From: Sediminibacillus dalangtanensis | GTDB taxonomy: Bacteria; Bacillota; Bacilli; Bacillales; Amphibacillaceae | Length of the DNA stretch: 64,000 bases | NCBI RefSeq assembly: GCF_017792025.1 | Contig: NZ_CP046956.1 | Location: 2,790,001-2,854,000, forward strand | Direction of reading: 5' to 3' | Shown: one piece after another, positions 1 to 64,000 of the stretch | Position numbering within the stretch: position 1 is the first letter of the stretch | Layout: the number at the start of each line of letters is the position of its first letter | Notes under the pieces: generated by a model | The model's database searches: none | Seen by the model: the letters and a program-made list of their open reading frames with translations, nothing else | Told to the model about the DNA's origin: nothing | Position numbers and translations under genes: made by a program

Positions 1-1265
1 ATGATGACGACATCCGCTTTCTCACCGCGCGCTGCCATCTGTACCATGAATTCACCAGCATCGCCTTGATAGAAACGGGCATTTTTTACGCCATTACGCT
101 TGGAGTTATGGATGGCATCTCGAACCGCATCCTTGTTCAGCTCCACGCCAATGACCTTGCCTGCTTTTTGGCTGGCAATCAGACCAATCGTGCCGATTCC
201 GCAGTATGCATCGATTACCGTTTCCTTACCGGACAATTTCGCCATCTCAATGGCTTTTGCATATAGCTTTTCCGTCTGAACAGGGTTGATTTGATAGAAG
301 GATTTAGCGGAAATATCAAACTTCAGCCCACACAGGGTATCTGTTATTGTCCCTTTTCCGAACAGTACTTTTTCCTGATCCCCTAAAACCATGCTCGTCT
401 TCCGGTTATTCACGTTCATGAGGATGGTCGTGATCTCTGGGTGCGCCTTCCTGAGGGCTTTAACAAAATTATTCTTTCCCTTGAATACAGAGGTCGCTAC
501 AACCAGCACCACCATGATCTCCCCGCTCACCTTACCGACCTTTACCAGTACATGGCGCAGGAAGCCTTGTCCAGTGTCTTCATTATATGGCTGGATTTTA
601 AAAGACCTCATCATGCCCTTAATGGTTTGCCAAATCTCGTCCGCTTTCGGATCGTGAATGAGACACCGATCCATGGAGATAAGCTGATGACTATTCTGAG
701 CATAGAGCCCGCCAATAATCTGCCGATCCTTATTCAGCCCAAATGTCGTATGGCTCTTGTTCCGGTAATCATACGGATGGTCCATGGTTAAAATGGATTC
801 CGGTTTCCCGAACGGTTTCATCAATTTATCTATCGTTTCCTGTTTAAAGTGCATTTGCGCACGGTCGTTCATATGCTGCAGTTGACATCCGCCGCACTCG
901 TAATAATAGGAACAGGCTGGCTTGACCCGGTTTTCAGACGGAGTTATTACTCGCTTCAGTTCCGCAGCAACATATTTCCCGCTAGTGGACACGGTGATTT
1001 CAGCCGTTTCGCCAGGTAGTAGATGCTCTACCTCTAGCTGTTTACCTTCCCACCGGACAATACCTTTCCCGTCGTTGGTCAGCCCTGTACAGCTCACCTT
1101 TGCGGTTACGCTTTTCTTGTTACGTGGACGCTTGTTTTTATTCGGGTTCTTGCCTTGTAATTTATCTCGTGTGGCCACTTTTGAATGCTTTTTTGAGTGG
1201 GATTTAGTTGATTGATTGTGTTTTGTTCCCGATCTTTTATCTCCACTATGCTTCCGTTTTTTCAT
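1..1265 (-). CDS. rlmCD: 23S rRNA (uracil-5-)-methyltransferase, RlmCD/RumA type (3' end cut by window)
   Basis: SAM-dependent enzyme that methylates C5 of uridines in 23S rRNA. Translating the minus strand from the ATG at 1265 gives a very basic N-terminal tail (KKRKHSGDKRSGTK), then a TRAM-like segment, the iron-sulphur cysteine cluster C-x5-C-x2-C in the segment CSYYYECGGCQLQHM, a FLRHVLVKVG motif and the SAM-binding motif DAYCGIGTIGL. The frame is open to base 1, so the C-terminal catalytic Cys region lies outside the window. The family is usually about 450-460 residues, so about 421 residues are present. The lysine-rich N-terminal extension is common in Bacillaceae homologues. The gene has no close partner here; about 400 non-coding bases lie upstream. 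Confidence 0.9.
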   Translation of the reverse strand, partial: MKKRKHSGDKRSGTKHNQSTKSHSKKHSKVATRDKLQGKNPNKNKRPRNKKSVTAKVSCTGLTNDGKGIVRWEGKQLEVEHLLPGETAEITVSTSGKYVAAELKRVITPSENRVKPACSYYYECGGCQLQHMNDRAQMHFKQETIDKLMKPFGKPESILTMDHPYDYRNKSHTTFGLNKDRQIIGGLYAQNSHQLISMDRCLIHDPKADEIWQTIKGMMRSFKIQPYNEDTGQGFLRHVLVKVGKVSGEIMVVLVVATSVFKGKNNFVKALRKAHPEITTILMNVNNRKTSMVLGDQEKVLFGKGTITDTLCGLKFDISAKSFYQINPVQTEKLYAKAIEMAKLSGKETVIDAYCGIGTIGLIASQKAGKVIGVELNKDAVRDAIHNSKRNGVKNARFYQGDAGEFMVQMAARGEKADVVI

Positions 1266-1513
1266 AGGCACTTCCCATCTTTCTTCTTGTGACACTCCAT
1301 TATAAACCACCAAATGACAACAGTAAAACCCACTCACTGAAAAAACTGTTCCGCCAAATAATGGGTTGGGCAGTCCTTCTTCTGCTAATTAAATATTCTT
1401 CTTGGAATAGAGCAGCTATCCTAGCAAACATCGCTTCGCCCTCATGCATCTTTCTTTCATAGCGAGGCAAATTTATCCCATACACTTATATTTACAGTTT
1501 TAGACAGTGTAAG

Positions 1514-1615
1514 GAAGTTCGATTTACCTCCTTCCTGCAATTATTTTAAGCTTGATCTCCTGTATGAAGTGCGGTTTACATGCTCCTTGCAATCATTTTT
1601 GGGCTTCTCCTGTAT
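1514..1615. repeat. Two-copy imperfect tandem repeat, 52-bp period
   Basis: Two adjacent imperfect copies begin GAAGTTCGATTTAC (1514) and GAAGTGCGGTTTAC (1566), and both end CTCCTGTAT. The second copy carries TATGAAGTGCGGTT, which is also the core of the array at 26943-27378 and of the pair at 52869. The rest of the gap between rlmCD and 1681 (1266-1513) shows no credible gene. Confidence 0.55.
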
Positions 1616-1620
1616 ATAAT

Positions 1621-1665
1621 CATTAAAAAACACCGATTCTATTGCAATCAATAGAATCGGTGTTT
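1621..1665 (-). terminator. Rho-independent terminator of the DUF2200 gene
   Basis: Perfect 17-bp inverted repeat (arms 1628-1644 and 1649-1665, four-base loop). Reading the minus strand it runs into TTTTTTAATG. It lies 16 bases beyond the stop codon at 1681. Confidence 0.85.
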
Positions 1666-1680
1666 CTCCGTTTCAGATGA

Positions 1681-2031
1681 TTACTTGCGCAAAATTTTCT
1701 CCATTTCTTTTCCCTTTGCTAATTCATCGATTTGTTTATCCAAATAGCGGATTTCCTGCATTGTAGGTTCTTCGATGTCTTCCACTCGTACACCGCAGAT
1801 TACGCCTTTAATCAAAGTTCGCGACGGATTCATCCCGGGAGCTTCTGCAAAGAAGGTCTCAAAGTCTGTTTGTTTTTCCAGTTGCGCTTCCAACCCTTCC
1901 TGGCTATACCCGGTCAACCAGCGGATGATTTCATCCACTTCCGTTTTCGTACGTCCTTTTTTCTCCGCTTTCTTAATGTAATGGGGATACACACTTGCGA
2001 AACTCATGGTATAAATCTTATGCTTGGGCAT
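1681..2031 (-). CDS. DUF2200 family protein
   Basis: Protein of 116 residues with the family look of DUF2200: it begins [19 protein letters not shown], continues with a [18 protein letters not shown] helix and has a central [18 protein letters not shown] segment. DUF2200 proteins are small, soluble and widespread; no biochemical role is known to me. Length matches the family. The gene is monocistronic, with its own terminator immediately downstream and about 160 bases of non-coding DNA upstream. No signal peptide or membrane segment is present. Family assignment is from sequence recognition and fairly secure; function is not. Confidence 0.75.
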
Positions 2032-2192
2032 GGCTCACATCCTCATATGTACGGTTTTCTTTATATTATCATGAAAGGCAACACCTGACACAGTATTATT
2101 CCACTGTACGGAATGAACTGTCGTCCACTGGAACCACAAGAGGGTCTTCTTTAATTAGCCGAGTGTTATACTCCTTTTCTTATCGAACGTCC

Positions 2193-2636
2193 TTAAAGAG
2201 AGAATTTAAAAATTAATTCAAGAGAACTTTTAAACCTTTTGAAAATGGACATATATTCTTTAACTCTTTCATCTAGTGGAAGCGTAGAATCTTGATAATC
2301 TAGTTTGATCATTAGTCGAAGCAAATCTGGGTTCCTCGATCCTCGAACTAAACGCAATTTATGTCCAACGAGTAATTCAATATTGTCTTTATATAAATCA
2401 TAAACGGATTGTATTTTATCAGCGAATTCCTTTTGGTAGGATTCAATAAATAATTCTGCACAATGATATTTTTTATAAACAAAAACAAATTTCCAATTTT
2501 TGTTTAAAAATTGGTACCCTACAAAGTAGTCCCTGCTACCTCCATAATTTGCCGTATAATCTGTTTCAATGTTTACTTTGTTTGATACTGCTTGTAGAAA
2601 TAATTGTTCATACTTTTTCTCCTGCAATAATCTCAT
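2193..2636 (-). CDS. Hypothetical protein
   Basis: Protein of 147 residues that I do not recognise. It is soluble, with aromatic-rich beta-like stretches (YFVGYQFLNKNWKFVFVYKK) followed by helices, and ends in a lysine/phenylalanine-rich tail. There are no membrane segments. The ATG is preceded directly by AAGGG with almost no spacing and an in-frame stop lies six codons upstream, so initiation looks weak. It may be a decayed or N-terminally truncated gene. It sits 34 bases after the stop of the alpha/beta hydrolase on the same strand and could be read from that transcript. Confidence 0.45.
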   Translation of the reverse strand: MRLLQEKKYEQLFLQAVSNKVNIETDYTANYGGSRDYFVGYQFLNKNWKFVFVYKKYHCAELFIESYQKEFADKIQSVYDLYKDNIELLVGHKLRLVRGSRNPDLLRLMIKLDYQDSTLPLDERVKEYMSIFKRFKSSLELIFKFSL

Positions 2637-2670
2637 CCCTTGTATTACAACTTATTATGTAAATGATTTT

Positions 2671-3567
2671 TCAGTAAACAGATATGAATTCTCTTATTAC
2701 ACTGGCATACAATGCTGGTTCCTCGAATCTCGGGAAATGCCCGCTTTGCTTAAAGATAGCTAGCTTACGGTTGGACTGTCCATTCGTAAAAGCTGCCATT
2801 TGTTCCTTACTCGTTACCCAATCATATTTCCCTTTCATCAATAACATCGGACAGGTAATAGAGTCCAGTTGAGGGGACAATGATTCAAATACTTTCCCTT
2901 CCTGATATAACTTTTGTTGATGATTCGCTGCCCGTTCCCAATTTTCTGGAGGAATCCCGGAATTTTCAACAAGCCGGTCAAAGAAATGTTTATCTTCTCC
3001 ATACACATACAGATTGTCTTTATGTTCTCCTAAATCACGGAGAAACTCTATACATTTTTCCCAAACCTCTTCTGTATCCTTGATTTTCACAGTAGCCAGG
3101 CACTCTTTGATCTTTTCATCTTTTTCTAATCGTTCATACTCCTGGGCAGCCCCTGTGATCAGTGAGCGAGCAGAACTTCCGAGATCATACATCGGACATT
3201 CCAGCAAAAGGTGTGTCACGTTTTCAGGATAATGCAATTGATAGTGTACCGCCACATATCCACCAAAAGAATGACCGATAATTCCCCACTTTTTTATACC
3301 AAGTTGCTTACGAATAGCTTCACAGTCATCTACCAAATCAAGTATTCCGAATCTCTCATTATCTTCGATTGGATCTGAGCGAAGCACCCCTCTTTGATCG
3401 ATTGCAATGATCCTCATAAATTTTGAAAGCTGTTTTCCTTGATGTTCAATAAAGTCATAGGAACCAGCCCCCGGTCCACCATGTAAATATAAAAATACAG
3501 GTAGATGGGCATCGCCGTGAATCTCATAATAGATTTTCTTCTTATTAAGCGTTATATATCCAGACAC
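2671..3567 (-). CDS. Alpha/beta hydrolase, proline iminopeptidase-like
   Basis: Protein of 298 residues with the S33 peptidase/alpha-beta hydrolase layout. It has the oxyanion-hole motif HGGPGAG (residues 29-35), DQRG near 57-60, the nucleophile elbow GHSFGG with Ser100, a helical cap (about 125-225), Asp249 in KGKYDW and His277 in QSGHF. This complete triad argues for an active enzyme. Proline iminopeptidases remove N-terminal proline, but many relatives are esterases or lactonases, so substrate is not assigned. The start is a GTG preceded by GGAAGGAG at good spacing. No signal peptide; cytoplasmic. Confidence 0.85.
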   Translation of the reverse strand: MSGYITLNKKKIYYEIHGDAHLPVFLYLHGGPGAGSYDFIEHQGKQLSKFMRIIAIDQRGVLRSDPIEDNERFGILDLVDDCEAIRKQLGIKKWGIIGHSFGGYVAVHYQLHYPENVTHLLLECPMYDLGSSARSLITGAAQEYERLEKDEKIKECLATVKIKDTEEVWEKCIEFLRDLGEHKDNLYVYGEDKHFFDRLVENSGIPPENWERAANHQQKLYQEGKVFESLSPQLDSITCPMLLMKGKYDWVTSKEQMAAFTNGQSNRKLAIFKQSGHFPRFEEPALYASVIREFISVY

Positions 3568-4022
3568 TTTTTTCTCCTTCCAGTTCTATCCGATTTACCG
3601 TGCCATTTTCTAACATTTCATTAATTTATTCATTAATATGCACGATTTTAGAAAGTTTCTTATTGCGCAGTTTTTTTGTACTGTGCAATAAATAGATTTG
3701 TTTTTTAAAACTCTATTATTCAACAATTACGCTTTAATTATGTAATACCTTCTAAGCCATAGTAATTTGGAAGTTACCATTAATAGAGTTTTTTTAATGT
3801 GAATTTAGGTATTACTTTATTAAGCAAAATCATGGGCTTTTTCTGGAGATTTGTTTAGATTTGTATGAATTTTTTGACCAATGGTTGAAAAATACTTTGT
3901 TTCAATAATAGTATGTTCGATGATTACCAGTAAATGCCAATGTATATATTATGAGGTGTCATGGAAGGTACAAACTTGTTTTTCTAATTGTTACTCATTA
4001 AGGAAAAACATTAAAATTCTCA
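3568..4022. other. Non-coding gap with a hairpin and a recurring motif
   Basis: AT-rich, with no credible gene. It holds a hairpin whose arms TTATTGCGCAG and CTGTGCAATAA flank a T-run. The right arm belongs to TTGTACTGTGCAATAAATAG at 3676-3695, a motif that recurs near-identically at 9473 and in related forms at 6917 and 13543. Confidence 0.5.
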
Positions 4023-4616
4023 TTATGTTTCTTTGGTATACATTGGCATCAACACTTCATCTACTAATTGTATAATATATTCCTTTGTCAGTTTTTTTCC
4101 ATTCATCAAATTTTCCATGCGCAATATGTTAAATGGCAGAATCATCTGCATCCTTGAAAATTCATGTTTAATTTCTCCTCGTCGCATAGCGAAACCCTGT
4201 ACCTTTTTCATCACTTTAATATTGCTTTCATGTGCTTGGTTTAACCATAACAATGATTCCTCATTACCTTGACGCAATTCAAAAAGCATCGCATCGAGAA
4301 CACCTAAACCTACCTTTCTAAAAAGTTGTTGAAAAAGTTCCATAACAGCAATTAAATCTTCACGTAAACTTCCCTTGTCCTTCAGTAAGTCAATCATTGG
4401 GCCATCAAAAGCTTGCTTGGATTTATATTTTACTAATGCATGTAATATTTCAAATGGTGTTTCATAACGACGGTAGATTACAGTTCGACTTGTTTTCGCT
4501 TGTTTTGCAACATTTTGAAACGTCAAACTCCAATATCCTTTCATTTTAATGATTTCATCCGCAGCTTCCAGAATCGCAATTTCTAATTCTTCTCCACGTT
4601 TTCGTTCATTCGCCAT
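4023..4616 (-). CDS. TetR/AcrR family transcriptional regulator
   Basis: Protein of 197 residues with an N-terminal TetR helix-turn-helix (about residues 10-56). The hallmark segment is LTFQNVAKQAKTSRTVIYRRYE, where the recognition helix ends in YRRY. The rest is the helical ligand-binding and dimerisation domain. The ATG is preceded by GGGAGG at good spacing. TetR proteins usually repress a neighbouring gene; the only candidate on the other side of its upstream region is a broken membrane-protein remnant (4776-5167), so its original target may have decayed. Ligand unknown. Confidence 0.85.
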   Translation of the reverse strand: MANERKRGEELEIAILEAADEIIKMKGYWSLTFQNVAKQAKTSRTVIYRRYETPFEILHALVKYKSKQAFDGPMIDLLKDKGSLREDLIAVMELFQQLFRKVGLGVLDAMLFELRQGNEESLLWLNQAHESNIKVMKKVQGFAMRRGEIKHEFSRMQMILPFNILRMENLMNGKKLTKEYIIQLVDEVLMPMYTKET

Positions 4617-4775
4617 GGATAAAACCTCCCAAATGATTTTTAAAATAATAATACCACAAACTTGAGATTCATCTTGTTACTTATTTAATTTTGGTGTATA
4701 ATTTGCTTTCTTCAAGGTACATTTTGTACCTTATATTCAAGAGTAAATACTAAAGTAATTGAACAACTCAATAAA

Positions 4776-5167
4776 ATGTTGTCAAAAGAACTCATGAGTA
4801 TTGCCCCCTTATTGCAACTTATACTTATTGTGATTGTGCCAATTTGGGATTCAACGATGATTCTTATTATTCTTGGTTCTGTCTTAGGATTTATATATTG
4901 TAGTTCTCTTTGTTGGATGCCTCTCGCAGCGGCGATTTTTATGTGAATCTTTTTGGTTTATAACAGGCTGCCAAGTCTTGCTGTAATCATATACAAGTGA
5001 AATTTGGGCCTTTATTGCTGTTCGACCTTTCTGCAAATTTTATTTATGGTGTTTCAAAAACTGCACCATGGATTCATGATCCTGAAATGATTAAAGTTAT
5101 CAGAATAAGTATCATTTTAAGCATTGCCTATGTCAATCACGCATTGACACTTTCAAAAGCGAATTAA
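4776..5167 (+). pseudogene. Remnants of a small membrane protein gene
   Basis: Two short open segments in different frames. The first (4776-4946, ATG start, 56 codons) reads hydrophobic APLLQLILIVIVPIWDS and is stopped by TGA. The second (from GTG 4997 to TAA 5167) reads FDLSANFIYGVSKTAPWIHD followed by another hydrophobic helix. Both look like membrane protein sequence, and the frame break between them suggests decay of one gene. I cannot name the family. The divergent TetR gene at 4616 may once have controlled it. Confidence 0.35.
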
Positions 5168-5301
5168 TACGTGCACAAAAGGTGAAGTAACTCAATGACT
5201 CTAGTCCGGTAAACTAGGAAGTTATTGCTGAATGCGAGCACTTGAAACTAAATTGGACAATAAAAATTACTAATTATGACCGATGCAAGGAGAGAAAAGC
5301 T

Positions 5302-6375
5302 TTGAGTATAAAAAAGATATATATACGATTAATTCAATGGTTCCCTTTTCTATTATTTATTCTTTTAATCTCAGCAGAAACATTAGTCCCATTCGCAGTA
5401 ATATATGCAGTTTCCGCATTTATTCTAGCAGGACAAATGTGGCTATCACCAAATAAGACTTATACAAAGATCATTTTCTCAGTAATTTATCTAGTAATAA
5501 TGATTGCACAACAGGTCTTTATTACATCATTTGTTTTTTCAGGTAATGAATTTTGGGGCCAATTTATGTTGAAGAAGTTTGTTGCCATTTTCTTTATTTT
5601 TGCGCCTTATTTTGTATCGTATCTAAATTATTTGTATACACTTCAACATCAATTATCTTTAAAGGACGCATCATCTATAAGTTTTGAAATGATCAAAAAG
5701 ATTCATGAAAGAGGAATCGTATTTAAAACTAACGTTAGAAAAGGGACTAGTTCATTATCTAAAGAAAATTTGAATGAGATTGTAAAGGATATTCCAAGAC
5801 ATAGTTACACTAATTATTTAAACAAAAACACCTTAACTAATCAGTATTTTGAGGAATGTGAAAAAAGCCTGGATGACAAGCATCTGTACATTATTATTTC
5901 TAGTACTGGAAGTCCTGCAAGTGAACTGATTTCATTGTTTACTAATAAAGCATATAATCATGTGTCATTGAGTTTTGATAGAGAGTTAAAAACAATTATA
6001 AGTTATAACGGTGGAGAAAATGTGGCTCCTCCAGGATTAAATCGTGAACAGCTGGTGTTCTTTAACAAAAAAGATGACGCGTCGATAATGGTTTATAAAA
6101 TACCAACACCAAGGGAAAAAAAGCAGGCAGTTATCGATAAAATTAGAGAGATTAACGAAGTAGGCAGTGCCTACAATCTTATTGGACTTGTAACGAAATT
6201 TTCGGTTAGACCTAATATTATGTTTTGTTCTCAATTTGTCTATGAAATCTTAAAGTTTGCAGAAATCGAATATTTTCACAATACCTCAACCAAAATAAAA
6301 CCAACAGACTTTGTAGAAAATGATTATTATAGAAAACTCCAGTTCTGTTATGAAATTAAATTTAATGCATTATAA
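5302..6375 (+). CDS. Membrane-anchored permuted papain-fold (YiiX/YebB-like) protein
   Basis: With the start placed at TTG 5302 the protein has 357 residues. AAGGAG at 5287-5292 sits nine bases before this TTG, whereas an earlier in-frame start at 5242 has no ribosome site. The N-terminal 115 residues hold about four hydrophobic helices. A charged linker follows, and then a C-terminal domain with YNHVSLSFD (His at about 220) and FCSQFVYEIL (Cys at about 309). That His-before-Cys order is typical of circularly permuted NlpC/P60-like cysteine hydrolases (YiiX/YebB group). The domain resembles the stand-alone protein at 53373. Substrate unknown; amidase or acyl-transfer chemistry is possible from the family. 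No partner gene is adjacent. Confidence 0.65.
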   Translation: MSIKKIYIRLIQWFPFLLFILLISAETLVPFAVIYAVSAFILAGQMWLSPNKTYTKIIFSVIYLVIMIAQQVFITSFVFSGNEFWGQFMLKKFVAIFFIFAPYFVSYLNYLYTLQHQLSLKDASSISFEMIKKIHERGIVFKTNVRKGTSSLSKENLNEIVKDIPRHSYTNYLNKNTLTNQYFEECEKSLDDKHLYIIISSTGSPASELISLFTNKAYNHVSLSFDRELKTIISYNGGENVAPPGLNREQLVFFNKKDDASIMVYKIPTPREKKQAVIDKIREINEVGSAYNLIGLVTKFSVRPNIMFCSQFVYEILKFAEIEYFHNTSTKIKPTDFVENDYYRKLQFCYEIKFNAL

Positions 6376-7136
6376 AAAGCCAAAGTTTAGAAAACAGTGA
6401 TTACCATTCATTGGATTACATTAAGAATTGAAGTACGGACTTTATTATTTATACAGTTCCGGTTTTAGCTCTAAAAATGTAAATGGTGCATAAAGGTGAT
6501 GAACAATTTTGAATACACCGAAAAATGGGATAGATAAAATATTGTAAGCGGGTAAAAAGAATCTGGAAAAACTTGTTTTATCAATCAACTGAATGGCAGT
6601 AAAATGAAAAAATAACCGTTAGGAACAAGTAATTCAAACAGAAAGAACTTAAAAAGATTTATTTTGCTTGTTCAGTAAACTGGCCGATTGCAGTACAATG
6701 TTCAATCTGGACTCTTAAACTAACTTGTATCTTTAGTTTAAGTGCACACCTTCTCAATATCATAAATTTTCATACTAAAGTTCTACCAAAAGATAATGAA
6801 TTATTGTTCTTAATTTCCATAATTATAAAAAAATGTTGTGCAGCTTAAGTCAACTTAGAAAAAAAGATCACTTAAAAAGTGATCGGGTTAAACTACATAT
6901 TTAGTGACTAATATTATTGTACTATGCAGCAAATCGCCTTATAATATTAGTTGTTCTTGTTCAACATAAACACCCTATAGTTGAAGAAGCCTTCTCTTCA
7001 TATTCCAATCTTCTTTATTAATGGTCGATCGTCATATTGTCATCACTACAGTGATATTAAAATTAAGTAGCACTTTTGATTGAACAAAAAGATGTGGAAG
7101 CTTTCTTTACTACTAATAATAACCCGAATAAATCTG
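6376..7136. other. Long non-coding gap with hairpins
   Basis: No credible gene in 760 bases. Two hairpins stand out: GATCACT/AGTGATC (6866-6884) and ACTAATATTAT/ATAATATTAGT (6907-6951). The loop of the second contains TTGTACTATGCAGCAAAT, a variant of the dispersed motif at 3676, 9473 and 13543. Confidence 0.5.
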
Positions 7137-7703
7137 TTAAACAGACTTATAAATTAACACGACTATGCCGGATTTAAACGTGTGCGTCTCTACAAGACTC
7201 AAATTTTTCGCATGTGAATTCTCTTTAAATAGACGTTTCCCACCACCTACAACAACTGGATGAATCATGAGTCTGTATTCATCAATGAGGTCATACTGCA
7301 TCAGGGAATTAACTAATTGACCACTGCCATGAACTGTAATATCTTGACCAGGCTCCTGCTTTAACTTAGATATTTCTTCTGCTAAATTACCTTTAATCAG
7401 CCTCGAATTATTCCATTCTACTTCCTCCAGTGTTGTTGAAACAACATACTTTGGAACATTGTTCATTCTTTCAGCAAATCCTGTATCATCTGTCATCGCT
7501 GGCCATGCAGCCGCAAATCCTTGATAGGTTACACGTCCCAGTAAGAGTGCGTCACTTGCAAATAGTTCATCATGCTTAAACTCCTCCGCTTCCTTACTCC
7601 AGAACTGGGCACTCCATCCACCGTACTCAGATTCATCACCACCACCTGGATCTTCCATGACACCATCAAGTGTAAGAAATTCTGTTACAATAATTTTTCT
7701 CAT
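7137..7703 (-). CDS. Dihydrofolate reductase-like (RibD C-terminal domain) protein
   Basis: Protein of 188 residues in the DHFR/RibD-C superfamily (YyaP/YwjB-like). It begins MRKIIVTEFLTLDGVMEDPGG, has LLLGRVTYQGFAAAWP, an ITVHGSGQLVNSL nucleotide-binding segment and VVVGGGKRLF near the C terminus. These proteins bind NADPH and are thought to be reductases of unknown substrate. The start was moved to the third ATG because the first ATGs overlap the Shine-Dalgarno GAGGAG. It follows the SRPBCC gene by 86 bases on the same strand, probably one transcript with the ArsR regulator. Confidence 0.8.
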   Translation of the reverse strand: MRKIIVTEFLTLDGVMEDPGGGDESEYGGWSAQFWSKEAEEFKHDELFASDALLLGRVTYQGFAAAWPAMTDDTGFAERMNNVPKYVVSTTLEEVEWNNSRLIKGNLAEEISKLKQEPGQDITVHGSGQLVNSLMQYDLIDEYRLMIHPVVVGGGKRLFKENSHAKNLSLVETHTFKSGIVVLIYKSV

Positions 7704-7789
7704 GTTCATTCTCCTCATATATTTTTTTTAATACCTGAAACCTGAGATGCATTACATTTGGTAATTCGATTACTCTTGTGGATTTCAGC

Positions 7790-8308
7790 TCATCTTTGCT
7801 TACTTCTTTGGATGGTTTGGAGATGTTTTTCGAGACAATTCCACATTTCTGTAAATCCTTGAACAACGCCCATGTCAATAATAGATTCCAACTGTTTTTC
7901 AGAAGCGAAACGCGTACGGTTAACGATCTTCGTCTTCCCTTTATATTCGATAAAGGTCAATGTAACCAGCATTTCCGGCATACTTTCAACCGTATTTCCT
8001 TCTTCATTAGAGAAAACATCTGTATAGACAATTCGCTCAGGCACATCAATTTCATGATATAATGCCTTTCCCCACGATTCTTGTCCGTCAGAGGAACGCA
8101 TGCAGAAATGCCAGACACCTCCTGGTTGAATATCTGTCTTATAATTTGTCGTCGTCCACCCTTCCGGTCCCCACCAATTTTCTAAATGGTCCGGATCTGT
8201 AAAGACTTTAAACACAAGTTCTCTCGGTGCATCAAAGATACGTTCAATCACAAGTTCCCGTCCTTCCACTCGCGAAGTCGTTTCATGGATACGTTTATGA
8301 TCGTTCAT
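7790..8308 (-). CDS. SRPBCC (AHSA1-like) domain protein
   Basis: Protein of 172 residues with the START/Bet v 1-like SRPBCC fold typical of AHSA1/YndB proteins. It shows ELVIERIFDAPRELVFKVFT, the DHLENWWGPEGWTT turn, PGGVWHFCM and a C-terminal helix GFTEMWNCLEKHL. Such proteins bind hydrophobic ligands in a deep cavity; the ligand is not known. In Firmicutes they are very often encoded next to an ArsR regulator, as here (upstream gene ending at 8464), and with a DHFR-like protein (downstream). Function of the trio is not established. Confidence 0.85.
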   Translation of the reverse strand: MNDHKRIHETTSRVEGRELVIERIFDAPRELVFKVFTDPDHLENWWGPEGWTTTNYKTDIQPGGVWHFCMRSSDGQESWGKALYHEIDVPERIVYTDVFSNEEGNTVESMPEMLVTLTFIEYKGKTKIVNRTRFASEKQLESIIDMGVVQGFTEMWNCLEKHLQTIQRSKQR

Positions 8309-8463
8309 GATTAATCCTCCTTTCTTTCATTAGACTGCCAGTTCCAGTTTCAACCGATTGTTAATTGTTCCTTTTCAGACGATCATCCGTTTGACCTGCA
8401 CCTTCAATCAGACAATACCGTCTTATAAATGGTATTCATATCGAAGGTTCCATTTCGCTATCA

Positions 8464-8793
8464 TTAATCATTTTCACCATTCTTTTTTTGCAAATCGCTG
8501 AAATAAGTGTCCAAGCGTTCGAATCGGTCTTCCCAAATATTTCGATATGAAACCAGCCACTCCTCCAATGCGTAAAATGGTTCAGGACGCAGTTTATAAA
8601 TACGTCGATTAGCTTCTGCTTGTACTTCCACAATTTTCGCTTCATTGAGAACTCGAAGATGTTTAGATGCCTGAGGTTGACGAATTTGTAGATGGTCGGA
8701 AATTTCCCCAACTGTTCGGGGGCCTTCCTTCAAATATTCTACAATTCGAAATCGATTGGGCTCTGCAAGTGTATTTAATAAAGTTTGATTCAC
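8464..8793 (-). CDS. ArsR-family winged-helix regulator
   Basis: Small winged-helix protein of about 109 residues: LLNTLAEPNRFRIVEYLKEG, GEISDHLQIRQPQASKHLRV (recognition helix with QASKHL) and a wing ending RRIYKL. It lacks the metal-binding ELCVCDL motif of ArsR/SmtB, so it is more like the SdpR type that pairs with SRPBCC proteins. Several GTG codons are possible; the Shine-Dalgarno AGGTGG overlaps the first two, so the GTG at 8793 is preferred. It probably represses its own operon with the SRPBCC and DHFR-like genes. Confidence 0.8.
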   Translation of the reverse strand: MNQTLLNTLAEPNRFRIVEYLKEGPRTVGEISDHLQIRQPQASKHLRVLNEAKIVEVQAEANRRIYKLRPEPFYALEEWLVSYRNIWEDRFERLDTYFSDLQKKNGEND

Positions 8794-9820
8794 GAATTGT
8801 TCCACCACCTAACCAAGATTACTAATACGTTCCTCCCTTCTCAACTTCTCTCATTTTATAGTATACCTCTATAAGAATATTCTTGTAAAGGAATATTACA
8901 GATTTAACTATAGAATAAAGTTTGATCATCCATACCTTTTAAAAGTTTTATCCTATTGAAAATTCTCAATTTCACGAATACAACCTATAAAACAGTCTCG
9001 AGTATAGCTTGAACCAATAAATCTGCTTGTACAATAGAGTTCGTCTCATTTAAAACAATTATTGTTAGGTGGTTTATAATAAAGTTCGATCAAAAAGATC
9101 TCCCAAACCCGTACTTTATTGTAAACGAAAAAATCCATTTTCGTATGTTTCTCCACCGAAAACGGAACTCTAAATGGTAATCAAGTACCTTTTTTATTAG
9201 ACCAATAACAACTTCTACAGCTCGCTGATGCTATAATATGTTAATTAACATTGTCATTATCAACTCTTAATTCATTCTTTTCCTCGTCGATTAACCCTTT
9301 TTCCCCTCAGTAAACTCGCCTGATTACTGAAGCTTAATTTTTATTTCACAGTATTTTTGTCCTGCGCAGCAATAAATCCTGTTATTAATGAGCAGTAAGA
9401 GTCTTATACGACGAAACAATCACCCTAAAAGAGTGTTTTTCTCTAACGAAAACTATTCAGTTACCAGTAACGTTGTACTGTGCAATAAGTAGTTCTGTTG
9501 TTTTCCGTCTTACTAATTCAAGATTAGCGCCCGCTTGCGGAGGATTGTTATAACAGGCTAATAAAAAGTAGGTCTCCTAAACTTAAGTTTCCACTTCACA
9601 AATTAAATTGTCTTTTCACGATCATTATCCAGAAAGATAAATGGGATAAATTTCTTCTTTATGTAAAATAACTTTGTCTTGTCAAAATCAATGGCTGTTT
9701 TCTAAAAGATTGTTGTTTTTAGAACAATATTTGTATAAGTTAAATTTTCTGATAAAATTAAAGTAAGTTTGAAACTTTAGGATATCTATTTCGCATGAAT
9801 ATATTAAGGGAGATTTTACT
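8794..9820. other. One-kilobase non-coding gap
   Basis: AT-rich and without a supported gene. It holds two versions of the dispersed motif, TTGTACTGTGCAATAAGTAG at 9473-9492 and a degenerate one at about 9357-9378, plus small hairpin-like stretches. It may be decayed accessory DNA. The promoter of the ArsR operon must lie near its left end. Confidence 0.4.
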
Positions 9821-9835
9821 ATTCTAAAAAAGATA

Positions 9836-10228
9836 TTGGGTGTTTCAGCAGTGATTGTAGGAATGATAATTTTACTTTACTTAATGGTTGGTAATTACTA
9901 TGACCTTCAAATAGCGTCACAAAGGGCATCAGAAGATACAAAAACCCTACTTATAGCAATGTCTTTGTGGGCGTTCCTATTTGGTGTATTGATGGAATGG
10001 AAAGGTTTAAGGAGCCTTTTAAAAGGGCAGTTTAACTTTAACTGGAAACTTCTTATTCCAACAGTAATCTTGTCTGTCCTTGTGTTTATACCAAATATCT
10101 ATTGGGTGAAGTGGTATGGAGTATCACAGGACATTTACCCCAACATCTTCTTATTACCTGAAACGCATATGATTTTATCGGTTTTAGCAGGAACGATATT
10201 GGTTCGTTCATTTACAGACAAAAAGTAA
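9836..10228 (+). CDS. Small membrane protein of unknown function
   Basis: Protein of about 130 residues with three or four hydrophobic helices (near residues 5-20, 40-55, 70-90 and 110-125) and the sequence MEWKGLRSLLKGQFNFNW between the second and third. I do not recognise the family. The start is uncertain: TTG at 9836 has no well-placed ribosome site, while AAGGGAG (9806-9812) is correctly spaced for codons ATT CTA AAA AAG beginning at 9821, where relatives might carry ATG. A rare ATT start or a damaged start codon are both possible. A hairpin terminator follows. Confidence 0.55.
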   Translation: MGVSAVIVGMIILLYLMVGNYYDLQIASQRASEDTKTLLIAMSLWAFLFGVLMEWKGLRSLLKGQFNFNWKLLIPTVILSVLVFIPNIYWVKWYGVSQDIYPNIFLLPETHMILSVLAGTILVRSFTDKK

Positions 10229-10243
10229 GTATTTTTATCGACT

Positions 10244-10266
10244 GACCTCTTTATCGGAGGTCTTTT
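10244..10266 (+). terminator. Terminator after the small membrane protein gene
   Basis: GACCTC and GAGGTC arms with a seven-base loop, followed by TTTTCTT. It lies directly between the end of the plus-strand gene and the end of the transposase gene. Confidence 0.65.
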
Positions 10267-10267
10267 C

Positions 10268-11278
10268 TTATGCACTTTTTAACATTTCAACTGTAGTATG
10301 ATTAGATTTTTGACACGCTGAAATAAGCATTTGTTCTACTCGTTTATCAAATGCTAAATCCTTCCCTAATTCGAGCCAACGGAACCAATAGAGATAGTTG
10401 TCCAAATAATATGTTCCAACCCCTTGAAATCGTTCCAACCACCCTTTCAAGCGATTGTGAAAGTTATTAACGTGTTGGATATGATATATCCCTTTCTTAA
10501 CACGTTGTTTCTGGCGTTCATTGACTGTTTCGTGTATGAGTCCCTTCAGTTTGGCAAACTTCTTATAGTTTGTGGATGTATCTGTGCATAACAAAGCAGA
10601 TGGGTGAATATATTCACCTATCACAGTGTCAATTTCTTCGGCTTTAACACGCCCTGTTCCTGCTTTTCGAGCAATCATATTGCCGTTCCTATCTTGTGCT
10701 ACTACAACAGCAATTTTAAGGTTAGAAATACCCCTTTTCTTGTCTTTTTCTCCACGTTTCTTGGCTTTTCTGTGAGTGATTTCTCTTCGACCTTTTAATG
10801 ACTCACGAAAGAAGGTTTCGTCACTTTCAATGATACCTTGCAATTGATTGAACCCAAGACTTCCTAATGCGTTCAAGATTTTATGTCTCCAATAAAATGC
10901 AGTGGAAATGTGTATTTGAAGTTTTTCAGCGATTTTAGGCAGAGTAAATCCATCTACCATTAGTTCAATGTATTTCACCCATTTTCCAGGGTATCGTGAA
11001 CCTGCAAATGGAGTATTCGTCATATCATTGAATGTCCTATTGCAATCCTTACATAAATAGCGTTGGCGAGTACGATATTTACCATTACGCTTAACAGACA
11101 TACTTCCACAATGAACACAAGCCATACCCGTAGAAAATCGTGCTTCCCGAATGGTCTTTAGTAGTTTTGTGATTTTGTCAGGCTCTTCTGGAAACAAATC
11201 CTGTTTCATAGCATCAAATAAAGCCATTTGCTCTGATTTCGTTAATTCGCTGAATTCTTCATATACATCCTTCCACAT
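10268..11278 (-). CDS. IS1595-family (ISXO2-like) transposase
   Basis: Intact 336-residue transposase. It has an N-terminal zinc ribbon with two CxxC pairs (CVHCGSMS and CKDCNRTF, residues about 54-85), a helix-turn-helix-like DGFTLPKIAEKLQIHISTAF, and an ISXO2-like DDE nuclease domain (IIESDETFFRES, LLCTDTSTNYKKFA, HVNNFHNRLKGW; the last carries the N in place of the usual E). An extended -10 (TGATATAAT) is visible upstream of the ATG. I could not find convincing terminal inverted repeats, so the element's boundaries are not called. It interrupts nothing obvious. Confidence 0.9.
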   Translation of the reverse strand: MWKDVYEEFSELTKSEQMALFDAMKQDLFPEEPDKITKLLKTIREARFSTGMACVHCGSMSVKRNGKYRTRQRYLCKDCNRTFNDMTNTPFAGSRYPGKWVKYIELMVDGFTLPKIAEKLQIHISTAFYWRHKILNALGSLGFNQLQGIIESDETFFRESLKGRREITHRKAKKRGEKDKKRGISNLKIAVVVAQDRNGNMIARKAGTGRVKAEEIDTVIGEYIHPSALLCTDTSTNYKKFAKLKGLIHETVNERQKQRVKKGIYHIQHVNNFHNRLKGWLERFQGVGTYYLDNYLYWFRWLELGKDLAFDKRVEQMLISACQKSNHTTVEMLKSA

Positions 11279-11367
11279 ACTTGAACGCCTCCTTAGACTG
11301 CATTATATCAACCTTTATACAGTATTGGTCAAGAAAGCAACAATCTATGCGAAAATAGCAAAATCAA

Positions 11368-11416
11368 TTGACAAAAATACAAATTATGGTTATATTCATG
11401 TCAAATAAAATTGACA
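11368..11416 (+). promoter_or_regulatory. SigmaA promoter with overlapping inverted-repeat operator
   Basis: TTGACA (11368-11373), a 17-base spacer and TATATT (11391-11396). Just downstream, at the expected transcription start, lies TGTCAA-N6-TTGACA (11399-11416), a clean inverted repeat and a likely operator for the regulator encoded next. Confidence 0.65.
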
Positions 11417-11438
11417 AGTCAAAAAAGGTGGACTTAAT

Positions 11439-12053
11439 GTGAAGCAGAGCGTACTTATTCTTACACAACTGGAACAATTGAAAGCGCTGAGTGATCCATT
11501 ACGTGTGAAAATACTACATTTATTAATTGAAAACTCTTATTCCGGACAACAATTATCTCAGTTATTGGATGTGCCCAGGCAAAAAATTCATTATCATTTA
11601 AAAGACCTTGAAAAGAACAATTTAATCTATTTAGTTAGTGAGTCAAAGAAACGAAATATGACTGAAAAACTCTATAGAGCAGTGGCAAGAAGTTTTATCC
11701 CAGCAAAAGATTTACTGCCTTATCAAACCATTCAGGGTGAAAGCGGAAAGATTATGACGCTTACTGCAATAGACCGGACAAAAGAACGTGCCTTGGAGGC
11801 TCCAGATGACGCTTTTATTACTGATTCTGAAGATCCTAAAGAGTGGGACAAGGTAGCCAGTCAATTAGAAGTACAAACAACCGAAGAAAAGTTTAGACAT
11901 TGGGTTACAAAGTATCAAGCATTATTAGAAGAATTACAGGAAATGACAGACAAAGGAGAAAACAGTAAATGGTACTATGTATCCACCTTTGGTTTTCAAA
12001 TGAAGGCTCCTTTTTTCAAGGCTAACGAAGACGAGGAAGATGAGCATGGTTAA
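11439..12053 (+). CDS. ArsR-like winged-helix transcriptional regulator
   Basis: Protein of 204 residues. The N-terminal winged helix reads LEQLKALSDPLRVKILHLL, LSQLLDVPRQKIHYHLKDLE and ends in a wing with KLYRAVARSF. The 110-residue C-terminal part is helical and acidic and probably senses a ligand. The start is GTG at 11439, after AAAGGTGG. Its 3' end overlaps the MFS gene by 14 bases, so the two are co-translated. This pairing suggests that it controls an efflux pump and responds to the pump's substrate. No metal-binding cysteine motif is present. Confidence 0.8.
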   Translation: MKQSVLILTQLEQLKALSDPLRVKILHLLIENSYSGQQLSQLLDVPRQKIHYHLKDLEKNNLIYLVSESKKRNMTEKLYRAVARSFIPAKDLLPYQTIQGESGKIMTLTAIDRTKERALEAPDDAFITDSEDPKEWDKVASQLEVQTTEEKFRHWVTKYQALLEELQEMTDKGENSKWYYVSTFGFQMKAPFFKANEDEEDEHG

Positions 12054-13296
12054 ATGGCAAACGAAGGCATTTCAACAGTTTTCTGTACTAGTATGGTCTA
12101 TGCTGTTGTCAAACGTTGTATTTAATATTACACGTTTTATGGCAATGCCTTTTATAGCCATCTATTTCAGTGAAAAATTGAATCTTAATCCTTCAGAGGT
12201 CGGGATATTGATTGGAATTTCCCCGCTAAGCTCATTGATTTTCAGCATTCTTGGAGGGAGATTGGGAGATAAATTCGGGGTCCATCGTATGTACCCGTTT
12301 GCTTTGATTGTACCCGCAGTTAGTCTTGTTGGTTACATAATTGTACCAAACTATTATGCCATAGCAGTTTTTTCCGTATTCGCAGGAGTAGGATGGGCAA
12401 TTTATAACTCGACCAGTAATGCTATTCTTGCTATACATGCACCCGAATCTCATACAGAAAAGATATTCAGCTATAATTACTGGGGAATTAACCTTGGTGG
12501 TGCTTTGGGACCACTTATCGGTGTGGCCGTTATTGCAGGCGGAAATTATGAGATACCAATAGGACTGTTTGCTTTTGTACTGCTATTAATTGCCGGAACA
12601 ATGTTACTTTTGTTCAGAAAAACGGGAGCTATCTTACAAGATCATAATAACACCGAAGAGAAAAAAGATACTGATGCTAAAGGCTCTGTTTTCAAACTAT
12701 TATTTAAGGACCGAACATTAATATTAATGACCATAAGTTCATTTTTAATCTATTTTATTGAAGCTCAGGATGATTCCAATTTCGCTCAATTTTTAAATGG
12801 TTCTTTTGAGAATGGGATACAGATATTTGGAACACTAGTCTCCATGATGACAGGGATCATTGTGATAGTTCAGCCAATCATAGCTCAGTATATTGATCGT
12901 ATGAACAATAATGTAGCGTTTATATTCGGAAATGGTTTATACTTCGTTGGATTTTTATCTTTGTTTTTTCTATATAACCAAACATGGTCATGGTATTTCG
13001 CATTTGCGCTTATTACGCTTGGAGAAATTATTGTAGCACCAAAAAAGCAGGCCATCATGGCCAAAAGTGCTCCACGTCATTTAAAAGCAACTTATTTCTC
13101 CATCATCTATGCTGGCGGAAATCTTGCAAATGCCATTGGGCCTTGGATCGGAGGATTACTATTAACGCATGTAGGCGTTAATTATCTCCTCCTTCTATTA
13201 ATGGTTGTAACTGCCTTTCAGTGTTATATATTAATAAATGCTAACCAATCCTATGAACGACTTTCTAAACCCAAACAAACTATTAACGAAGCCTGA
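12040..13296 (+). CDS. MFS transporter, probable drug efflux pump
   Basis: Protein of 418 residues with about 12 transmembrane helices and the MFS inter-helix 2-3 motif in GGRLGDKFGVHRM. The central loop (about residues 200-225) is charged. It resembles proton-driven drug:H+ antiporters of Bacilli. The start overlaps the end of the upstream regulator; a second ATG two codons later is equally possible. The regulator-pump pair under one promoter with a nearby operator suggests substrate-induced efflux. The substrate cannot be read from sequence. Confidence 0.85.
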   Translation: MSMVKWQTKAFQQFSVLVWSMLLSNVVFNITRFMAMPFIAIYFSEKLNLNPSEVGILIGISPLSSLIFSILGGRLGDKFGVHRMYPFALIVPAVSLVGYIIVPNYYAIAVFSVFAGVGWAIYNSTSNAILAIHAPESHTEKIFSYNYWGINLGGALGPLIGVAVIAGGNYEIPIGLFAFVLLLIAGTMLLLFRKTGAILQDHNNTEEKKDTDAKGSVFKLLFKDRTLILMTISSFLIYFIEAQDDSNFAQFLNGSFENGIQIFGTLVSMMTGIIVIVQPIIAQYIDRMNNNVAFIFGNGLYFVGFLSLFFLYNQTWSWYFAFALITLGEIIVAPKKQAIMAKSAPRHLKATYFSIIYAGGNLANAIGPWIGGLLLTHVGVNYLLLLLMVVTAFQCYILINANQSYERLSKPKQTINEA

Positions 13297-13744
13297 TCAA
13301 ATCATGGTTCGGTTAACTTTAGTATGTTTTCGGGAGAAATAAGCACTTTCAATCCTCTGTTATTTTAACAAAAAGTTATTCCATAACTGACACGTTTATT
13401 GATAACCCACCTGATAAAAAACTTTTTAATTCCAAGTACATTATTGCACATATAAAGTTATTTTTTGGGCAGTACAATGTCAACTACGAGGAGACGATTA
13501 CTTGATAAACATTATCGTCTCCTTGATTAGTCAACAGTATATTTGTACTGTGCTGCAAATGGCATTCTTCTTTAACATTAGCTACCCGTTAGTTTAAATA
13601 AACTTCTTAACAAACTTAGATTTTATTACAGGAATGCTGCACGGTTAATTGAATATAGAAAGCGACTGCTTTTTTAGCGATCCCCTCAGTTAGATTAGTT
13701 TGACGGTTCCTAATATTAGAATAGCCCCATTTGGAAAAGTCAAA
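13297..13744. other. Non-coding gap with hairpin and dispersed motif
   Basis: No gene seen. AGGAGACGAT (13489-13498) pairs with ATCGTCTCCT (13514-13523). TTGTACTGTGCTGCAAAT lies at 13543-13560, a fourth copy of the motif found at 3676, 6917 and 9473. Confidence 0.45.
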
Positions 13745-14665
13745 TTAATCTTCTACCATAGACAGCAATACTTTTTCCATTTCTTCTTTTGACAATGATT
13801 CTGCAAACAATACAATTTTGTAACCTTTTTCTGGTACAGTAACCCTCATACCGTACTTCATACCAACACTTTTATCTTTTGTGGAAATATAATCAAACTG
13901 AAATCCATTTAGTCTATAGGTTGTGTCTTTTTTGAAAAGACCAGTCTCCTGCATATCCGCAAGGAAATCTTTTTGATTTATATTCACCTGTTTTGTCCAA
14001 AACACAAACTCTCCATTGCTAAAATCTAATGAAACAGCTGGTTCACTATTTGAGTTTTGCATCGGATAGCTTTCCCCATTTTTTGTATATCCTTCTGGCA
14101 AATATTTTGGTTTAGTAAAAGGGAAGCTTGCCATTTGTTTAGCCTCGGTTGTTTGAAATTTGTTTTCGTAAGTTTCCATTGATTCTTGAATTTGATCTAA
14201 TTTCAGTTCTTCTTCAGCATTAGGATTTTCTCTATTTTCTTTTTGTATCCTATTAAGTATCTCGGTCTGCTCCTTATATAATTGGGTATAATCGTTGAAC
14301 TCTTTTTCTGTTAAATTTTCTTTTGCTATTTCTAAGTGTCTGTCAAAAAAATCTAATTCTCCTTGACTCTCCTCTGGATAAGCTTGCATTAAATTTTCTT
14401 TTGAACCAAATAATTGGTTGATTAACGTTTCAGCAGCGTTCGTAATGTGAGTACCACCGAACGTAAACGCTGAACCAATTATCATTACTGAAGCAGCTGC
14501 AGCAAGTATCCACTTCGGGTAACTTTTTCTTCTTCTATTTACTATATTAGTTTGTTGTATATAACTATTTTTCTCTAATTTTTCAAATGTATTTTTTTTA
14601 AACTCTTCAATATCTACCTGATGTTCAAAGTACGTTTTTGCTGACCTTAATTCTTTTTCCTTCAT
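13745..14665 (-). CDS. Membrane-bound anti-sigma factor-like protein (DUF4367-like C terminus)
   Basis: Protein of 306 residues with a cytoplasmic N terminus (1-50), one transmembrane helix (about 51-70, KWILAAAASVMIIGSAFTFG), a long charged helical stretch (about 100-175) and an extracytoplasmic beta domain beginning PKYLPEGYTKNG. That last part resembles DUF4367 domains of sporulation and anti-sigma proteins. The ATG at 14665 follows GGAGGA; the upstream in-frame ATG overlaps that site. The gene overlaps the end of the sigma factor gene by 41 bases, the usual arrangement of an ECF sigma factor and its membrane anti-sigma partner. The signal sensed is unknown. Confidence 0.75.
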   Translation of the reverse strand: MKEKELRSAKTYFEHQVDIEEFKKNTFEKLEKNSYIQQTNIVNRRRKSYPKWILAAAASVMIIGSAFTFGGTHITNAAETLINQLFGSKENLMQAYPEESQGELDFFDRHLEIAKENLTEKEFNDYTQLYKEQTEILNRIQKENRENPNAEEELKLDQIQESMETYENKFQTTEAKQMASFPFTKPKYLPEGYTKNGESYPMQNSNSEPAVSLDFSNGEFVFWTKQVNINQKDFLADMQETGLFKKDTTYRLNGFQFDYISTKDKSVGMKYGMRVTVPEKGYKIVLFAESLSKEEMEKVLLSMVED

Positions 14666-15155
14666 ATTTATCCTCCTCAATTTGCCTGCTTAATAATTCA
14701 CGACCACGGGCAAGTCTAGATTTAACCGTTCCAATACTTAAATTTAAAATGTTCGATATTTGCTTAATTGAAAGCTCTTCAAAATAGAAGAGTGTAATAG
14801 TCATACTATAATGTTTTGGAAGATTAAGGACGGCGTTATGTACTTCTTCTTCTTGAACACTTCGGAGATATGATTCTTCACTGCTTTCTTGTTTCTTTTC
14901 AGGTAAAAAGTCAGATATGATTTCACGCCAAGATTTTCTAAACGAACTTTTACATTCATTAATCACAATTCTCGCAAGCCAAGGAAAGGGATCTCCTTTA
15001 TTCTCTAATTGGTCCATTGAATGATATGCTTTAATTAATGCATCTTGTACGTTATCTTCTGCTTTCAGCCAATCCTTGACATAAGAATAAGCAACCCTAA
15101 CAAGACGTTGCGTATACTTATCAATCCATTCTTCTAAAACTTCCTTCTTATTCAA
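14625..15155 (-). CDS. ECF-type RNA polymerase sigma factor
   Basis: Sigma-70 family protein of about 176 residues. Region 2 reads RLVRVAYSYVKDWLKAEDNV and QDALIKAYHSMDQ; region 4 reads LPKHYSMTITLFYFEELSIK and ISNILNLSIGTVKSRLARGR. The start is put at TTG 15155 because AAAGGGGG lies at the right distance and overlaps the earlier in-frame ATG. It is translationally coupled to the anti-sigma gene. ECF factors of this kind usually direct their own promoter, but I could not identify a convincing -35/-10 pair. Target genes unknown. Confidence 0.85.
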   Translation of the reverse strand: MNKKEVLEEWIDKYTQRLVRVAYSYVKDWLKAEDNVQDALIKAYHSMDQLENKGDPFPWLARIVINECKSSFRKSWREIISDFLPEKKQESSEESYLRSVQEEEVHNAVLNLPKHYSMTITLFYFEELSIKQISNILNLSIGTVKSRLARGRELLSRQIEEDKYEGKRIKVSKNVL

Positions 15156-15724
15156 GAATTTGCCCCCTTTCATTTTTATATTTTGTTATTTCAAAAGTAA
15201 GATGTATTTACATTAAAAAAGGTTCCATTTTTTTATATAAAAAAGACTGCCATTATTTTCGCAGCCTTCTCTAATATGGAAGAACCCTGTTAACTTAACA
15301 AGGGATTATTAATTTTAAGGTAAATATTCTAACAAAAATTTTCTAGCATCCTCATTTTTCAAATACACTTCATAAAATTTGAGGAAATTTTAGATGTTTT
15401 ATTATTTTTTCTTCACTTAAAATTTCCGTTAGTTTAAGTGAATAATTTCACAATTTCATATATCTTCTTATTTAAATCATACCAGAAGAAAAAGCATTAT
15501 TGATCCTATTTCCTGCTATTATGGAAATAATTCCCTTCGCAATATGAGTCTACTACGTAATAAGGGAGATCCTTCAACTACTTGGCACTAGTAAAAGCGG
15601 CGGTTTGTTGGTTAAGAAACATTCCAACTATTATTAAGTAAATATATAATCCCTGACTTTTTATCTAGTTTTGGTTACAAGTAAATGGGATACTAAGAAC
15701 TCAATAAAATTCAAACGCTAAAAT
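15156..15724. other. Non-coding gap upstream of the sigma factor gene
   Basis: AT-rich, with the promoter region of the sigma/anti-sigma pair at its left end. No supported gene. Short coding-like scraps around 15530-15620 cannot be assigned. Confidence 0.35.
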
Positions 15725-15757
15725 AAGCCCCAACAGAGTGTTCTATCGGGGCTTTTT
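15725..15757 (+). terminator. Orphan plus-strand terminator
   Basis: AAGCCCC and GGGGCTT arms followed by TTT. No intact plus-strand gene precedes it within 2 kb, so it is probably left over from a lost gene. Confidence 0.6.
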
Positions 15758-15850
15758 ACGTTTCAAACATAGATAATATCGGAAAGGATCATTCTGATTT
15801 AGACGGGGACGAGCGCCTGTTTTCATTCACCCTTCTTATAGATCAATGCC

Positions 15851-15889
15851 AAAAAAAATAGTGGATAATATCAATCATATTATCCACTA
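15851..15889 (-). terminator. Terminator of the metY-to-hom operon
   Basis: Perfect 13-bp arms (15859-15871 and 15877-15889) with a five-base loop. On the minus strand the right side is followed by eight T residues. It lies 77 bases beyond the hom stop codon. Confidence 0.85.
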
Positions 15890-15965
15890 CCTAACAGCTT
15901 TTTCATTATCCTATACTTTCTTTAGCCTGGTAAAGTCACTGTTATAATCGCCAATAAACAACCAT

Positions 15966-17192
15966 TCACGTCAAAACCGGAACAGTATCCTGTATCTCCC
16001 GACCAGCCCCTGCCAATCTAAAGTAATTGCTGATTCTACCGGCCTGCAGCAAGTTCTCCAGCTCTTCTGCAGTAGCGGAAACAAGGTAAGTGTTGCTGTT
16101 AGCTTGCTTGCCACTCCAACGCTGTTTAACAGCAGCAGTTTTCGGTATGGACGGAGCCATGATCAGCCAATCCTGCAAACGACTGGGATCTTCCGCAGAA
16201 AATGTCGTATCCATTATTGCTTTTCTGTTGTCTGTCTCCTTATACAACTGGACGAAATCTTCTACGATTGCACTAGCAGTAGGAAGTGCTCCGGCCCCCG
16301 GTCCCTGTAGTTTTAAGTTGCCTGCAAGATCACCGTCGATGGAAACAGCATTATCCACTCCCGCTACCTCATACAGTGGATGTCCTTGCGACACCGCCAT
16401 CGGCTCGACACGAAGCCGTGCTTTCCCTTCATGGACCTGAAGACTGGCAATATGCTTGATTTTCCAACCGGCCGTTTCGACAGCCTGGATGTCGGCAAGC
16501 GTGATGCTGCGTATTCCACGCCGTGTCACCTGCGTCCAGTCAGGCTGATTTCCAAGCAATAAATCGCTCAAAATCATCAGCTTATAAAAGGCATCCCATC
16601 CATCAACGTCATTCCCGGGGTCTGCTTCAGCATATCCTAGCTCTTGGGCGGCGTGTAATGCTTCTTGAAAGCTGACCTTGTTGTCTGCAATTTCGGTCAG
16701 GATGTAATTGGATGTCCCATTCAAAATGGCTTCTACGTTGGAAATATGATTTACTTGCAACAGCTGCTGCAGGGTCCCTATTATCGGGACGCCCCCTGCA
16801 ACCGCTGCTTCATATTTCAACTGTGCGTGCCCCTTATCGGCGGTTTCCCGCAATGATTTCCCTTCATGAGCAAGGAGCTCTTTATTGGCGGTCACCACAT
16901 GGATTCCTTTTTCCAAGACGCTCTGCAAATAACCGGCTCCAGGTTCTATGCCGTTTATTGCTTCGATGATCACGTCGATTTCGCAGACATTGATCAGCTC
17001 TTCGAAGGAAGAGGTTACCAAAATACCATCGGCGATATCACGTTGTTTTGTTTCGTCCTGAATCAAGACGCCGACAATTTCCACTTTTCTTCCTATTAAT
17101 CTTTCGAGCTTGCTTTGTCGTGATTGGAGGGTTTGGTAAACACTGCTGCCTACTGTCCCAAAGCCGAGCAAAGCCACTTTGATCGTCTTCAT
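15966..17192 (-). CDS. hom: Homoserine dehydrogenase with divergent C-terminal domain
   Basis: Reduces aspartate semialdehyde to homoserine with NAD(P)H, the branch point for Met and Thr. Of 408 residues, the N-terminal nucleotide-binding fold carries GFGTVGSSVYQTL. Next come ANKELLAHEG, the catalytic-region motif AAVAGGVPIIGTLQQ and ELGYAEADPGNDVDGWDAFYK. After the GPGAGALPTASAIV motif about 100 residues remain. In the usual Bacillus Hom (about 430 residues) this region is an ACT regulatory domain, but here I see only NTYLVSATAEELENLLQ and no clear ACT core. As last gene of a SAM-riboswitch operon it is probably a methionine-dedicated isoenzyme, perhaps less sensitive to threonine; that is inference. 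It starts 28 bases after the ligase gene. Confidence 0.92.
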   Translation of the reverse strand: MKTIKVALLGFGTVGSSVYQTLQSRQSKLERLIGRKVEIVGVLIQDETKQRDIADGILVTSSFEELINVCEIDVIIEAINGIEPGAGYLQSVLEKGIHVVTANKELLAHEGKSLRETADKGHAQLKYEAAVAGGVPIIGTLQQLLQVNHISNVEAILNGTSNYILTEIADNKVSFQEALHAAQELGYAEADPGNDVDGWDAFYKLMILSDLLLGNQPDWTQVTRRGIRSITLADIQAVETAGWKIKHIASLQVHEGKARLRVEPMAVSQGHPLYEVAGVDNAVSIDGDLAGNLKLQGPGAGALPTASAIVEDFVQLYKETDNRKAIMDTTFSAEDPSRLQDWLIMAPSIPKTAAVKQRWSGKQANSNTYLVSATAEELENLLQAGRISNYFRLAGAGREIQDTVPVLT

Positions 17193-17220
17193 ACTTTTCC
17201 TCCTGTTCCTTCAAGCTGAG

Positions 17221-18903
17221 TTAAGAGGTTGCACTAAGCTTGTCGAGCTCCCGCTGCTTTAGTTCCCTGCGCAAAATTTTTCCGCTTATCTTTGTTTTCG
17301 GCAGTTCTGCAACTACTTCTATTTCCCGTGGAGCGGCATGTGCTGCTAAGTTTGTTTTAACAAATACGCGCAGTTCCTCAAGCAATTCAGGCGTTTCAAC
17401 GTAACCGGAACGCAAGGTGATAAATGCTTTTACCAGTTCGCCACGCAGGGGATCCGGCTTACCGATCACTCCCGCTTCTGCAACGGCAGGATGTTCGATC
17501 AACTTGCTTTCCACTTCGAACGGCCCGATCCGCTCTCCGGCTGAATTGATCATGTCATCGCTTCTACCCTGGAAAAAGATATAGCCATCTTCATCCTGTA
17601 TCGCCAGATCGCCGGAGACATACCAGCCTTCATATAGAAAATAAGAAGCAAATTTACTCTGGTTTCCCCAAATCTCTTTCATTAATCCTGGCCACGGCGT
17701 TTTAACTGCAAGCTGGCCAATCGAGCCTGGAGGAAGCTCTTTCCCGCTTTCGTCCAATATACCGACCGTAATTCCAGGGAACGGGCGCCCCATCGATCCT
17801 GGCTTTATCGGTTCTGATGGAAGATTGACGATCAAATGGCCACCCGTTTCGGTCATCCACCAGGTATCATGAATCCGCAGTGATAAGTTATCCCAGGCCC
17901 AGTTGATAACTTCGGGATTCAATGGTTCCCCTACGCTTAAAATATGCCGCAGCGACTTCAGGTTATATTGTTTATATAACTCTCCTTGTGCCATCAGCAT
18001 ACGGAAAGCGGTAGGTGCACTGTACCAAATCGTGACACCGAAGTCTGCGATGATTTGATACCAGTTTTCCGCCCGAAAACGACCCGACTGGATGACAACA
18101 GCCGCCCGGTTCAGCCATGGAGCGAACAAACCATACACACTGCCTGTAACCCAGCCGGGATGGGAGGTACACCAATATACATCGTCCTCCTGAATATCCA
18201 GTACCCAGTGTCCGGATTGAAAGTGATGGACGACAGCCCTGTGTGCGTGCAACACACCTTTTGGCTTTCCTGTCGATCCGCTTGTGTAATGAATCAACAT
18301 GCCGTCCTCGGGATCGACCCATTCAACCAGCTCTTCTCCCGTCACAGCAGTCGGTTTGGCTGCTTCGATTTGATCAACCAGCAATACGGTCTGTAAGCTG
18401 GGGATTTCTGATTGCGGTACACGATGGACAAGTTCATTATCCGTAATCAAAAAAGTTCCACTGCAATCATTGATCCTGTCTTTTACGGCCTCTTCCATAA
18501 ATGCTTCGAACAACGGACCGGCAATAGCCCCAATCTTAATAATGGCCAGAATGGAAAAATAACAAGCAGGGGTTTTCGGAAGGAAAACAAACACGCGATC
18601 TCCTTTGCTGACACCCTGTTCCTTCAATACCTGTGCATAATGATCTGTTTTTTCTTTTACCTCGGCGAACGTGAAGCTCTCGTTGGATGCTTCCTGGACA
18701 AAATACAAAGCAGTCTTTTTGCCATACCCTTCGGCAACGTGACGATCGATCGTTTCGTAAGCGGCATTCCATTTGCCGGTTTTGGAAAGACTTAGTTGTT
18801 CTGCGGCTTGCTCCCAGGAGAATTCCGCAGCCACACGGCGATAGTCTGTTAAGTTGTGTACACCTTTATCGGCTTTAAGTATTTTCCCATCATTTCCTGT
18901 CAT
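17221..18903 (-). CDS. AMP-forming acyl-CoA synthetase, acetyl-CoA-synthetase-like
   Basis: Protein of 560 residues of the ANL superfamily, close to AcsA of Bacilli (about 570). Motifs: the phosphate loop YTSGSTGKPKG, TSHPGWVTGSVYG, SVGEPLNPEVINWAW, WWMTETGG, the hinge GRSDDMINSAGERIGPFEVE, and the adenylation lysine in KTKISGKILRRELK. The acetyl-CoA synthetase type is suggested by the tryptophan in TWWMTETGG, which limits the acyl pocket to short acids. It makes acetyl-CoA (or a short acyl-CoA) from acid, ATP and CoA. Placement between the ABC transporter and hom, in a SAM-controlled operon with metX upstream, suggests supply of acetyl-CoA for homoserine acetylation or activation of an imported acid. 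The start follows GAGGAGG. Confidence 0.88.
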   Translation of the reverse strand: MTGNDGKILKADKGVHNLTDYRRVAAEFSWEQAAEQLSLSKTGKWNAAYETIDRHVAEGYGKKTALYFVQEASNESFTFAEVKEKTDHYAQVLKEQGVSKGDRVFVFLPKTPACYFSILAIIKIGAIAGPLFEAFMEEAVKDRINDCSGTFLITDNELVHRVPQSEIPSLQTVLLVDQIEAAKPTAVTGEELVEWVDPEDGMLIHYTSGSTGKPKGVLHAHRAVVHHFQSGHWVLDIQEDDVYWCTSHPGWVTGSVYGLFAPWLNRAAVVIQSGRFRAENWYQIIADFGVTIWYSAPTAFRMLMAQGELYKQYNLKSLRHILSVGEPLNPEVINWAWDNLSLRIHDTWWMTETGGHLIVNLPSEPIKPGSMGRPFPGITVGILDESGKELPPGSIGQLAVKTPWPGLMKEIWGNQSKFASYFLYEGWYVSGDLAIQDEDGYIFFQGRSDDMINSAGERIGPFEVESKLIEHPAVAEAGVIGKPDPLRGELVKAFITLRSGYVETPELLEELRVFVKTNLAAHAAPREIEVVAELPKTKISGKILRRELKQRELDKLSATS

Positions 18904-18932
18904 GTTGTACCTCCTCTATGTATCCAGCTTGG

Positions 18933-19667
18933 TCAAGCTGTCTCGGTTGTTAAGTCCAAGCTGGCAAGTATTTCCGCTTTATAAGCAGCCTGCTCACTGC
19001 TTCCTCTTTCTCTCGGTCTCGGTTCGGAGATCGTGATCTCCCGTTCCACCTTGCCCGGCTGGCCACGCAGCACGATGATGCGGTCGCATAAATAAGCAGC
19101 TTCATCCACGTCATGGGTTACCAGCACCATTGTCGACTGATAATCCCTCCACACTTCAAGCAGCAAATCCTGCAGCTGCATTTTGGTAAACGCATCGAGG
19201 GCACTGAACGGTTCATCCAGCAGCAAAATTTCCGGTGAAGTGGCCAGTGCACGTGCAATCGCCACCCGCTGGGCCATCCCGCCTGAAAGTTGTTTCGGAT
19301 ACAATTTTTCACTGCCGGCAAGTCCGACACTTTCCAAGTAACGGCCTGCCTTCTTTTGTTTTTCCTCTCTGTTTCCCCCCAGACCGAAGGTGACATTGTC
19401 GAGTACATTCAACCAAGGCAGCAAACGAGGCTCCTGGAACATAAACCCAGCCGTCTTCTGTATGTCGTCCACTTTCTTATTATTGATTTCGATCACGCCG
19501 TCAAATTCGGTATCCAGTCCGGAGATGGCACGCAACAGGGTGCTTTTGCCGCAGCCGCTCGTTCCGAGAAGACCGATGATCTCACCAGGTTCCGCTCGGA
19601 AGGAAACATCCTCGACAGCTGCTTTTCCTGCAAACGTCCTTCCCACTCTTTCTAATTGAAGACTCAC
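18933..19667 (-). CDS. ABC transporter ATP-binding protein, SsuB/TauB-like
   Basis: Protein of 244 residues with all ABC ATPase motifs: Walker A GTSGCGKST, Q-loop in FMFQEPRLLPWL, signature LSGGMAQR, Walker B ILLLDEP, D-loop SALD and switch His in LVTHDVDEA. It belongs to the nitrate/sulfonate/taurine subfamily (the LLPW motif after the Q-loop is typical). It powers the permease encoded 12 bases upstream. The SAM-riboswitch context points to uptake of an organosulfur compound. Confidence 0.92.
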   Translation of the reverse strand: MSLQLERVGRTFAGKAAVEDVSFRAEPGEIIGLLGTSGCGKSTLLRAISGLDTEFDGVIEINNKKVDDIQKTAGFMFQEPRLLPWLNVLDNVTFGLGGNREEKQKKAGRYLESVGLAGSEKLYPKQLSGGMAQRVAIARALATSPEILLLDEPFSALDAFTKMQLQDLLLEVWRDYQSTMVLVTHDVDEAAYLCDRIIVLRGQPGKVEREITISEPRPRERGSSEQAAYKAEILASLDLTTETA

Positions 19668-19679
19668 CGCTTTACCTCC

Positions 19680-20525
19680 TTACGATTTTGCAGCCCGATC
19701 TTGCCAATGCAAAGTCCGGGTCTCCAGTATTTTCAGTACCCAATCCGACAGCTTTCCGATTATTGCGAACAAGACAATACTCGCGATAATCGTTTCCGGA
19801 GCGAGCGTGTTCTGGCCGACGACCAGCAAGTATCCAAGACCCTGGCTCGCGCCCATCAGCTCTGCTGCCACGACAAACATCCACCCCAATCCGAGACCGC
19901 TACGAAGTCCGACCAAAAAAGAAGGCAAAGATGCCGGAAGAATGATCCTTCGTACCAGCTGAAATGTATTCAATCCATACATTTTCCCTACCTCGATTAA
20001 CTTTCGATCGACGCCGCCGATGCCACTGACAATATTTAAATAGACTGGAAAAAAGACACCGACCGCAATCATGGCAATTTTCGATGGCTCGCCGATTCCC
20101 ATCCATAAAATGAACAACGGGACCCAGGCAAGAGAAGGGATCGAACGAAATGCTTGGATAAGCGGATCGAATAGCGCTTCGGCATGTTTATAAAATCCGA
20201 CCAACGAACCGAGCGCCACGGCTGCTGCCGTTCCTAGCAGAAAGCCCATCAACACCCGGTAGCTGGTGATGCCGACATGCCCCCAGAGCGTGCCATCTTC
20301 CGCCATCCCGACAATTGTCTCTAAAATAACGGACGGTGCAGGAAGCTGGTAGGCAGGAAAAACTTCCAAACGGCTTAACACTTCCCACACAACCACCAAC
20401 AAAGCCGGAAAAATACTCCCCAATAACAAGGGATGGGTGAACGGATTCTTCGGTTTGATCGTCGATGGCTTGCTCTTGCTTCCCGATGTGAAGACACCGC
20501 TCACTTCACTTTGATTTTTGGCCAT
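19680..20525 (-). CDS. ABC transporter permease, SsuC/TauC-like
   Basis: Protein of 281 residues with about six or seven transmembrane helices and the BPD-transp-1 EAA loop in EVGKMYGLNTFQLVRRIILP. It belongs to the sulfonate/taurine/nitrate permease family (sequence FRSIPSLAWVPLFILWMGIG is characteristic). The N-terminal 30 residues are charged and cytoplasmic. It forms the channel with the ATPase and the lipoprotein encoded on either side, with 24 and 12 base gaps. Substrate is not identified beyond the operon context. Confidence 0.92.
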   Translation of the reverse strand: MAKNQSEVSGVFTSGSKSKPSTIKPKNPFTHPLLLGSIFPALLVVVWEVLSRLEVFPAYQLPAPSVILETIVGMAEDGTLWGHVGITSYRVLMGFLLGTAAAVALGSLVGFYKHAEALFDPLIQAFRSIPSLAWVPLFILWMGIGEPSKIAMIAVGVFFPVYLNIVSGIGGVDRKLIEVGKMYGLNTFQLVRRIILPASLPSFLVGLRSGLGLGWMFVVAAELMGASQGLGYLLVVGQNTLAPETIIASIVLFAIIGKLSDWVLKILETRTLHWQDRAAKS

Positions 20526-20549
20526 GTCTGGTCCTCCTCTCTGACTTTT

Positions 20550-21554
20550 TTATTCCGATATGGTTTCTTCCGCGAAAGATGGGTCGATCAGTTCGTCTGT
20601 CAATTCTTCAATATTGGCTTCCGGATCAATCGTCTCGCTTTCCTGTAGCACTTTTCCAGCCTCAATTAATGCGTCCCGATGTACTTTGCCGGGAACAGGC
20701 TCGGAAAAATCGTTACGTTCCAGTTGTTTGACTGCGACTTCCTCTTTGATTTCTGCTTCTTCAGCCAATAACTCGGCAGCTTCCTCCGGGTTCTCCTTGA
20801 CCCATTTTCTTGCTTTTTCGTACACCTTAATCACACGGTCAACGTATTCCGGATGCTTTTCCGCAAACTCCTCGCGGACATTCAGGAAACCGTACGTATT
20901 AAAGTCAGGATTCCGATAAAAAAGCTTTGCATCCGATTCGAGTTCCAAACGGGCCATATGCGGGTCAAGCCCGGCCCATGCGTCCACCTGCCCGGATGTC
21001 AGGGCGGATGCGCCATCACCGTGCTGCAGATTGACGATTTCCACATCCTCTGCCGGAACACCTTCAGCTTCCAAAGCACGTAGCAGGAAAATGTAGGGAT
21101 CGGTTCCCAGCGTGGCGGCAACCTTCTTTCCTTTCAAATCTTCGAGGCTGGTGATCCCGGAATCTTTCGCTGTGACCAATGCAGTCCATTCCGGTTTTGA
21201 ATAAATGTACACATTCTTGATCGGCGCTCCGTTTGCTTTGGACATCAACGCTGCCGCTCCGGCAGTCGATCCAAAATCGACGCTGTCACTGTTCAAAAAC
21301 TCCAGGGCTTTATTGCTCCCTTGGCTTAGTGCCCATTCTATGTCGATGCCCTCTTCTTCAAATTCTTCCTCTGCCCAGCCGAATTTTTTCAACACCAGGC
21401 TGGTCGGTGAATAGTACGCATAGTCAAGCCGTATCTTATCTGGCGCTCCTTCCGAACTTGCGCTCGATGAACAGCCGGCAGTAACGATAATAATCACCGC
21501 CAAAGCCGTCAGAGCTAAAAAACTTCTTATATCTATCAATGGGATGCGATTCAT
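20550..21554 (-). CDS. ABC transporter substrate-binding lipoprotein, SsuA/NMT1-like
   Basis: Protein of 334 residues. A signal peptide with lipobox VTAGC (Cys at about 28) anchors it outside the membrane. The mature part is a class II periplasmic-binding fold of the sulfonate/taurine type: DYAYYSPTSLVLKKFGWAEE, SDSVDFGSTAGAAALMS, SLEDLKGKKVAATLGTDPY and SGQVDAWAGLDPHM. No FMNH2-dependent sulfonate monooxygenase (SsuD) gene is adjacent, so if the ligand is a sulfonate the desulfonating enzyme is elsewhere; another sulfur-containing ligand or a methionine precursor is also possible. It starts 29 bases after metY. Confidence 0.9.
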   Translation of the reverse strand: MNRIPLIDIRSFLALTALAVIIIVTAGCSSSASSEGAPDKIRLDYAYYSPTSLVLKKFGWAEEEFEEEGIDIEWALSQGSNKALEFLNSDSVDFGSTAGAAALMSKANGAPIKNVYIYSKPEWTALVTAKDSGITSLEDLKGKKVAATLGTDPYIFLLRALEAEGVPAEDVEIVNLQHGDGASALTSGQVDAWAGLDPHMARLELESDAKLFYRNPDFNTYGFLNVREEFAEKHPEYVDRVIKVYEKARKWVKENPEEAAELLAEEAEIKEEVAVKQLERNDFSEPVPGKVHRDALIEAGKVLQESETIDPEANIEELTDELIDPSFAEETISE

Positions 21555-21583
21555 GGGTATCCTCCTCGTCGTTGGTATGATTT

Positions 21584-23563
<1,980 letters not shown>

Positions 23564-23592
23564 TCCATATTAAATTGTCTTGTCTTTGTGTA

Positions 23593-24678
23593 TTAGTTTT
23601 CCAATCCCGATTTAATAATGCTTCCCCATTTTTCAAATTCGACCAGAAAACCGTCATGCCCGAAACTGGTATCAATCAACGTGTATTCTGCCTCTTTCCC
23701 ATTCTGTTTCAACTGGTCGATGAACTGTTCCAGCGAACCCGGCGGAAACAGCAAATCCCCGCTGTAACCCAGCGCCGTTACCGGTGCTTCAATCCGGGAA
23801 GCGGCCTGTTGCCAACCGTCGCGACCACGCCCGATATCATGGGTATCCATCGCCTTCAACAAATACAAATAACTGTTGGCATCAAAACGTTTGGTCAGCT
23901 TTTTCCCCTGGTAATCAAGATAGGATTCGATTTCATAGGCAATTTCATCGTGGAAGTTCCCGGCAGGGGCACGCTGCTTCCTGGAAAAACGTTCATTGAA
24001 CAAATCTCCCGATCGGTATGTGATCATCCCCACCATACGTGCCAGACTCAATCCACTCTCCGGTATGGTTCCTTCGGTATAATTGCCATTGTTCCAATTC
24101 GGGTCATGAAGAATGGCAAGCCTTGCGATATTGTTAAATGCAATCGCATAGTCGGTCAAGTACGGCGTGACAGCCAATGGGATCAAACGGTCCATTTTGT
24201 CAGGGTACATCACTCCCCACTCCAATACTTGCATCCCGCCGAGCGACCCGCCTATGACTGCGGTCAAATGGTCGATACCCAATTTTTCAAGTGCCATCTG
24301 TTGGGCACGGACCATATCGCGGACCGTTATAAACGGAAACTTGGCCTGGTAGGGCTCTCCTGTCCGAGGGTCTAGACTAAGCGGTCCGGTCGAACCATTG
24401 CAGCCGCCCAATACGTTGAATGAAATAACTTGGAACCGATCACTATCGATAAAGCCCCCAGGGGTGATCATTTCTGCCCAGTAGCCTGGCATATCCTGGT
24501 CACCAGCTGCATGTTGGCTGCCGGTCAATGCATGACAGACTAGGATTGCCGGTCCCTCGGCCAATCCAACCCGTTCGTAGGCAAGCTCAACCTCCTGGAT
24601 CACGGTACCGGATTCCAACTCGAGTTCTCCTATGTTGACAGTACCGGTCTTCCTCTCAACAGCTGTTTTCACTTCCAT
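23593..24678 (-). CDS. metX: Homoserine O-acetyltransferase
   Basis: Alpha/beta-hydrolase-fold acetyltransferase of 361 residues, the usual length. It transfers acetyl from acetyl-CoA to homoserine, the first committed step of methionine synthesis in this branch. Visible motifs: LVCHALTGSQHAAG (oxyanion region), NVLGGCNGSTGP, the nucleophile elbow GGSLGGMQ with Ser145, the Asp in SGDLLFPPG and the His in DTSFGHDGFL. The acetyl (rather than succinyl) type is supported by the partner metY. It has its own SAM riboswitch and a strong promoter 500 bases upstream, and a second riboswitch 30 bases after its stop. Confidence 0.95.
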   Translation of the reverse strand: MEVKTAVERKTGTVNIGELELESGTVIQEVELAYERVGLAEGPAILVCHALTGSQHAAGDQDMPGYWAEMITPGGFIDSDRFQVISFNVLGGCNGSTGPLSLDPRTGEPYQAKFPFITVRDMVRAQQMALEKLGIDHLTAVIGGSLGGMQVLEWGVMYPDKMDRLIPLAVTPYLTDYAIAFNNIARLAILHDPNWNNGNYTEGTIPESGLSLARMVGMITYRSGDLFNERFSRKQRAPAGNFHDEIAYEIESYLDYQGKKLTKRFDANSYLYLLKAMDTHDIGRGRDGWQQAASRIEAPVTALGYSGDLLFPPGSLEQFIDQLKQNGKEAEYTLIDTSFGHDGFLVEFEKWGSIIKSGLEN

Positions 24679-24793
24679 ACGACGGATCCACCACCTTTCT
24701 TGTTTTCAATTGATTTGCTCATTTCTCAATCCATTCGCCACAGCGAACCCATATGGATATTCTTTATCACTTTTCCAGTTGTTTGCCTCCCAG

Positions 24794-25032
24794 TTAACTG
24801 TCCAGGAAGGCAGGACAAAAGCGCAAGCGCCTGTTTAAAGGAGTACAGGCTAGAGTCGCCACGTCCTGTGGCAACGCCTGCATGACCCACATCGTTTGGG
24901 CCTCCGACAAGCTTAAGAATAGCCTCGGCTTGGCGCTTTTTGCCACACAGAGGGTGGGCTTAAGACCTCGAGGGGGTAAGCGCTGGAGCTGGATGTGGCT
25001 GGTTCAGCCAATAATGATCCACAGACAGTTAA
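24794..25032. repeat. MITE-like interspersed element, about 239 bp
   Basis: Bounded by perfect 9-bp inverted repeats TTAACTGTC (24794-24802) and GACAGTTAA (25024-25032). Inside are AAAAGCGCAAGCGCC near the left end, TCCGACAAGCTTAAGAATAG in the centre and AAGCGCTGGAGCTGGATGTG near the right, a combination I recall from intergenic repeats of Bacillaceae. No coding capacity. It separates metX from its riboswitch, so it is part of the metX 5' untranslated region. Confidence 0.6.
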
Positions 25033-25050
25033 ATTTATAAATTTCCTACA

Positions 25051-25209
25051 CAATAAAAAAATGCCTCTCCAGAAGATAGAGAGGCATTGGTTATCAATTC
25101 ACTCCTTATCTTCCAAGCTTTCGCTCAGCAGGAATTAGCACCTTTTTAAGCCGTGGCTTAAAGGTTGCCGGGTTTCATCGGGCCAGTCCCTCCACCTCTC
25201 TGGATAAGT
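25051..25209 (-). promoter_or_regulatory. SAM-I (S-box) riboswitch upstream of metX
   Basis: Same architecture as the copy at 23.5 kb: ACTTATCCAGAGAGG, GAGGGACTGGCCCGATGAA, CCCGGCAACC, variable hairpin, AAGGTGCTAATTCC, closing strand near 25105. The terminator hairpin ATGCCTCTC/GAGAGGCAT (25061-25087) is followed on the minus strand by a T-rich run. Unusually, about 370 bases, including a 239-bp repeat element, lie between the terminator and the metX start. Confidence 0.95.
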
Positions 25210-25241
25210 ATTCGCAATATTCCGTTTTGATTGTAACCAGA

Positions 25242-25282
25242 ATTCTAGCATGTAGCAGAAAACCTGTCAACAGGTTTTCTGC
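25242..25282 (-). promoter_or_regulatory. SigmaA promoter of metX with palindrome over the -35
   Basis: On the minus strand TTGACA (25270-25265), 17 bases, TAGAAT (25247-25242), ending about 30 bases before the riboswitch. The -35 lies at the centre of a perfect inverted repeat with 13-bp arms GCAGAAAACCTGT/ACAGGTTTTCTGC (25255-25267 and 25270-25282), which could be an operator. Confidence 0.75.
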
Positions 25283-25294
25283 CTATTTCATTTT

Positions 25295-25309
25295 TTAAAA
25301 TTATTATTA
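25295..25309 (+). promoter_or_regulatory. Possible PerR/Fur-type box upstream of Mn catalase
   Basis: TTAAAATTATTATTA differs at two positions from the PerR consensus TTATAATNATTATAA. The position, about 135 bases before a peroxide-degrading enzyme gene, is suggestive, but the region is AT-rich and chance matches are likely. Confidence 0.25.
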
Positions 25310-25329
25310 AGAAAAAATAAGAATAAACC

Positions 25330-25355
25330 GTTTATTTCCCGTTACTTGCGGGAAG
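25330..25355 (+). promoter_or_regulatory. Candidate sigmaB promoter of the Mn catalase gene
   Basis: GTTTAT, 14 bases, GGGAAG compares with the sigmaB consensus GTTTAA-N12-15-GGGTAT (5/6 and 4/6). Mn catalases of Bacilli are often general-stress genes, which fits. Confidence 0.4.
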
Positions 25356-25443
25356 ATGTTAACTGTCGCGATAGGACGGGCCCGCCAGCGATATCGAAGT
25401 CAGAAGAAAGCAGACGAAATTACTTAAAAAGGTGGTTTTTCAC

Positions 25444-26268
25444 TTGTTTTTTCACAGAAAAGAACTTCAGTATCATGCAAAACCAGAAAAGTCCGACCCA
25501 CTCTTTGCCAAGCAGCTCCAGGAGATCTTAGGTGGACAATTCGGTGAAATGTCCGTAGCGATGCAGTATCTTTTCCAAGGCTTCAACACGCGCGGAAACG
25601 AAAAGTATAAAGACTTGATCATGGACACTGGTGCAGAAGAACTTGGCCACGTTGAAATGATTGCCACCATGGTTGCACGTTTACTGGATGGAGCGCCAAT
25701 CAACGAACAGGAAAAAGCGGCTGAAGACCCTGTAATCGGCGCAATTATGGGCGGTATGAACCCGCATCACGCGATTGTTTCCGGACTCGGAGCCACTCCG
25801 GAAAATAGTGCAGGCGTCCCATGGAGTGCAGGATATATCATTGCCAGCGGCAACTTGATGGCAGACATGCGTGCCAATCTTAACGCTGAATCGCAAGGAA
25901 GACTGCAGGTTGCCCGACTTTATGAATTGACGGAAGACCGCGGTGTCAAAGACATGCTTTCCTTCCTGCTGGCCAGAGATACCATGCACCAAAACCAATG
26001 GATGGCAGCCCTGCAGGAATTAGAAGAAAAAGAGGGCGGCAAAATCACTCCTACCACCGTACCAGCAGAATGGGAAGCATTGGACTTCTCCCATAAACTG
26101 TATAACTTTTCTGAAGGAGAGGATAGTGCACGCGGTATTTGGGCTTCTGGCAATGCGCCTGACGGCCATGACTTTCAATATGAAAGCGAGCCAGTAGGCT
26201 TTGGAGGAAAACCGGAACTGAAACCAGCTCCTCCATATGTACACTCAACACCTCCCCTTGATAAATAA
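25444..26268 (+). CDS. Manganese catalase
   Basis: Di-manganese catalase of 274 residues that degrades hydrogen peroxide, like YdbD/YjqC of B. subtilis. A ferritin-like four-helix bundle supplies the metal ligands: Glu in GGQFGEMSVAMQYLFQ, GAEELGHVEMIATMVARLL, then a second E/H pair in YELTEDRGVKDMLSFLLARD and TMHQNQW. The C-terminal tail is proline-rich (KPAPPYVHSTPP). The start is placed at TTG 25444, giving LFFHRKELQYHAKPEK, because AAAAAGGTGG at 25426-25435 is a ribosome site for it and overlaps the earlier GTG. Monocistronic, with a strong terminator after it and stress-type promoter candidates before it. Confidence 0.92.
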   Translation: MFFHRKELQYHAKPEKSDPLFAKQLQEILGGQFGEMSVAMQYLFQGFNTRGNEKYKDLIMDTGAEELGHVEMIATMVARLLDGAPINEQEKAAEDPVIGAIMGGMNPHHAIVSGLGATPENSAGVPWSAGYIIASGNLMADMRANLNAESQGRLQVARLYELTEDRGVKDMLSFLLARDTMHQNQWMAALQELEEKEGGKITPTTVPAEWEALDFSHKLYNFSEGEDSARGIWASGNAPDGHDFQYESEPVGFGGKPELKPAPPYVHSTPPLDK

Positions 26269-26281
26269 ACACAGACAAGCG

Positions 26282-26322
26282 AAATAGACCTGTGTACCAA
26301 GTCGTGCACAGGTCTATTTTTT
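26282..26322 (+). terminator. Terminator of the Mn catalase gene
   Basis: AAATAGACCTGTG (26282-26294) pairs with CACAGGTCTATTT (26307-26319), followed by TTT. Confidence 0.88.
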
Positions 26323-26386
26323 GGTTGTTTTTTTCTTGTTGATCAAGGGAAGTACATATCGTGATACACTTTTCTTGGAGGGAATT

Positions 26387-26545
26387 ATGGTTTATTTGCG
26401 GGAACTGGAAGAAAAAATCGAAGCATTGCGACTTAAAATGTATGAAGCATACAGTAAAAATCCGAGTGGGCAAGAAGTGCTGCAAATATCCCAAACGCTG
26501 GACGAAGCCATCAACCAGCTTGAACAGCAAAAACGACAGCAATAA
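26387..26545 (+). CDS. Spo0E-family aspartyl-phosphate phosphatase
   Basis: Protein of 52 residues forming two helices, as in Spo0E/YisI/YnzD. The second helix has the family signature SQTLDEAINQL (S-x-x-L-D-x-x-I-N-x), which contacts the phosphorylated aspartate of Spo0A; the first helix is LRELEEKIEALRLKMYEAY. Such proteins dephosphorylate Spo0A~P and delay sporulation. The start ATG at 26387 follows GGAGGG. It lies alone between the catalase terminator and the tRNA gene. Which of the several Spo0E paralogues it corresponds to cannot be told. Confidence 0.85.
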   Translation: MVYLRELEEKIEALRLKMYEAYSKNPSGQEVLQISQTLDEAINQLEQQKRQQ

Positions 26546-26670
26546 TTTGTTTAGTTCTCGCTGCCTGTTCAATAGGTTATATTTTACCTCTTGCATTCAA
26601 AAATTATATGACGTATAATAGTCGTTGTCAGTCGGCGCTGAATATCAGCACCGAATAACCCTATTATTTT

Positions 26671-26746
26671 GCGCTCGTAGCTCAGTCGGATAGAGCGGTG
26701 GTTTCCGGTACCACGTCTGTCGGGGGTTCGAATCCCTCCGAGCGCG
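26671..26746 (+). tRNA. tRNA-Arg (anticodon CCG)
   Basis: Cloverleaf from GCGCTCG to CGAGCGC plus discriminator G. D-stem GCTC/GAGC, anticodon stem GTGGT/ACCAC with loop TTCCGGT (anticodon CCG, reading CGG), T-stem GGGGG/CCCTC with loop TTCGAAT. By my count the variable region has seven bases, longer than the usual five. CCA is not encoded. Confidence 0.92.
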
Positions 26747-26757
26747 TATTTCAAAAG

Positions 26758-26794
26758 GACTTCCTTCAAGTAATTTGAAGGAAGTCTTTTTTTT
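26758..26794 (+). terminator. Terminator of tRNA-Arg
   Basis: GACTTCCTTCAA (26758-26769) and TTGAAGGAAGTC (26775-26786) form a perfect 12-bp stem followed by eight T residues. Confidence 0.92.
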
Positions 26795-26942
26795 ATGGGA
26801 GAAGTAGTATTAATAGCGGTGTGATGCTTCCTTTCTTCCGTGGCTTCCACTATGTTTTGCGAGCAACTATGTAGGTTTTCACATCCATTCTAGCCAATAA
26901 ATTTAATGGTCGAATCGAGGCTGAAAAACGAGAGAAAGAACG

Positions 26943-27378
26943 TCATCCAAACGATGAAGAACGGTTCCGGGCTAAAATGCTAGCGAATCTATCTTCATCA
27001 TGCTTATGAAGTGCGGTTCCACGCCGATATACTAGCGAAACCTTCTTCATCACCTCTATGAAGTGCTAATCAACGCCGAATTGCTAGCAAAATCACCTTC
27101 ATCAACCCTATGAAGTGCGAATCAACACTAAAATACTAGCGAAATCATCTTCATCACCCTTATGAAGTGCGGTTCTACACCGAAATGCTTGCAAAACCAT
27201 CTTCATCAACCCTATGAAGTGCGGTTCTACGCCGAATTGCTAGCAAAATCATCTTCATCAACCCTATGAAGTACGGTTTCAAGCCAAAATGCTAGTAAAA
27301 CAATCTTCATCACGACAATGAAGAGCGAATAAACACCAAAATACTAGTAAAAAGATCTTCATCCACCTGCTCAACTTC
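26943..27378. repeat. 52-bp direct tandem repeat array, about eight copies
   Basis: About eight contiguous imperfect copies of a 52-bp unit. A typical unit begins ATCTTCATCAACCCTATGAA, continues GTGCGGTTCTACGCCGAAAT and ends GCTAGCAAAATC. Starts are near 26939, 26991, 27043, 27095, 27147, 27199, 27251 and 27303, with a partial copy at 27355. Each unit has a small hairpin, CTTCAT-N7-ATGAAG. All parts of the unit are conserved, so this is not repeat-plus-unique-spacer as in CRISPR. No reading frame runs through it. The rest of the gap up to 27666 holds the promoter region of the peptide transporter operon. Confidence 0.85.
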
Positions 27379-27666
27379 TCTCCCCTTCACAATTGCTCGG
27401 TTTGTCCAAAAAACCATCGACAGTCTACCTTCTCAGCTCTTATCCTTTCATCTCCTATCCTCCCATATACCTCCCTACCTCCCAATCGCCCTTTCTTTTC
27501 CACTCTGTCACAGATTTTTTATGAGAAAAATGAGAAAAACTCCACAGGCCCGTCATAGTATGTATAATAAGTAGATAATTCAGAAAAGTCCGATTTGTTA
27601 AACATCCATTATATTCTCGGATCTTCGAAGAAAACACACACTAACCAACCAGTAAGGAGGTCGAGC

Positions 27667-28668
27667 ATGAATTCCAAAACACCTATTTTGGAAGTCAATC
27701 AATTACATACCCACTTTTTCACCAAATCAGGCGTTGTTAAAGCTGTCGATGGCGTTTCATTCGCCATCAGTCCCGGTGAGACACTCGGGATTGTCGGAGA
27801 GTCCGGATCAGGGAAAAGTATCACCGCCATGTCGATCATGAATTTGATCCCTTCCCCTCCCGGAAAAATAGTCGATGGCGAAATTTTATTTAAAGGGGAA
27901 GATTTGCTAAGAAAATCCGAAAAGCAAATGCGGAAGATTCGGGGTAAAGAAATCTCGATGATATTCCAGGATCCGATGACTTCTCTCAATCCTGTATTCA
28001 CTGTAGAAAAACAGATGGTCGAAACGATTTTGGTCCATGAAAAAATGAACAAAAAACAGGCAAAAGAGCGGGCTGTCGAACTGCTTGATTTAGCCGGAAT
28101 CCCGGAAGCGCGGGGCCGCTTAAAAAACTATCCGCACGAATTTAGCGGCGGTATGCGGCAGCGGGTGATGATTGCCATGGCGCTGGCCTGCAACCCCGAG
28201 GTCTTGATTGCCGATGAGCCTACGACCGCCCTTGATGTTACCATCCAGGCGCAAATATTAGACTTGCTGGCCAGACTGCAAAAGGAAATGGGAATGGCCA
28301 TTATCATGATCACCCACGACCTTGGCGTTGTGGCAGAGGTTTGCGACCGAGTCATGGTCATGTACGCTGGAAAACCTGTCGAATACACAGACAAGGATAC
28401 CTTGTTTGAACAGGCAAAGCATCCCTATACGGTGGGATTGATGAATTCGATTCCCCGCATCGCATCCAAACAAGAAAAATTGGCTGCTATCGAAGGGCTT
28501 CCTCCTGATTTGCGGTCCCTTCCCGGAGGATGCAGCTTTGCGCCACGGTGCAGTCATGCAACGGAAAGCTGTTTAAGTCATGACCCAGCATGGACAGAAC
28601 AAGCTGCAAATCACCATGTCCGATGCCTGTTATATGAAGAAGATGCAGAAAAGGTGGTGTCGGAATGA
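27667..28668 (+). CDS. Oligopeptide/dipeptide ABC transporter ATPase, OppD/DppD-like
   Basis: Protein of 333 residues: Walker [10 protein letters not shown]-loop in [14 protein letters not shown], signature FSGGMRQR, Walker [13 protein letters not shown], switch [11 protein letters not shown], and the C-terminal oligopeptide domain with [14 protein letters not shown], whose cysteines can bind an iron-sulphur cluster in the family. The ATG at 27667 follows AAGGAGG. First gene of a five-gene operon; it overlaps the next ATPase gene by four bases (ATGA). Confidence 0.93.
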
Positions 28669-29651
28669 GCCCTTTATTGGAAGTAAATAATTTGAAAAAG
28701 CACTTCCCGATAAAAGGAAGCAGCTTATTCGAAAAGGAAAAGAGAGCCGTCAAGGCCGTAGACGATGTTTCCTTTCATGTCAACAAAGGGGAGACACTGG
28801 GACTTGTGGGAGAAAGCGGATGTGGCAAATCGACCACCGGACGCGCGATTTTAAAACTTTTGGAACCGACTTCCGGGGAAATCCGCTTTAAAGGGGAAGA
28901 TATCACTGGCTACCGCGGCGAAAAACTTAGAAAGCTAAGGCGCGACATGCAATTAATTTTCCAGGATCCCTACGCATCTCTCAATCCAAGAAAAACAATC
29001 GAACAAATCATCACCGAACCGATGAAAATCTTCGGAATGCCGAAAGGAGATCGGAGGCAGAAACTTGATCGACTGCTCGAAGTCGTCGGGCTCAGTTCCT
29101 ATCATAAACAACGTTATCCCCATGAATTCAGCGGTGGTCAACGACAGCGCGTAGGGATTGCCCGTTCCCTGGCACTGGACCCCGAATTGGTGATTTGCGA
29201 TGAACCAGTTTCAGCTCTCGATGTATCCATTCAGGCTCAGGTGATCAACTTGATGGAAGAGCTGCAAGAGGAATTCCAATTGACCTACCTATTCATCGCC
29301 CACGACCTGAGTGTCGTGCATCATATCAGTGACCGTGTCGCGGTCATGTATCTGGGCCAAATCGTCGAAATCGGCGAAGTCGAGGAGCTTTATGCAAACC
29401 CGAAGCACCCGTACACCCAGGCATTGCTGTCGGCAATTCCGGAAGCAGACCCGAAAGTAACACGGGAACGAATCACCATTAAAGGGGACCTTCCGTCTCC
29501 TTCCAACCCGCCAGAGGGTTGCAAGTTCCACACCAGGTGTCCGTACGCAGAGGAAATCTGCCGTAAAGTCAACCCGGTGCTTAAACAAGTTTCTCCGGAA
29601 GGTCAGCAGGCTGCTTGTCATTTTGTGAAAGAAGTGGCGCTTGAGTACTGA
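28665..29651 (+). CDS. Oligopeptide/dipeptide ABC transporter ATPase, OppF/DppF-like
   Basis: Protein of 328 residues, partner of the preceding ATPase in the heterodimeric engine. Walker [10 protein letters not shown]-loop [14 protein letters not shown], signature FSGGQRQR, Walker [13 protein letters not shown], switch [11 protein letters not shown], and C-terminal [14 protein letters not shown]. The TGA/ATG overlap with the OppD-like gene implies coupled translation. It is followed after 43 bases by the binding protein gene. Confidence 0.93.
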
Positions 29652-29694
29652 CTCCTGCGTCAATTCTATATAAAAATTTTTAAGGGGGATAAAA

Positions 29695-31335
29695 ATGAAC
29701 AAGAAAGTACTATGGACTTTTTTTGGCATGTTGTTATTCGTTGTATTGATTGCCAGTGGCTGCAGCAGTGACGAAGCCGGATCGGAGGATACCGGGGACG
29801 ACACAGCCGAAGCCAGTGACGACACAGAAAGTGGTGACGATGGCGAAAAAACACTCGTTTTCGGACGCGGCGCAGACTCTGTTCAGCTGGACCCTTCGAA
29901 AATTACCGACGGTGAATCCATCTATGTCACCAACCAGTTGTATGATACGCTGGTCCGTTACAAAGAGGACAGCACCGAGGTAAGGCCTTCTCTGGCTACA
30001 GATTGGGAAACAAGCGAGGATGGATTGGTATGGACATTCCAGCTGCGCGATGATGTGACATTTCATGATGGCAGCGATTTTACTGCCGAAGATGTAGTAT
30101 TCAACTTTGAGCGCTGGGCTACTTCTGCCGACTTCATTTACTATGGCTACATGTTCGGTGCGACGGAAGATAATTTGAAAGGCATCATTGAAAAGGTCGA
30201 AGCCACCGGCGACTACGAAGTACAATTCACCTTATCCGAACCGAATGCCCCATTCCTTTACACCCTTGCCATGCCGCCATTTGGTATCGCAAGTCCGGAA
30301 GCGGTCGAGGAATATGGAGAAGACTACTTCAAAAATCCGGTCGGGACTGGTCCGTTTGTATTTGAAGAATGGGTGAAGGACGACAGTATTACGGTCGTGA
30401 AAAACGATGATTATTTCGATGAGCCGGCAAAGGTCGACAAAGTCATTTTCCGGACAATTCCAGATAACGGTGCCCGTTTCATGGAGCTGCAATCCGGATC
30501 CATCGATGTCATGAACGGACTGAATCCACAGGATATTGAACAAGCGGAGTCCGATGAGAATCTGCAAATCATCCGCAGACCGTCGATGAACGTAAGTTAT
30601 ATGGCAATGAACACGGACCAAGACGGCCCGATGGGAATCAAAGAAGTTCGTCAGGCCATCAACCTGGCAATCGATAAGGAAAAATTGCTGACCTTGTTCG
30701 AAGGAGTGGGAAAAGCTGCCAAAAATCCGATGCCGCCTTCCCTTTGGGGGTACAATGACGAAATTGAAGACTATGGTTACGATATTGAAGAAGCAAAAAA
30801 ACTGTTAGCTGAAGCAGGCTATGCTGATGGATTCAAAGTAAAGCTTTATTCCATGGCCAATCCACGTCCTTACTTGCCGCAGCCGAAAGTTACAGCACAG
30901 GCAATCCAGGAAATGCTTGCAGAAGTTAATATAGAAGTGGAAATCGTGGAGAACGACTGGGATACCCATCTCGCTGCCACGGAAAACGGCGAGCACGATA
31001 TGGCCTTCCTTGGCTGGACCGGGGACAACGGGGACCCTGACAACTTCCTGTACGTATTGCTTGATAAAGACAATGCCAAAATGGGCTCTGCAGGAAACGT
31101 TGCTTTTTACAAGAGCGATGAAGTGCACGACTTGTTAAAAGCAGCACAGACAGAAATGGATCAGGAAAAACGTTCGGAGCTGTATATGGAAGCACAGGAA
31201 ATCATCCACGAAGATGCGCCATGGTTCCCGATCGCCCATACGACACCACCCCTTGCAGCCAGCAAGGATGTAGTCGATTATCTTCCGCACCCGACTGGAA
31301 GCGAACCGTTCAACTTCCTGGATATCAGTCGCTAA
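29695..31335 (+). CDS. Peptide ABC transporter substrate-binding lipoprotein, DppE/OppA-like
   Basis: Protein of 546 residues of solute-binding family 5. A signal peptide ends at lipobox IASGC (Cys about 22), followed by a very acidic linker rich in Asp, Glu and Ser (about 25-50), as often seen in salt-tolerant Bacillaceae. Fold signatures: YDTLVRYKEDSTEVRPSLAT, WTFQLRDDVTFHDGSDFTAED, GTGPFVFEEWVKDD and VRQAINLAIDKE. It delivers peptides (di- or oligo-) to the permease. The RBS AAGGGGG sits well before the ATG. A stem-loop follows the gene. Confidence 0.93.
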   Translation: MNKKVLWTFFGMLLFVVLIASGCSSDEAGSEDTGDDTAEASDDTESGDDGEKTLVFGRGADSVQLDPSKITDGESIYVTNQLYDTLVRYKEDSTEVRPSLATDWETSEDGLVWTFQLRDDVTFHDGSDFTAEDVVFNFERWATSADFIYYGYMFGATEDNLKGIIEKVEATGDYEVQFTLSEPNAPFLYTLAMPPFGIASPEAVEEYGEDYFKNPVGTGPFVFEEWVKDDSITVVKNDDYFDEPAKVDKVIFRTIPDNGARFMELQSGSIDVMNGLNPQDIEQAESDENLQIIRRPSMNVSYMAMNTDQDGPMGIKEVRQAINLAIDKEKLLTLFEGVGKAAKNPMPPSLWGYNDEIEDYGYDIEEAKKLLAEAGYADGFKVKLYSMANPRPYLPQPKVTAQAIQEMLAEVNIEVEIVENDWDTHLAATENGEHDMAFLGWTGDNGDPDNFLYVLLDKDNAKMGSAGNVAFYKSDEVHDLLKAAQTEMDQEKRSELYMEAQEIIHEDAPWFPIAHTTPPLAASKDVVDYLPHPTGSEPFNFLDISR

Positions 31336-31360
31336 TCCGTCTTATATGAATCCTGTCCAG

Positions 31361-31390
31361 AAGTTACTTTGGCTGCAGCCAAGGTAACTT
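31361..31390 (+). other. Stem-loop between binding protein and permease genes
   Basis: AAGTTACTTTGGCTG and CAGCCAAGGTAACTT form an almost perfect 15-bp hairpin with no strong T-run. Such intercistronic hairpins often protect the highly expressed binding-protein message and reduce read-through. Confidence 0.6.
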
Positions 31391-31429
31391 CTCTCATCTT
31401 CACCCTTATTATGGAAAGGAGGAAAAGTG

Positions 31430-32434
31430 ATGCTCAAATATATTTTGCGAAGACTGGTCATGCTGATTCCTGTCCTTCTCGGGGTTTCGATCCTGACCTT
31501 CTCGTTGATTCATTTGATACCAGGCGATCCGGCAAGGAGCATGCTTGGTGAGAAATCGACGGAATCCCAGCTGGAACAGCTCAGGGAGGAACTAGGATTG
31601 AATGATCCTTATGTCGTCCAATATGGCCGTTTTGTAGGAAAAATCCTTCAAGGGGATTTAGGGGAATCGGTAAAGTCCCAAGAAGAAATAAGCGTTGAAA
31701 TTGCGAGCAGACTTCCTGCTACTGTGGAATTAACGGTTTTTGCCATGATATTGGCCATGGTTGTCGGGATATTGGCAGGGGTAATCGCTGCAGTCAAACA
31801 GTACTCCTGGTTCGACAATCTTAGTATGAGCGGAGCATTGTTCGGTGTGTCCCTGCCGATTTTCTGGCTTGGTTTGATGATGATTTGGCTGTTTTCCGTC
31901 AAACTGAATATATTGCCTGCCTCTGGTAGAATTTCGAACGACATTGAACTTCATACCATCACCAATTTTTATTTGCTGGATAGCTTGATTACCGGCAATT
32001 GGGCAGCATTTAAAGATGTGTTTTCCCATTTGCTGATGCCCGGGATCGCACTCGGAACCATACCGATGGCAATCATTGCGAGGATGACACGGTCCAGCAT
32101 GCTCGAAGTAATGAAACAGGATTACATACGAACGGCAAGCGCCAAGGGCCTCGCCCGCCATCTGATCGTTTTCCAGCATGCTCTAAAAAATGCGTTTCTC
32201 CCGGTATTGACCGTCATCGGCCTGCAATTCGGCCTCCTGCTTGGCGGAGCAGTACTGACAGAAACCATCTTTTCCTGGCCAGGGATCGGCCGTTATGTCT
32301 ACCTGGCAGTCATGGGAAGGGACTACCCGGTTGTCCAAAGTTCCATTCTCATTATCGCTGTTATTTTTGTTCTGGTTAATCTGATCACCGATGTATTGTA
32401 CAAATATTTTGATCCGAGGATCAGCTACGATTAA
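31430..32434 (+). CDS. Peptide ABC transporter permease, DppB/OppB-like
   Basis: Protein of 334 residues with six transmembrane helices, beginning with LKYILRRLVMLIPVLLGVSI, and an EAA loop in DYIRTASAKGLARHLIVFQH. The family motif LIHLIPGDPARSMLGEKST follows the first helix. The start ATG at 31430 follows AAAGGAGG; a GTG one codon earlier is less well spaced. It pairs with the DppC-like permease encoded next. Confidence 0.93.
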   Translation: MLKYILRRLVMLIPVLLGVSILTFSLIHLIPGDPARSMLGEKSTESQLEQLREELGLNDPYVVQYGRFVGKILQGDLGESVKSQEEISVEIASRLPATVELTVFAMILAMVVGILAGVIAAVKQYSWFDNLSMSGALFGVSLPIFWLGLMMIWLFSVKLNILPASGRISNDIELHTITNFYLLDSLITGNWAAFKDVFSHLLMPGIALGTIPMAIIARMTRSSMLEVMKQDYIRTASAKGLARHLIVFQHALKNAFLPVLTVIGLQFGLLLGGAVLTETIFSWPGIGRYVYLAVMGRDYPVVQSSILIIAVIFVLVNLITDVLYKYFDPRISYD

Positions 32435-32454
32435 GAAAGGATGTGAATGTTAAG

Positions 32455-33369
32455 ATGGCAGCAATACCACAAACTTCTCCGACACCACCGGAAGTGCCAG
32501 AGCCGAAAACAACGGCGACACCCAAGTCCTCCAGTCTGTGGCTCGATGCTTTTAGCAGATTGATAAGAAGCAAGACTTCCTTTATCGGCCTGCTTATCAT
32601 TTTGCTTTTGCTCGTCGTGGCAGCAATGGCACCCGTCGTGGCTACCCACGACCCGACAGATCAGCAATTGCTTGACCGCTACCTCGCTCCTTCTGGCGAT
32701 CACTGGCTCGGTACAGATGAGTTGGGGAGAGATATTTACAGCCGGATTGTATATGGCACGCGGATTTCCATTCAAATCGGGTTGATTGCCGTCGGGATAT
32801 CTGCAGTAATCGGGATTTTGCTCGGCGGCATCGCCGGATATTTCGGCCGCTGGGTCGACCAGGTCATCATGCGCGTGATCGACATCCTGATGGCGTTTCC
32901 GAGCATCCTGCTGGCCATCGCATTAGTCGCCGTGCTAGGGGCCAGCTTAACAAATGCGATGATTGCCATCGGCATCGTCGGCGTCCCACAGTTCGCACGA
33001 ATCGTCCGTTCCACCGTTTTATCCGTGAAAGAAACGGAATACATTGAAGCAGCGAGAGCGATCGGAGCTAAAAACAACCGGATTCTGTTCCAGCATGTTT
33101 TGCCGAATTGTCTCGCACCAATCATCGTCCAGGCCACGCTCAGCATTGGGACAGCCATTCTTGATGCTGCCGGTCTTAGTTTTCTTGGCCTGGGGGCGCA
33201 ACCTCCTTCACCGGAATGGGGCGCAATGCTCAGTGATGGGAGAGCTGCATTACAGACTGCCCCTTGGGTGGTCGCCTTCCCTGGATTGGCCATTTTCCTG
33301 GTCGTTTTAGGATTCAACTTATTCGGCGACGGTTTGCGTGACGCATTGGATCCACGACTTAAGCAATAA
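32455..33369 (+). CDS. Peptide ABC transporter permease, DppC/OppC-like
   Basis: Protein of 304 residues. After a proline/threonine-rich cytoplasmic N terminus (about 1-35) it has six transmembrane helices, the family's LGTDELGRDIYSRIVYGTRI motif, and the EAA loop EYIEAARAIGAKNNRILFQH. Two starts are possible, GTG 32443 or ATG 32455; the ATG is better spaced behind AAAGGA. Last gene of the peptide transporter operon, followed by a clear terminator. Confidence 0.93.
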   Translation: MAAIPQTSPTPPEVPEPKTTATPKSSSLWLDAFSRLIRSKTSFIGLLIILLLLVVAAMAPVVATHDPTDQQLLDRYLAPSGDHWLGTDELGRDIYSRIVYGTRISIQIGLIAVGISAVIGILLGGIAGYFGRWVDQVIMRVIDILMAFPSILLAIALVAVLGASLTNAMIAIGIVGVPQFARIVRSTVLSVKETEYIEAARAIGAKNNRILFQHVLPNCLAPIIVQATLSIGTAILDAAGLSFLGLGAQPPSPEWGAMLSDGRAALQTAPWVVAFPGLAIFLVVLGFNLFGDGLRDALDPRLKQ

Positions 33370-33437
33370 GCGTTCTAAGACAAGTATCTTGGATGGCTAA
33401 ATTGGATGTCCATCGAGTCTGGAAATCGTGTAAACTA

Positions 33438-33470
33438 AAGGTAAAGCCGGGACTGGCTTTACCTTGTTTT
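33438..33470 (+). terminator. Terminator of the peptide transporter operon
   Basis: AAGGTAAAGCC (33438-33448) and GGCTTTACCTT (33455-33465) followed by GTTTT. It lies only about 23 bases before the next start codon, so some read-through into the DUF6305-like gene is possible. Confidence 0.75.
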
Positions 33471-33492
33471 GTTGGAAACTGGAGGTACAGAC

Positions 33493-34086
33493 ATGAAAAA
33501 ATCAAGCGCTGTCATCGGTTGTTTCGTCGTCGGTTTCCTGCTGGCTGCCTCTCCCTTCGGTGGCCAGGATGCAACGAACGCTATCAACTCGTATCCGAAT
33601 TTACCAGCACCGATCGGCGAAGAAAGCGTTTTGCTCACTTCCGCCGGGCAAGCGCCAGAAAATTTGTTGTTGGCCAAAATCGCGGAGGATTTACATCTTG
33701 AAGGAGACTACCGGCCACGTGCTTTGGCATCGGACCTTTACGATTATCGTACGCTCGTCATCATCGTCGGCAGTAGTCCATATGGGCTGCAATACCGAAA
33801 CAGGACATTTACAGAGGAAATGGAAAGGACCAAGCAATTGCTTAATGAAGCGGAATTAAGGGGATTACCGGTCATCATTCTGCATGTGGCCGAAACCAAA
33901 CGACAGGATAAACAGACCGTAGAGTTGATAAAAGCAACTGCTCCGCATGCTGACTATTTTCTAGGTTTGAAATCAATCAGCAGCTCATCAGAAATCATCG
34001 AGTTGATGGATGCCGCCAATGTTCCTGTTACCCTTGTAAAGGATTTAGAAGACCTGCACACACCTTTGAATTCGGCATTTCGCTAA
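33493..34086 (+). CDS. Secreted DUF6305-like protein
   Basis: Protein of 197 residues with an N-terminal signal peptide (KKSSAVIGCFVVGFLLAASP). The mature part looks like a small Rossmann-like domain: PIGEESVLLTSAGQAPENLL, DYRTLVIIVGSSPYGLQ, LPVIILHVAETKRQDKQTVE and a last strand VPVTLVKDLEDL. I associate this with DUF6305, a family without known function. The start ATG at 33493 follows GGAGG. The histidine kinase begins 20 bases after its stop, so it may be the extracytoplasmic sensing or accessory component of the two-component system. This is inference from gene order. Confidence 0.65.
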   Translation: MKKSSAVIGCFVVGFLLAASPFGGQDATNAINSYPNLPAPIGEESVLLTSAGQAPENLLLAKIAEDLHLEGDYRPRALASDLYDYRTLVIIVGSSPYGLQYRNRTFTEEMERTKQLLNEAELRGLPVIILHVAETKRQDKQTVELIKATAPHADYFLGLKSISSSSEIIELMDAANVPVTLVKDLEDLHTPLNSAFR

Positions 34087-34105
34087 CGGAGAGGAAAGGG
34101 GAAAT

Positions 34106-35494
34106 ATGGCAGAATACAAGAATAATACCATTCCTGGGCTGATTGGAATTTTTTTATTAACCTATGGGTTGTTTTTCCCTAGTTTGTCGGCTGAATGGGT
34201 TTCCTTCATCATCGACAGGCTGCAGGAAAGCATGAACATCATGGATAGCGGGCAACTGCTGATAGCCTCGTTCGCCTACATATCCAGAAATGGTTTTCTT
34301 TATTTTTTGATTTACTTCAGCACCTTGCTGATTGTCAGTGCCTTAGCCAAGAATACAAACAGTACTGCTTTTTCGTTGTGTTATATTGCTGCCACCATAA
34401 CAGCTGTCTTCTTTATCAATCAGTTTCATGGAGAATCGTCCTCCTACGCACCGCATTTTTTATCATTGGGTCTTCTCTTGGCTTTAAACACCTATATTAC
34501 CGGACAAAGATATTATTATTTAACGTTTGCCGTCATTTTATTTTTTTTGATCACCGCAATGCAATGTTTAAACCTGATTCCTGTGCTTTCCAAATGGAGC
34601 TTCGGGGCAGATGATTTGGCGGTCAGTTTGAAAACCGCCGATAGTTTTATCACCGAGGATCAATTATTTACAGCGCTTTATTTTGTTCTGTTCGCCATCT
34701 TTTTTCTCATTGCCGTTATCTTCGCGCTGCTGGTCCATTTATTCAACATGCAGATCACCACCCTGAAAAGGTTCCAAGTACAAGAAAAAGAACTCAAGGA
34801 AACCCGTTTCGCCCTAACAGAATCAAAGGTGTACGAGGAAATCCATTCACTTGTCCATGACTTAAAAACTCCATTGGTATCCGTACGGGGATTAATTTCC
34901 CTAATCGAAATGAAATATGAAAAATCGGAAGATAAAAAGCTAAAGGATTATTTAACACGGGTCGATCATTCGATTGAAAAGATGAATGAAATGATTTCGG
35001 AAATTCTCTATGAGAATACAAAAAAAGAGATCCATATAGATGAATTTCTTCGTTATGTAATCAGTCATTTAGCGCTGGACGATCAAAAAATCCGTCTCGA
35101 AATGGAAGTGCAGGAAAACCTGCCCTGTATCCATGTCAATAAAATCCGTTTTGCCAGGGCTATTGCCAATCTACTGGAAAATGCAATCATTTCTTTTGAA
35201 GGAAAAGCAGGATTTATCCAAATCGATGTCAAACAAGTGAATGATACAATTCGTTTTCAAATCAGAGACAATGGCCCAGGGATCAAGGAGGAGCTTATGC
35301 AGGAAATATGGAAGGAAGGCTTTAGCACGAAAGACTCGTCAGGAATCGGCTTATCCTTTGTGAAGCGGGTGGTCGAAAATCACCACGGCTCCATTTTCGT
35401 TTCAAGTACCCCCGGCAGTCATACACAAATGGATATTTACCTGCCGGTGTCTTCCGGGCAAGGAGGGGCCCATGATGATATTGATTATCGATGA
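34106..35494 (+). CDS. Membrane sensor histidine kinase
   Basis: Protein of 462 residues. The N-terminal half (1-215) has about six hydrophobic helices and no obvious periplasmic domain. A short coiled linker (215-240) leads to the dimerisation/phosphoacceptor helix with His251 in SLVHDLKTPLVSVRGLISLI. The ATPase domain has N box NLLENAIISF, G1 DNGPGI, F box GFSTKDSSG and G2 GIGLSFVKRVV. It phosphorylates the response regulator encoded by the overlapping next gene (23 bases). The signal is unknown; the upstream secreted protein and peptide transporter are the nearest hints. Confidence 0.88.
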   Translation: MAEYKNNTIPGLIGIFLLTYGLFFPSLSAEWVSFIIDRLQESMNIMDSGQLLIASFAYISRNGFLYFLIYFSTLLIVSALAKNTNSTAFSLCYIAATITAVFFINQFHGESSSYAPHFLSLGLLLALNTYITGQRYYYLTFAVILFFLITAMQCLNLIPVLSKWSFGADDLAVSLKTADSFITEDQLFTALYFVLFAIFFLIAVIFALLVHLFNMQITTLKRFQVQEKELKETRFALTESKVYEEIHSLVHDLKTPLVSVRGLISLIEMKYEKSEDKKLKDYLTRVDHSIEKMNEMISEILYENTKKEIHIDEFLRYVISHLALDDQKIRLEMEVQENLPCIHVNKIRFARAIANLLENAIISFEGKAGFIQIDVKQVNDTIRFQIRDNGPGIKEELMQEIWKEGFSTKDSSGIGLSFVKRVVENHHGSIFVSSTPGSHTQMDIYLPVSSGQGGAHDDIDYR

Positions 35495-36077
35495 TAACGA
35501 AGATATTCGTTTTACCATCAAAGAAATTTGTTCCTTTGGCGAATGGGAGACATGTGAGGCTTCTACCGGAAAATCCGGCGTGGAGCTTTTTCAAAAAATG
35601 GAACCCTCCCTTGTGCTGATCGATTACCATATGCCGGATTGGGACGGATTGAAAACAACAAAAGCCATCCGTGAATTGGATGATTCCGTTCCGATCATCA
35701 TCTTGACGGTCGATGAGCGCCATGAAATTGCCGACCAATTTCTCCAGGCAGGCGCCACGGATTTTGCTTTGAAGCCGATAAAAGCCCCTGACTTACTATC
35801 GCGCATTCGACTCAACTTGAAGATTGGCAAGTTGACGGCGGGACAAAAAAATGTTTTTGTAGAAAAAGGCATCAAAGCCGAAACATTGCGGACAATCAAG
35901 CATTTTCTTTACCAGCAGGAACGGCCGTTGACGATTTCAGAAATACAAGCCAGTTTGCCGGTTGCCTATCAAACGGTCCACCGTTATTTGAATTATCTGG
36001 CCGAGCGTGGGGAAATTACAGTCTTATCCGAATATGGCAGCAAGGGAAGGCCAAAAAACAAATACAAAATAACGTAA
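35472..36077 (+). CDS. Response regulator with C-terminal winged-helix domain
   Basis: Protein of 201 residues. The receiver domain (1-118) has the acidic pair in LIIDDNED, phospho-acceptor Asp51 in LVLIDYHMPDWDG, Thr79 and Lys101 in FALKPIKA. The C-terminal part (about 130-200) reads ERPLTISEIQASLPVAYQTV and HRYLNYLAERGEI, a winged-helix DNA-binding domain reminiscent of CitT/DcuR-type regulators. It overlaps the kinase gene. Two ATG codons in tandem follow AGGAGGGG; the second is better spaced. Target promoter not identified. Confidence 0.85.
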   Translation: MMILIIDDNEDIRFTIKEICSFGEWETCEASTGKSGVELFQKMEPSLVLIDYHMPDWDGLKTTKAIRELDDSVPIIILTVDERHEIADQFLQAGATDFALKPIKAPDLLSRIRLNLKIGKLTAGQKNVFVEKGIKAETLRTIKHFLYQQERPLTISEIQASLPVAYQTVHRYLNYLAERGEITVLSEYGSKGRPKNKYKIT

Positions 36078-36219
36078 ACAGCCGTCTTGTTAAGTTTATT
36101 TATCAGAAATCAGGGAACGATGGTTATAGACCAAAATTCTTACTGTGAACGGCGATGCATTCGGTTTTTTCAACCGGCAAAAAAGGTCGAACACTTCTTA
36201 CATATGCAAAGTGTTTTTT

Positions 36220-36251
36220 GTTTGACCTTTATTGACCTATTAGAGTAAGAT
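36220..36251 (+). promoter_or_regulatory. clpP promoter with CtsR operator
   Basis: TTTGACC-TTT-ATTGACC (36221-36237) reads on the other strand as GGTCAAT-AAA-GGTCAAA, matching the CtsR direct-repeat box. The left TTGACC (36222) also serves as -35, 18 bases before TAAGAT (36246-36251). CtsR would block the promoter until heat or protein stress. Confidence 0.8.
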
Positions 36252-36305
36252 GAAATTAGTCATTCATCATAAGGATGAAAGAACTAAAAAAGGAGGAACT
36301 ATCCA

Positions 36306-36893
36306 ATGAATTTAATACCTACAGTAATTGAGCAAACAAACCGTGGAGAACGTGCATATGATATTTATTCCCGTCTGTTAAAAGACCGCATTATCATGCT
36401 GGGAAGCGGAATCGACGACAATGTTTCCAATACCATCGTCGCACAGCTGCTTTTCCTTGCTGCTGAAGATCCGGATAAAGATATTTCGCTTTATATCAAT
36501 TCGCCAGGTGGTTCAATCACGGCCGGCATGGCAATTTATGATACCATGCAGTTCATCAAACCGAATGTTTCTACCATCTGTATCGGAATGGCAGCTTCTA
36601 TGGGCGCCTTCCTTCTGGCAGCCGGTGAACCTGGCAAGCGTTATGCGCTTCCTAACAGTGAGGTCATGATCCATCAGCCGCTTGGTGGTACGCAAGGCCA
36701 GGCAGCAGATATCGAAATCCATGCCAGAAGAATTATTGAGATGCGCAGTAAGCTGAACCACATTCTTTCTGAGCGTACCGGTCAACCATTAGAAGTGATT
36801 GAGCGTGATACCGACCGTGATAACTTCATGGAAGCTTCCAAGGCTGTTGAATACGGTCTGATTGACAAAGTAATGGAAAAAAAGCCTGAGTAA
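36306..36893 (+). CDS. clpP: ATP-dependent Clp protease proteolytic subunit
   Basis: Serine peptidase of 195 residues that forms the double-heptamer proteolytic chamber used by ClpX, ClpC and ClpE. The catalytic triad is Ser98 in GMAASMGAF, His123 in MIHQPLGG and Asp172 in DTDRDN. The first residues ([20 protein letters not shown]) match the Bacillus ClpP including the N-terminal loop. The start ATG follows AAGGAGG. Monocistronic, with a CtsR-controlled promoter and a strong terminator. Confidence 0.97.
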
Positions 36894-36940
36894 ATAAGAA
36901 AACAATTAGCCTGGGTCAAAAACATAATACCCAAAGAAAG

Positions 36941-36990
36941 AACCGGACGATAATTCGAAATCCTAAGGATTCGAAATCGTCCGGTTTTTC
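36941..36990 (+). terminator. Terminator of clpP
   Basis: AACCGGACGAT and ATCGTCCGGTT arms, with an inner ATTCGAAATCC/GGATTCGAAAT pairing, followed by TTTC. Confidence 0.9.
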
Positions 36991-37077
36991 TGTTTAAACG
37001 AGTGTTTTCGTGAAAATGCAAGCTGCGCAGTAACTGTAAGTGGAAGTGCCATTGCCTATTCAAACTCAACGCTTTGG

Positions 37078-37187
37078 TAGCATACTTCGCTTTCCGCGGG
37101 CACGGCTTCAGCTAACTTGGTAAAGAAAAGCCCTTTACCAAGTGGATCTTCAGCTCGCGCTTTTCCCGCTGGAGTTTACGTATGCTA
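37078..37187. repeat. Interspersed element, about 110 bp, with inverted ends
   Basis: Ends TAGCATAC (37078-37085) and GTATGCTA (37180-37187). It contains CTTTCCGCGGGCACGGCTTC, an inner hairpin ACTTGGTAAAG/CCTTTACCAAGT, and GGATCTTCAGCTCGCGCTTT. A diverged copy in the opposite orientation lies at 59278-59390. No coding capacity. Confidence 0.6.
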
Positions 37188-37442
37188 CCTGCGCTAAGAA
37201 GCATGCTGATTATCGTAAGTGCAGAAACCTTTTCCCTGGAATCCCAACAAAACATCTTAAAAAAGCTTGTCAGGAAGCATGTACTTCTCTTCATAAAAAA
37301 GTTGAGTGTTCCGTCTTTTCTCGGTTCTCTTGGACTTTCTGCTTGTTTTCCTAGCTATGTATTTGATCAGACATTGCTTGTAGTACCAAGTGAATCAAGA
37401 AAAAACGTCTAATACTCGTTTATAAACAGGAAGCTGTTCTAG

Positions 37443-37556
37443 CTGCGGAAGTACCCGGAGACTCCTGCGGGAGGAAAGGCATCGGTGAGATCCCGCAGAG
37501 CGTCAGCTCGAGGAAGCTCACCAGCCGCCCGCGGAAAGCGCAGGGTATTTCCGCAG
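37443..37556. repeat. Interspersed GC-rich element, 114 bp, with terminal inverted repeats
   Basis: CTGCGGAAGTACCC (37443-37456) and GGGTATTTCCGCAG (37543-37556) match at 13 of 14 positions. The interior carries GGAGACTCCTGCGGGAGG, GGTGAGATCCCGCAGAGCG and CTCACCAGCCGCCCGCGGAA, the pattern of a Bacillaceae intergenic repeat. A second copy is at 46906-47034, and similarity extends into the left flank (AAACAGG). The whole gap 36991-37873 has no gene; similarity to 54150-54240 continues to its right (GGAAAAGCAACAAA). Confidence 0.65.
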
Positions 37557-37873
37557 CGCCAAACTCCAACTCAATATATAAGAAGTCAGAAAGGCGCATT
37601 CAAAACGTCGGGGTTTCCAACAAAACGATAAAACAGGAAAAGCAACAAAGTCTGCGAAAAGAACCTTTTCCTATTTGTTGCAAATATATTTAACAATGAT
37701 TTTACTTTCTATCTTCTTGTTAAGAAGGCGAATGCTTCGCTTGCCGCAGCAGGAGATAACATAACAAGTTGAGTTTGAGGTCCTCCTTCACTATGCTTCC
37801 ACTGCGTTAACAATAGAATGCCAATTTTGAAGTTTCTTTCTTCTGTTCCCACCAAGGTGATAGCTTGAGAAGT

Positions 37874-37913
37874 TTTAAAATGGCAGGCTGCCTTATAACC
37901 GAGACAGCCTGCT
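37874..37913 (-). terminator. Terminator of the sppA-yteJ operon
   Basis: Arms GGCAGGCTG (37882-37890) and CAGCCTGCT (37905-37913). On the minus strand it is followed by CATTTTAAAAC. Confidence 0.7.
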
Positions 37914-37918
37914 AAACG

Positions 37919-38398
37919 TTATTCCGTATGAACGACACGGGTACTTGCAAATAGATCGTGTACCCCTTGTTTTTGATTCGTGAATGCGACAACTGCATAG
38001 AGCACAGGAGTAAAAAACAGTACTCTATGAATAAATCTTCCGACTACCTCACGAAACAACAGATCACCCCAGGTCAACGAACGATCATCTTCCCGTATCA
38101 CCCGAAGGCCCAACAACATCTTTCCGAGGGTCTGTCCAAAGAACTTGGTCATCAAAAGAAAATACACATAAAAAACAATCGAGCCCAGTATCCCGGTCAC
38201 CGTCCAGAAGCCAACATCGAGTTGCTGTCCCCCATTGATAAAGTGAAAAGGACTAAGCAAGATGCCGTTGATACTAAATACAACGAGCAAGTCCGTTATG
38301 TATGCCCAAAACCTCATCCAAAATCCTGCATAACGTCTATTCAACATGGCTTGTGTTGAGTGTTCAACCGGTTGTATGTTTTGATCTTGATTGCTCAT
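37919..38398 (-). CDS. yteJ: RDD family membrane protein, YteJ-like
   Basis: Protein of 159 residues with three or four transmembrane helices. The RDD motif region reads AGFWMRFWAYITDLLVVFSI, and a second conserved part is GQTLGKMLLGLRVIREDDRS. In B. subtilis yteJ follows sppA in one operon; here too it lies 12 bases after sppA, and the pair has been linked to protection against lantibiotics. The N-terminal 20 residues are hydrophilic. The start follows a good GGGGGTG ribosome site. Role in this organism is inferred from synteny. Confidence 0.85.
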   Translation of the reverse strand: MSNQDQNIQPVEHSTQAMLNRRYAGFWMRFWAYITDLLVVFSINGILLSPFHFINGGQQLDVGFWTVTGILGSIVFYVYFLLMTKFFGQTLGKMLLGLRVIREDDRSLTWGDLLFREVVGRFIHRVLFFTPVLYAVVAFTNQKQGVHDLFASTRVVHTE

Positions 38399-38410
38399 CT
38401 ACAGCACCCC

Positions 38411-39406
38411 CTACCTTGAATACAGATACATGGCCCGCGGAGCGTCTGACTCCCTGATCAATTCTTGAAGGCCAGCCAATTTCATATCTGAACCGAAGAA
38501 ATTTTTTGCAGTCATTCCTAGCAGCTGGTCAAAATGAAAGCCGGTTTTATACTGAACGACTTGTGCTTCTCCCAATTCATTATCCTCTTCCATCATCGCT
38601 ATCGTGTCATCCAGCGTGCCAAGCCCATCAATCAACTGGTTATCCAAGGCTTGCTTGCCAGTGTACACTCTGCCATCTCCCAGCTCACGGACCGTTGCTT
38701 CTTCCATTCCGCGGCCATCGACAATGACTTGGACAAATTCATCATACAGCTCATCGACCATCGTCTGGAGAATAGCTTCCTCATCTTCCGTCATCGGTCG
38801 GGAACCGGACATAATGTCCTTATATTTTCCACTTTTTATCGTGTTAAAGTCTATTCCGTATTCTTCTGCCAGTTCAGCATAATTGATGCTTTCCATAATC
38901 ACACCAATCGAGCCTGTCAACGTCGCCGCATTGGCGATAATTTTGTCGGCGGGAGCTGATACGTAATAGCCGCCTGAAGCAGCCGTATTGCCCATTGATA
39001 CATAGACAGGCTTATCGGTATTTTCCTGGATTTCTACAATCTTGTCATGAATTTCGGCACTCTCGACTACCCCACCACCAGGAGTGTTCACGCGGAGGAT
39101 AATGCCATCAATGCTTTTGTCCTCTCCTGCCTTTTCAAGCATCCGCAAAAAGTTTTGGTGGTTATACCCTGAGTTATTTAGCAGCGAGCCAGAGCCGGTA
39201 TCTTGAATCACTCCTTCTAAAGATAGTACAGCGATCTTATTGCCGCTTGTCCCCTTTTCGATTACCGTTTCATTAAATAATTCATCCTGCTGGCCAAAGA
39301 CATTCTCAAAGTTCGTCGATGCCAGACTGGTTGCAAACTGTACGCCAATCGAAATTAAAAACAAACCTGCCGCTATAAGCAGCGCCAGCCAACGTTTTCC
39401 ATTCAT
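38411..39406 (-). CDS. sppA: Signal peptide peptidase SppA
   Basis: Membrane-anchored self-compartmentalising serine protease of 331 residues, near the B. subtilis length of 335. An N-terminal transmembrane helix (WLALLIAAGLFLISIGVQFA) precedes the peptidase S49 domain. The nucleophile is the Ser in NTAASGGYY (about 144) and the general base is the Lys in IKSGKYKDIMSGS (about 194). LRVNTPGGGVVESAEI and ATLTGSIGVIM are family motifs. It degrades cleaved signal peptides and misfolded proteins at the membrane. Two ATGs in tandem follow AGGAGGAG. First gene of the sppA-yteJ operon. Confidence 0.95.
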   Translation of the reverse strand: MNGKRWLALLIAAGLFLISIGVQFATSLASTNFENVFGQQDELFNETVIEKGTSGNKIAVLSLEGVIQDTGSGSLLNNSGYNHQNFLRMLEKAGEDKSIDGIILRVNTPGGGVVESAEIHDKIVEIQENTDKPVYVSMGNTAASGGYYVSAPADKIIANAATLTGSIGVIMESINYAELAEEYGIDFNTIKSGKYKDIMSGSRPMTEDEEAILQTMVDELYDEFVQVIVDGRGMEEATVRELGDGRVYTGKQALDNQLIDGLGTLDDTIAMMEEDNELGEAQVVQYKTGFHFDQLLGMTAKNFFGSDMKLAGLQELIRESDAPRAMYLYSR

Positions 39407-39499
39407 CATTAACTCCTCCTCTGTCGGCTTCTTTCTGTTATCCCCTTAAAATAGTATCGTATCTGCTGCCGATTATCTAGTGACAGCCGATTATTCTTT

Positions 39500-40081
39500 T
39501 CAAAAAACAGAATTGTGGTTGTCGGTATGACAAGGACAAGTAGTAAGATGGTCGTCATACACTCCGATAGCCTGCAAAAAAGAATAAATGATGACAGGCC
39601 CGACGAAAGTAAAGCCCCGTTTTTTCAAATCTTTGCTGATGACCACCGACATCTCATTTTGGGCAGGAACTTGTCCGGCTTCTCTCCAATGATTCACTAT
39701 TTGTTTTTGATCACTGAACTGCCAAATATAAGTAGACAAACTCCCATATTCCTTTGCCACCTGCTGTGCCGCCACAGCGTTTTTGCGGACTGCATTTATT
39801 TTCAGCCGATGTCGAACTACCTCTCCCGTTGATAGAATCTTTTCCAAATCATCATCTGACAAAGCTGCACACTTATCGATATCAAAGTGATGAAAAGCCT
39901 GACGGTAACCTTCCCGTTTGTTCAAGATGGTGCTCCAGGATAACCCGGCTTGCGCGCCTTCTAAATTGAGCATTTCAAATAAGTACGTGTCATCCTTGTT
40001 TGGAATTCCCCATTCCTGATCATGGTACTCTTTCATCAATGAACCTGATTCAGCCCAGGGACATATCTTTTGTCCACTCAT
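39500..40081 (-). CDS. tag: DNA-3-methyladenine glycosylase I
   Basis: Base-excision repair enzyme of 193 residues that removes 3-methyladenine. The TAG signature is at the N terminus, CPWAESGSLMKEYHDQEWG, with Cys7 and His20 as zinc ligands; the other two are in the C-terminal HLTTCPCH. GAQAGLSWSTILNKREGYRQ and GFTFVGPVIIYSFLQAIGVY are further conserved segments. The start was moved to the ATG at 40081, which follows AAGGTGGG; the upstream ATG in frame has no ribosome site. It stands alone on the minus strand. Confidence 0.93.
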   Translation of the reverse strand: MSGQKICPWAESGSLMKEYHDQEWGIPNKDDTYLFEMLNLEGAQAGLSWSTILNKREGYRQAFHHFDIDKCAALSDDDLEKILSTGEVVRHRLKINAVRKNAVAAQQVAKEYGSLSTYIWQFSDQKQIVNHWREAGQVPAQNEMSVVISKDLKKRGFTFVGPVIIYSFLQAIGVYDDHLTTCPCHTDNHNSVF

Positions 40082-40234
40082 CCGTTTTCCCACCTTTCTT
40101 ATTCGGTACATTCGTGGACGAAAACCTAGTCCATTACCGTAATACGGATGATCGCTTTGTTTCGTTCCATCTTTTGCTCAATCGTTTAAAATAATTCCTT
40201 AAGAAACCGGGAGAGCTGTTCATTATAAATGGGC

Positions 40235-40270
40235 AAAAAAATAACCAAGCCTCTTTTGAAAAGGCCTGGT
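40235..40270 (-). terminator. Terminator after crh
   Basis: Arms ACCAAGCCTCTTTT/GAAAAGGCCTGGT with a G:T pair (40244-40270). On the minus strand it runs into TTATTTTTTT. It closes the yvcI-rapZ-yvcK-whiA-crh transcript. Confidence 0.85.
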
Positions 40271-40275
40271 ACTGT

Positions 40276-40548
40276 TTATACGGTCGGTTCTGCTTGCCCG
40301 GGATTGATGAATGCCGAGAGCTGATCGATTGCTGTGGTTTCGTCGCTTCCCTCGGCGATGAGGGTGATTTCCTCTCCTGTCGCTATCGCCAGACTCATGA
40401 GTCCCATGATGCTTTTGGCATTGACCCGTTTGCCATCTTTCTCGATAAACAATGCTGCAGAAAAGCCGCTTGCCTTTTGAACAAATTGTGCTGCCGGCCG
40501 TGCTTGTAAACCGGCCTCCAACTCCACCACCATCTCTTTTTGTTTCAT
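40276..40548 (-). CDS. crh: Catabolite repression HPr-like protein Crh
   Basis: HPr paralogue of 90 residues. Position 15 is Gln (GLQARPAAQF) where HPr has the PTS-phosphorylated His, so it cannot take part in sugar transport. Ser46 in NAKSIMGLMSL, the target of HPrK, is kept. Crh-Ser46-P acts as a co-repressor of CcpA. The C-terminal extension to residue 90 and position after whiA are both as in B. subtilis. HprK, the kinase, is encoded 22 kb away in this same window. Confidence 0.95.
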   Translation of the reverse strand: MKQKEMVVELEAGLQARPAAQFVQKASGFSAALFIEKDGKRVNAKSIMGLMSLAIATGEEITLIAEGSDETTAIDQLSAFINPGQAEPTV

Positions 40549-40679
40549 CCCGTTCCCTCCTCTTAAGAAAACGCTTTCATTACCCTTTAAAAAAATACTC
40601 TCTTATGTAAAGAGAGCTGTTGCAAGCTTCGCCGCAACTTTTAACTATTATACCATATACTGACCTGTCCGGAATATAG

Positions 40680-41627
40680 CTAATTTCCGAGCGGTTCACC
40701 TTTTTTTAATTTTTCGGCATATTCATCGATTTTGCGCAACCTGTGATTGATGCCGGATTTACTGATCTTTCCGGTTGAAACCAGCTCTCCTAACTCTTTC
40801 AAGGAAACATCTTGATGCTGAACCCGAAGCGTGGCAATCTCCCGGAGTTTTTCTGGAAGGGCATCAATTCCGACAGTTCGATCAATGAATTTGATATTCT
40901 CTACCTGGCGGAATGCTGCACCAATCGTTTTATTTAGGTTGGCAGTTTCGCAGTTCACCAGACGATTGACAGAATTCCGCATATCACGGACAATCCGCAC
41001 ATCTTCAAATTTGAAAAGCGCCTGGTGGGCCCCCATATAGGTAAGCAGCTCTGTGATTTTCTCTGCTTCCTTCATGTAGGTAATATAACCTTTTTTGCGT
41101 TCCAGTTTGCGGGCGTGCAAGTCGAATGAATTCATCAATTCACATAGTGCATCATTGTGTTCTTTATGAAAATTGTAAATTTCCAAATGGTACGAGGAGG
41201 TTTCCGGATTGTTTACCGATCCACCCGCCAAAAAAGCACCACGTAAATAGGACCTGCGGCAGCAATCCTTGCTCGTGAATTTTTCTGAGATGGAATGATT
41301 AAAAGAAAACGGTTCTTTAAGAATCTCCAAATCATCAAGGAAAGTGCGAACCCCCTCCTTCATCCTGACAATATAAACATTGTTCTTTTTCAACTTCATT
41401 TTTTTTCGGACAAGCAGTTCAACTGGATAATCATAGAGGGCTTTAATCAACGTATAAATCCTTCGAGCTATCGCAGCGTTTTCTGTTTGGACATCAAGCA
41501 GGTACTCTTGTCGCGCCAAGGAAATCGCACCGTTCATACGTACAAGGGCAGCCAGCTCCGATTGAGCACAACAGGTGTCCGTCGAAATTTTTGTCAATTC
41601 TTTCTTTATCTCTGATGCAAAAGACAT
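40680..41627 (-). CDS. whiA: WhiA family DNA-binding protein
   Basis: Protein of 315 residues joining a LAGLIDADG-like N-terminal domain ([20 protein letters not shown]) and a C-terminal helix-turn-helix of sigma region 4 type ([20 protein letters not shown]). In Bacillus WhiA affects chromosome segregation, cell division and fatty acid metabolism; in Streptomyces it controls sporulation division genes. Order and strand match the rapZ-yvcK-whiA-crh block. It starts 27 bases after yvcK. Confidence 0.96.
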
Positions 41628-41654
41628 TTCCTCACCTCCCCTGTTTTGTGATCG

Positions 41655-42608
41655 TTAAATCAAGGAATATAACAATTCAGATACTTTAGCCGTATCATGG
41701 CGCAGCATTTTTTTAGAATGGTCAATAATGTCGCCTTCAATGATTTCCAAGCCCATATCAAGCAGACGATCTGTATCATACACAACCGGTGCGGCATTTT
41801 CCTCGGCATACAGCTCCCGGACGTCTCCTTCTATCGGCTGGTTATGGACAATGATCGAATGAATGCAGCCTTCCCCAATATGATCTGTTATCGCTTGTAC
41901 GTGGTCGGCCGCTGTATAGCCGGACGTTTCGCCATACTGGCTCATGACATTGCACACATAGGTGACCTTCCCTTTTGTATGGCGCAGGGCATCCCCGATT
42001 TGAGGTACGATCATGTTCGGCAGCGTACTCGTATATAAGCTTCCCGGTGCGACCACTACCAGATCGGCCTGCTTGATCGCCTCCACTGCTTCCGGCAAAG
42101 GCAGTACCGGCTCCGGACTCAAAAATACGCGCTTGATTTTTTTATTGGCGAGAGGAATGTTCGATTCACCGGAAACAATCTCGCCATCTTCCATTTCGGC
42201 ATGAAGAAACATGTTTTGGTTGGCGATTGGATAGATCCTTCCTTTGACGTTCAACACGCGCGATATTTCTTTGATTCCATTATAAAAGTCGCCTGTTAAA
42301 GAAGTCATCGCTGCTAATAATAGATTACCCATCGCATGCCCGGACAATCCATTGCCATTGGCGAACCGATGTTGAAATAAATCAAGCAGCATCGGCTCGG
42401 CATCTGACAGTGCCGCAATCACATTCCGGATATCGCCTGGTGCGGGGATGTCCATTTCTGATCGAAGTCGGCCCGAGCTCCCGCCATCATCCGCAACCGT
42501 TACAATTGCCGATAAATCAATAGGATAATCCTTCAGTCCCCGCAAAAGGACAGGCATCCCGGTTCCCCCTCCGACGACGACTACGTGTGGCTGTTTCTGT
42601 TTATTCAT
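41655..42608 (-). CDS. yvcK: YvcK/MgfK, UDP-sugar-binding gluconeogenesis factor
   Basis: Protein of 317 residues of the CofD/UPF0052 family with the nucleotide-binding start VVVVGGGTGMPVLLRGLKDY. Other motifs are VTVADDGGSSGRLRSE, GDIRNVIAALSD, GHAMGNLLLAAM and VVAPGSLYTSTLPNM. YvcK binds UDP-sugars and is needed for growth and normal cell shape on gluconeogenic carbon sources. Only three bases separate its start from the rapZ stop, so translation is coupled. Confidence 0.96.
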   Translation of the reverse strand: MNKQKQPHVVVVGGGTGMPVLLRGLKDYPIDLSAIVTVADDGGSSGRLRSEMDIPAPGDIRNVIAALSDAEPMLLDLFQHRFANGNGLSGHAMGNLLLAAMTSLTGDFYNGIKEISRVLNVKGRIYPIANQNMFLHAEMEDGEIVSGESNIPLANKKIKRVFLSPEPVLPLPEAVEAIKQADLVVVAPGSLYTSTLPNMIVPQIGDALRHTKGKVTYVCNVMSQYGETSGYTAADHVQAITDHIGEGCIHSIIVHNQPIEGDVRELYAEENAAPVVYDTDRLLDMGLEIIEGDIIDHSKKMLRHDTAKVSELLYSLI

Positions 42609-42611
42609 AGC

Positions 42612-43499
42612 TTAATGACCCTTTCTCTTATCGATATCTCGATGGCTGACATGGGTAACATAATCGCCGGAGAATTTTTTCGCCAAATGCTCTGCAATTG
42701 CTACCGAACGATGCTGGCCTCCGGTGCAGCCGATGGCGATCACCAATTGGCTCTTGCCCTCTTTTTTGTATTGCGGCATCATAAATTCCAAAAGATCCGT
42801 CACTTTATCCAGAAACTTTTGCGTATCTGTCCACTTGAACACATAAGAAGAAACCTCTGAATTGAGCCCCGTCAACGGTCGCATATGAGCAACATAATGA
42901 GGGTTGGGAAGAAAGCGGACATCAAAGACTAAATCCGCATCGATCGGAAGCCCATATTTAAAACCAAATGAAACGGTATGGACCGAAAAAACCTGTTGCT
43001 CTTTTTCAGCATAAGTCTCAACGATTTTTTCCCGTAAATCCTTTGGTTTCAATGTTGATGTATCGATGATATTGTGCGCGCGGCCGCGCAATTCATCGAG
43101 AATCGAACGCTCCTGTTCGATTCCTTCCAACGGCAGACCTTCTGGCGCCAGCGGATGGGAGCGGCGTGTTTCCTTGTAGCGTGAAACAAGCGCCTGGTCT
43201 TTGGCATCCAAAAAAAGGATGTGCTCCTCCAGCCACGCGTCCTCTTTTGCCAATGCATCCAAGGCATCAAACAGCGTATCAAAAAACTCCCGGCCCCGGA
43301 GATCCATGACTACCGCTACTTTTCGTATATTGTTCGTTGCGTCTTTCATTAATTCAAGAAATTTAGGCAGCAACGCCGGCGGCAGGTTATCGACACAATA
43401 AAAACCCAAATCTTCAAAGCTTTGCATCGCAACCGTTTTCCCTGCACCCGACATCCCTGTGATGATTACGAGTTGTGTTTCTTTATTTTTTTCTGCCAA
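42612..43499 (-). CDS. rapZ: RNase adapter protein RapZ / YvcJ nucleotide-binding protein
   Basis: P-loop protein of about 295 residues. Walker A is GMSGAGKT, followed by the family's [20 protein letters not shown]; the C-terminal half holds [20 protein letters not shown] and [20 protein letters not shown]. It hydrolyses GTP/ATP; in E. coli RapZ guides decay of GlmZ sRNA, while B. subtilis YvcJ influences competence. The start is placed at TTG 43499, after AAGGGGAG, rather than at an upstream GTG that precedes this ribosome site. Confidence 0.95.
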
Positions 43500-43547
43500 G
43501 CTCAATCTCCCCTTTTTCACCGCTTGTTCCAGAAGCCGTAAGCCCAG

Positions 43548-44012
43548 TTATGGGCCCGGCGGATCTAATCGATAATCGATTAATGCATAATCGCTTGTAT
43601 AAGTAAATGTGCCATATTGTACCTCGCTGCTGGTGAGGAGGTGATTGATGATAAAACGATCTCCATCTGCCATCGGTTTCTGAATTGCCTCATCGACGGG
43701 AACCCATTCCAGCGTTCCTTCCCGGCAGTCTTCGGTCATTTCTCCAGCGTATTCCTTACTGAAAAAAGTAAACATCATCCATTCATCGACAACCTTGTCA
43801 TCTTCTTTGATAACGAAGGTGAACACTCCGCCTAAACGCGGGTTGTACAATGTCAGACCTGTTTCTTCTTTGTATTCTCTAACTGCTGCTTCTTTGATTG
43901 TTTCCCCTTGCTCCATTTTGCCTCCGGGCATTGCATACCAGCCTCTTCTTGGCTTTTGCAGCATTAACAGTTTATCATCATCCCGCAGGATACTCGTTGT
44001 GACTCGACGCAT
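43548..44012 (-). CDS. yvcI: Nudix hydrolase, YvcI-like
   Basis: Nudix hydrolase of 154 residues. The Nudix box GGKMEQGETIKEAAVREYKE-ETGL matches the consensus GX5EX7REUXEEXGU, so metal-dependent pyrophosphohydrolase activity is expected, possibly 8-oxo-dGTP or another nucleotide derivative. The ATG at 44012 follows GAAGAGGTG. An upstream in-frame extension has no ribosome site and runs into the trxB terminator. First gene of the yvcI-rapZ-yvcK-whiA-crh cluster, as in B. subtilis. Confidence 0.92.
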   Translation of the reverse strand: MRRVTTSILRDDDKLLMLQKPRRGWYAMPGGKMEQGETIKEAAVREYKEETGLTLYNPRLGGVFTFVIKEDDKVVDEWMMFTFFSKEYAGEMTEDCREGTLEWVPVDEAIQKPMADGDRFIINHLLTSSEVQYGTFTYTSDYALIDYRLDPPGP

Positions 44013-44170
44013 ATCATCACCTCTTCCCTGCTTCCAGGTCCAGCTGTTTGTTCCTGTTGTGTTTCTAACTGCCTGAAAGAAGACATCTTTATTCATTATA
44101 CTATGTTTAAAAGCATTCCTACAATGTTTGGTTCCTAGACAAAACGTACCGGAAGCTGTCTGAAGATGGA

Positions 44171-44204
44171 CAAAAAAAGACACAGGCGGAAAACTCCACC
44201 TGTG
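44171..44204 (-). terminator. Terminator of trxB
   Basis: CACAGGCGGA and TCCACCTGTG arms (44181-44204). On the minus strand TCTTTTTTTG follows. It separates trxB from the yvcI cluster. Confidence 0.88.
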
Positions 44205-44327
44205 CAAAAAGAATATATTTATTAAAAGGGGGTCAATTAGTTATTTATATTGTACCCAATAATTGTTTCGTCCGTGTTACAACAGGGTTAAAAAGTATTT
44301 ACGTTTAACAATCCTGCTGCATCCCTT

Positions 44328-45284
<957 letters not shown>

Positions 45285-45397
45285 TCAGCCCCTTTTCTTC
45301 TTCTGCATCTTTGTTTTACATGCCCATTATCATATGAATCCATGACCAGGTCTACTATTCTGCTCAACGCCATTCGGTCTTTATTCATAGTATGGAT

Positions 45398-46408
45398 TTA
45401 TTGGTGATTGTGTATCCAAGGGCCTTCGTCCTTGCTGAGAAAAGGATGGCGTTTGCAGCCTTCTTCCCAGAGAGTCAACGCTTTCGATGGATTTCCAGTA
45501 TGAAAAGCTGCTATGCTGTACCATTTGTAATAGGATACATGGCCTTGCAAATAAGATTTTGGCAAAGCTTTAAACCGTTGTACCGCTTCCTGATAATGGC
45601 CGGTTCTTGCCAGTGTGACAGCCACACGCAGTTTTTGCTGGCTGTGCAGCGGATATACATTGAACAACGCTTCGATATGCGCAGCAGCTTTGTCAGATTC
45701 ACCAGTCTGGAAATAAAAGACGGCTAAGTTCGTATGGCAAAACAGAGACTGCGGCTCCTGTTCAAGCCATTTTTCCTCTAACGCTATTGCTTCCGTTTCC
45801 TCGCCGGAAAAGAATAAGGCAAAACTGTATTCGTGCTTTGCAGTCACATGCTCCGGAAACAATGCCATCATCTCATGGAGCAATGGCAGGGCATGGTCCC
45901 ACTCCTGCCGTTCCAGATGGTAAAAAGCGGTTTCTTGAAAAATCAACAACTCATCGTCGATTCCATCCCAGTCCTCGTCCTCTTCCTCTATATCCAGAAA
46001 TTGCAACAATTCTTCGGCCTCTTGCCTGAATTCTCCTTCAGGTGCTTGTTCCAAGTATTGCTGGGCGTTTTTCATGGCATCATTCATCAGCCCTAAGTGC
46101 GCATAATTGTTGGCAATCAAATAATAGCAGTCCACATATTCTTCCCCGTGCGCATCCAACACTTCGGTCAGCACTTGGTTGGCCATATGATAAGCGCCTG
46201 CTTCTGTATAAATAATCGAAAGCTGACAGCGGAACAGTGGTTCTTCCGGTGAAGCTTCGACTGCCTTTTTCATCCACTTGACTGCAATATCAAACTTCCG
46301 TTTTTGAAAGGCTTCGACACCTTTCGTAAAATAAAAATCGCCCTCAGGGATAAAAGGGATGACTTTATCAACATTAAGTGGTGGTTTCATCTTTTGCGAA
46401 GTTTGCAT
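45398..46408 (-). CDS. yvcD: Tetratricopeptide repeat protein, YvcD-like
   Basis: Protein of 336 residues made almost entirely of TPR-like helical pairs, for example FYFTKGVEAFQKRKFDIAVK, PLFRCQLSIIYTEAGAYHMA and SLFCHTNLAVFYFQTGESDK. An acidic linker (EEEDEDWDGIDDE) lies near the middle. TPRs mediate protein-protein contacts; the partner is not known. The position next to trxB matches yvcD of B. subtilis. The ATG follows AGGGGGAG. Confidence 0.85.
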   Translation of the reverse strand: MQTSQKMKPPLNVDKVIPFIPEGDFYFTKGVEAFQKRKFDIAVKWMKKAVEASPEEPLFRCQLSIIYTEAGAYHMANQVLTEVLDAHGEEYVDCYYLIANNYAHLGLMNDAMKNAQQYLEQAPEGEFRQEAEELLQFLDIEEEDEDWDGIDDELLIFQETAFYHLERQEWDHALPLLHEMMALFPEHVTAKHEYSFALFFSGEETEAIALEEKWLEQEPQSLFCHTNLAVFYFQTGESDKAAAHIEALFNVYPLHSQQKLRVAVTLARTGHYQEAVQRFKALPKSYLQGHVSYYKWYSIAAFHTGNPSKALTLWEEGCKRHPFLSKDEGPWIHNHQ

Positions 46409-46905
46409 TCGTCTCCCCCTGTATTACTTAATTCAACCGTATATAATAAACCGCCATGAAAGCTGACGCTCCATGGCTGTCGATAATAACAGACTGATAC
46501 CGCTTGAAGTATACCACATTTGGGAAAGGTAATATATAGGAACTGACCTAAAACATGAAAACAAGCGAAAAAAGTTACGTTTTGGGGATTTCTGCACCAA
46601 ATTGATGTCCTCACACCCAGAACCGCATTCTCTGATTTCCTTACAATCGGAAGAATAACCTTATAAGCAACAAGCTAACATTAGCAGCATCCTTCTTTTC
46701 GATTGGAAGGCTAACCAATCGCTTGGAAACATACTTCGCTAATATAGTTATATAGAACCATTATAAAGGATAAAAATATAGTCAGTACGCAAGTGAAAAT
46801 TGGCTGCTGCTTCTATCAGTCAATTTTCTGCATTTATCTATATTCATGTGTTTTTGACAAGGCGAATAACTGCAATCCCAAGAAACAGTGGCCGCATTGA
46901 GAAAC

Positions 46906-47034
46906 AGGGAACTGTTTTCAGCGTAGGAAATACGGTGGAGACTCCTACTGGAGGGAAAGGCCACGGTGAGATCCAACAGAGCGTTAGCTTGAGGAGGCTC
47001 ACCAGCCGCCCGCGGAAAGCGCAGAGTTAGCATC
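46906..47034. repeat. Second copy of the GC-rich interspersed element
   Basis: Shares with 37424-37556 the order AAACAGG, GGAGACTCCT, GGTGAGATCC, CAGAGCGT, GGCTCACCAGCCGCCCGCGG and AAAGCGCAG. Its outer ends are too diverged to pair. The remaining gap 46409-46905 shows no gene; CATACTTCGCT at about 46728 resembles the end of the element at 37078. Confidence 0.6.
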
Positions 47035-47079
47035 CTCTTATAAAAATACATCAAAAGGAAAGAACTTTTCTAATAGAGC

Positions 47080-47114
47080 AAAGAAAAAGACCAAATCTTT
47101 ATTTCGATTTGGTC
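47080..47114 (-). terminator. Terminator of the acyl-CoA operon
   Basis: GACCAAATC (47089-47097) and GATTTGGTC (47106-47114). On the minus strand it is followed by TTTTTCTTT. Confidence 0.88.
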
Positions 47115-47173
47115 CGCTGAATCCCCCTATATCCGTTATATTGGCAGATGGAACACCAATTCTCTTTCCTCTA

Positions 47174-48847
47174 TTAGTTGGACACGGCTGCGTGTTGACT
47201 TGATTCGACAATCCGCTGAAAATGGCGGATTGTCATCGGATCGGTCTGATAAGTGCCGGAATTCCAAGTAGATTGCATGAAAACTTCAGCCACATCTTTG
47301 TTCCGACCATTGCTTTCAGCCGCATCTTCAAGAGCGACGACACTTTCAAAGACGGAAGCGAACTTTTTGGCGATCTCCTTGCAATAATACGACCTTATTT
47401 CCCTGTCTGCCTTTTTCACTTCTTCCAACCAATCTGCCATACGCTTTATTTCTAGCTCCAGCTGCTCACGTAATACCCGCAGACTCTCCGGAAGAGCAGC
47501 GAGCCTACGACTTACTTCCTGAAAAAACAGGTGGTCTGCTTGATATTTTTCCACAAGTCTCAGGACTTCCAAGCCTAATATATTTCCGGTACCTTCCCAA
47601 ACGGTTAGCACTTGGGCATCCCGCAACAGTCGGGGAGTGACAAAATCTTCGATATATCCGTTCCCGCCATGTATCTCCAGCGCCTCATGCGCAAAGTGGA
47701 TCGCCTGCTCGGCGGTCTCTTTTTTCAATATCGCAATGTACAAGCGAAGCAGGATTTGCTCTTCTTCCGGTTGATCCGAGTTAGCACAAAGCTGATCAAA
47801 ACGATGGATCATAGCAAACACTGCGCTCGTCTCTACTTGTTGCTTAGCGGCAAGCGTCGTCAATGTATCCTGGATCATTGGAAAGTCCTTGAGTTTACTG
47901 CCAAAGGCTGTCCGGTTGCCTGCATAATCCCGCGCTTCCAAAAAGGCGCGTTTCATGATTCCAAGCGAAGCTACCGCATTGCAAATCCGTGATAAATTCA
48001 ACGCTTCCACCATGTAAGCAAACCCCTGTTCTGCCTCTCCTACAAGATAGGCTTTGGCCCCATCAAATTCGACTTCGGCCGATGGAACGGCGCGAACTCC
48101 AAGCTTATCCTTCAAGCGGCGGATGTGCAGCTTTTGGTTCTTGCGGTTTTCTTCCCAAGGTACCAAAAACAAACTGAGTCCTTTCGTTCCTTCTTTGGCG
48201 CCTTCCATTCTTGCCAATACCATGGCGACACCGCATTGCCCCGCATTACTGGCGAAATATTTTTCCCCGTAAATCCGGTAACCGTCAGCTGTCTCGAGCG
48301 CACGGACTTGGTTTGCCCCTACATCTGAACCACCTTGCCGTTCGGTCAGGAATGTTGCCCCTTCATATAATTCGATTTCGCCAGTCGCCAGTACATGCGG
48401 CAAAAACCTTTCCTTCAATTCCTCATCGGCATAATGATCAATCAAATAGGCTGTCGCCATTGTCAACGTAACTGGACAATAAAATCCTGGTTCTGCATGG
48501 GAAAGCAAATACCCCTGGGCAAATGAATAAACGTAGTTGCCCTTTCGTCCTAAACCGGGAATTTCCTTGTGGATATATCCGACGATCCCCGTGTTGTAGG
48601 TTTCTTCCACGGTACGCTTGTAACCTTCATTCACCCAAACACGGGAAACTTCTTCTCCCAGCTTGTCGTATTTCACGAGCCGTGGCTGCCCTTCCCGATC
48701 CGTATGGATAGCCCGTTCATCGATATCTCCGGCACAATGTTCGCCAAAAGCATGAAGCTCCCTGTCCGCCCATTGATAAAATGGAACGGGCAAATACTTT
48801 TTCAACAATGAGGAAAGATGCGGATCCTCCTGATAAAAATTAGCCAT
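47174..48847 (-). CDS. Acyl-CoA dehydrogenase family protein, AidB-like
   Basis: FAD-dependent acyl-CoA dehydrogenase-fold protein of 557 residues, longer than classical enzymes (about 380) because of an AidB-type C-terminal helical extension (about 430-557). Motifs: GATFLTERQGGSDVGANQVR, GEKYFASNAGQCGVAMVLAR, RLKDKLGVRAVPSAEVEFDG, the FAD-binding RTAFGSKLKDFP and EIHGGNGYIEDFVTPRLLRD with VWEGTGN. AidB proteins can oxidise acyl-CoAs and protect DNA during alkylation stress. The operon with an acyl-CoA ligase and a MerR regulator argues for acyl-CoA catabolism here. Confidence 0.9.
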   Translation of the reverse strand: MANFYQEDPHLSSLLKKYLPVPFYQWADRELHAFGEHCAGDIDERAIHTDREGQPRLVKYDKLGEEVSRVWVNEGYKRTVEETYNTGIVGYIHKEIPGLGRKGNYVYSFAQGYLLSHAEPGFYCPVTLTMATAYLIDHYADEELKERFLPHVLATGEIELYEGATFLTERQGGSDVGANQVRALETADGYRIYGEKYFASNAGQCGVAMVLARMEGAKEGTKGLSLFLVPWEENRKNQKLHIRRLKDKLGVRAVPSAEVEFDGAKAYLVGEAEQGFAYMVEALNLSRICNAVASLGIMKRAFLEARDYAGNRTAFGSKLKDFPMIQDTLTTLAAKQQVETSAVFAMIHRFDQLCANSDQPEEEQILLRLYIAILKKETAEQAIHFAHEALEIHGGNGYIEDFVTPRLLRDAQVLTVWEGTGNILGLEVLRLVEKYQADHLFFQEVSRRLAALPESLRVLREQLELEIKRMADWLEEVKKADREIRSYYCKEIAKKFASVFESVVALEDAAESNGRNKDVAEVFMQSTWNSGTYQTDPMTIRHFQRIVESSQHAAVSN

Positions 48848-48858
48848 GCCAATCCTCC

Positions 48859-50373
48859 TTAATGTTGCGGCTGTTTACGCAGCTGGCCTTTTAACAATTT
48901 ACCTGTCGCGTTCCTAGGAAGCGCTTTCAATCCTTCGTATAAACGAGGTATTTTATAATCAGCTAGTTTCCCGTCAAGGAATCGTCTGCATTCGGCTGTT
49001 AAGTCCTCCACTTCCTGTTCCAGCACCACATACGCTTTGACCGTTTCACCCCAGTCAGGATGCGGAACGCCAACAACTGCGGCATCAGCAATTGCGGGGT
49101 GGCTGAGCAGCATATTCTCTATTTCTTTCGGAAAAATGTTGACTCCCCCGGATATAATGATATCTTTTTTGCGGTCGACCACCCAATAATAGCCGTCCTT
49201 ATCCCGCTTTGCCATGTCCCCTGTATAAAGCCATCCATCTTTTAACGTTTCTGCTGTTTTGTCCGGATCTTTATAATACCCTTTCATGTTTCCTTCGCCC
49301 TTCAGAATTATTTCTCCTATTTGGCCCTGCTCGACTTCCTCTCCGTGTTCATCGACGAGTTTTATCTCACAGTTCAATGCTGCCCGATGGCCAATACTGC
49401 CGGCCTTGTGCGGATGATCGTTGAACCCGAGCAACGTGCCGTTCGGACCGGCTTCTGTCAGACCGTAAACACACATCAGCCTTTTTGTCGAAAACTTTTC
49501 TTGAATAAAAGTTACCTCTGATCCTGAAAGCGGAGAACCCCCGTAAACCCAATATTCCATGGAGGATAATTCATACTCCTCGATTCCGGGATGTTTGGCA
49601 GTCGCCAAGTATGCAATCGGTGCACCGAAAAAGTGGGTGGTTTTTTCCCTGGATACTGTTTCGAGCAGTAAATCCGGGCTGAAACTAGGGACAAGTACAT
49701 GCACAGCCCCGACATACGTGCCTGCCACCATAAACAAATGCAGCGGAGCTGAATGACTGAGCGGCATCATATGCAGGATGCGGCTGTCCGGTTTCATCGT
49801 CATTTCGATGCAAATCATAACGGCCACAGACAAAATGTTCCGATACGTGTACAACACCCCTTTTGGCGCACCAGTTGTACCAGAGGTATATAGCAAAGCC
49901 GCTTCATCATCCTCTGTCAGTTTGCAGGATATCTCATCGGATTCCCCTTCCAGAATCAACTGGTCAATCGACAGCCATTGATCAAAGCGCCGTCCGGTTT
50001 TCGCGAATATCCCTTCCACTTTGTCGGGCAGGTTACGTACCGACGGAAATACAGCTTCATGAGTAAGGAACAGTTTGGCATCACTGTGTTCCATGATAAA
50101 AGCAGCTTCCTGTTCGACTAGCTTGGCATTGATTGGTACGATGACACCGCCAATCCGCTGGACTGCAAAATAACAAATCAAAAAATCTTTTGTATTTGGC
50201 ATATGGAGTACAACCTTGTCGCCCTTTCCCAAACCTAATTCAAGCAGACTGGAACTAAGCTGATTGACAGCTGTATTCCATTGACGATAAGTCAACCGTT
50301 CGTCTGGTGTGACTATCGCCTCGTGTTCTGGATACTTTCTGGATTGGACCGCTAATAAATCCGGAATGTTCAT
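48859..50373 (-). CDS. AMP-forming fatty acid/carboxylate-CoA ligase
   Basis: ANL-superfamily ligase of 504 residues. Phosphate loop LLYTSGTTGAPKGVLYTYRN, then HMMPLSHSAPLHLF, YGLTEAGPNGTLLGF, the hinge TGDMAKRDKDGYYWVVDRKK, IISGGVNIFPKEIE and the C-terminal catalytic lysine in LPRNATGKLLKGQLRK. It activates a carboxylic acid to its CoA thioester, probably the substrate of the AidB-like dehydrogenase encoded 11 bases downstream. Chain length is not deducible. Start ATG follows a GGGAGTG-like site. Confidence 0.9.
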   Translation of the reverse strand: MNIPDLLAVQSRKYPEHEAIVTPDERLTYRQWNTAVNQLSSSLLELGLGKGDKVVLHMPNTKDFLICYFAVQRIGGVIVPINAKLVEQEAAFIMEHSDAKLFLTHEAVFPSVRNLPDKVEGIFAKTGRRFDQWLSIDQLILEGESDEISCKLTEDDEAALLYTSGTTGAPKGVLYTYRNILSVAVMICIEMTMKPDSRILHMMPLSHSAPLHLFMVAGTYVGAVHVLVPSFSPDLLLETVSREKTTHFFGAPIAYLATAKHPGIEEYELSSMEYWVYGGSPLSGSEVTFIQEKFSTKRLMCVYGLTEAGPNGTLLGFNDHPHKAGSIGHRAALNCEIKLVDEHGEEVEQGQIGEIILKGEGNMKGYYKDPDKTAETLKDGWLYTGDMAKRDKDGYYWVVDRKKDIIISGGVNIFPKEIENMLLSHPAIADAAVVGVPHPDWGETVKAYVVLEQEVEDLTAECRRFLDGKLADYKIPRLYEGLKALPRNATGKLLKGQLRKQPQH

Positions 50374-50401
50374 GGTGGGTACACTCCCATCTTTATTTTT
50401 G

Positions 50402-50779
50402 TTATTCAGTGAGTTTTTGTCGGAACTCCTCTACCAGGGTTTCCATCTCCTCTTTGACAGCTTCCAATTCGGCTATCCGTTTCGATACCTCCTCGATTTT
50501 GTTATTGCCATACTCGATCGTTTTCAGCAGTTGCTGTTTGCCGCTTGGATCCTTGTCGAACAACTGAATCATTTCCTTTATTTCCTCCAGTTGAAAACCA
50601 TACTTCTTGCCACGGAACACGAGGCGAAGCCTGGTTTTTTCCCTGCTTGTGAATAGCCTCCTGCCGCTATCTGTCCGCTTGGGCTGAAGCAAACCGATTT
50701 CTTCATAATAGCGGATCGTTCTCGGGGTGACCTGAAAATCAGCGGCAAGCTCAGATATCGTGTACGTTCTTTCCCCCAT
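50402..50779 (-). CDS. MerR family transcriptional regulator (LiuR-like)
   Basis: Protein of 125 residues. The MerR winged-helix is YTISELAADFQVTPRTIRYY with EEIGLLQPKR following, then LVFRGKKYGFQLEEIKEMIQ and a coiled-coil dimerisation helix (about 80-120). There is no cysteine-rich metal site. It leads the ligase/dehydrogenase operon and is a likely regulator of acyl-CoA degradation, as LiuR-type MerR proteins are for branched-chain amino acid and fatty acid catabolism. A perfect palindrome about 165 bases upstream is its probable operator. Confidence 0.85.
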   Translation of the reverse strand: MGERTYTISELAADFQVTPRTIRYYEEIGLLQPKRTDSGRRLFTSREKTRLRLVFRGKKYGFQLEEIKEMIQLFDKDPSGKQQLLKTIEYGNNKIEEVSKRIAELEAVKEEMETLVEEFRQKLTE

Positions 50780-50945
50780 ACCATCACCCTTGTCTTGTTT
50801 CTTTACTGACCGTTAGGAATGATTTCACAGAAACCTTTTACGAGCAGTGGAAGTCGTCCGTCCATAAAAGAAAGGCAGAAACCGGGATGTAATCCAATTG
50901 GTAGATATTTTTATTTATTCTTCGATGATACGTTAAGCATAGCAC

Positions 50946-50959
50946 TTACGTTAACGTAA
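50946..50959 (-). promoter_or_regulatory. Probable operator of the MerR-type regulator
   Basis: Perfect 14-bp palindrome TTACGTTAACGTAA, upstream of the MerR-ligase-dehydrogenase operon. It resembles sites described for LiuR-type MerR regulators. Assignment is from position and symmetry. Confidence 0.55.
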
Positions 50960-50973
50960 ACTTCAATCCCTTT

Positions 50974-51780
50974 TTAATCTGCTGTCCTGCTTTTCAAGAT
51001 GGCGAGGATGAACAATAACAGGGAATAATTGATATTTTCCGCCTCCGCCCACTCGAGGACTACAGAGTCGCCACGGGAAAACCGTTCAGCATGTTCCAAT
51101 GGGATCGCGCCCGGCTTCATGAGCAGCAGCGGCTTTCCTGCTTGATCTAAAATCGAAATGAAATCCCGATAATCCTTAACAGCACGCCACCTGCTCCCGG
51201 TCTGATCAATGTAATCGAGTAAGGTTCCTTTCTTTCCTTTTGCAGGGCAAATGTACCCGATACAATCGCCCGTCTCGTTGAATACGTAAGCACGCCAAGA
51301 AAATCCGCCTCGTTTTTGCATATAAAACAGAAGATTATCTTGGTCATCCAGAAATCGGAAATTTTTAGGAAGGAATAGGCCAAAACTGTAGAAAAACCGA
51401 ACAATGCGTAATAGCAGGTTGCTTTGAAAACCTGTTTCCTTCAACACACAAAGCCGCTCGTCGTCCAGGTTCATAACCGATGTTTTCGTTGAAAGGGTCC
51501 CATCTATCGCCATAATCTTATCAAGCTGTCTGCTTACTGGTATCCTTTTCTCTTTCTGCATCGTCAAATTGGCTTGCCGTCCCAGCTGCATGTCGTGTCT
51601 TCCTCTGGAAAGAACCGTCCCACCGACTATTGCCAACACGATCGATAAAAGACCCGTTTCCCATTGATGGGCGAAAAATAAAAACAGCAGGATCATACAT
51701 CCACTGCCAAATAACAGAATAATACCGGTATATAATTGATGTTTTCCATCTCTTGTTAATAGTTCGGACACGTTCGTCAT
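50974..51780 (-). CDS. Membrane protein with tubby/LURP-one-like domain, function unknown
   Basis: Protein of 268 residues. Two transmembrane helices lie near residues 18-36 and 42-60. The rest (about 95-235) reads as beta-rich repeats: FRFLDDQDNLLFYMQKRGGF, SWRAYVFNETGDCIGYI and GTLLDYIDQTGSRWRAVKDY. This pattern recalls tubby C-terminal/LURP-one-related (scramblase-like) domains, but I am not certain. The start was moved to ATG 51780, after GGGGGAGGG. It stands between the MerR palindrome and the divergent ketopantoate reductase gene. Confidence 0.6.
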   Translation of the reverse strand: MTNVSELLTRDGKHQLYTGIILLFGSGCMILLFLFFAHQWETGLLSIVLAIVGGTVLSRGRHDMQLGRQANLTMQKEKRIPVSRQLDKIMAIDGTLSTKTSVMNLDDERLCVLKETGFQSNLLLRIVRFFYSFGLFLPKNFRFLDDQDNLLFYMQKRGGFSWRAYVFNETGDCIGYICPAKGKKGTLLDYIDQTGSRWRAVKDYRDFISILDQAGKPLLLMKPGAIPLEHAERFSRGDSVVLEWAEAENINYSLLLFILAILKSRTAD

Positions 51781-51925
51781 CTTTCTCCCTCCCCCTTGAA
51801 AAGACATACGATTATCTTTTATTTTGGTTTCAGTTGTCAGAAAAATCAAGCGCTTTTTCTGTAACCTAACACGGACTATGCTAAAATGGACGAAGAAAAC
51901 GCTGCTATTTTTTGGGAGGGATTTG

Positions 51926-52834
51926 ATGAAAATCGTCGTTGTGGGTGCTGGTGCACTCGGTGCTTACTTTGGGGCAAGATGGCAGGAGGCAGGCCAAGAT
52001 GTTACATTCCTGGTTCGTCATAAAAGGGCCGATCAACTAAGAAAGAATGGACTACGGATACAGAGCCGGGAGGGGGACTACCAACTCGACAAACCGGTGC
52101 TTATTGAAGATGCGGCGGAAGTTCAACAAGCAGACCTTGTTTTATTGGCCGTGAAAGGCTACCATCTCGACGGGACACTGGACCAATTGCAAGTCTTGGT
52201 AGACAAAGGGGCCAAAGTACTCCCTGTCCTGAACGGAATCGAGCATCTCCCGATTCTCCAGGAGAGACTCGGAAAAGACGCAGTGCTAGGCGGCTTGTCT
52301 TTTATTATTTCTACGCTGGATGAGCAGGGCGGTGTCGACCATACCAGCCCGTTCCACGAGCTCGTTTTCGGCCCGTTGATACCGGAGCAGGAAGAAATCT
52401 GCCGGGAAATCGCTGCGGTTTCCGAAACCGCTAATTTTACAGCCAGGTGGAGTGAGGACATCGAAACAGATATGTGGAAAAAATATATGTTCATCACGTC
52501 ATTTTCCGGTATCACCACTGCTGCAGACCTTCCAATCGGAACCATCAGAAACCACCCGGAAACGTTCGCCGTCGCCAAAGCGATGCTGGTAGAAATGAAG
52601 CAGCTTGCCAATAAACAACAAGTCGACTTGACCGATGACCATGTCGAGCAGGCAATCCGACAATTGAACGGACTGGACGACGCTGCTACTTCTTCGATGC
52701 ATCAAGACCGGCGAAAAGGCATTAGTTTGGAGGTTGAGCATTTACACGGAGGCGCCCTTCGACTAGCTGCTAAAGAGCAAATAGAACTTCCGACAATACG
52801 TGCCATTTTTGGACTTATCAAACCATTTGCCTGA
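51926..52834 (+). CDS. panE: 2-dehydropantoate 2-reductase (ketopantoate reductase family)
   Basis: Protein of 302 residues in the ApbA/PanE family. It has the NADP motif KIVVVGAGALGAYFGARW, LLAVKGYHLDGTLDQL with the catalytic-type lysine, VLPVLNGIEHLPIL, and a C-terminal helical part with KKYMFITSFSGITTAADLPI and the substrate-site sequence SSMHQDRRKGISLEVEHLHG. PanE reduces ketopantoate in pantothenate synthesis; Bacilli often carry several paralogues, so the exact substrate is open. Start ATG at 51926 follows GGGAGGG; the upstream extension is not coding-like. Confidence 0.88.
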   Translation: MKIVVVGAGALGAYFGARWQEAGQDVTFLVRHKRADQLRKNGLRIQSREGDYQLDKPVLIEDAAEVQQADLVLLAVKGYHLDGTLDQLQVLVDKGAKVLPVLNGIEHLPILQERLGKDAVLGGLSFIISTLDEQGGVDHTSPFHELVFGPLIPEQEEICREIAAVSETANFTARWSEDIETDMWKKYMFITSFSGITTAADLPIGTIRNHPETFAVAKAMLVEMKQLANKQQVDLTDDHVEQAIRQLNGLDDAATSSMHQDRRKGISLEVEHLHGGALRLAAKEQIELPTIRAIFGLIKPFA

Positions 52835-52868
52835 TTCTGGTTAATTGCCTATCTTTTGCTAGACAGTG

Positions 52869-52945
52869 GATGAAGTGCGTTTCCTTCGGTGCTCCGCTCC
52901 CTTTTGCACTTCATCAACCCGATGAAGTGCGTTTTCGATGGCTCT
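52869..52945. repeat. Two-copy 52-bp-period repeat related to the 27-kb array
   Basis: GATGAAGTGCG occurs at 52869 and again at 52921, exactly 52 bases apart, and the second copy is preceded by CACTTCATCAACCC, giving the hairpin CACTTCAT/ATGAAGTG. The core equals that of the array at 26943-27378. The rest of the gap 52946-53372 contains only coding-like scraps (hydrophobic segment near 53000-53075) without an intact gene. Confidence 0.55.
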
Positions 52946-53372
52946 ATGTTTCTTTTGATTTCTTGATGAATTCAGGATTCCCCCGGAAAAACAATTACTG
53001 CACCAATTACTTATTCATCCTGATAGGAGCTACTTTTTTATCAGCATCGCCATATCTCATCAGCCCTTATTTCCTTTAGCCGTTGGTTCCGGACTCATAC
53101 AACTCTTTTTCGTGAACTTGGCGCTGCATGGTACGTCCTGCTAACTTCGAGTGTTGTTCAGTTTTTGTCGGTGCGCCTTACGTACAAGAAATCGTTCAAG
53201 GCATTCCGGTTATTCAAACAGATGCGTTTGACTATGCCTAGTAGTTGCTCTCACTAAGACTCAAGATGTATTTTCGCAGAAGTTTCGCCTGTTTTTGGAA
53301 ATTATCTATACAAGGATTGGAAAACATAGTATATTGTCACCAGGTACTAAATATCTGACATGAGGTGGCATT

Positions 53373-54119
53373 ATGCAAGCGGTTTATATCGTGCTGACAA
53401 ACACAGGATCCCTGATCAACTGGGCGTTAAAATCGGTTACTTCCGCTCCTTATAATCATGCGTCATTAGCCTTGGACAAAGACTTCAGCCGCATTTACAG
53501 CTTTGCTAGACGGGAACCGCTCAATCCTTTCTGGGGCGGTTTTGTCAGAGAAGACTTCGTCAAAGGAACGTTCAGCTGGTATCCCGACTCCACTTGTGCG
53601 GTGTACCGGCTCATGCTGACTTCCAGAGAATATCGAAAACTCGAGCGGATCATCTCCGTCTTTGAGAAAAAGCCGAAACGGTACTTGTATAACTATGCCG
53701 GCCTTGTCGGCATTCCGATAAACTATCCGATTGAAATGCCTGCTTCCTATTTTTGCTCGCAATTTGTCGCGGAAGTGTTAAGCAGGGCGGGGCATCGGTT
53801 ATTCTCCAAGCGCAGTGCCCTGATCACTCCGGAGGATTTTCGCCATCACCCCGAGCTGGAATTGATCTATCAAGGGGGGGTATATCAGTATCCGGATTTG
53901 TATTGTCAAGAAATATACCAGCCGAAACAGTATCAAAACTTCCCCTTCCGGAAGTACATGCTGCAGCAGCTGGATACAGAAATTCTCCGGCTGATGGATC
54001 GTGAACATAAACAATATTATTTCCGCGATGGCTTTTTAAAGCCGAAAAAGATTTACTTAACTCGGCAGATCGGCAAAGTAAAACATGTCAAAAAACTGTG
54101 GAAAGGATTTATCGGATAG
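53373..54119 (+). CDS. Permuted papain-fold (YiiX/YebB-like) protein
   Basis: Soluble protein of 248 residues. The domain has YIVLTNTGSLINWALKSVTS, PYNHASLALD with His29, a middle region, and YFCSQFVAEVL with Cys128, the order seen in circularly permuted NlpC/P60-like cysteine hydrolases. The C-terminal 90 residues are basic and aromatic (KKIYLTRQIGKVKHVKKLWK). It is related to the C-terminal domain of the membrane-anchored protein at 5302, sharing YNHxSL and FCSQFV motifs. ATG follows GAGGTGG. Monocistronic. Substrate unknown. Confidence 0.75.
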   Translation: MQAVYIVLTNTGSLINWALKSVTSAPYNHASLALDKDFSRIYSFARREPLNPFWGGFVREDFVKGTFSWYPDSTCAVYRLMLTSREYRKLERIISVFEKKPKRYLYNYAGLVGIPINYPIEMPASYFCSQFVAEVLSRAGHRLFSKRSALITPEDFRHHPELELIYQGGVYQYPDLYCQEIYQPKQYQNFPFRKYMLQQLDTEILRLMDREHKQYYFRDGFLKPKKIYLTRQIGKVKHVKKLWKGFIG

Positions 54120-54253
54120 GAAATAGCGTGGGTTTTGAGAGACCGTGCGCTCCAACTCAATTAATGGAGAAGACTCCTTTAAGCTATGTCGCGGTTGCTA
54201 TCAAAAGTATAAAAACTGGAAAAGCAACAAAACCCTCGAAAAGGGCCATTATC

Positions 54254-54291
54254 TAAAAAACCGAGCCGTCTGTTTGAGCGGCTCGGTTTTT
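54254..54291. terminator. Bidirectional terminator after glpD and the papain-fold gene
   Basis: AAAAAACCGAGCCG and CGGCTCGGTTTTT (stem 54261-54268 with 54279-54286) work in both directions, between convergent genes. The gap 54120-54253 also has similarity to the right flank of the 37.4-kb repeat. Confidence 0.88.
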
Positions 54292-54298
54292 CATTTGC

Positions 54299-55960
54299 TT
54301 AGGCAACCGGATGAACTGCTTCGTTCAACAGCTGATCCAGTTCTTCCGTATATTCAGTTTTTTGCTCGTTGGTATAATTGAAAGTCTTCGCCAGATAATC
54401 GATTACATTATCCTTATGTTCCCGAACCCAATTGATATGGAAGAACAGAGCACCTGTTCGGCGGACAAAGAAGTCAACCGGTTTATAGATCAGTTCCTCG
54501 TCAATCGCGTAGCGGAGCTGCGCGAACACAAGCGGTTCGATACCGGCTTCGGCAGTCTCATTTTGCAGGTCCGTATACATTGCGAAAACCCGCTCTACAT
54601 TGGATCCATAGGTATCGACAAGCGAAGCTGCTTCTTCTCCTGTCAACCCAAGAGCGGTTCCTTCGTTGACTTTTTCTTGTTTGAATTTTTCAAACCCTTT
54701 GGACCCGCCGACGTCTCCGCCGGAAATTGGCATATGCAGCGTTTCAGAAGAAGAATAGAGAACTCCTTCTTCCTCCTTCAATTGCTTAACAACCAAATCT
54801 ACTGCACTGATGGCCATTTTCCGGTAACCAGTGAGCTTGCCTCCTGCCATGGAAATCAAACCAGAATCCGATACAAAAATTTCATCCTTACGCGAAATCT
54901 CTCCTGGATCCTTGCCCTCTTCTCCTATCAATGGACGTAACCCGGCCCAGCTTGATTCCACATCATCCGCTGTGATTCCAACTTCCGGGAACATATAATT
55001 GATTGCTTCAATTATATAATCGCGATCTTCCACGGTCATGACCGGGTGAGCGATGTCTCCTTCATAAGCTGTATCGGTTGTTCCGACATAGGTTTTCCCT
55101 TCACGCGGGATGGCAAATACCATCCGGCCGTCCGGGGTGTCAAAATAAATCGCCTGGGTAAGCGGGAAGGTTTCACCGTCAAAGACAAGGTGGACACCCT
55201 TTGTCAGCTGAAGTGTTTTCCCTTTTTTCGATCCGTCTTTCTCCCGCAGTGTGTCGACCCAAGGACCCGCGGCATTGACGATTTTTTTTGCATATACTTC
55301 TTGTTGTTCGCCTGTCGTCAAATCTTCAATCACTGCTCCGGAAACTTTGCCCTCTTTATCGTAAATAAACTCGGTAACTTTCGTATAGTTGATGGCATGC
55401 GCTCCCTGCTCAGCAGCTTTTTTCATCACTTCCAGCGTAAGCCGGGCATCGTCTGTTTTATACTCGACATAATAGCCTGCTCCGCGTAATTCATCTTTTT
55501 TAATCAACGGTTCACGCTCCATTGCTTCTGAAGCAGAAAGCATCGTTCTTCTTTCGCTTTTTTTAACTCCGGCAAGAAAATCGTAAACCCGCAATCCGAT
55601 ATTCGATGTAAACGGACCGAACGTTCCACCTTTATGGAAAGGAAGCATCATCCATTCCGGTGTGGTAACATGCGGACCGTTCTCGTACACGATCGCCCGT
55701 TCCTTCCCTACTTCTGCAACCATTTTCACTTCAAATTGCTTTAAATAACGGAGACCGCCATGGACCAATTTTGTGGAGCGGCTTGATGTTCCGGCAGCAA
55801 AATCCTGCATTTCCACCAATCCCGTTCTCAGTCCTCTTGTCACAGCATCTAAAGCAATCCCTGCCCCTGTGATACCACCACCGATAATAAATAAATCAAG
55901 CGGTTCTTTCGTCAATTCCTCGAAAATTTCTTGCCTGCGCAAGTTAGAAAATCTAGCCAT
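54299..55960 (-). CDS. glpD: Aerobic glycerol-3-phosphate dehydrogenase
   Basis: FAD enzyme of 553 residues at the membrane surface that oxidises glycerol-3-phosphate to dihydroxyacetone phosphate and feeds electrons to quinone. FAD motif DLFIIGGGITGAGIALDAVT, then SSRSTKLVHGGLRYLKQFEV, GVHLVFDG, FAIPREGKTYVGTTDTAYEG and SWAGLRPLIGEEGKD. The C-terminal region has IDEELIYKPVDFFVRRTGAL. It is transcribed after glpK, 250 bases downstream, with a hairpin between them that may be a GlpP-controlled attenuator. Start ATG follows AAGGAG. Confidence 0.97.
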   Translation of the reverse strand: MARFSNLRRQEIFEELTKEPLDLFIIGGGITGAGIALDAVTRGLRTGLVEMQDFAAGTSSRSTKLVHGGLRYLKQFEVKMVAEVGKERAIVYENGPHVTTPEWMMLPFHKGGTFGPFTSNIGLRVYDFLAGVKKSERRTMLSASEAMEREPLIKKDELRGAGYYVEYKTDDARLTLEVMKKAAEQGAHAINYTKVTEFIYDKEGKVSGAVIEDLTTGEQQEVYAKKIVNAAGPWVDTLREKDGSKKGKTLQLTKGVHLVFDGETFPLTQAIYFDTPDGRMVFAIPREGKTYVGTTDTAYEGDIAHPVMTVEDRDYIIEAINYMFPEVGITADDVESSWAGLRPLIGEEGKDPGEISRKDEIFVSDSGLISMAGGKLTGYRKMAISAVDLVVKQLKEEEGVLYSSSETLHMPISGGDVGGSKGFEKFKQEKVNEGTALGLTGEEAASLVDTYGSNVERVFAMYTDLQNETAEAGIEPLVFAQLRYAIDEELIYKPVDFFVRRTGALFFHINWVREHKDNVIDYLAKTFNYTNEQKTEYTEELDQLLNEAVHPVA

Positions 55961-56083
55961 TTTCCGACACTCCTTTATTCTTCACGGCTGAGAGAAATGA
56001 TCTTATCTATTCTTTACCCGAAACAGGCCTGGTTCATGTACCATAATCAGAAATCAGCAATTTTTCCGGGACAAATAGGAAGG

Positions 56084-56140
56084 TAAAAAAAGAGACCGCG
56101 ACAACTTCTATAGGTATCCCCATAGAATTGTGCGGTCTCT
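56084..56140 (-). promoter_or_regulatory. Terminator/attenuator hairpin in the glpD leader
   Basis: Long stem with AGAGACCGC and GCGGTCTCT ends and inner TTCTAT/ATAGAA pairing (56091-56140), followed on the minus strand by seven T residues. It lies between glpK and glpD, where GlpP-type antitermination acts in B. subtilis. It may instead be a simple partial terminator of glpK. Confidence 0.6.
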
Positions 56141-56209
56141 CCACTTCTCCGGCCGTTTCTTATTAACTTGATTTTATTATAGCACGAGCTGTTTCCGTTG
56201 CATAGTATT

Positions 56210-57703
<1,494 letters not shown>

Positions 57704-57724
57704 TCATTCCTCCCATATTATTGA

Positions 57725-57740
57725 ATGTAAACGTTTGTTT
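57725..57740 (-). promoter_or_regulatory. cre-like CcpA site before glpK
   Basis: ATGTAAACGTTTGTTT fits the cre pattern WTGNAANCGNWNNCWW with one mismatch at the C. It is about 25 bases before the glpK start and would give catabolite repression. Confidence 0.55.
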
Positions 57741-57883
57741 TGATATATTTCCCCATTCTATGGTCCTACTAACCCTTTTCTTCAAGAATGGGAGAATTTC
57801 TGCAGAAACAACAAGATAAAAGTAAAGGAGAATCAGTATAGTAAACAACCGAGAATAAACTTAGTAAAGCATCCCCTATTAAT

Positions 57884-58168
57884 TCACATGTTTATTTTTA
57901 TATAAATAAGAAAAGCACCAATTACAACTATAATAAGAAGGAGAATATAATATATTCCTGTAAAAACTCGCTTTTCTTTCCTTGTAAAAGGTAATTCGGA
58001 TTCTGCATAGCGAATATAACTTACCAGAGCTAAAATCGTTAATAATGCAAGAAACTGTCCGATGAAATCTGAGGCCAAGATAAACCGTAAACCGATGAAA
58101 GCCACAAGGAAAACACCAATATAACCAAGGCCGGTATAAAAGTACAATTTTTTCTTCTCTTCTGTCAT
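57884..58168 (-). CDS. Small membrane protein of unknown function
   Basis: Protein of about 94 residues with three hydrophobic helices (LGYIGVFLVAFIGLRFILAS, IGQFLALLTILALVSYI and YYILLLIIVVIGAFLIY) and charged ends. The start is one of two tandem ATGs after GGGAGG. I do not recognise the family. It lies upstream of the glpK promoter on the same strand, with no terminator obvious between, and downstream of the GNAT gene by about 140 bases. Confidence 0.6.
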   Translation of the reverse strand: MTEEKKKLYFYTGLGYIGVFLVAFIGLRFILASDFIGQFLALLTILALVSYIRYAESELPFTRKEKRVFTGIYYILLLIIVVIGAFLIYIKINM

Positions 58169-58307
58169 CATTTCCTCCCTGTGCAGCAATAACTTGTTTG
58201 GTTGGAAAAGAATAGGGGCTCGTTTCATAGACTCAATAGACGTCCGTATTCAGGTTTAACTGCAAGTTCTTTTCCCAGGTATGGAATAATGGTAAGTGGA
58301 TTCCTAT

Positions 58308-58811
58308 CTAAATATCCCGCCGATACCTCAATGAAAGGTAATCTTCTCCATCGACGTTACCATAGGCCTCTCTTTCGCAGACAAAACGGAATCCCATCGC
58401 TTCATAAAAGGGAATCCCTTTATTATTACCTTTTAACACGGACACCCATTGCTCCTTTGCACCCTTTTGGCGCTGAACTTCTGTTAAGTGGTTTAACAAT
58501 TTAGTTCCTATTCCTTCTCTTCGGCGGCTGGGATCCAAATAGAAAACAAAGACCTCACTCGTTTGTTCCCCAGTCATTCCGCCGCCAATTGCCCCTACCA
58601 CTTTACCATTATCGAGTGCTACAAAGTAACCGTCCCAGCCTTCTGCTTCATCTAATTCACGACGGATACGGTCCTCATTATAAAATGCATGGTCATTCCT
58701 TCTTAAATTTTCCGGACTTTTGATATGGCCGATAGCGGCCCATCTTCCCTCTATACATACTTTAGAAATACCCTCCACATGTTCTGGCAGTCCCCTTTTC
58801 ACTTCAATCAT
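58308..58811 (-). CDS. GNAT family N-acetyltransferase
   Basis: Protein of 167 residues with the GNAT fold: YFVALDNGKVVGAIGGGMTG, the beta-4 strand SEVFVFYLDPSRRREGIGTK (acetyl-CoA pyrophosphate loop R/Q-x-x-G-x-G/A as RREGIG), then LLNHLTEVQRQKG and the C-terminal NKGIPFYEAMGFRFVCE. It moves an acetyl group from acetyl-CoA to an amine; the acceptor is not known. Start is ATG 58811, after AAAAGGAAGG; the earlier in-frame ATG has no suitable ribosome site. Confidence 0.85.
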   Translation of the reverse strand: MIEVKRGLPEHVEGISKVCIEGRWAAIGHIKSPENLRRNDHAFYNEDRIRRELDEAEGWDGYFVALDNGKVVGAIGGGMTGEQTSEVFVFYLDPSRRREGIGTKLLNHLTEVQRQKGAKEQWVSVLKGNNKGIPFYEAMGFRFVCEREAYGNVDGEDYLSLRYRRDI

Positions 58812-58965
58812 GTTATCCTTCCTTTTTTCTTTTTTCATGATTAATTTCTAGAAAAAGAACTGCTTTTCCTTTTTGAAAAATGCATTTTCCTGATCTTTCC
58901 TACCACTACCGCGTTTCTGTAGAAATAACCAAAAGAGTTTGGAACAAAAGCATCGCCATCAAAGC

Positions 58966-59012
58966 AAAAACCGAGCGAATTCTAAATGCCAATCAAATTC
59001 GTTCGGTTTTTT
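58966..59012. terminator. Orphan bidirectional terminator
   Basis: AAAAACCGAGCGAATT and AATTCGTTCGGTTTTTT (stem 58971-58981 with 58996-59006). No intact gene ends here; the gap 58812-59440 has no supported coding sequence. Confidence 0.65.
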
Positions 59013-59277
59013 AGTTGTATATTCTCTTTTTATCCTGTTGTTTGATAAGTGCATCCTATCGCTATGTTTCCGTGGTCTGATGTCCCCATGGTCAAGACAA
59101 TAGGAACCATATTCTTCTATTGGCTGATAAGTATCTAAACAGGGAAGAAGACGAAAAATCAGCATGGCGGTCCTTTATTTTTTTAGAAATTAGACTATGG
59201 CATAAAAAGGCGGTTTCCATGCAGCTCAGCTTTCTACCTGTAACGGTAATAGGCAAACGGAAATCACACCAGAAAAG

Positions 59278-59390
59278 AAAGTATCTCCTTCAACGGAGGC
59301 AAGGTGCGCAGACTCCAGCGGGATGCGCGCGAGCTGAAGATCCACTTGGCAAAGCGGTATGCTTTGCCAGAGTTGTACGATACCTAAGAA
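59278..59390. repeat. Inverted, diverged copy of the 110-bp element at 37078
   Basis: Reads AAGTATCT, GACTCCAGCGGGA, GCGCGAGCTGAAGATCCACT, TGGCAAAG and CTTTGCCA, matching the reverse complement of 37078-37187 in order. The internal hairpin is kept in compensated form (GGCAAAG/CTTTGCC), the ends are poor. Confidence 0.55.
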
Positions 59391-59440
59391 CAAGGTTAGA
59401 CCGGTTAACTTTTTGTTAAGTCCGTTCGCATATTATTAAA

Positions 59441-59466
59441 AATATAAAAACCGAACAATTTGTTCG
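59441..59466 (-). terminator. Terminator of the hprK-to-yvoF operon
   Basis: CGAACAA/TTGTTCG (59452-59466) followed on the minus strand by GTTTTTATATTTTT. The stem is short, so strength is uncertain. Confidence 0.55.
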
Positions 59467-59509
59467 TCTATGTTTTGATCACTATGCTTTTTCCCAGCTC
59501 TTTCATTCC

Positions 59510-60052
59510 TTATTGTTCATCCTTCTGAAAAAACGTATCCTCAACCTGCCGTTTATCCAGCTCTTCCTTGGAATAGATGACACGCATCGGGTTTCCGCCA
59601 ACAAAGGTTCCTGCTTCTACGTCTTTATGTACGAGCGTTCCCGCTGAAACGATGGCGCCGTCTCCGATGGTAACTCCCGGCAAAATCGTTGTGTTGGCCC
59701 CGATCATCACATTTTCTCCGATGACGACTTCTCCGAGACGATATTCACGGATCAAGTATTCATGTGCCAGAATCGTCGTATTATAGCCAATAACCGTATT
59801 TTTACCTACCGAGATTTTTTCCGGAAACATAATGTCCAACATAACCATTAAAGCGAAAGCCGTCTGGTCGCCGACCTTCATCCGCAGAAAAGTCCGGTAC
59901 ATCCAATTCTTCGCGGACAAAAACGGTGTGTAACGGGCAACCTGGATGACTACAAAATTTTTAACCACCTTGAGAAACGGAACAGTTTTGTAAATATGCC
60001 ATAGCGAATTGGCCGTATCCACCCGATACCGCTCGGTTTTACGCACACTCAT
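59510..60052 (-). CDS. yvoF: Left-handed beta-helix O-acetyltransferase, YvoF-like
   Basis: Protein of 180 residues of the maltose/galactoside O-acetyltransferase group. The hexapeptide-repeat region reads ISVGKNTVIGYNTTILAHEY, GEVVIGENVMIGANTTILPG and VTIGDGAIVSAGTLVHKDVE, with the acetyl-CoA side at the C-terminal coil ending FVGGNPMRVIYSKEEL. Acceptor not known. ATG 60052 shares a base with the ppaX stop (TGATG), so translation is coupled. Last gene of the hprK operon, as in B. subtilis. Confidence 0.88.
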   Translation of the reverse strand: MSVRKTERYRVDTANSLWHIYKTVPFLKVVKNFVVIQVARYTPFLSAKNWMYRTFLRMKVGDQTAFALMVMLDIMFPEKISVGKNTVIGYNTTILAHEYLIREYRLGEVVIGENVMIGANTTILPGVTIGDGAIVSAGTLVHKDVEAGTFVGGNPMRVIYSKEELDKRQVEDTFFQKDEQ

Positions 60053-60690
60053 CACACTCCCAGTATGTCCCTCAAATCGCTCATCTTTTCCAGCATGTAA
60101 TCAGGGTTGTATGATTGCAGAAATTCCCGCCCTTTAATCGTCCAGGCTACTCCGGCAGTATGGGTGCCCGCATTATGGCCTGCCTCGATGTCATGATAGT
60201 TATCCCCTACCATTAAGGTCTCGGAGGCTTTCGCGTTCAGTTCCTGTAAAGCTTTCAAAATCGGTTCCGGATGCGGTTTGGCGTGGGTGACATCCTCTAA
60301 GCCTATCACGGTTTCAAAGAGATGATCCATGCCGGTCAATTTCAGTCCCATCATCGCCGTCGATTTGACTTTGGTTGTGACGATTCCAAGCTGATAGCCT
60401 GCCTCATGCAGGTGCGTCAACGTTTCGACAACGGTAGGATAGGCCGTGACGTAATTGTCGTGATTTTTCAAATTATGCTCACGGTAGGTGGCAATCATCT
60501 CATCCACCCTATCCGGGTCGATTTTCATGAAACTGTCTTTTAACGGCGGGCCGATAAACTCCAGTATTTCCTCTCGGGCATAAGGTTGTTTTGTATACTT
60601 GCCCAGCGTATGGGTGAAGGAGGCGATAATCAGCTCATTGGTATCAATTAATGTTCCATCTAAATCAAAGAGTATCGTACGAATGTTCAT
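60052..60690 (-). CDS. ppaX: Pyrophosphatase PpaX
   Basis: HAD-superfamily phosphatase of 212 residues. Motif [17 protein letters not shown], motif [12 protein letters not shown], the lysine in [10 protein letters not shown] and motif [14 protein letters not shown]. PpaX hydrolyses the pyrophosphate released by HprK/P phosphorylase and so pushes dephosphorylation of P-Ser-HPr; the shared operon with hprK is the classical arrangement. The ATG at 60690 follows AAAGGAG; the longer in-frame version begins within the yvoD gene. It overlaps yvoD by 26 bases. Confidence 0.93.
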
Positions 60691-61624
60691 TTGCGGGCTC
60701 CTTTCTCTGTCTCGATTCTGCCCTGTTCCAAAAATAAGCAATTGCCGCCGTCAATAAAATTGCTGTCGCCAGTCGAATGGCCAACAGTGGCCATACTGGT
60801 ATGCCTAGCGGTACAAAAACCAGCGTATCCTCTACAACCGCATGACAGGATACGAGAAAAATCAGTGCTAAATACATATCCTTTTTCGATACACCGTCTT
60901 CCTTGACCGCCTGGATCATCAAACCTGCACCATAAGCAAGGCCAAGTGTCAAACCGGCAACCAACGTCATCGATGCATTTTTTTCCATGCCAAGAAACCT
61001 GGTGAACGGAGCAAACCAGTTGGATAGTTTATCCATCCAGCCAAGCTCCCGGAAATACTGCATAAATACCATCAGCGGAATCACGATCAGCGCCAGCTGT
61101 AATACACCCATGGCAGCTGTCTGCAGTCCTTGCGTAAAGATTCCTGTCCACGTATCGGGGACATGTTCCGCTTTGGAAATCAAACCATATTGGGCAAGCT
61201 CTCCGCCGCCTTTCCAAAACAGGTTGATCAACAATGCGGCAGCCAACGCAAGCGAAACACGGACACCGACGACAATCCACCAGCTGACACCTACCTTGGA
61301 CGCCACAGTAGATTCTATCAACAAGTTATGGGAAAATGACATCATCACAGCCATGATGAATACTTGCTTGACCGAAAAATCAAAGGAAACAATCGCTCCG
61401 ATACCAGCATACAAGTTCAGCAAATTCCCGAGGACAAGCGGGACCGCTGCCTCGCCGGATAAGCCGATCCATTTCATCATTGGGCTGAGCAAGTCCATCA
61501 ACCATCCTAAAACCGGCGTAAAGCGTAAAATGGTCACAATCAAGGTGACAGGAAAGATGACCTTTCCCAAAGTCCAGGATAGCGACAATCCTGCCTTGAA
61601 CCCGCGTTGTAAAATTCCAGTCAT
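60665..61624 (-). CDS. yvoD: Nucleoside-recognition (Gate) domain membrane protein, YvoD-like
   Basis: Integral membrane protein of 319 residues with about eight helices and two Gate (nucleoside recognition) repeats: [20 protein letters not shown] in the first and [20 protein letters not shown] in the second. It is related to spore maturation proteins SpmA/SpmB, but the transported compound is unknown. It sits between lgt and ppaX, as in B. subtilis, which implies a conserved though undefined link to that operon. Start ATG follows GGGAAGG, 17 bases after the lgt stop. Confidence 0.88.
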
Positions 61625-61641
61625 GTGCCTTCCCTCTTTCT

Positions 61642-62469
61642 TCAGACTTTTCTTCCGTTGTATAATCTATCTGCCCTGCCGGAATAACGACGGTAGATAA
61701 TCAATGCGATTCCGAGTATAACTAATACAATCGAAATGACCTGGGCGGTACGCAGCTGGCCGACAATATACAAACTGTCTGTTCGCATGTCTTCAATAAA
61801 GTAACGTCCAATCGAATACCAGATGACATAACTTAAGAATACTTCACCACGCCTTGGGTTGAATCGGCGCAACACCAACAGCAGCACTAAACCAATCAAG
61901 TTCCAGACCGACTCATACAGAAATGTCGGATGATACATCACCCCACCGATGCACATCTGATTGGTGATAAAATCAGGAAGGTACTGCAAAAAGTTATCGT
62001 AAGCAGCTTGCGAAACCGGACCGCCATGGGCTTCCTGGTTCATAAAATTGCCCCAGCGGCCGACTGCCTGCCCGAGAATGATGCTAGGTGCTGCAATATC
62101 CGCCAGCTGCCAAAAAGAAACCTTTCGTACCCTTGCAAATATGATCGCGGTGACCACAGAACCAATCAGTGCTCCGTGAATCGCAATGCCGCCTTCCCAA
62201 ATGGCAAAAACATCCCACCAGGTACCGCCATCATAGCGATCCCATTCAAAGATGACATAATAAATCCGTGCCGAAATGATGGCAATAGGAATCGCAAACA
62301 CAATCAAATCGACAAATAAATCTTTATTTAAACCGAGCCGGTCTGCTTCTCGCGTTGCCAGCCACAGGCCGAGAAAAGCTCCAGCCGCAATAATCACTCC
62401 ATACCAATAAACTGTCAATGGTCCTAATTCGAAAAACACGCGATCAAGCGCGGGTTCTCTACACGTCAA
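61642..62469 (-). CDS. lgt: Prolipoprotein diacylglyceryl transferase
   Basis: Membrane enzyme of 275 residues with about seven helices. It transfers diacylglycerol from phosphatidylglycerol to the lipobox cysteine of prelipoproteins. Conserved parts: [34 protein letters not shown] with its essential His, [15 protein letters not shown] (signature) and [12 protein letters not shown]. The start is TTG at 62469, behind GGAGGCGG, 12 bases after the hprK stop. At least two lipoproteins in this window (20550, 29695) are expected substrates. Confidence 0.96.
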
Positions 62470-62481
62470 GTCGTCCGCCTC

Positions 62482-63423
62482 CTACTCCTGGATATCCTCA
62501 CTTTTTTCCTGTTGGATCATGTTGGTCAACCGTTCTGAAAACTCTTCAGCAGCATTCACACCCATCCGCTTCAAACGGAAGTTCATCGCCGCCACTTCGA
62601 TAATGACAGACAAGTTTCTTCCCGGCCGGACAGGAATGACAGCCTTCGGTATTTCCACGTCCATGATTTTCATGGTTTCTTCTTCCAACCCGAGACGGTC
62701 ATATTGTTTCTTCTGATCCCACAGCTCGAGGTTGATGATCATGGATATTTTTTTGTGCGACCGAACAGAACCCGCCCCGAACAGGGTCATCACGTTGATA
62801 ATTCCCAATCCACGAATTTCCAATAAATGTTCGATCAACGGCGGTGAATTGCCGATCAGGCTATCGTAATCTTCTTGTCGGATTTCTACACTATCGTCAG
62901 CGACCAATCGGTGTCCCCGTTTTACCAGCTCGAGTGCAGTCTCACTTTTACCAACACCACTCTGACCGGTTATCAGGACGCCTATCCCGTAAATATCGAC
63001 TAGCACCCCATGAATGGCTGTAAATGGTGCAAATCTGGTCTCCAAATAATTCGTCAGCCTGCTGGTCACCCTGGTCGTTTTATGCGGAGAACGCATCAAT
63101 GGAACACCAGAGTTGTCGGCCGCTTCAATCAGCACTTCGGGGATGTCCATCCCTCTTGTTATGACGATTCCCGGTGTAATATCGGTGCAGAGATTTTCTA
63201 CACGGTCCCGCTGTTCCTCCATACTCAGCTCGTTAAAAAACGACATTTCGGTTTTACCGAGTAACTGCAACCGATTTTTTGGATAATATTTAAAATAACC
63301 GGCCATTTCCAGACCAGGCCGCGAAATATCACTCATAAAAATCTCCCTGTGCACGCCATTGTGGCCTGCAACAAGCTCCAGGTTGAACTGGTTCAATAAA
63401 TCCTGGGTACGTACCTTTGCCAT
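62482..63423 (-). CDS. hprK: HPr kinase/phosphorylase
   Basis: Bifunctional enzyme of 313 residues that phosphorylates HPr and Crh at Ser46 and also removes the phosphate, setting carbon catabolite repression. The N-terminal domain (1-130) is followed by His139 in [16 protein letters not shown], the P-loop GQSGVGKSE (153-161), [11 protein letters not shown] and the signature [16 protein letters not shown]. It acts with PpaX (same operon) and Crh (encoded at 40276). ATG follows GGAGGG. First gene of hprK-lgt-yvoD-ppaX-yvoF. Confidence 0.97.
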
Positions 63424-63727
63424 ATGTATCCCTCCATCGTACCTTGCTAATCACTGTATCCTATTGTAGCACTTTTTTTATCCGGAGGCATTAGTATGCT
63501 GACTTCCTGGTGGAAAGAGTAAGAACGACTGAAGGTGCAGCGGATTGATTACTAAATAAATATATATTGCCAAGTATTCAAGATACTTCTCAAGGATTGG
63601 TTATTGGTCAACTAAATGGAAGGTATGACCCCTAAAATATGGAGATGGTACCTTTAGAATTCACTTCTTTTATCTTGTTTGAGAAGCCTTAGGAAATAGG
63701 CGGTCGAGCGTAACTAAAAATTTTCAA
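63424..63727. other. Non-coding gap upstream of hprK
   Basis: About 300 bases with the hprK promoter expected on the left. No strong promoter, hairpin or gene is recognised. No clear terminator for the small gene at 63728 is seen. Confidence 0.3.
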
Positions 63728-63940
63728 TCAGTTTTTTTCCTCAAGATTGTTTATTTCTCTTTCGATAAGAAATATTGAAATTTGGAATGCTTCCATCCGT
63801 CTTTTAGCTAACGTAATTTGTGAATTATATCTAGAAGCATTTTCTTTAGACTCAAAAGTTTTTACTGTTTCTCTTAGCTTGTGGATGGTCGAATCAATTT
63901 GACGTTTTGCTTCAACTAATTCAGATACTTCAAATTCCAT
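63728..63940 (-). CDS. Small helical protein of unknown function
   Basis: Protein of 70 residues, almost entirely charged helices: VSELVEAKRQIDSTIHKLRE and ITLAKRRMEAFQISIFLIER suggest a helical hairpin or coiled-coil dimer. No membrane segment or signal peptide. I recall similar short hypothetical proteins in Bacilli but no function. The ATG follows AAAGGGGAG and comes immediately after the stop codon of an upstream gene, so they are probably co-translated. Confidence 0.6.
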   Translation of the reverse strand: MEFEVSELVEAKRQIDSTIHKLRETVKTFESKENASRYNSQITLAKRRMEAFQISIFLIEREINNLEEKN

Positions 63941-64000
63941 TTATATTATCTCCCCTTTACCACTTAATCCTTGTAAGGCATTGTATAAACTTAACCAGAC
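63941..64000 (-). CDS. C-terminal end of an upstream gene (cut by window)
   Basis: The minus strand reads WLSLYNALQGLSGKGEII and then TAA at 63943-63941, directly abutting the ATG of the small gene. The frame is open to the window edge, but only 19 codons are visible, so neither family nor reality can be proven. Confidence 0.35.
   Translation of the reverse strand, partial: VWLSLYNALQGLSGKGEII

Follow-up and report, generated by a model that had tools for sequence, protein, structure and literature searches.

Sediminibacillus dalangtanensis carries a conserved, riboswitch-led set of seven genes, metX, metY (with a CoA-binding domain), ssuA, ssuC, ssuB, acsL, and hom, all on the minus strand, and the encoded ligase, AcsL, has acetate-type motifs. 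We tentatively read this set as an S-box-controlled operon that makes methionine from imported organic sulfur, with AcsL turning acetate back into acetyl-CoA, and we give this reading somewhat less than an even chance. Coordinates (Table 1) refer to the window, the whole stretch of 64,000 nucleotides that was analyzed (positions 2,790,001 to 2,854,000 of contig NZ_CP046956.1).

Table 1. Features of the methionine locus, in window coordinates
Feature	Coordinates	Strand	Basis
Promoter-like site, TTGACA-17-TAGAAT	25242..25270	-	Consensus match only, 11/12; TG precedes second hexamer; best in locus
SAM-I riboswitch (S-box) 1, upstream of metX	25103..25210	-	RF00162, 84.9 bits
Terminator-like hairpin of S-box 1	25060..25088	-	Terminator search and minimum-energy fold
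metX, homoserine O-acetyltransferase, 361 aa	23593..24678	-	NF001209, 426.7 bits (cut-off, 331)
SAM-I riboswitch (S-box) 2, upstream of metY	23455..23563	-	RF00162, 92.3 bits
Terminator-like hairpin of S-box 2	23415..23438	-	Terminator search
metY, O-acetylhomoserine sulfhydrylase plus CoA-binding domain, 594 aa from ATG	21584..23368	-	TIGR01326
C-terminal CoA_binding_2 domain of MetY (PF13380)	21632..21973	-	132.6 bits
ssuA-like lipoprotein, distinct SsuA-related subfamily, 334 aa	20550..21554	-	Family models, alignment, fold
ssuC-like permease	19680..20525	-	Family models
ssuB-like ATPase	18933..19667	-	Family models
acsL, AMP-forming acetate--CoA ligase paralogue, 560 aa	17221..18903	-	NF003313
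PKTKISGK of AcsL, one-residue insertion common to AcsL clade	17278..17301	-	Alignments
hom, homoserine dehydrogenase, 408 aa, without recognizable ACT domain	15966..17192	-	Model matches
Terminator-like hairpin at unit end, after hom	15856..15892	-	Terminator search

The initial annotation had reported two S-boxes and a one-strand gene set with gaps of 12 to 29 bases. The RF00162 matches and the open reading frame (ORF) coordinates confirmed both: the gaps from metY through hom are 29, 24, 12, 29, and 28 bases, and each S-box copy scores above the RF00162 gathering score (44.4 bits) and has a terminator-like hairpin downstream. The S-box 2 hairpin stretch pairs differently in the minimum-energy fold, as it would if an antiterminator-like structure formed. 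The metY ORF is open from TTG 23407, but ATG 23368 is the more likely start, given the AGGAGG just upstream and the equal length (594 aa) of the closest database copy. Single promoter- or terminator-like sites are only suggestive, given their numbers in the region (9 promoter-like sites against a shuffle mean of 10.6, no excess, and 15 terminator-like sites against 10.5 in shuffles). Chance S-boxes were ruled out, as the script pattern had 0 matches in 1,515,386 bases of first-order shuffled sequence. The whole genome of this salt-loving bacterium has 12 S-boxes, which also lead a MetE-like gene and genes resembling (by eye) metNIQ and metK.

Among the 53 named Bacilli loci reached via the binding protein with enough flank, acsL was present in 42 and an S-box in at least 40. 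With the same transporter outside Bacilli, acsL was seen in 0 of 20 loci and an S-box in 0 of 22 (the Bacilli/non-Bacilli split was assigned by hand from record titles). S-box counts made with the pattern are lower bounds, since it missed two S-boxes seen by cmscan (L060 and L055); cmscan found S-boxes in seven of the nine loci submitted and none in L133 and L129. Cassettes with no detected S-box include L133 (by cmscan) and L165, L178, and L180 (by pattern); the contigs of L133 and L178 are equally long. The order metY-CoA domain-ssuA-ssuC-ssuB-acsL was present in 16 of the 31 loci around MetY relatives, across 13 genera. It was also found again in named genomes, and this repetition ruled out a single-locus oddity. 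The same set is kept in many related bacteria, and the arrangement is thus real and conserved beyond chance.

Several loci carry part of the set, and any two of metY, ssuACB, and acsL can be found together at some locus that lacks the third. Of the 53 complete loci from Bacilli, nine run S-box-ssuACB-acsL and lack metY. To be counted, metY had to match in a single piece with 45% identity and half coverage; L141 and L145, with a metY ORF at 52%, were thus scored as lacking it. The transporter is missing from the S-box-metY-acsL-hom locus L047 (judged from the locus only) and from the S-box-metY-acsL locus L314, whose genome (G226) has no close SsuA match.

AcsL scores above the NF003313 cut-off (790.1 versus 729 bits), and its best PDB match is an acetyl-coenzyme A synthetase (9g79). 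The motifs GWVTG, SVGEP, and DTWW are intact in all 26 full-length cassette copies, a count that leaves out two fragments from the broken locus L134. GWVTG, VGEP, and DTWW are motifs of the acetate pocket. The PKTRSGK spacing of AcsA is interrupted in AcsL by an extra Ile (PKTKISGK), beside what is presumably the catalytic lysine. In the phylogenetic tree as drawn, 65 AcsL proteins formed one clade (support, 0.92), and 11 AcsA-type proteins did not form a clade, the pattern that a root located within the AcsA group would produce. All 65 AcsL proteins have His at position 248, by the pocket motif, where all 11 AcsA proteins have Asp. In genomes G011 and G034, AcsL is the only match to its ligase family (E ≤ 0.001). 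Most of the database names encountered for AcsL proteins are simply "acetate--CoA ligase" or "acetyl-CoA synthetase." The genes could be housed together merely because all are wanted at low SAM, with the ligase serving general supply as a second acetyl-CoA synthetase. The occurrence of any two of metY, ssuACB, and acsL without the third would suit such a loose association, but the fixed order in many genera, the separate AcsL clade, and the retention of acsL in two genomes where it is the sole match to its ligase family make it very doubtful.

MetX, which passes NF001209 (Table 1), is below the TIGR01392 cut-off (399.2 against 500), and MetY scores 661.4 with TIGR01326 (cut-off, 495.1) and narrowly misses the equivalog PRK08248 (704.2 against 726). 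The nearest PDB entries to the CoA domain of MetY are 2duw and 1iuk. Hom looks dedicated to methionine, because none of the eight locus Hom proteins had an ACT domain at an E value of ≤5 (matches above 0.1 are mostly removed by the filters of HMMER). A metX match was absent in 11 of the 27 genomes examined, nine of which have the cassette acsL; metA was present in all 11, and either metX or metA was found in 27 of 27.

The lipoprotein passes TIGR01728 (259 versus 163.5), and its predicted structure and a fold search gave an SsuA-like fold without pointing to one ligand. The SsuA, SsuB, and SsuC models PRK11553, PRK11247, and PRK11365 were all missed (112.6 against 299, 216.9 against 395, and 185.7 against 347, respectively). 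The 13 next-best SsuA-like paralogues, compared by invariant residues, retain only 36.9% of those of the subfamily. The subfamily ranges from Bacilli to cyanobacteria and proteobacteria.

Neither SsuD nor SsuE is encoded among the genes of the operon (SsuE and SfnG-like proteins are encoded in trans). From the lack of an SsuD neighbor, the initial annotation had argued that the cargo may not be a sulfonate. We find this argument weak, because orthologous transporters often adjoin SsuD, SfnG-like, or DmoA-like enzymes and S-boxes elsewhere in the host genome lead SfnG-like and DmoA-like genes. The interpretation around it is partly supported, by the S-box-led unit, the retention of acsL with metY in loci without the transporter, the pocket motifs, and Hom; the acetate/CoA cycle on O-acetylhomoserine that it proposes is hypothetical. 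Five monooxygenase queries placed a gene of the SsuD, SfnG, SfnG-like, or DmoA type no more than 10 kb from the orthologous transporter at 14 of 25 loci outside Bacilli and at 8 of 55 from Bacilli; none of the five matched in the other 11 non-Bacilli loci. In L135 the neighbor is an SsuD above its cut-off, and other orthologues lie beside SsuD-annotated genes; the SsuD neighbors occur in cyanobacteria and proteobacteria. In the host genome, one S-box leads SsuE plus a DmoA-like gene, and another leads an SfnG-like gene. The DmoA-like protein is closest in the PDB to a dimethyl-sulfide monooxygenase (6ak1), a second DmoA-like protein is nearer to alkane monooxygenase 3b9n than to 6ak1, and the SfnG-like protein does not reach the SfnG cut-off and is closest to an uncharacterized entry (3rao).

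These neighbors and S-box-led genes, with SsuA as the closest family and fold, are consistent with a sulfonate route, in which SsuABC imports alkanesulfonates, S-box-controlled SfnG/SsuD-like proteins and SsuE encoded elsewhere release sulfite, sulfite is reduced to sulfide for MetY, and AcsL has a side activity. We consider this route unlikely. The PF01077 sulfite-reductase domain had no match in the host's closed genome or in four congeners, and a sulfonate that gave off sulfite would therefore lead nowhere; the non-sulfonate conclusion may thus hold for a reason other than the one first given, and a thiol-yielding compound would fit better as cargo. The divergence of the 13 paralogues and genome G050, which keeps metY-ssuACB and has no luciferase-like (PF00296) protein, also argue against sulfonates. 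PF01077 was missing from 14 of the 22 genomes examined, the host's included. A loss of sulfite reductase that tracks the cassette was not supported, as 5 of the 15 carriers had a full-length PF01077 protein and so did 8 of the 23 remaining genomes of the host's family. The carriers were G000-G004, G007, G011, G012, G019, G020, G026, G031, G034, G036, and G329; those up to G036 were defined by a close MetY fusion (the G031 locus is without the transporter). The 23 noncarriers were classed by the MetY-fusion search alone, and three of them, with PF01077 only in frames of ~220 aa, were not counted as full-length.

Beside the transporter, acsL and a monooxygenase tended to exclude each other (2 of 42 versus 6 of 11), a tendency that is confounded by ancestry and whose P value rises from 0.0005 to 0.02 on collapse to genus-like groups assigned by name. 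Outside the cassettes, 16 S-box regions from G011, G012, and G034 (one region short) had no match to the monooxygenase queries, and in protein cluster P0038, SsuB is fused to AcsL in one frame. Together with acsL following ssuACB in most Bacilli loci, including the nine S-box-led ones without metY, the frequent absence of PF01077, the His/Asp difference at position 248, and the two genomes with AcsL as the sole match to its family, these observations favor an alternative in which AcsL makes a CoA ester of an imported small organosulfur acid and the thiol released is captured by MetY. Such a route would dispense with both sulfite reductase and flavin monooxygenase. We nevertheless hold it to be somewhat unlikely: the acetate-ligase pocket motifs would leave room for C2-C3 acids only, L047 and L314 keep acsL in the absence of the transporter, and no gene of the operon is a candidate for a lyase acting on the CoA ester. 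In addition, G011, G012, and G034 do carry one or two PF00296 proteins, G050 is without PF00296 yet also without an adjoining acsL, and MetY-CoA fusions are also seen at loci where transporter and ligase are both missing (L062 among others). A bolder version, a methionine route free of sulfite and possibly independent of oxygen, in which AcsL replaces the flavin monooxygenase and the CoA domain of MetY takes the CoA-ester product to put sulfur straight onto O-acetylhomoserine, strikes us as quite improbable.

According to our preferred reading, an operon for methionine from imported organic sulfur with acetate recycling, low SAM would open both riboswitch terminators, as judged from their standard anatomy. 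The SsuABC-type transporter, through its distinct binding protein, would bring in a small organosulfur compound, from which enzymes encoded mostly elsewhere would free reduced sulfur as sulfide or methanethiol; the S-box-led DmoA-like, SfnG-like, and SsuE proteins are candidates. Hom and MetX would make O-acetylhomoserine, and MetY would add the sulfur and release acetate, which AcsL, as an AcsA paralogue in the regulon, may convert to acetyl-CoA for MetX. MetY itself may sense CoA through its CoA-binding domain. Because acsL stays with metY in the two transporter-less loci, acetyl-CoA supply or acetate recycling is favored. The model match and pocket motifs of AcsL, its absence beside the transporter outside Bacilli, the presence of metX or metA in all 27 genomes, the monooxygenase-type neighbors of orthologous transporters, the S-box-led genes of the host, and the ACT-less Hom also speak for this reading. 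Against recycling, the metY-less S-box-ssuACB-acsL loci and the SsuB-AcsL fusion tie AcsL to the transporter, the host's own AcsA paralogue could be a source of acetyl-CoA, and recapture of acetate would probably save little per methionine. The mutual exclusion of acsL and monooxygenase genes, the cassettes with no detected S-box, and the imperfect matches of the SfnG-like and second DmoA-like proteins also weigh against the preferred reading.

The locus is a conserved unit on which one can test how Bacillales, salt-loving ones among them, may get methionine sulfur without sulfite reduction, and its SsuA-like subfamily is a target for ligand identification. We regard it as a variant, itself conserved, of the Bacillales S-box methionine regulon. 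The riboswitch class and the terminator hairpins are the same, and the additions are an ABC transporter of organosulfur type, a paralogue of acetate--CoA ligase, and Hom. The terms ssu, sulfonate, and acetyl-CoA synthetase do not appear in the accessible part of the main text of Sun et al. 2013 (PMC3766115), and we found no prior description of the gene set in literature titles and abstract openings, a coverage outside which most subscription papers lie. The alkanesulfonate systems SsuABC/ssuEADCB have the same transporter family and fold, whereas this operon is S-box-led, is without SsuD/SsuE, has a distinct binding-protein subfamily, and belongs to a host without PF01077. Homologues of the dimethyl sulfide (DMS)/DMSO2 sulfur assimilation proteins (DmoA, SfnG, and MsuE/SsuE) are S-box-led in the host genome; the soil DMS/DMSO2 route, as described in one paper (PMC13352529), ends in sulfite, whereas the host appears unable to reduce sulfite. 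MetY accepts methanethiol in Corynebacterium, according to a review (PMC6302742). Finally, AcsL resembles AcsA in its pocket motifs and is 59% identical to the host's own second copy, but it differs in its separate clade, its place in an S-box operon, and the single inserted residue at PKTxISGK by which this AcsA paralogue can be recognized.

The window spans positions 2790001 to 2854000 of the genome that carries the operon, a single contig of 4.1 Mb. We consider it likely that the operon is read as one transcript with two riboswitch checkpoints, because promoter matches upstream of the second S-box (SAM-I riboswitch) reach 9 of 12 positions at most. An antisense match to the Bacillaceae-1 RNA (RF01690; 62.6 bits), the sole one above threshold in the window, falls in the long leader that separates S-box 1 from metX; an 18-base piece of this match occurs once more, with 3 mismatches. 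The divergent manganese catalase gene apparently (by eye) also adjoins the locus in comparison loci L043 to L046 and L058. The sigma-70-family factor 3' of hom has region 2 and region 4 domains, and the 311-aa protein after it, which has no Pfam match, is at a guess its anti-sigma partner.

Features of the methionine operon and its surroundings (window positions)
Feature	Position	Strand	Context
Manganese catalase gene	25432-26268	plus	divergent from operon
Promoter-like site	25270-25242	minus	ahead of S-box 1
S-box 1	25210-25103	minus	terminator hairpin next, then metX
RF01690 match	24834-24900	plus	within S-box 1-metX leader
metX	24678-23593	minus	between S-box 1 hairpin and S-box 2
S-box 2	23563-23455	minus	terminator hairpin next, then metY
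metY with C-terminal CoA-binding domain	ATG 23368 to 21584	minus	
ssuA-like, ssuC-like, ssuB-like, acsL, hom, closing terminator hairpin		minus	after metY
Sigma-70-family factor, then 311-aa protein	13745-15173	minus	3' of hom

Judged by copies of AcsL (the AMP-forming acetate--CoA ligase paralogue of the operon) that are 91 to 93% identical, Sediminibacillus halophilus, S. terrae, and Virgibacillus senegalensis are among the nearest named relatives. Around relatives of MetY, the order metY-CoA domain-ssuA-ssuC-ssuB-acsL was found in 16 of the 31 loci fetched (13 genera) and a partial order in 3 (L047, L055, and L057); 12 loci (L062 and L072 to L082) had a less similar MetY and no transporter. 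A class-wide search of 299 genomes with the binding protein gave 17 matches at 52 to 100% identity and then a sharp gap, the remainder among the matches listed being at 37% or below. Named genomes yielded at least 594 relatives of the binding protein, of which we retained the best 80 (55 classed by title as Bacilli and 25 as others), with the genera Virgibacillus, Aquibacillus, Oceanobacillus, Gracilibacillus, Fictibacillus, Terribacillus, Halobacillus, Amphibacillus, Halolactibacillus, Streptohalobacillus, Evansella, Bhargavaea, and Geomicrobium among them. The joint occurrence of ligase, transporter, and S-box, for which the initial annotation had proposed a search, recurs in this set: of 53 Bacilli loci with sufficient flank, acsL was present in 42, an S-box detected by pattern in 40, and metY, under the rule applied, in 34. 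These counts are not additive with those of the MetY-relative loci and of the class-wide search, as several genomes are shared. Outside Bacilli, none of the 20 transporter loci of the same best 80 with sufficient flank for acsL had this gene, and none of 22 had an S-box. The S-box is not universal among cassettes (copies of this conserved gene set), since cmscan found none at the L133 cassette.

In a fold search with its predicted structure (mean pLDDT, 89.6), the SsuA-like binding protein was nearest to SsuA of Escherichia coli and Xanthomonas, with TauA next. As a subfamily yardstick, we used the 74 residues invariant in a 20-member binding-protein alignment. For the 80 loci retained (out of at least 594 relatives), mean retention was 98.6% in 49 Bacilli loci (some of these genomes being alignment members), 98.9% in the six Bacilli loci listed as monooxygenase linked, 95.1% in the 25 non-Bacilli loci, and 95.0% in the 14 of these that are monooxygenase linked. 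In 13 next-best SsuA-like paralogues it was 36.9%. Judged by sequence, the binding protein is a subfamily separate from SsuA despite its SsuA-like fold. High retention within the subfamily and low retention in the paralogues make one common ligand likely throughout, and canonical SsuA may bind a different one. Elsewhere, transporters of the subfamily adjoin sulfur-acquisition enzymes: SsuD, a DmoA-family enzyme, and an SsuE-like reductase (named by eye) in L135; an SfnG-like enzyme, an ATP-grasp protein, SfnG, and an acyl-CoA dehydrogenase in L129; and DmoA-like, SsuE-like, SfnG-like, and ATP-grasp proteins with metY in L141, L144, and L145. Three plasmid records agree in part, with SfnB-family and SsuD genes (Rhizobium gallicum), a DmoA-family gene (Pseudonocardia), and only acyl-CoA dehydrogenase family and sulfatase genes (Synechococcus) as neighbors.

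AcsL scored above the cutoff of the acetate--CoA ligase model, and its nearest PDB entry was an acetyl-coenzyme A synthetase (9g79; 572 residues). The second ligase copy of the host is 59% identical to AcsL and carries the motif PKTRSGK; all 26 full-length cassette AcsL copies have PKTxISGK, which is 1 residue longer. We collected 112 ligase sequences, kept the 75 that differed within their last 300 residues, and then added the window copy; the longer motif was present in 65 and the shorter in 11. Position 248, directly before GWVTG, was His in 65/65 longer-motif and Asp in 11/11 shorter-motif ligases, and the 65 formed one clade in the tree (support, 0.92), which alone is independent evidence, as the groups were defined by the motif itself. 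In G011 and G034 (apparently Streptohalobacillus salinus and Amphibacillus jilinensis), AcsL was the sole match to the ligase family at an E value of ≤0.001, and Halolactibacillus genome G012 had two. Near a contig end of G012 (L291, 403-1293, plus strand), an S-box precedes a 296-aa frame (31% to AcsL) that resembles the beginning of an AMP-forming ligase.

The simplest role for AcsL is an acetate/CoA cycle, in which it would re-activate the acetate released by MetY for MetX, a reading to which we give slightly less than an even chance. It is favored by the motifs of AcsL, which are those of acetate enzymes, by the absence of acsL beside the non-Bacilli transporters of the best 80 (out of at least 594), and by loci in which acsL accompanies metY without the transporter, namely, L047 (S-box-metY-acsL-hom) and L314 (S-box-metY-acsL) of G226, apparently Salinicoccus carnicancri, which had no close SsuA match in the class-wide search. 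It is disfavored by the small gain of one acetate per methionine, by protein cluster P0038, in which one frame of 803 residues fuses SsuB to AcsL, and by S-box-ssuACB-acsL loci that do without metY (9 of 53 complete Bacilli loci in the best 80). AcsL might instead activate an imported sulfur acid, which we regard as unlikely; beside the transporter, acsL and monooxygenases tend to substitute for each other, which also speaks against the acetate/CoA cycle (monooxygenase in 2/42 loci with acsL versus 6/11 without it in the best 80; P = 0.0005 by locus and 0.02 by genus-like group). In L057, metY-ssuACB lacks acsL and is followed by metX and hom. In one genome (L127, 5446-7738, plus strand), a molybdopterin-binding oxidoreductase-domain protein and a sodium:solute symporter lie between metY and ssuA.

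None of the 8 methionine-locus Homs tested shows an ACT domain, which is consistent with a homoserine supply that would be free of threonine feedback. Hom at this locus of V. senegalensis is a 645-residue frame with the bulk of the protein present twice (L045, 10187-12124, and L138, 14359-16296, both plus strand and from the same genome), either a duplication or an assembly artifact.

The host genome has 12 S-boxes. Among the products of the genes they precede, family models identify a MetE-like protein and an SfnG-like monooxygenase that scores below the SfnG cutoff and is followed by an ATP-grasp protein. The models also identify two DmoA-family monooxygenases, one together with SsuE and a PLP enzyme and the other with a sodium symporter; two MetNIQ sets and MetK were named by eye. 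The DmoA-family protein with SsuE was nearest to dimethyl-sulfide monooxygenase (6ak1) and that with the symporter to alkane monooxygenase (3b9n). The ATP-grasp protein directly after the SfnG-like monooxygenase (L064, 5810-6769, minus strand) is RimK-like, and a similar pair occurs near the transporter in L129, L132, L141, L144, and L145. A second S-box-led MetY-CoA fusion (L062, 1-15716) is 65% identical overall and 37% in the CoA domain, with neither transporter nor ligase beside it. A search with one domain model found no match to the sulfite reductase domain PF01077 in the host, so sulfite derived from sulfonates would be useless for assimilation; the model had no match in 14 of 22 genomes tested, the host included, but matched in 11 of 14 control genomes, Bacillus subtilis included. 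By analogy with Corynebacterium, for which a review (PMC6302742) reports that MetY forms methionine directly from methanethiol, a thiol such as methanethiol could enter methionine directly via the host MetY.

The components of the operon each come from known families. The conserved combination was not found described in the literature searched, in line with the earlier statement that no described system with exactly this gene set is known, and we regard the operon as a variant form of the methionine regulon that S-boxes control.
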